NCBI GenBank assembly: GCA_025399215.1
Contig: MU621382.1
Location: 1-20,796 of the forward strand
Source of the DNA: Globomyces pollinis-pini
Lineage: Eukaryota; Chytridiomycota; Chytridiomycetes; Rhizophydiales; Globomycetaceae
Direction: 5' to 3'
Length of the DNA: 20,796 nt
Part shown: one piece after another, positions 1-20,796 of the stretch
Layout of the letters: each line of letters opens with the position of its first letter
Position numbering within the stretch: the first letter of the stretch is position 1
The notes under the pieces: generated by a model
What the model was told of the DNA's origin: nothing
Seen by the model: only the letters and a program-made list of their open reading frames with translations
Databases searched by the model: none
Position numbers and translations under genes: made by a program

Positions 1-19
1 AAAGCAGTGGCTTTGTTTC

Positions 20-27
20 TATAAATA
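20..27 (+). promoter_or_regulatory. TATA box of the adhesin-like gene
   Basis: The sequence TATAAATA lies 36 bases before the ATG at 56. The same spacing (about 33 bases) is seen for the F-box/ankyrin gene at 14615, so short 5' leaders look normal here. An out-of-frame ATG at 33 would fall before the expected transcription start. Confidence 0.45.
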
Positions 28-55
28 CAAACATGTGTAATAATCCACTTTACAA

Positions 56-1039
56 ATGGGTGCTAAAGGACAAAAAACTATAAGAGTGTGCTGTATCATA
101 ATCGTATCTATTGTGGTGCTGATTGGTGCTTTCGTAGCCATTGGATTCTCAACCGGTGGTATCCATACTGGGTCACGCAAACAAATCTCCGCCAAGAATG
201 CTACCATCACCAACCCATACTCCAAATTATTCCTCAAATGCCAAGGACAATTTGTAATTCGGTCTAATCTAACATATATCTAGCAATGTGATGTTAATGT
301 TAACTATGATTCTTCCATCTCCTCGGCTCTAGTCCAATTCGTCACATTATCCAATGATGACAAGATCATGGATCGAATTAAAAGTATCGACGCGCAAGTG
401 GTGGATAATTCATTGGATGTGACAGTGATTGGTCAAGACTTCAATTTCTGGAAACTATTCTACTTTTCGGATACCACAACACAGATCAATGTGACATTAC
501 CAGCTGTTAAACTAGAATCGGCTCGATATGAAAGTGCTGTTGGATCATTTGATTATAATGGTAATGCTGAGATGGATATTGGAACAGTTTCATTCTCGGC
601 TAGCACTGGATCTATCAGAGTCGCCAATGTAACAATGAGTAGTGGTGAAATATCAAGCAGTACAGGCACTGTGACTGTGAGAGCTGCATCCGCCAAGGAT
701 ATCAAGATATCAACTTCTACAGGATCCATCTACGGAGATGTGAAAGGCACATCCAAAGTAAAAGCTACGGCAAGCACAGGAAGTGTTGAAGTGGATGTTG
801 GCGTTGCTTCAGCCGAATCAATAGTCGAACTTTCAACCAACACTGGGTCTGTCACGTCCATCATCACTGGTTTTACTGGAAAGTATAAAGGGTCCACATC
901 AACAGGGAGTGTTAAGGTAGTGGTAGCAGGATCAGACGTAAGCAGTGGCAAGAAAGAGTCTTCAGGAAATGTTGGAGATGGTAGAGGTGATTTAAAAGCA
1001 TCCACTTCAACTGGGTCTGTTAATTTAACGTTTAAATAA
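56..1039 (+). CDS. Membrane-anchored DUF4097-like adhesin, 317 aa, one 30-nt intron
   Basis: Two exons, 56-253 and 284-1039, join in phase 0 across a 30-nt GT-AG intron and give 317 residues. A short basic N-terminus is followed by a hydrophobic helix (residues about 11-31), a likely signal anchor that leaves the rest outside the plasma membrane. Residues about 170-317 hold seven repeats of a [ST]xSTG[ST][IV] motif spaced roughly 20 residues apart. This is the pattern of DUF4097 putative adhesins, which fold as a right-handed beta-helix with one motif per turn. The protein ends in a short beta-rich tail (NLTFK). The function is unknown; a cell-surface role is inferred from the anchor and repeats. 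The TATA box at 20-27 supports this start. Confidence 0.8.
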
Positions 1040-1298
1040 ATGATTATTTACTCGGATGTTACAATTGTACAGTTTGATCAGGTTCGGTTTAGAAAATTTA
1101 TCGGTAGTTGATCATCAATTACTATAAGTTTTGATAAACGGTGGGAAAATATGCCTTACCCATACGTTGATTAAAGATTTCACGAATTTAACTGCCTTAA
1201 CGTTGGCATGGAACGCCCAAACAAATTTAATTCAGACAGAAAGAGAAATTTACAGACGTTTATTGGAATTAAAAAGAGAAATAAAGGAGCTCAACTAA
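1040..1298 (+). CDS. Possible small helical protein, 61 aa, one intron
   Basis: An ATG lies directly after the stop codon of the adhesin gene (TAA 1037-1039) and in the same frame. Exon 1040-1103 can join exon 1177-1298 across a 73-nt GT-AG intron, giving 61 residues. A shorter 25-nt intron (1104-1128) keeps the same frame and gives a longer protein. The C-terminal 25 residues look like a charged amphipathic helix ending in LKREIKELN. I do not recognise the family. The last 8 bases overlap the 3' end of the convergent bHLH gene. There is no room for a separate promoter, so it would need one inside the upstream gene or a shared transcript. The evidence is coding character and frame continuity only. 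Confidence 0.35.
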
Positions 1299-1641
1299 GT
1301 AAACTGGTAATTTTCATTCGTTCATCCTGATAAGTTATGCCCCTAAAATCCTGATCAGAAGTTTGAGTCAAAGTTGGTGATAATAGAAGACTTTCATAAA
1401 CCGGCCCAGATTTCAACATCTTAATCTGCTGTTGCAATTCATAAATATACGTAACGGTCAGTTCCATAATAGTCAGTTTCTGAATATTCTGATTCGGCTG
1501 TAACGAGCAAGCAGGTACAAGTAGTTTTAACTTGTTTAAACAGTCGTTTGTCTTTTCTCGTCTTCGTTTCTCAATAACCGAATGAGATATCTTACGGTTG
1601 ATTTTGCGTTGTTCACTCGTTATATGTCCACGATTTACCAT
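1291..1641 (-). CDS. bHLH transcription factor, 116 aa
   Basis: Single exon. The basic region and helix 1 span residues about 18-43 (HSVIEKRRREKTNDCLNKLK), a short loop follows, and helix 2 (QKLTIMELTVTYIYELQ) lies at about 54-70. The residues that set DNA choice in class B bHLH proteins are present: His20, Glu24 and Arg28, so binding to CACGTG-type E-boxes is expected. There is no leucine zipper or second domain, and the protein is little more than the DNA-binding and dimerisation module. It probably acts as a homodimer or heterodimer in the nucleus. The target genes are unknown. It converges on the small gene at 1040-1298 with an 8-base overlap. Confidence 0.85.
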   Translation of the reverse strand: MVNRGHITSEQRKINRKISHSVIEKRRREKTNDCLNKLKLLVPACSLQPNQNIQKLTIMELTVTYIYELQQQIKMLKSGPVYESLLLSPTLTQTSDQDFRGITYQDERMKITSLLS

Positions 1642-2302
1642 TTTGATGAAATCCTTTGATCAAAAGTTGTCACTTTATAAGTTGTCGTGCGGGCAAAATA
1701 CTAGTTTCACATGTTTTTAGATTCAACTGTTTTGAATACAAGAAATTTGATAAGGATATCAATCATCATGAACAATTGGAAGAGAAATCCTCACTGAATA
1801 CTTGTATCGTTTATTCTTTTATTCTTACATAAATAACCAACACCAACTGTTTATGCTGTAACGTGCACTCTTAAGTCCAAACAATGTATGTACAAACGTG
1901 ACATACCGTGAATTATTATTATTCCTATAGACCAAAATGTAGCATAGTCAAAGTTCTATTAAAACGTTTACCTATACCGTATGGGATTTAGAAACCATCC
2001 CACAATATTCACATGCAAATGGGTCACAGAAAAAAAGGAAGTCCAAAAGCATCGATATGAAGTTTACAAGATGAATTCAACCGACAACTTGTGAAACAAT
2101 AGAGTTGTGTTAGCTAGTTCATAGTTGAGGATGTTATGTTGATCGGCACCGAGACAAGTGACGTTAATTAATTAACTGGTCATCCAATCGGAATTCACTG
2201 TGCATATCTGCTACTATTAAAATGACTTTGGACTTCGGGGTTATCAAATTCCAATCACATGTTTCGATACCATTCATAAGTAAAAAACCGCATTTTATTA
2301 AT
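1642..2302. other. Intergenic region between the bHLH start and the DRC7 3' end
   Basis: About 660 bases, AT-rich. I found no open frame with coding character, no tRNA-like structure and no clear repeat on either strand. It must hold the bHLH promoter (minus strand, next to 1641) and the 3' untranslated region of DRC7. Confidence 0.6.
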
Positions 2303-5300
2303 TCAATTAAATGCTTGTGATAATCGAGTATCACCACGCAATTTGGAATCCAATTCGATGTATCGTTCAGGGGCAGAATCTTTATGCTAAAAGTGAATCA
2401 ATTTCATAATACCTTTGCCAACCTTTTTTCAAGTATATGCATTCGGAAGAGGGCATCATTACAGAATTTAACGTAGGCATCTGTTTCTTCCACTAATGGT
2501 TAGTAGAATTTGGTTTACCGGTCATCGAATCGGCATTGCGAGAATAGGCGAGTTGTCGACGTTGATATTCACCTTGCACATCATCAAGCCGACCTTGAAT
2601 AATCGATGCCTTTTCCACCAATCTTTCACGTAAAGATTTCAAACATGCATCTTTTGCAGCAAGCATTTCGTCCTTTGTAAGATTGTTAGGATCTTCCTGT
2701 ATTGTTAGGTGTATAGTGTTACATAGTTGATTAGGAATGGACTCAAATAATCAATCTCTACTGTCTTTTGACTCTCTTCGACTCCATTTGTATGGTTCTC
2801 TGGTCCTTGGTCATCGACTGGTACACTCTACGAATCAGTACCAACCTCATCATTACTGTATCATTACGAATAGTATCGTAAATGGAAATTGCCAAATCAA
2901 CATCTTTCTCTTCTGAACCCCTCAAGGATAGTATATCACTCAATTCACGCTCATATATTTTAATAGCTTGGAGAAACAATTGCTCGGTTCGGAATAGATC
3001 AGTCAACTGACTAAATAAATGTTGTTTCTTCATTGGTTTTTGATACGGATCGACCTTTAATAAATACATTTTCGGATTACCTAGAATAAATCTTCACCAG
3101 CATTACCTTAGCATTGAATCAATACTTACTGATAAAAAATACCTAAATTGAGCTGAAAAACAATCGTACCTGGAATTCTTGAGTGATATCCAATACTTGG
3201 CCTTTCTGATCCGCAGCTGGTTTACGAAATTCGCGATAAGAAGCAACAATTCTCCCTGGCCCTAAATGGAACACAACACGGATTTTATCATCTTTGATAA
3301 AGTAGGTTTTTTTATATATATCCTGATCGCTGGGTATAGGTGAAGGTAAGAATTTTTCTGTCATTTTTTGGATTGATGTGCGATTGTTGTCGGAAGTGAG
3401 ATCGTAAGTGATGCTACGGTAGTTTAATCGGTCATCTCGGTCTTCGAATGTGTAAATCACCTACGAATGAGCATATATATTTCAGTTACCTGTCATTAAA
3501 TCAGTTTGATTAGTGTACCTTGTATAAGGAATTAAAATAATAATTACCTATTATAGAAAGTTAATGATACAAACAAACCTTTCTCGGTTCTTCAACTCGC
3601 TTAACTAGTCCATCAGGTCGAGCACTTCCGTAAAAGATCATCTCCTTTGTCTGCCCATTGATAAGAATATGTTCCTTCAAACCATGGCTACGACCAGGTT
3701 TGAAAAATTCGTGGATCACATCATTAACACGTACACGTTGAATGAGTTTGTCCCTAGAATGAGATATATGAATGAAGATACTTGCGGTTGTCGTACATTT
3801 CCAACACCATTCCTGGGTACTTTTTATCGGAATCGAGGAAAGTGATACGGGTGGTCATACCGTCAGTACGGTAATATTCTGCGAAAATCTCTTTTTTGGC
3901 ATTACGATAGTAGACTGTTTTGCCACCTGTAGGACACTTGGATTCAAATTGTTCTTGGGTGATGTTAAGTTGACTAACCCAACTAGGTGGTAAATCGATG
4001 ATTTCTGTGAGTTTGTCTTCATCTTCATCTTCGTCTTCTTCTTCATTCTCATCTTTTGTTTTTTTCATTCCTGGTTGAGCATTATCAAGCAAAACAAATT
4101 CCCACTTGACATTGTCACCAAGATCAAAAGAAATACCCTAATATTACAGTTAGCCCAGAAATTTACCCTAAGACCGTCGTAACAGATTTGCATATTGACC
4201 CAGTAATTGGTTGCGCTCCATACGCTTTCTACCCCGAGGTAGTCTGCCTTTTCACAATCGTAGATTTTACCGGTGGTTGCTTCAATGAAAAAAGCTTCCG
4301 AGATTTCTCGTTTACCCGGAAGCACTAATACCCAAGCATGAATACGTAATCCCTTTAATTCATCGTCTTCTTCTTCAACTGGTTTCTAATCAGGTTAGTA
4401 ATAAGCGGATAAATGTAATGGTAAAACAAATGAAAATCCAAAATCAACTTAGGTGATTATAATGTCCCTGCTGCTAGTTTATCAACTTACATTTAACTCC
4501 AAATCTCGGAGTCTTTGTTCTTCCTTTAATTTCAGTTCCATGATTTTTTGTTCTTGTTTAATGATAAACTGACTCTTAAGCTGCTTGGGGGGCTTAACTC
4601 TGTACTTAAGATTAGTAACAGGCTCCTTAGTATTCACTGCTACTTCCACTTTCTTGAACGGATTTGGCACGAAATCTTGTAGTTCATTAGCATTAGTTTT
4701 GCTCTGATCCACTAAAGTAAAACTTTTGGATGCATATCCCGACACAACGTACGCATCATATCCAACTGAGGTTAGGTATTATCATTACCTCCAATTAAGA
4801 GTGAAGTTAGAAGGTTGGCCATATCGAACGGATTTCCACGTTGCATGGCGAGTGTGTATGTTGGGGAGTTGAGATGTGTAGGCTGTACGTTAGAGAATTT
4901 GTGATACCAGTTCATGTGGTGGTGATAGAGGTGTGTATTCAATAAAATCCGAGACAAATGAAGCACAACTTCTGTAGTCGTATAACTGCTTGAATTTCAT
5001 TTGAGTGGGTCTAATAGTACTGCATACAAATTTCTAAAGATGTTAGAAAGGAGTATTAGGTTAGGTAGATATTAATACAAATACGAATCGTGTTAAAGGT
5101 TTTTGTGATGATAGAAAAAGTGTTTTTAATGTTAATGAATGTTAAATCTGATGAGGTGTGATGGACAAAAACAATCTGAGATGTTCAAATACCTTAACAC
5201 CGAATTCGTTGGGTCTGGATAAGCAAAGTTTCTTCCTTCCTGGGTAAATCTGAGTATATTGACGGTCAAAGTTTTCACTACAATAAGAATCAAGCGAGTA

Positions 5301-5592
5301 CAAACATGTATTGAATGATGAGCAATTCTTTTGCAGAGTTTGAGTAATAAGAGGGAGGAACGAGAGATTTATCGAGCAATGATAGCTTAAGTTTTTCTTT
5401 TCTCAGTTGGTCTTGGTCAAAATAAGATTGTTCGTGATTCTCTAGAGTTTCGATGAAATCAGAATTTTCTTTTGACAATGGCTGAGGCAATGTAGGTTGC
5501 TGATTTTCATCAATCAACTCCTCCTGTACTTCATCCTGGATCAATTCCAACTGGTCCTCTGCAATGAGAGTCTTTGATACTTCAGCAATCAT
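2303..5592 (-). CDS. DRC7: Dynein regulatory complex subunit 7 (DRC7/CCDC135), 14 exons, about 850 aa
   Basis: DRC7 is part of the nexin-dynein regulatory complex that links outer doublets in motile cilia. Exons in transcript order: 5592-5306, 5277-5193, 5033-4908, 4882-4789, 4765-4491, 4385-4167, 4137-3782, 3753-3579, 3460-3170, 3054-2857, 2827-2723, 2696-2519, 2492-2413, 2386-2303. All phases match. Family landmarks in order are ENFDRQY, CSTIRPTQMKF, CASFVSDF, a transglutaminase-like core RGNPFDMANLL then GYDAYVVSGYA, HAWVLVLPGKR (His305), NYWVNMQ, an acidic stretch before LPPSWVSQLNI, FFKPGRSHGL, and C-terminal coiled coil. The length fits the family (about 870 aa in human). The core has Pro184 where, as I recall, animal orthologs have cysteine. 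The join at 2828-2856 is the least certain. The gene is divergent from NMA111. Confidence 0.93.
3055..3169 (-). other. Tandem intron array, four GT-AG units (DRC7 intron 9)
   Basis: The 115-nt intron between the exons ending at 3170 and starting at 3054 divides without remainder into four units, read on the minus strand: 3169-3143 (27 nt), 3142-3107 (36 nt), 3106-3081 (26 nt) and 3080-3055 (26 nt). Each unit starts GTA and ends AG, so all inner borders read AG|GT. The flanking exons also end CAG and begin GTC. The outer join is fixed by protein homology (TQEFQ followed by VDPYQ) and by phase 0 on both sides. Confidence 0.8.
3461..3578 (-). other. Tandem intron array, four GT-AG units (DRC7 intron 8)
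   Basis: The 118-nt intron between VEEPRK and VIYTFED divides exactly into units at 3578-3548 (31 nt), 3547-3519 (29 nt), 3518-3490 (29 nt) and 3489-3461 (29 nt). Each begins GT and ends AG with no base between units. The upstream exon ends AAG and the downstream exon begins GTG. The units are AT-rich but not obvious copies of each other. No CTAAC branch motif is present. Confidence 0.8.
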
Positions 5593-5662
5593 TGAGTTGT
5601 TTAAATCGCGTTAAGAAACTGAGGGTTGGTTAGGGTTCAATTTTCCTTCCAAAACATAAATT
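5593..5662. promoter_or_regulatory. 70-bp divergent promoter of DRC7 and NMA111
   Basis: The two start codons (5592 on minus, 5663 on plus) are 70 bases apart, so the region must serve both genes. No TATA box is visible. It contains GGTTAGGGTT at 5628-5637, a telomere-repeat-like box. Such boxes bind Myb/TRF-type factors in other eukaryotes; a role here is only a guess. Confidence 0.55.
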
Positions 5663-8600
5663 ATGGAACCGAATAAAAGGATGCGAATTGACGATCAGAT
5701 TTCACAGGACTTGGATGTACCATGCCTTAATGCAGTCGATGCTGAAGCCATTAACAATTCAAATACTTCATTAAGATGGTTCAATTCTCTGCAACTAGCT
5801 GTTAAAGCAATCGTGTCCATTCGTTTCTCTCAAGTTGCTGCTTTCGATACAGAACCAGCTACTTCTTCTGAAGCTACCGGTTTTGTCGTCGATAAAGATA
5901 GAGGCATTATCCTCACAAATAGGCATGTTGCTTGTAGTGGTCCCTTTGTAGGTGACGCTATCTGGCATAATCATGAAGAAGTTGAGGGTATCTTTAAATT
6001 CATTCACTCTAGTCTTTCCTATTTATAGAGATCCTGTATGATAATCTTGCTCACTTTTTAGATTCACGACTTTGGGTACCTCTTTGCTCTAACTTTAGGT
6101 ATGAATTCACTGCTCATTTACATATTCGTTTTCTGCGCATTATATTTTCGTTCTCGCATTCCAGCATTTTACCCTTATTAAAATACACCACCACGTACAC
6201 TCATACCATACATCTTGAACACAATTATCCTACCATATATTTTTATGCACAATCAATCTAACCACAGGTTCTTGAAATTTGATCCGAAAAAACTAAAATA
6301 CATGCAAGTATCTGATATCCCTCTCAGCCCCGAAAACGCAAAAGTAGGACTAGACATCAGAGTAGTTGGGTAATTCCTCATATCTCATTCCTAGTAATGA
6401 TGCTGGTGAAAAACTATCCATCTTGGCTGGATCTTTGTCCCGATTAGACCGAAATGCCCCTGATTATGGCGAATTAACTGTTTGTTTAATATTTCTCATC
6501 TTAGTATAATGATTTTAATACGTATTTCTTGTCTTACTTATTGTAGCTTTTATCTTCAAGCCGCTTCCAGCACAAGGTACGTTTTATGAAAACTCTAGAA
6601 CTTTCTTCAAATCACCAAAGCGAATCTTCAGAATGTTGTAACAGCCTTAATGTATTTCTTGTTTGAAGTTGCAACATATGAGGATATACATTTTGTTTAA
6701 TCACTTGCAAAACCTTTTTGTTTTCTTGAATTACTTTGGCAATCACTGAATGTGCTATGTCTTTCTTTATAGTCGCCAAAGGTGATCCTTTTTTGTAAAT
6801 CTCTCTTGACTTTATAAATTGACCCTAAGTTTGGTTCCTTTTATGATTACTACGAACATGCTAACCATAGTGGTGGTTCTTCTGGCTCACCTGTGCTAAA
6901 CATTGATGGGCATGCTGTTGGATTGCAGGCTGGTGGCCATACCAAAGCTGCTACCGATTTCTTTTTTCCATTGGATCGTGTTAAACGAGTTTTGGGATTA
7001 ATTCAAAAAGGTTGGTTTCGATGTTGCTGATTTTTAGGTACGTGCGGTTTGGACCACTAAATTGCATTGTAGGGCACACTGTTACTCGTGGTACTATTCA
7101 AGTCCATTTCACGTATCATCAAATAATATTTACAGTTAGTCATCGTCCATTTGATCAAGTTCGCAGATTAGGATTACGGGATTCTGTGGAAAAAAAGGTA
7201 GATTCAAATCATTTTAATTACAACTTAGGTATTGTAGTGTTTATTTACACCAGATACGACTATATGATCCGAAAGAAATTGGAATGTTGGTTGCGGAGAC
7301 CGTATTACCAAAAGGACCTGGCTCGTTCTTTCTGCAAGAGAGTGACATTCTTGTCAGCATCAATAACCAGATCGTAACTAAATTCGTTCCCTTAGAAGAT
7401 TACCTGGATTCAAAGTAACTTATATTACCAAATGATTGATACTAGTGTTGGAAAAACGATTCAGTTCACAATCGAACGTGGTGGAGAGGAACTAACATTT
7501 GATATTATCGTACAAGACTTACATTCAATGTAAGATACTGTGACTGATATATAGTACTCCAGATCGGTATTTGCAAATTGGTGGTGGAACATTAAACAAT
7601 GTTTCTTATCAACTGAGCAGACAGTTCTGCCTTCCAGCACAAGGTGTGTTTGTATCAGATCCAGCGGGCATGTTTAGATTAGACGGGACGGCAGATTCTG
7701 GTTGGATTATTGATACAGTTGATTGTCAACCCACACATAACCTTGACGAGTTCATATCCGTTTTCCAAACAATACCTGGTTAGTGTATTCAAATTCATGT
7801 TAGATTATTCCCGTGTATCAATCACATATTATTCTATTGGAGATGTGCATACGAAGCATATCACGATTGTGAGTGTGGATCGACATTGGTATCCGTTTCG
7901 ATTGGCAGTTCGTAATGATACTACTGGGCTATGGGACTTTACTGACTTAGGACCTCCAATCCCTCGCAAACCTATTCAACCCTCTAATGCGACCTTTCCT
8001 GAACTAGATAGTAGTTTGGGTGTTTCTAGATCCTTACTCAATTCGTTTGTCAAAGTTACCATGACTATTCCATGTCGTATTGACGGGTACCCAAAATCGA
8101 GGGTAAGGTTTGAATACATTTATGTATAGAAAGTTGGAGCGGGGTTAGTAGTGAATGTTAGCATGGGCTTGGTGTTGGTATCGAAACATGTTGTTCCTTT
8201 CTCAATTGGTAATGGTATTTATTAGTTTATCCTAGGTGATGTACTGTTAACGTTTGCAGATTCAATCGTCATCCCTGGAACAGTTATTTTTTCACACCCA
8301 ACCCATAATATCGCCATTGTATCGTATAACCCAAAACATATTGGAACAACTCCGGTTCATGCTGCGCCTATCTCCAATCAACCGTTAGTACAAGGACATA
8401 AAGTTACTTTAGTAGCTTACAATTTAAACCAACGGCCAGGTTTTTTTAATGTCTTTAATTTATAGTATGTATTGAGACAACTGTAACTGATATTGCCATT
8501 GCCAATATTCCTCAAAATTCCATCCCGCGATTTCGTGCAGTGAATTTCAGTAATTTGGCTTTTATAATTCTCTAGATGCCATTACACTTGATACACCTGT

Positions 8601-9562
8601 AGCCCAGCAATGTTACTCTGGAGTTCTTGCTGATAAAAAAGGACATGTCCAAGGGCTTTGGCTATCGTTCCTGGGAGATTGTAACCAGAATGGACAACAT
8701 AATCAATACTTTCTTGGTTTTCTACTCCTTCAGTTTAATATTTAGGGTTGGATATTCGGCATATTATGGATACGATTGTCAATAAGTTATCAAAGGGGTT
8801 GAGTATTCAACAATTATGTCTACGTGGTCTTGCAGCTGAATTCGAGACATTTCAAATTTCACATGCACGGGCGTTGGGGTTGAGTGATGCCCGAGTTTCA
8901 ATGATAGAGAAGGCCAATCCTAGCAAACGACAATTGTTGATTGTTAAACGAACTGAAGCAGGATCAGCAACTGCCAAAGTGCTTCATGATTTGGATATTG
9001 TGTTGACTGTAAATGGTCAAACTGTGACTGATATTTCTGATGTTGACGTGCATGGTAATTGGGATGCCATGGTACCTATTACGGTTTTAAGAGATAAACG
9101 TGAAGTGTCGTTGATGGTTCCTACTGTTCCTATGGATTCCTATTCAACAAAACATATCGTTATCTGGGCCGGTGCTGTTCTACAAGGTAAAGAGTCATGA
9201 ATTTATTGTAGAACCACACAAGGCTGTTTTACAACAATCGAAAACAGTTCCATCACGGATATACATCAGTGGTCGATCCAAAGGGTCTCCATCATATGGA
9301 TCAGGACTAGCTGCAACCCAGTGGATTACACACGTCAATGGTGTTGCTACCAATACACTTCAACAATTTCTTGAAGTTGTTCGAGATATTCCTGATAATA
9401 CGTTCTGTAGAGTCAAAACACTTTCGTTTGATAATGTCCCTAGTATGGTATCTGTTAAAGTCGGATTGCACTATTGGCCAACGACAGAGGTATGTTTTTT
9501 TGTACAATTTTAATGATTTGAAGTTGGTGTTGGTTGATGGTGTTTGGAAAACCAAAACATAA
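5663..9562 (+). CDS. NMA111: NMA111-type nuclear HtrA serine protease with PDZ domains, 21 exons, 955 aa
   Basis: Exons: 5663-5987, 6013-6035, 6062-6075, 6268-6369, 6395-6479, 6505-6521, 6547-6576, 6871-7010, 7073-7112, 7140-7197, 7254-7414, 7446-7529, 7555-7778, 7804-8102, 8130-8208, 8236-8439, 8466-8549, 8576-8716, 8746-9186, 9212-9489, 9524-9562. All phases agree. The N-terminal protease domain keeps the triad: His88 (LTNRHV), Asp119 (HDFG) and Ser203 ([10 protein letters not shown]). PDZ domains follow (around [17 protein letters not shown] and [12 protein letters not shown]). A second, degenerate protease-like domain ([18 protein letters not shown], then [11 protein letters not shown]) and C-terminal PDZ-like repeats complete the plan of fungal Nma111 and plant Deg7. 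Yeast Nma111 is nuclear and promotes apoptosis-like death. The basic NKRMR near the N-terminus may aid nuclear import. Sixteen of the 20 introns are 25-34 nt. Confidence 0.94.
7011..7072 (+). other. Tandem intron array, two GT-AG units (NMA111 intron 8)
   Basis: The 62-nt intron joining LIQKG and HTVTRGT divides into 7011-7037 (27 nt) and 7038-7072 (35 nt). Both start GT and end TAG with nothing between them. Removing only one unit would put an unexpected insertion or stop in a conserved part of the protein. Confidence 0.7.
7198..7253 (+). other. Tandem intron array, two GT-AG units (NMA111 intron 10)
   Basis: The 56-nt intron between VEKK and IRLYDPKE divides into 7198-7228 (31 nt, GTA...TAG) and 7229-7253 (25 nt, GTA...CAG). 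The second unit has exactly the commonest single-intron length of this gene (25 nt). Confidence 0.7.
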
Positions 9563-9670
9563 TGTTATGATATATATTGATAATTACATGATATTCATTA
9601 GTTCAATCATTATACAATAATAATAATAAAACGCAATAATATTTCAATTTGATAGGTATAATTGGTTTTT

Positions 9671-9681
9671 AAAACGCGTCG
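9671..9681 (+). promoter_or_regulatory. MCB-like element AAAACGCGTCG before the first seven-helix gene
   Basis: The 11-mer AAAACGCGTCG lies 59 bases before the ATG at 9730. The identical 11-mer recurs 42 bases before the paralog at 12653. Its core ACGCGT is the MluI cell-cycle box bound by MBF in yeasts, which drives G1/S transcription. A shared regulatory role is inferred from the exact repeat and its position. Confidence 0.5.
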
Positions 9682-9729
9682 TAAGACGATGTCATCCTTT
9701 TTAAAAGTCTTTTGCATTAGACTCTAGTT

Positions 9730-10539
9730 ATGGGTGCTGGCAAATGGACACCAGATGATGATATGACATGGCATTGCTCATGCGTCTATGGATTTTTTTG
9801 GATATTCACCATTCTAGTCGAAACAACCTTTCGATATAAATTCAATCTATTTTGGAATGTCGTGGTAGTTGCAACATTATGTAATGTCGTTAAGCTAGTG
9901 TTGGTGATTCGATATAGTGAAATGATTCGATGGCATCAAGCAGAACCTAATCTTGTTGCATATGGTTATCAAATCTATGCAATTTATGAAATTGTGAATA
10001 TCTTTGTTCATGTATTGAAATGTTTTGGAATGTATCAACGTAAACGTAGTATTTGTCCATCAGATGGTTGGACGGATATCATTGTTTTGATATTCACTAC
10101 CTTGGTTTCTATTTCATCATCACTTGTTTGTTATTTTAATATCAATGTGGGATGTTGGGCAGTCAGCAATCCTATCCAAGCGATATCATTAATTACTACA
10201 GTAGGTTATTTCGATTTTTATTATGTATATCTTGTTTTTATTGGAATCAATCGTAGAAAAATTGATCGTGAAGTATTACAAGTATTGATGCCAACGATTT
10301 GGACAACTTTAGCATCTTTGGTATACACAGGTTGTTGTTTGATATACCGTCAAGGAGGAGCTGATTTTTATGTGAATGCATTATGGAATTTCGCATCAGT
10401 TTTAATTCCTTTGGTAACCATTCAAAGTTGTATATCAAGTAATTTGGGAATGTTTATGGCAAAAGTTGAAAGTGAAAAGAAGAGTCAATTAAAAACAAAT
10501 CAACCTTCTAGTAATCGAATAGAACTCAGTCCACAATAG
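9730..10539 (+). CDS. Seven-helix membrane protein, paralog 1, 269 aa, intronless
   Basis: Single exon. The N-terminus carries a family signature, W6-T-x-D-D-x-x-T-W14-H-C-S-C-V, followed by about seven hydrophobic helices (roughly 18-34, 42-60, 84-104, 115-135, 147-169, 183-207, 216-236) and a polar, Ser/Lys-rich tail of about 30 residues. Blocks shared with the copy at 12653 include RYSEMIRWH, VLKC.GM.QRKR, TTVGYFDFYYVYL, LQVLMP.IWT and SVLIPLVTIQSCIS. The topology is like that of a receptor or transporter, but I see no GPCR DRY/NPxxY or opsin lysine motif, so no function is assigned. It lacks introns, unlike NMA111 just upstream. AATAAA at 10564-10569 may serve polyadenylation. Confidence 0.8.
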   Translation: MGAGKWTPDDDMTWHCSCVYGFFWIFTILVETTFRYKFNLFWNVVVVATLCNVVKLVLVIRYSEMIRWHQAEPNLVAYGYQIYAIYEIVNIFVHVLKCFGMYQRKRSICPSDGWTDIIVLIFTTLVSISSSLVCYFNINVGCWAVSNPIQAISLITTVGYFDFYYVYLVFIGINRRKIDREVLQVLMPTIWTTLASLVYTGCCLIYRQGGADFYVNALWNFASVLIPLVTIQSCISSNLGMFMAKVESEKKSQLKTNQPSSNRIELSPQ

Positions 10540-10701
10540 TGATTGGATATAGCATGGTTACACAATAAAAAGATGGAATTAAATATTATGTTGATGTTGA
10601 TTTTGAATTGGAGAAAGGATTAATAGCTTCAACTATCTGAAGATACATTCGCGTTAGTTTTGTTAAAATAGTACGATTTATTAGCAAATTGAATCACATT
10701 T

Positions 10702-11637
10702 TTAGATTAAAAGTAGAACAAGTAATTGTAAAAGTTTAAAAGACCCATTCAAATGATACTCTTCACTTTTTAAATCATTATTCTGTGGAGAAGGATTCGC
10801 TTTTGAAGGAGTATCGGGTGTTTTACCAGAAGGAGATTCATCTTTGGGTAATGATTCATCAATAGGGGCTACAATATCAAATATTTGTGTTGTTCCATTA
10901 GTTTTATCAGTGTAAGTGAAACCAGGAGGAAAGGTAACATCCATGGTAGCAGTACAACCAGCAGTATCGTTCTTTACATTACAAGGATCATTGAGTTGAG
11001 TTCCAGCTTCACAAACGCGCATACAAAATAAACCTAAAATAGTTTGATTTAATATTAATTTACCATTTCCTGCTTGTTCCACATATTCCACATAGTTTTT
11101 CCCTTGTTTTTTGGAATCAACACCAGAATAAGGAGATTTACCACAATTTCGAAATGGGACTGAATCATATTGACCAGCATCATCATATGCACCTGGTCGA
11201 GACATTGTACAATTCACTCCCGCCGTTCTACAATTCAACATTCCCGAGATTTGATAATAAGCTTTTCCATTTTTATGAACATTCTTGACAACATGAGCAG
11301 ATTTAATTGAATTTTCAGGCATTTTTAAAGAACCTGGAGGTAAATAATCACCAACACAAAATGATCGAATATAACCTTCTGATTGAACAACAGTAGGAAG
11401 TAAATTTTGACTATAATACTCTGTTTTTAATGTTGGTGAATCAGGATTGGGTAACATGATACAAAAGTTTGCAGGATCTTGAATATAAACTTGTTCACCT
11501 ACAACAGGATATCGACCTAAAGGAGCACAAGGATCTTTTATATCACCCATATACCAATTATTCTTTTCACATATTTTAGAATCTGGAAATGTAGGTTCTA
11601 AACAACCTGTTGGATATTTTGGAGGATAGCTTGTCAT
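10702..11637 (-). CDS. Cysteine-rich, probably GPI-anchored glycoprotein, at least 311 aa
   Basis: The open frame has twelve cysteines and N-glycosylation sequons (NCT, NQT, NDT, NGT, NGS). A Ser/Pro/Lys-rich stalk (residues about 260-290) leads to a C-terminal hydrophobic tail KLLQLLVLLLI preceded by NGS, the layout of a GPI-attachment signal. The cysteine pattern and segments such as SFCVGDYLPPGS and CTATMDVTFPPGFTYTD recall secreted fungal proteins annotated as macrofage activating glycoprotein; that match is tentative. A GPI protein needs an N-terminal signal peptide, which is missing from the ATG at 11637. The frame stays open upstream to a TAG near 11684 that could be a splice acceptor, so the first exon may be further upstream. 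The gene converges on the seven-helix gene ending at 10539. Confidence 0.75.
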   Translation of the reverse strand: MTSYPPKYPTGCLEPTFPDSKICEKNNWYMGDIKDPCAPLGRYPVVGEQVYIQDPANFCIMLPNPDSPTLKTEYYSQNLLPTVVQSEGYIRSFCVGDYLPPGSLKMPENSIKSAHVVKNVHKNGKAYYQISGMLNCRTAGVNCTMSRPGAYDDAGQYDSVPFRNCGKSPYSGVDSKKQGKNYVEYVEQAGNGKLILNQTILGLFCMRVCEAGTQLNDPCNVKNDTAGCTATMDVTFPPGFTYTDKTNGTTQIFDIVAPIDESLPKDESPSGKTPDTPSKANPSPQNNDLKSEEYHLNGSFKLLQLLVLLLI

Positions 11638-11702
11638 TTGAAAATCAAAGTTCTGATTATCTAAATTGGAATGAATTTATTGTCGGAGTTTCGATTTGAT
11701 TT

Positions 11703-11741
11703 TTAGATCAGATAGAAAGCAACGTATATCAAGATTACCAT
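11703..11741 (-). other. Hydrophobic mini-ORF upstream of the GPI protein gene
   Basis: Twelve codons (MVILIYVAFYLI, then TAA) resemble the start of a signal peptide. However, no GT donor in the phase needed to join the frame at about 11683 is visible. The ATG also sits against the TATA box, so it may not be transcribed. Listed only as a candidate for the missing first exon. Confidence 0.2.
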
Positions 11742-11743
11742 AC

Positions 11744-11751
11744 TATTTATA
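11744..11751 (-). promoter_or_regulatory. TATA box of the GPI-anchored protein gene
   Basis: TATAAATA on the minus strand, the same octamer as at 20-27. It is 107 bases from the ATG at 11637, which is longer than the 33-36 bases at other genes here and leaves room for a short 5' exon or intron. Confidence 0.4.
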
Positions 11752-12298
11752 GTATAAGGGTTAAAAAGTACAGATATGTGTTGAATGATTGATCCACTTT
11801 AAATAGATCTACTTGAAGCAAGTTTATTGCTCATGATAGTAGCTATTGTATTCCATACCAAACCATTGTATCGTCATTCTCAATCATTCTCTCTTTCAAC
11901 TCAATCATAATTCGGATTCTTTTTTCCTTTCTCATTTTTGATTTTTGTGATGGTTTTTTTGAAAGGATATTTTAAGAGAAAATCGCAATGATTGGACAGT
12001 GTTGAATCACTGTATCAAAACGGATCCAAATCATTCACTTACATGCTACTCGTGATGGAAACCTCAAAGGTTTAAGAGAACCTGACTTCTTTCAAGGTTG
12101 AATGGAATTGGTTGGAATGATTTTCTTCGTCCAAGTCCTTCAACACTGGATCCAAGTTGAAAAAGCGGTGTCGAACAGAGAGTCGTCGTTTTGTGATATC
12201 ATCGGTGAGCATTGGTTTCTTCAGCAACAACTTGAGTCACAATCGTTTGGTGATGTGCTCTGCCGCTACTTGTCCGATTCTCTTGATTGAATACTAAG

Positions 12299-12421
12299 GA
12301 TTGGCTTAACCCTACTCAAGTGTCTTTTTTCTTGGCCTTGATGAGTGGTCTCATTGGGACTTTTTGGGTTTATCATACTCTCGTAGAAAAACAAGTATTT
12401 CACTTTTGTCAATGTATATGA
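12299..12421 (+). CDS. Possible terminal exon with one membrane segment, gene unresolved
   Basis: An open frame of 40 codons plus stop reads DWLNPTQVSFFLALMSG and continues with a hydrophobic stretch and a polar tail. It has the look of the C-terminal end of a small single-pass membrane protein. Upstream, another frame at about 12017-12095 (HLHATRDGNLKGLREPDFFQ) also looks coding. I could not join these pieces with convincing splice sites. It may be a real intron-rich gene between about 11950 and 12421, or a decayed one. The rest of the region 11760-12610 shows nothing else. Confidence 0.25.
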   Translation, partial: DWLNPTQVSFFLALMSGLIGTFWVYHTLVEKQVFHFCQCI

Positions 12422-12610
12422 GCGGTTTTATATTATATGAATGTTGATTGAATCGATGTTGGAAATTGTATAGTCGAATTGACTAGTTATAAAATTGTCT
12501 ATTTCGTAACTTTGATTAGAAAACTTGGATTGTTAATCGATTAATCAATGAAAATTCTCCAAATTGTATGAATTTGGTGTGTAATCAAAGGATGCCTAGT
12601 TTGTCTTATC

Positions 12611-12621
12611 AAAACGCGTCG
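12611..12621 (+). promoter_or_regulatory. MCB-like element AAAACGCGTCG before the second seven-helix gene
   Basis: Exact copy of the 11-mer at 9671-9681, here 42 bases before the ATG at 12653. The surrounding promoter sequence differs from the first copy, so the match is unlikely to be only a remnant of duplication. Confidence 0.5.
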
Positions 12622-12652
12622 AGTTCTAATTTTTTAAAAAACATCACATACC

Positions 12653-13474
12653 ATGACACCAGGAGTATGGACAAATGATGATAATGGAACGTGGCATTGT
12701 TCATGCGTCTTTTCTTTCTTCTGGTTAATCACAATACTAGTCGAAACAAGTTTTCGTTACAAGAGAAATGCAATGTGGAATATTGTGATTTTAGCAACCT
12801 TTGTCAGTTTAGCTAAAAACGTGATTATTATAAGATATAGTGAAATGATACGATGGCATTCAAATGATCCAGTGAAATTAGCTTATGGTTATGAATTATA
12901 CAAATATTTTGAATTCTTTCAAATCTTTCAACATGTATTGAAATGTATTGGAATGTTTCAACGAAAAAGAGTTGTAGCTCCATCACTTGGATTTACAGAT
13001 CATGCTGTATTGATTTTTACAACTTTGATTGCTGTTGGAGCAAGTTTGTTTTGTTTATTGGCACCAGGTATCACTTGTTGGGGTTGGAGTAGTCCTACGC
13101 TTGCTATTTCATTACTCACTACAGTAGGATACTTTGATTTTTATTATGTGTATCTTATCGTTCGTAAATTTGACAACAAACACAATCAAAGCACCATTTT
13201 ACAAGTATTGATGCCTGCTATTTGGACAGCACTCAATTCTATTATTTATTCAATTTGTTCCCTCATGTATCGTGAGGGACGAGCAGGATTCTATTCCAAT
13301 TCCATTTGGAATTTCACATCAGTGTTAATACCTTTGGTGACTATTCAAAGTTGTATATCTACAAACGTTGGTGCATTTATTCAACATCAGGCTAGTCGTA
13401 ATAGTCATAGTTTAGTTTCACATAAGAATGATGTAGATACTGGAGTGAAACCGCAGAGTTCCAAGGAGTTATAA
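12653..13474 (+). CDS. Seven-helix membrane protein, paralog 2, 273 aa, intronless
   Basis: Single exon and full-length partner of 9730-10539. It has the same N-terminal signature (W6, D9, D10, W14, H15, C16, C18), seven hydrophobic helices at matching positions, and the same core blocks including RYSEMIRWH, QRKR, TTVGYFDFYYVYL and SVLIPLVTIQSCIS. The C-terminal 35 residues are polar and diverge from paralog 1, as expected for a cytoplasmic tail. The loop after helix 4 differs (PGITCWGWSSPT versus NVGCWAVSNPI) but keeps a CW pair. The function is unrecognised. The strong conservation of helices against variable tails suggests functional constraint rather than decay. Confidence 0.8.
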   Translation: MTPGVWTNDDNGTWHCSCVFSFFWLITILVETSFRYKRNAMWNIVILATFVSLAKNVIIIRYSEMIRWHSNDPVKLAYGYELYKYFEFFQIFQHVLKCIGMFQRKRVVAPSLGFTDHAVLIFTTLIAVGASLFCLLAPGITCWGWSSPTLAISLLTTVGYFDFYYVYLIVRKFDNKHNQSTILQVLMPAIWTALNSIIYSICSLMYREGRAGFYSNSIWNFTSVLIPLVTIQSCISTNVGAFIQHQASRNSHSLVSHKNDVDTGVKPQSSKEL

Positions 13475-13842
13475 TAAACTTATTGAATATGAACTTGTTT
13501 AACCATATGTCAGATCATAAAAACACGGAAACTATTTAGCAAACCATAACTGTTTACATGAACTAAGATCATCTTTCAACTCACAACTATGTACCAGATC
13601 TTTCCCAGATGATTCCAGACACAAGTGATTGAAGTCATTGGGCTTTCAAACAAAAGGCTTTTTGTAATGAAAGAAATTTGTAATTCTTACGAAAGGCGGA
13701 GGATGATGGAATTGGACATATTAAAATTTAAGCTGAAAGGGTAAATTGGGAGTATTAAATTCAAATTTTACAAAAGTAGCTTATTAAAAAAGAATATTCC
13801 CAAATCCTAAAAGAATCCTAAAAAGTATTCAATTTGGCGACC

Positions 13843-13872
13843 TGTCAACACTGGAGCCTATTTTAGTTGACA
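13843..13872. repeat. Inverted repeat TGTCAAC / GTTGACA
   Basis: Seven-base arms at 13843-13849 and 13866-13872 face each other across 16 bases. It could be a protein-binding palindrome or a small hairpin. Arms this short can arise by chance. Confidence 0.3.
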
Positions 13873-14053
13873 GTGTGATGAATTGGTCAATTTCCAGAGA
13901 AGGACAATGTAGGCTCGTTGCTAGTTTTAGATTGGCATGAGTTTCATGAATTTAGGCCAGTGGCACTTGAAAGAAAAACAGGAAAGGAAGAGAGTAGGAA
14001 GAAGAGTCTCTTCATGAATTGTGATTAATGTGAGAACAGTGTTCTTTTAGTCT

Positions 14054-14066
14054 TGTGTGTGTGTGT
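14054..14066. repeat. Short TG microsatellite
   Basis: Thirteen bases of alternating T and G. A simple repeat with no evidence of function. Confidence 0.6.
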
Positions 14067-14386
14067 TTTAAAGTGTCAAGTTTTTAGCTTATTACAATAA
14101 GAATTGTTATTAAAAGAGTTCAGTAATAGTCATTACATATCAAGTATTAAGAGTTTTCTCAAGTTTGTCTCTTTTTCATGCATGTAATAAACCAAAAGGG
14201 TCAGGTTGGGAACAGCGTGAAAGTGTCAGTGCACTTGTTTTACCGACGTGAATTTGTTTTTTATTAGAGATTGAATTAGGAACCATATAGTAAGATAGTT
14301 GAAGATACTAATTATCAACCCAAGGGTTAATCTTTCTACTTTAAAATTCATTCTAGACCCATTCAATTGTTTTACAAAACAACACC

Positions 14387-14428
14387 TTTGGCGGTTGTGC
14401 TACCGAACCAGTCCATAGAACCGCCAAA
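14387..14428. repeat. Inverted repeat TTTGGCGGTT / AACCGCCAAA
   Basis: Perfect ten-base arms at 14387-14396 and 14419-14428 flank 22 bases, about 190 bases before the F-box/ankyrin ATG. GC-rich arms stand out in this AT-rich gap. The everted CGG/CCG content recalls zinc-cluster factor sites, but the 22-base spacing is long for one. A transcribed hairpin is the other reading. Confidence 0.45.
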
Positions 14429-14581
14429 AACCACGAATAAAGACACTAAAAATTCTTGTATAAACTAAGGACGAGTAACCAGTTGGTGATAATTAAATTT
14501 CATTGGTCCTTACTAAGAGTTTCAACGTCACCTTTCGGCCCCAGCATCAACCATATTTCTTTGGTTTCATTTCGGATCCAC

Positions 14582-14589
14582 TATAAAAA
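14582..14589 (+). promoter_or_regulatory. TATA box of the F-box/ankyrin gene
   Basis: TATAAAAA, 33 bases before the ATG at 14615. The spacing matches that of the adhesin gene. Confidence 0.55.
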
Positions 14590-14614
14590 GCCTTAAATTC
14601 TTCAATTCAAAATT

Positions 14615-15282
14615 ATGGATTCTTTGGATTCAATTACTAAAGACGTACTCAATGTCATCGCTAGCTACTGCTCTATAAAGGACTTTCATAACTTAAGAAT
14701 GGCAAGTACTAAAATAAACCTACCTGTTGTTCCTACCTTAACTTACCCAGCATTCGAAGAATCAGCTACTTTCTTCACTTCAACAATTCTGGATTTCACT
14801 CCTATAATGAAACCTCAACTATACTTTATAAACGATGATAGACTACGGTTCATGTTCAAACATAAACTATATGATGTAGTAAAGAAGGTCTTACTGTCTG
14901 ACAAATTCACATTCTCTTTGGAAACAAGATGTCAACTATTCATACTATCATCAAGGTGAATTTTATTATTCTCATATATTTTAGATATGGTCAATTAGAA
15001 TTATTAAAGATACTAGTCAACGGTATACCCAGTATTCCTACCGATCTCTTTAATGATGCTGTAAATTGGTCAAGTGCCAAAGGACATGAAGAATGTATAA
15101 ATTATCTACTAGAAAACCCTGATTATACTCCAAACAAAAACGGACTTCGTTGGGCAGCAGCCTTAAATTATACCTCAATTGTTCTACTGTTAGATACGGA
15201 TATGAAAAGTCGTGGTTGTAATAATGACGAAACTGATATCGATGAACATACAGACGATGAAGATTTTGATGATGACTTTTAA
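14615..15282 (+). CDS. F-box-like and ankyrin-repeat protein, 212 aa
   Basis: Exons 14615-14955 and 14985-15282 join in phase 2 across a 29-nt intron. Residues 2-40 (DSITKDVLNVIASYCSIKDFHNLR) resemble an F-box, the Skp1-binding helix bundle of SCF ubiquitin ligases. Residues about 114-175 read as two to three ankyrin-type repeats (RYGQLELLKILVNG, SAKGHEECINYLLEN, then RWAAALNYTSIVLLL). The tail is very acidic (DIDEHTDDEDFDDDF). Such F-box-plus-ankyrin proteins are common, variable and often lineage-specific. A substrate-adaptor role is possible but unproven. The F-box call is weak at the sequence level, while the ankyrin call is firmer. Confidence 0.7.
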
Positions 15283-15403
15283 TCTATCCCTGTACTTTGC
15301 ATTCTGTTTCTTTTATATTTCATACGTTACCTTGGTTTTAATAAATTCGAATTCTGAAAAATTATAAACAATTAAAATATATTATGATGACCATCAATGT
15401 ACA

Positions 15404-18400
15404 ATGACGATCATCAATTGGTTGAATTATATACACATCATTGTACACAATGAACTGGAAAGGAGAAGAAACGCGAAAGATAAAAAGAATAAAATCACTT
15501 CATTAACTCTTATGTTTGCAGGTAGACAACGACAAAATATCAAGAAAGAGTCTAAATCTCCTATTGCAGCAGCATTCCCTCAAATCGAAGGAAATTCAAA
15601 TTCAAATCGAGCGTCCACTATTGTCGAAACTGATGATGCTTCCAGTTTTCCTTCAAGTGTAACTGATATCATGAGTGTTGTTCGATTGAATTGGGATTTT
15701 ATGACTACCACTGAAGTATTCTTTTAATTGAATTGATAATAGTTTAATCCCATTCCATACGCATTATCACTTTTAGATGGAAGGTTTTTAATTCAATCAA
15801 TTTTAATGGTATAGTTCATTAGGAAGCGATTTTGAAGGGTTTTGTAAAGTTTATCAAGGTGTTGAAGTTGCTATGGATCAAATTGTCAATGATTATCATC
15901 AAGCTTTCAATAATGTGATTCAAAAATTCAGTTCAGTCGTTGATATTATTTCAGGTAACTATATGATATGAATGTAATGTTAAGGTATGTATCAATAAAC
16001 GTGTTGATATGGAAGGTGATTTTGATTTAATGTTCATGGTTAGATTCACAAATTCGCGTTGGTGGAATATCAACTGACTTGGAACATACCAAAGAATGGT
16101 TGGAATGCAAAAGATTTGATTTAATTCATTTATGGGTGAAAGCCGTACAACATAAAGAAATGAGTCGAATATTAGATATCATGTATTCATTAAAGTTAAT
16201 GAATAGAACTGAATTGGAATCTGTTGAAGTGAATTTAGTTCATTTGATTCAAGATCAAAATTATCTACAAGCTGTTCGAATACTGAATCATGCTGAAAAA
16301 CAAATTAGTGGTCCGGATTTGGAAGAAATTGGAGCATTGGATAATATTAGAGATAGGTTGAAAGAAATTAAAACTGTATAGTTTATTATAGTTTAATCTT
16401 GATAGTTATTGCATGATACATTAACTGGTGAATTACAATCTCATATTTATCTTGGTAATCGTTCAGCCATGGCAAGAATTGGAAAAGGTTTGATTGTTGA
16501 TAACTAATCATTAGATCCGTAAATGAAATGATCTAATTACTAGTCCATTAATGAATATTGAAACTTTGAATATTGGTATTCGAAATGAAAATTCATGATT
16601 AGATAATAGTAATCCAATTGATCCATTAAGGTTTCATAAAATTGATTTTTCAATTGATGGAGAGGATCCTGTCAATGTTTTCGATATTGATTCATATGCT
16701 TTAATGATTGAAGTAGTTGAAGGATTATTTCATCTGGGTTCATTATCAGATTCACTTATGGTATTTATATATCAAGAAATTAAACTATAGTTTTTAAAAG
16801 ATCGTATTAGAGTGGATATCTCAAGATTGGTTGGTGGTATCATTGATGAAATTGAACAAATGTTTGTTGATTTAAATTTAATTCTTTTAGTCAAACTCAA
16901 TCTATTGAAAAGGGTTTGAATAGTAGTGAAATTGCTGCTGAAGTTTATGCTGATCATGTCATCTTTAATATGTTATTACACAGTTTATTTCAAAAACTTC
17001 AAGCAGTATTAGATGGTCATTTGTTCTTGTTAGAATGTGTGGGTGGTTTCCAAGAGGTATAACAAAACAGGAATTTGATTTATTTTAGAAATCTGGTCAA
17101 CAATTTGGTTTTTATTATTAAAAAAAACTAATGATAATAGAAACGTATACGAGAAGAGAAGTGGGTATGTGTATTCAACATGAAATCAAATCATTACTTT
17201 ATGACTATATGACTGGAAGGGATCATTCATCTAAACTCTTCAGTCCAGCCATTGTAGTCTCTGAAATGATCAATGACACTAAATTATACAAAGACCGACC
17301 AAAAGTAATCATTGAATATTAACAAAAACATAAAGGTTCCAATTTATTTGAATTTAAAACCTGATGAATCAATCAAGAAGATTTATTTTGAATTACAACC
17401 AAATTCCATTAATGATTACACTAAAATATCTTTAAATGATAAATTTTCAAAGGTGAATGAAACGAGTCATAAAATATTGATCAATCCTACCCCTTCCAAT
17501 ATCATTATTGCTTACAAACCTGCCATGGAGTTTGTTTCAAATATGGAATTATCAGTAGCATCCAAATTAGGAAATTTTAAAGCATTCTTGGATGAATTTA
17601 TTTTTAATACTTACTTTCCAAGAATACAAGATCAAATATTGGCTTATTATCAAGTTCATATTAATGGTATTAATTATCGAATTTTATGATTAGGAGTGGA
17701 TGCATTCCAAGCGGATCGAATTCCAGAAGCACCATATCCATTAGTTAAAGTAATTTTTTATTAAATACTGATATGAAAGAGTGCCATGTCGGTCATATTG
17801 GCTACACATGGTATTTTACGTACCATTTGGTGTATGCCTGTACATCAAAATGAATTAATTAAATTTCTTGAATCATTACTCTTAAAATATTATGATAAAT
17901 GTTTTCAAAGATTTCGATGTAATGATTTCTTTTTAATGTTAGATTTGTTTTCTGGTGATGATACTGTTTCTGAAACGGAATCGAATAGTTCTACAGTGTT
18001 GAGTGTACAATGGGCAATGGATCCTGAAATTTCTGATGTTATATCGGATATCACTCACTTTTCAGCTAAAAAGGTTACCTTCCAAATTTGTTTATTTTAG
18101 ATTAATTATGATGTGAATCGAATCATGTATGAAAAGGTACATTTTCTTTGATTTAATATTAGGAAACACTAGTAGAATTGAAAAAGAAAGGAGAAAGAAG
18201 TTTTCATCGTAGTGAATTATTGTTGGATCCTAAAAAAATGCAATCTTTGGCACATTTGCTTTACAGTTTGGTATGATACATGGTTTGATCTCAATCGATA
18301 GGAATGGGTGTTGGATCAATTGAAATTTATCAGAGGGCAGAAACCAAGCAATGAATCATCAAATTCAATATTTTCAGTTAACTCAAAAGATATTATGGTA

Positions 18401-19210
18401 AAGTTGAGTCCGATTGATTGGTAGAGAGCCTTTTCAAATCTATCAGAAATCAGTGTTATCGATGTAGAAATGGGAACAGAAACGGATTTGGATTTGCCTT
18501 TAACTCCAGAAATGGAAAAGAGATTTGATCAAATGATGAGCGATTATCAACAATTGATTGATCACATTTTGTTTTCATTACGAATTGAAATTCGTTGTCA
18601 TGCTATATTCTTTTTGGATTTGGCTATTCGTGACGTAAGAAAAATAAATTAAACTGTAGGGAAATCATAATCCTGATGAATTGATTATGGAACCAGATCC
18701 TTATATTGGATTATTAAATTCTGATCTGACTGCCGTAGAAGAATTAATCTCGGAAGCCATTTCACCTAGAAAAACAGGGTATTTTGATCATTGTTTGGTT
18801 TATATCTATAGGTTTCTATTTGAGGGTATCACTCAATTGATGACACATGTTTTGCTCATGAATTTGAAATTGATTCGAGAAATAAACATGAATGGAGTGG
18901 TGAGATTAGTAAGTAATGTACAAGCACTTGAACAAAACTTTATAAGTTTCAATACTCTTTACACAAATGATTTAGATCGTGCAAAGAAATATTTTCAATT
19001 ACTTGGAATGGATGGTCCAGTAAAATGATTTTGTTTATTAACAATTAGGAAGTGATCAACTTTTTAGAAGATAATGTTGGATTATTTACCTTTGAAGAAT
19101 ATAAGGGAATATTAAGATTAGTATATTGTGATTCCAATGGACGAGATAAGAACGCGAAAGTTGAAGTTGAAAAACAATTGGACGATTACTTTATCAAACA
19201 TCGAAAGTAA
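15404..19210 (+). CDS. SEC8: Exocyst complex component SEC8 (EXOC4), about 22 exons, 1010-1046 aa
   Basis: Sec8 is a subunit of the octameric exocyst that tethers secretory vesicles to the plasma membrane. Exons: 15404-15715, 15743-15783, 15815-15954, 16044-16375, 16406-16487, 16515-16518 (inferred microexon), 16544-16575, 16603-16760, 16791-16861, 16891-17056, 17089-17107, 17141-17304, 17336-17666, 17694-17749, 17780-18073, 18101-18136, 18163-18270, 18302-18397, 18425-18634, 18660-18778, 18812-19019, 19049-19210. Phases agree throughout. Landmarks are WDFMTTTE-FNPIPYALSLLDG near the start, the coiled coil with ISDSQIRV and KEWLECKRFDLIHLW, and C-terminal MQSLAHLLYSLEWVLDQLK, RAFSNLSE, FSLRIEIRCHAIFFLDLA, FLFEGITQL and RAKKYFQLL. 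The start could instead be the in-frame ATG at 15512. TATAAAC lies at 15363-15369. The upstream 36 residues are not typical of the family. Confidence 0.92.
15955..16043 (+). other. Tandem intron array, three GT-AG units (SEC8 intron 3)
   Basis: The 89-nt intron between VVDIIS and DSQIRVGG divides exactly into 15955-15984 (30 nt), 15985-16015 (31 nt) and 16016-16043 (28 nt). The units begin GTA, GTA and GTG and end AAG, AAG and TAG. No base lies between units. The outer splice is fixed by phase 1 and by the Sec8 ISDSQ motif. Confidence 0.8.
16515..16518 (+). other. Inferred 4-nt microexon in SEC8
   Basis: Between a 27-nt intron (16488-16514) and a 25-nt intron (16519-16543), both with GT and TAG ends, only four bases remain. 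Keeping them restores the frame into PLMNIETLNI. Treating 16488-16543 as one 56-nt intron gives an immediate stop. The protein is poorly conserved here, so the inference rests on frame alone. Confidence 0.4.
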
Positions 19211-20474
19211 AATAGATTCAATAAAGGCTTTTTTGATGGTTAATTTCAGACCAATAAAAAATGAGTGATGTACATTTGCAGAAAATGTGGATAAATGTTT
19301 ATGTATATTTAGAATAATTGGTTGTGAAAGCTCAGCTATAGGTGCAAAACTGTATTTTTAGTTACCTTTTGGTTTCATATTGACCTTCACCTATTTTTTT
19401 TGGACTACCATTTTACTGAATTTCGGATTTGTCTTTTTTGGAAATATATATATCAAATATGTTTGAAGTCTTGAATGCTAACCAAACTACAAGAGTGTTG
19501 TATTAAGGTACAATCGTGATATTCTATCGACAGTTCAAAACGAATCATGCAAAGTCAAACAAAAGAAATATACATCAGAGAAACATTAAATCCAATATAG
19601 AAACTAATGATTGGTGATAGTGACGTTCTCTTCTGGGGGGTATATGTGAAGGGTAGAGATCGGTTCAATGATGTTGGTCCAAACAGAGCCGTTGACCAAT
19701 TAAGGCTTTAGATCTATTCATTGTCCATTTGCCTTCTAATGTGTACCATGTTGTAATAGAAATGTAAAGAATTTTTTGTAGATTACATAGTCCATTGCAA
19801 TAGTGACCCTACGAAGATTGCATTTGTGTTGATGTAAAATACAATCACCAAAAATCAACTTCCAATGATGAACTGATAGAGAACAAATTCTTGATGGACA
19901 TTTTTTGTATCAACAGAATCTCTATAGGGTCACGATACGGTCTTCAACATATCCTAAAATATTTCTTGCATATTTAACTGTAAATACTTGTAGTAAGATA
20001 TCATTATCTCCTTCCTTTGAGAGCGAAAATGTTCAATTTGACAATTTTGGACTTCAGCATATCCAATTTCAATCGAACGCAGACTAGGATGCTGTATCGC
20101 TGGAAATAACTGATGCATTTACTATTCTAGTATTGAAAAAGGCGGTTTTGAATGATCCTTCTTGCAGAGAATAGGATATTAACCAATTAATCGCTTCTCC
20201 AATGGAATCGCTTAACGTCTAGCTACACATTGGAAATGAAATTTAGAGAATTGCAAGGTTAATTAAGGAAGCAATACACATCATACAGAAGTAAATTGAG
20301 TATTGACCGTTTAATTTTTTCGAAATAACCGAAAAATTATAGAGGAAGGAACGGATTTCTTCGTTTGAATTGGCAAGTTTTAACAATACTTCTGGTAAGT
20401 ATCAGGAAGAAATAGATTCTCGAAAATGGACCCTGGCACAACAATTCCATATTGAATATGTTACGTTCGTGATT
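19211..20474. other. Intergenic region of about 1.26 kb
   Basis: AT-rich, with no supported gene on either strand. A 60-codon open frame at 19905-20087 has no recognisable domain and looks accidental. A 9-base inverted repeat (GTGACCCTA at 19803-19811, TAGGGTCAC at 19925-19933) encloses 113 bases. No tRNA, snRNA or transposase signature was seen. Confidence 0.55.
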
Positions 20475-20590
20475 TTGTCATTTATCCGCATTCTTGTACA
20501 CCCGACTTTCCTAATCTTCCAATTTTAAGTGAACTGTAGACAATTGATGATGATACGATTGGCATTGCTCATGTGTAGTGTTGTCTGGTA
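20475..20590 (+). pseudogene. Decayed 5' fragment of a seven-helix paralog
   Basis: About 115 bases match the promoter and first 19 codons of the paralog that starts at 20696, shifted by roughly 165 bases. Shared landmarks are TTGTCATT, GACTTT-CTAATCT, then GATGATGATAC and TTGGCATTG. The fragment has lost the start codon (TTT in place of ATG), carries TAG in place of the first conserved tryptophan codon, and lacks one base before TGGCATTGC, which shifts the frame. The match fades after about 20590. It is best read as a broken tandem duplicate. Confidence 0.65.
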
Positions 20591-20695
20591 TGTACAGTGG
20601 TATATGCGAACGATCTCTCATGTCAGACACGTGTCCATCTTGTCATTCATTTAGTCGCGTTCTTTTGTCGACAGACTTTACTAATCTGATTTCAA

Positions 20696-20796
20696 ATGCC
20701 AAGTGGAGCTTGGACAAATGATGATGATACTACTTGGCATTGTTCCTGCGTATTTGCTTTCTTTTGGATATTCACTATCCTGGTGGAAACATCCAT
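20696..20796 (+). CDS. Seven-helix membrane protein, paralog 3, N-terminus only
   Basis: The first 33 codons are present before the window ends. They carry the family signature at the same positions as the two complete copies: W6, TNDDDTTW14, HCSCVFAFFW, then TILVETS. No stop or frameshift is seen in this part. The upstream sequence has TCGCGTTC about 43 bases before the ATG, which overlaps the CGCGT core of the element found at the other two copies but is not identical to it. Confidence 0.75.
   Translation, partial: MPSGAWTNDDDTTWHCSCVFAFFWIFTILVETS

Follow-up and report, generated by a model that had tools for sequence, protein, structure and literature searches.

The window, that is, the whole stretch of 20,796 nt of the genome of the aquatic chytrid fungus Globomyces pollinis-pini (Rhizophydiales) analysed here, contains four arrays in which short introns lie back to back with no exon between them. 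Two of these arrays lie in a gene for DRC7 on the minus strand, one in a Sec8 gene and one in a protease-like gene. The features on which the following account relies are given below, and each intron unit of an array is called a tile.

2303..5592, minus strand: DRC7 gene, own ab initio model of 850 aa with 13 introns
3579..3753, minus strand: DRC7 exon 5′ of array 1, ending in AAG, phase 0 (gene model)
3548..3578, minus strand: DRC7 array 1, tile 1, 31 nt (sequence)
3519..3547, minus strand: DRC7 array 1, tile 2, 29 nt (sequence)
3490..3518, minus strand: DRC7 array 1, tile 3, 29 nt (sequence)
3461..3489, minus strand: DRC7 array 1, tile 4, 29 nt (sequence)
3170..3460, minus strand: DRC7 exon between arrays 1 and 2, starting with GTG and ending in CAG (gene model)
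3055..3169, minus strand: DRC7 array 2 (intron 9), 27+36+26+26 nt (AGGT chain and gene model)
7198..7253, plus strand: array of 31+25 nt in a gene with PDZ_1 and Trypsin_2 domains (gene model, Pfam)
15955..16043, plus strand: array of 30+31+28 nt in the Sec8 (exocyst) gene (AGGT chain and gene model)

The identity of DRC7 was established by the Pfam domains MORN_DRC7 and DRC7_C, which match the predicted protein, and by alignment of the best solved DRC7 chain over residues 21-847, which is free of gaps at the join of array 1. A protein search with DRC7 returned 455 related proteins among 7989 scored candidates, and a search of viral contigs for DRC7 relatives found none. The introns of the model measure, in order, 28, 159, 25, 23, 105, 29, 28, 118, 115, 29, 26, 26 and 26 nt. 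Array 1 is intron 8 of the 13, and the reverse complement of 3461-3578 can be cut without remainder into 31+29+29+29 nt with every tile running from GT to AG, as the first-pass annotation had described and as we confirmed on the sequence. Its exon flanks read ...CCG AGA AAG / GTG ATT TAC... in phase 0, so that the AAG and GTG exon ends given in the same annotation are also correct, while the exon upstream of array 2 ends in TTCCAG and the one downstream starts with GTCGAT. Since the reading frame requires it, array 1 must be removed whole, and the public DRC7 record P0001 joins EEPRK to VIYTF, which places the entire 118 nt outside the annotated mRNA; by joining FQ to VDPYQ the same record likewise leaves out array 2. 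Beside the arrays, DRC7 has ordinary long introns at 4490-4386 (105 nt) and 5192-5034 (159 nt), both on the minus strand. The 105-nt intron carries GTAAGT and TACTAAC, and such strong signals may mark a second, long class of introns. As a separate observation, P0001 (675 aa) is without about the first 170 residues of our own model, to which homologues align, and it also skips a conserved piece near residue 200.

In the Sec8 gene, whose name was tested in this way, the Pfam Sec8_N match runs across the array join. The protease-like gene with the PDZ_1 and Trypsin_2 domains is presumably Nma111-like. A further predicted array at 6076-6267 (tiles of 23 and 169 nt) was left out of the arrays counted below, its second member not being mini-sized. 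The Kappamyces record P0031 combines the DRC7 domains and Sec8_N (PF04048) in one protein of 1424 aa, and possibly results from two genes called as one in a conserved gene neighbourhood, DRC7 and Sec8 both being present in this window. Reading by eye also revealed three paralogous open frames on the plus strand (9731-10539, 12654-13474 and 20696-20796), apparently intronless, whose products are probably hydrophobic multi-pass membrane proteins, and an open frame at about 1300-1660 on the minus strand that reads like a basic helix-loop-helix protein.

To describe introns beyond the window, a sample of about 270 kb was used, consisting of the window and 250 kb fetched from the same genome, in which 13366 bases read N (931 on contig C1, 7608 on C4 and 4827 on C6). 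All gene models were our own ab initio predictions, and their intron length prior favours short introns. With this prior peaked at 28 nt, 483 of the 506 reliable introns were 39 nt or shorter, with a mode of 28 nt and none of 40-48 nt; with a flat prior the mode was again 27-28 nt, but only about half of 639 introns fell at 24-36 nt and gene models were often merged. To the extent that the genome favours very short introns, the earlier suggestion of a spliceosome with such a preference is supported. The sample contains 23 reliable introns of at least 45 nt; some may be model errors, and 12 lie in genes with scores of 90 or more. GTAAGT starts 4 of these 23, compared with 17 of 516 short introns.

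Alongside 516 reliable single introns, the sample contains 13 arrays with 42 tiles, nine of the arrays lying outside the window. Scaled to the 18.5-Mb genome, these counts correspond to roughly 940 arrays, or roughly 700 when the window is excluded. Whole arrays measure 53 to 289 nt. Although the gene finder permitted zero-length exons without any special reward, the models contain exon length 0 thirty times, while lengths of 1 to 9 nt occur 1, 0, 0, 1, 3, 1, 1, 1 and 3 times, respectively. Zero-length exons are therefore real and genome-wide, and to this extent the proposal that the logic of recursive splicing works here at miniature scale is upheld. If the arrays were made by chance AG/GT tetramers within AT-rich introns, a reading that we find scarcely credible, no such spike at length zero would be expected, nor would AGGT form chains. 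In the sample, chains of AGGT at 25-32 nt spacing reach at least two spacings from 16 starts and at least three from 6 starts, whereas the eleven remaining permutations of these four letters reach at least two from 0-4 starts and at least three from none. The enrichment concerns chains only: single pairs of AGGT at this spacing do not outnumber those of the permuted words (71 versus 28-155), as a chance origin would have it. Genome-wide, triple AGGT at 24-36 nt spacing gave 1041 matches, versus 305 for GAGT, 309 for TGAG, 387 for GTGA and 374 for AGTG, and this again argues against chance. The backward word TGGA gave 2385 matches to the same triple pattern, but it was not taken as a fair control because the sample contains it twice as often as AGGT (3174 versus 1559). 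Some of the AGGT triples listed are coding repeats by eye, for example C1:106153.

We then compared the tiles with ordinary introns; the tile-signal and junction counts pool the sample with the chosen loci described below, and exon-like AGGT chains were not removed from them. Tiles have a mean length of 29.04 nt (sd 2.73, n = 108), and single introns 28.35 nt (sd 2.91; KS p 0.17). The motif TRAY, its A lying 6-13 nt from the 3′ end, is found in 57 of 108 tiles, including 44 of the 80 that are not last in their array. Single introns have it in 322 of 516 cases and shuffles in about 25%; among the last tiles of the 13 sampled arrays the count is only 7 (0.54). At 60 junctions between dissimilar tiles the base at -3 is T in 40, A in 13, C in 5 and G in 2, and the base at +3 is A in 43, T in 13, G in 3 and C in 1. 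For AGGT in coding sequence the corresponding counts are C 85, A 165, G 75 and T 60 at -3, and T 114, G 136, A 57 and C 78 at +3, so the bases around tile junctions resemble splice sites and not coding AGGT. Taken together, the tiles are like the ordinary 28-nt introns of this genome in length and splice context, and carry the branch motif slightly less often.

Such constraint on signals within the tiles is the pattern that separate excision would produce. On this proposal, a spliceosome that copes well with introns of some 24-36 nt would excise each tile on its own, and each excision would leave an AG/GT that neighbouring tiles could still use as acceptor or donor. Any donor could then pair with any later acceptor, so all orders of removal would give the same mRNA, and the arrays would be expected to tolerate any removal order as well as partial damage. 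Alternatively, array 1 could be an ordinary 118-nt intron spliced in one step through its outermost sites, the internal AG/GT being inert leftovers. The EEPRK/VIYTF join of P0001 fits one step as well as four, one-step removal is mechanically conceivable given that DRC7 itself has single introns measuring 105 and 159 nt, and the 23 introns of at least 45 nt that have no mini-tiling indicate that the spliceosome is not confined to 40 nt in any strict sense, so that length alone is no bar to it. Inert sites should drift, however, whereas junctions, branch motifs and spacing stay intron-like between dissimilar tiles. Nor are the outer signals of the arrays stronger than elsewhere, with GTAAGT in 0 of 13 and CTAAC in 1 of 13, versus 17 and 32 of the 516 short single introns. 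We therefore regard one-step removal as improbable. The stepwise removal proposed in the first-pass annotation is in line with the internal signals that are kept, as it predicts, while the long introns of the same gene mean that DRC7 does not by itself demand it.

The arrays might also have nothing to do with splicing and be coding tandem repeats, or consist of DNA elements that leave the genome itself instead of the RNA. Ciliates excise short DNA elements from their genomes, and the tiles resemble these elements in length. One locus, L040 (C68:15700-16300), gives the coding version some substance: six 27-nt units, five of them near-identical, precede a short-chain dehydrogenase-like frame, and the first unit and the sequence after the repeat both begin GTAAAAGA. 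Between positions 204 and 341 this repeat is open in the frame of the following enzyme, and five in-frame ATGs lie within it, so L040, which our model calls an array and which had at first seemed a plain six-tile case, is treated as doubtful and may consist of coding repeats. For the arrays in general, both versions seem very improbable to us, because, for 40 of the 42 tiles of the 13 sampled arrays, retention of that one tile would cause a frameshift or bring in a stop, because the tiles carry branch motifs and splice context, and because the joined proteins align without gaps to their homologues.

The last point was examined on longer arrays. Loci L027-L038 were picked by eye from the AGGT triples as long or similar-looking, and L039 and L040 for similar tiles; having been chosen by eye, L027-L038 are no random sample. 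The longest chains comprise ten tiles (289 nt) in VPS24/CHMP3 (own model; L027, C4:30800-33000, minus strand), ten in PHYHD1 (C12), which were delimited by eye and whose array ends were confirmed by alignment, nine in a GDSL lipase-like gene and seven in an MCM gene (both own models). The joined VPS24, PHYHD1 and kinase proteins are gap-free at the join when aligned with solved homologues. The joined VPS24 aligns likewise to proteins of Boothiomyces, Terramyces, Kappamyces and Polyrhizophydium, the Kappamyces insert lying elsewhere. The public VPS24 record P0122 (158 aa) begins within tiles 7-8 of the ten-intron array, as matched by eye on the translation, and is without the conserved first 69 residues of VPS24. 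Judged from these alignments, the truncated model is an annotation error due to the array. Given that a public model starts inside an array here, similar arrays elsewhere may have been missed by annotation.

The origin of the arrays was approached through the exon flanks and the kinship of the tiles. In the sample, AG/GT exon flanks are found at 5 of 13 arrays and at 8 of 516 single introns (Fisher p 4e-6), and with the window left out at 3 of 9 and 7 of 471 (p 5e-4); the other 8 of the 13 arrays are without them. Direct repeats of at least 4 nt across the intron ends occur at 6 of 13 arrays versus 31 of 516 single introns. In PHYHD1 the second and third tiles have identical sequences; similarity also connects tiles 1 to 6, and there is a resemblance between tiles 1 and 8. 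Genome-wide, with up to 3 mismatches, the identical tile occurs only at those two places. Arrays on C8 (L034) and C11 (L036) also contain copies of neighbours, on a smaller scale than PHYHD1, and neighbouring units are kin at C12 (PHYHD1), C37, C60, C8 (L034), C11 (L036) and other places.

A pair test was carried out on 77 adjacent tile pairs at 51 loci, drawn from the 100 places listed of 238 matched. It leaves out 18 places on C1-C10, a region covered by the fetched loci, and C32:26306, C69:3199, C69:3203, C72:12821 and C73:10047, which were overlapping or exon-like by eye. Fourteen of the 77 pairs, from 8 of the 51 loci, lie above the 99th percentile of cross-contig pairs, where 0.5 would be expected. 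The search behind these places gave its 238 matches versus 70 in the backward control, and another narrower search gave 209 versus 119, the latter being the weaker contrast. Between different arrays, 24 of 2644 tile pairs exceeded the 99th percentile among the 15 arrays compared, which is background. A genome search with the L040 unit found it at three places, all within its own repeat. That neighbours in young arrays are copies of each other and that no sign of spread between arrays was seen favours local tandem duplication over a dispersing element. Demoting L040 did not alter the odds, since PHYHD1 and several further loci carry the case for duplication.

Kinship is by no means general. None of the tile pairs in the DRC7, VPS24 (10 tiles), GDSL (9) and MCM (7) arrays exceeds the 99th percentile, and 10 of the 15 arrays compared, the longest included, have no such pair. 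In DRC7 the most similar pair reaches at most the 95.5th percentile of background, so neither of its arrays tops the 99th. Steady duplication should leave young pairs, and their absence from the long arrays means that either old, static arrays or independent insertions have to be invoked. Such serial insertion, in which a reverse-spliced intron or an introner-like element would enter at AG/GT and recreate its target each time, would account for the enrichment of AG/GT flanks and for long arrays of mutually unrelated tiles. It is opposed by the background level of similarity between arrays, by the confinement of the identical PHYHD1 tile to its own array and of the L040 repeat, itself doubtful as an array, to its own place, and by the fact that recent neighbours copy each other. 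We consider it unlikely as a general account, though still the strongest of the competitors. The idea of the first-pass annotation that introns were received repeatedly at AG/GT is thus not borne out by the demonstrable recent cases, which are duplications in place of a resident intron, but may hold for both DRC7 arrays and for the 10 of 15 arrays in which tiles show no kinship.

Returning to local duplication, we propose that arrays lengthen by tandem duplication of whole introns, for which direct sequence evidence exists only in young arrays, and presumably also shorten. AG/GT repeats at the intron ends would help such duplication, and the duplicated tiles would then drift apart while their splice signals and length are kept. 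Judging from sequence evidence of this kind, we put the probability at roughly three in four that array 1 consists of four complete minimal introns and is one of several hundred arrays, with tiles that would be excised singly and arrays that would grow by local duplication. A more specific proposal, to which we give about even odds, is that intron copy number evolves like a short tandem repeat, by in-register duplication and deletion at AG/GT that would be invisible to the protein, the units being removed independently.

Among the matches listed in open-licence literature, no report of such mini-intron chains was found, and hundreds of chains of complete minimal introns with zero exon between them appear to be a new form of the arrangements compared below. 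The nearest comparison is recursive splicing, of which Drosophila Ubx is an example. Recursive splicing at ratchet points is described in Drosophila and human mainly for long introns. The likeness lies in the juxtaposition of acceptor and donor as AG/GT inside an intron, with the donor regenerated at each step, and this juxtaposition is present here. In contrast to the long introns described there, the arrays here measure tens to a few hundred nucleotides, their units of about 24-36 nt are complete introns, up to ten of them lie in a row at hundreds of places, and the steps need not run 5′ to 3′. According to PMC10809524, the human polyubiquitin gene UBC has tandem AGGT sites, each of which can serve as donor or acceptor, and expansion of repeat units that contain AGGT is proposed as a route to new introns. 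The tiles share with these dual-specific sites the same AGGT with donor and acceptor context, but the UBC units are, in the same text, coding ubiquitin monomers that are variably removed, while the tiles are non-coding, mostly not multiples of three in length, and all have to go.

Stwintrons are, in PMC9024468 and PMC7138796, adjacent U2 introns of fungi that need consecutive reactions, of which sequence-similar copies can multiply; a Lipomyces case can be removed in one or two steps. In a stwintron one intron splits a splice element of the other, which forces the order, whereas the tiles abut at AG/GT and each keeps its own GT and AG; among 117 stwintrons, PMC9024468 reports none that has AG upstream and GT downstream. 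Nested, stwintron-like parsing of the long introns was examined by eye and dropped. Identical introns multiplied in place by repeat expansion are described for Cryptococcus CNN00420 in PMC2395259. Those are distinct introns in a repetitive region of a gene that has six, while the repeated unit here consists of nothing but the intron, and exons between units are lacking. Introners (PMC9860276) multiply within one genome and insert in many genes; near-identical copies in unrelated genes were not found here in searches with two tiles, one of them doubtful, or among the 15 arrays compared.

Exact gain and loss of introns and their piecewise removal by the spliceosome are old questions with few tractable systems. 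This one small fungal genome supplies arrays by the hundred, and as the units measure about 29 nt, a single read could span a whole array and show every intermediate. Because arrays range from identical copies to unrelated tiles, the birth, ageing and loss of introns could be studied side by side. If the proposed reading is true, G. pollinis-pini would possess a local mechanism that adds and removes introns exactly and needs no transposon, at work at hundreds of loci of all ages with up to ten units per site.
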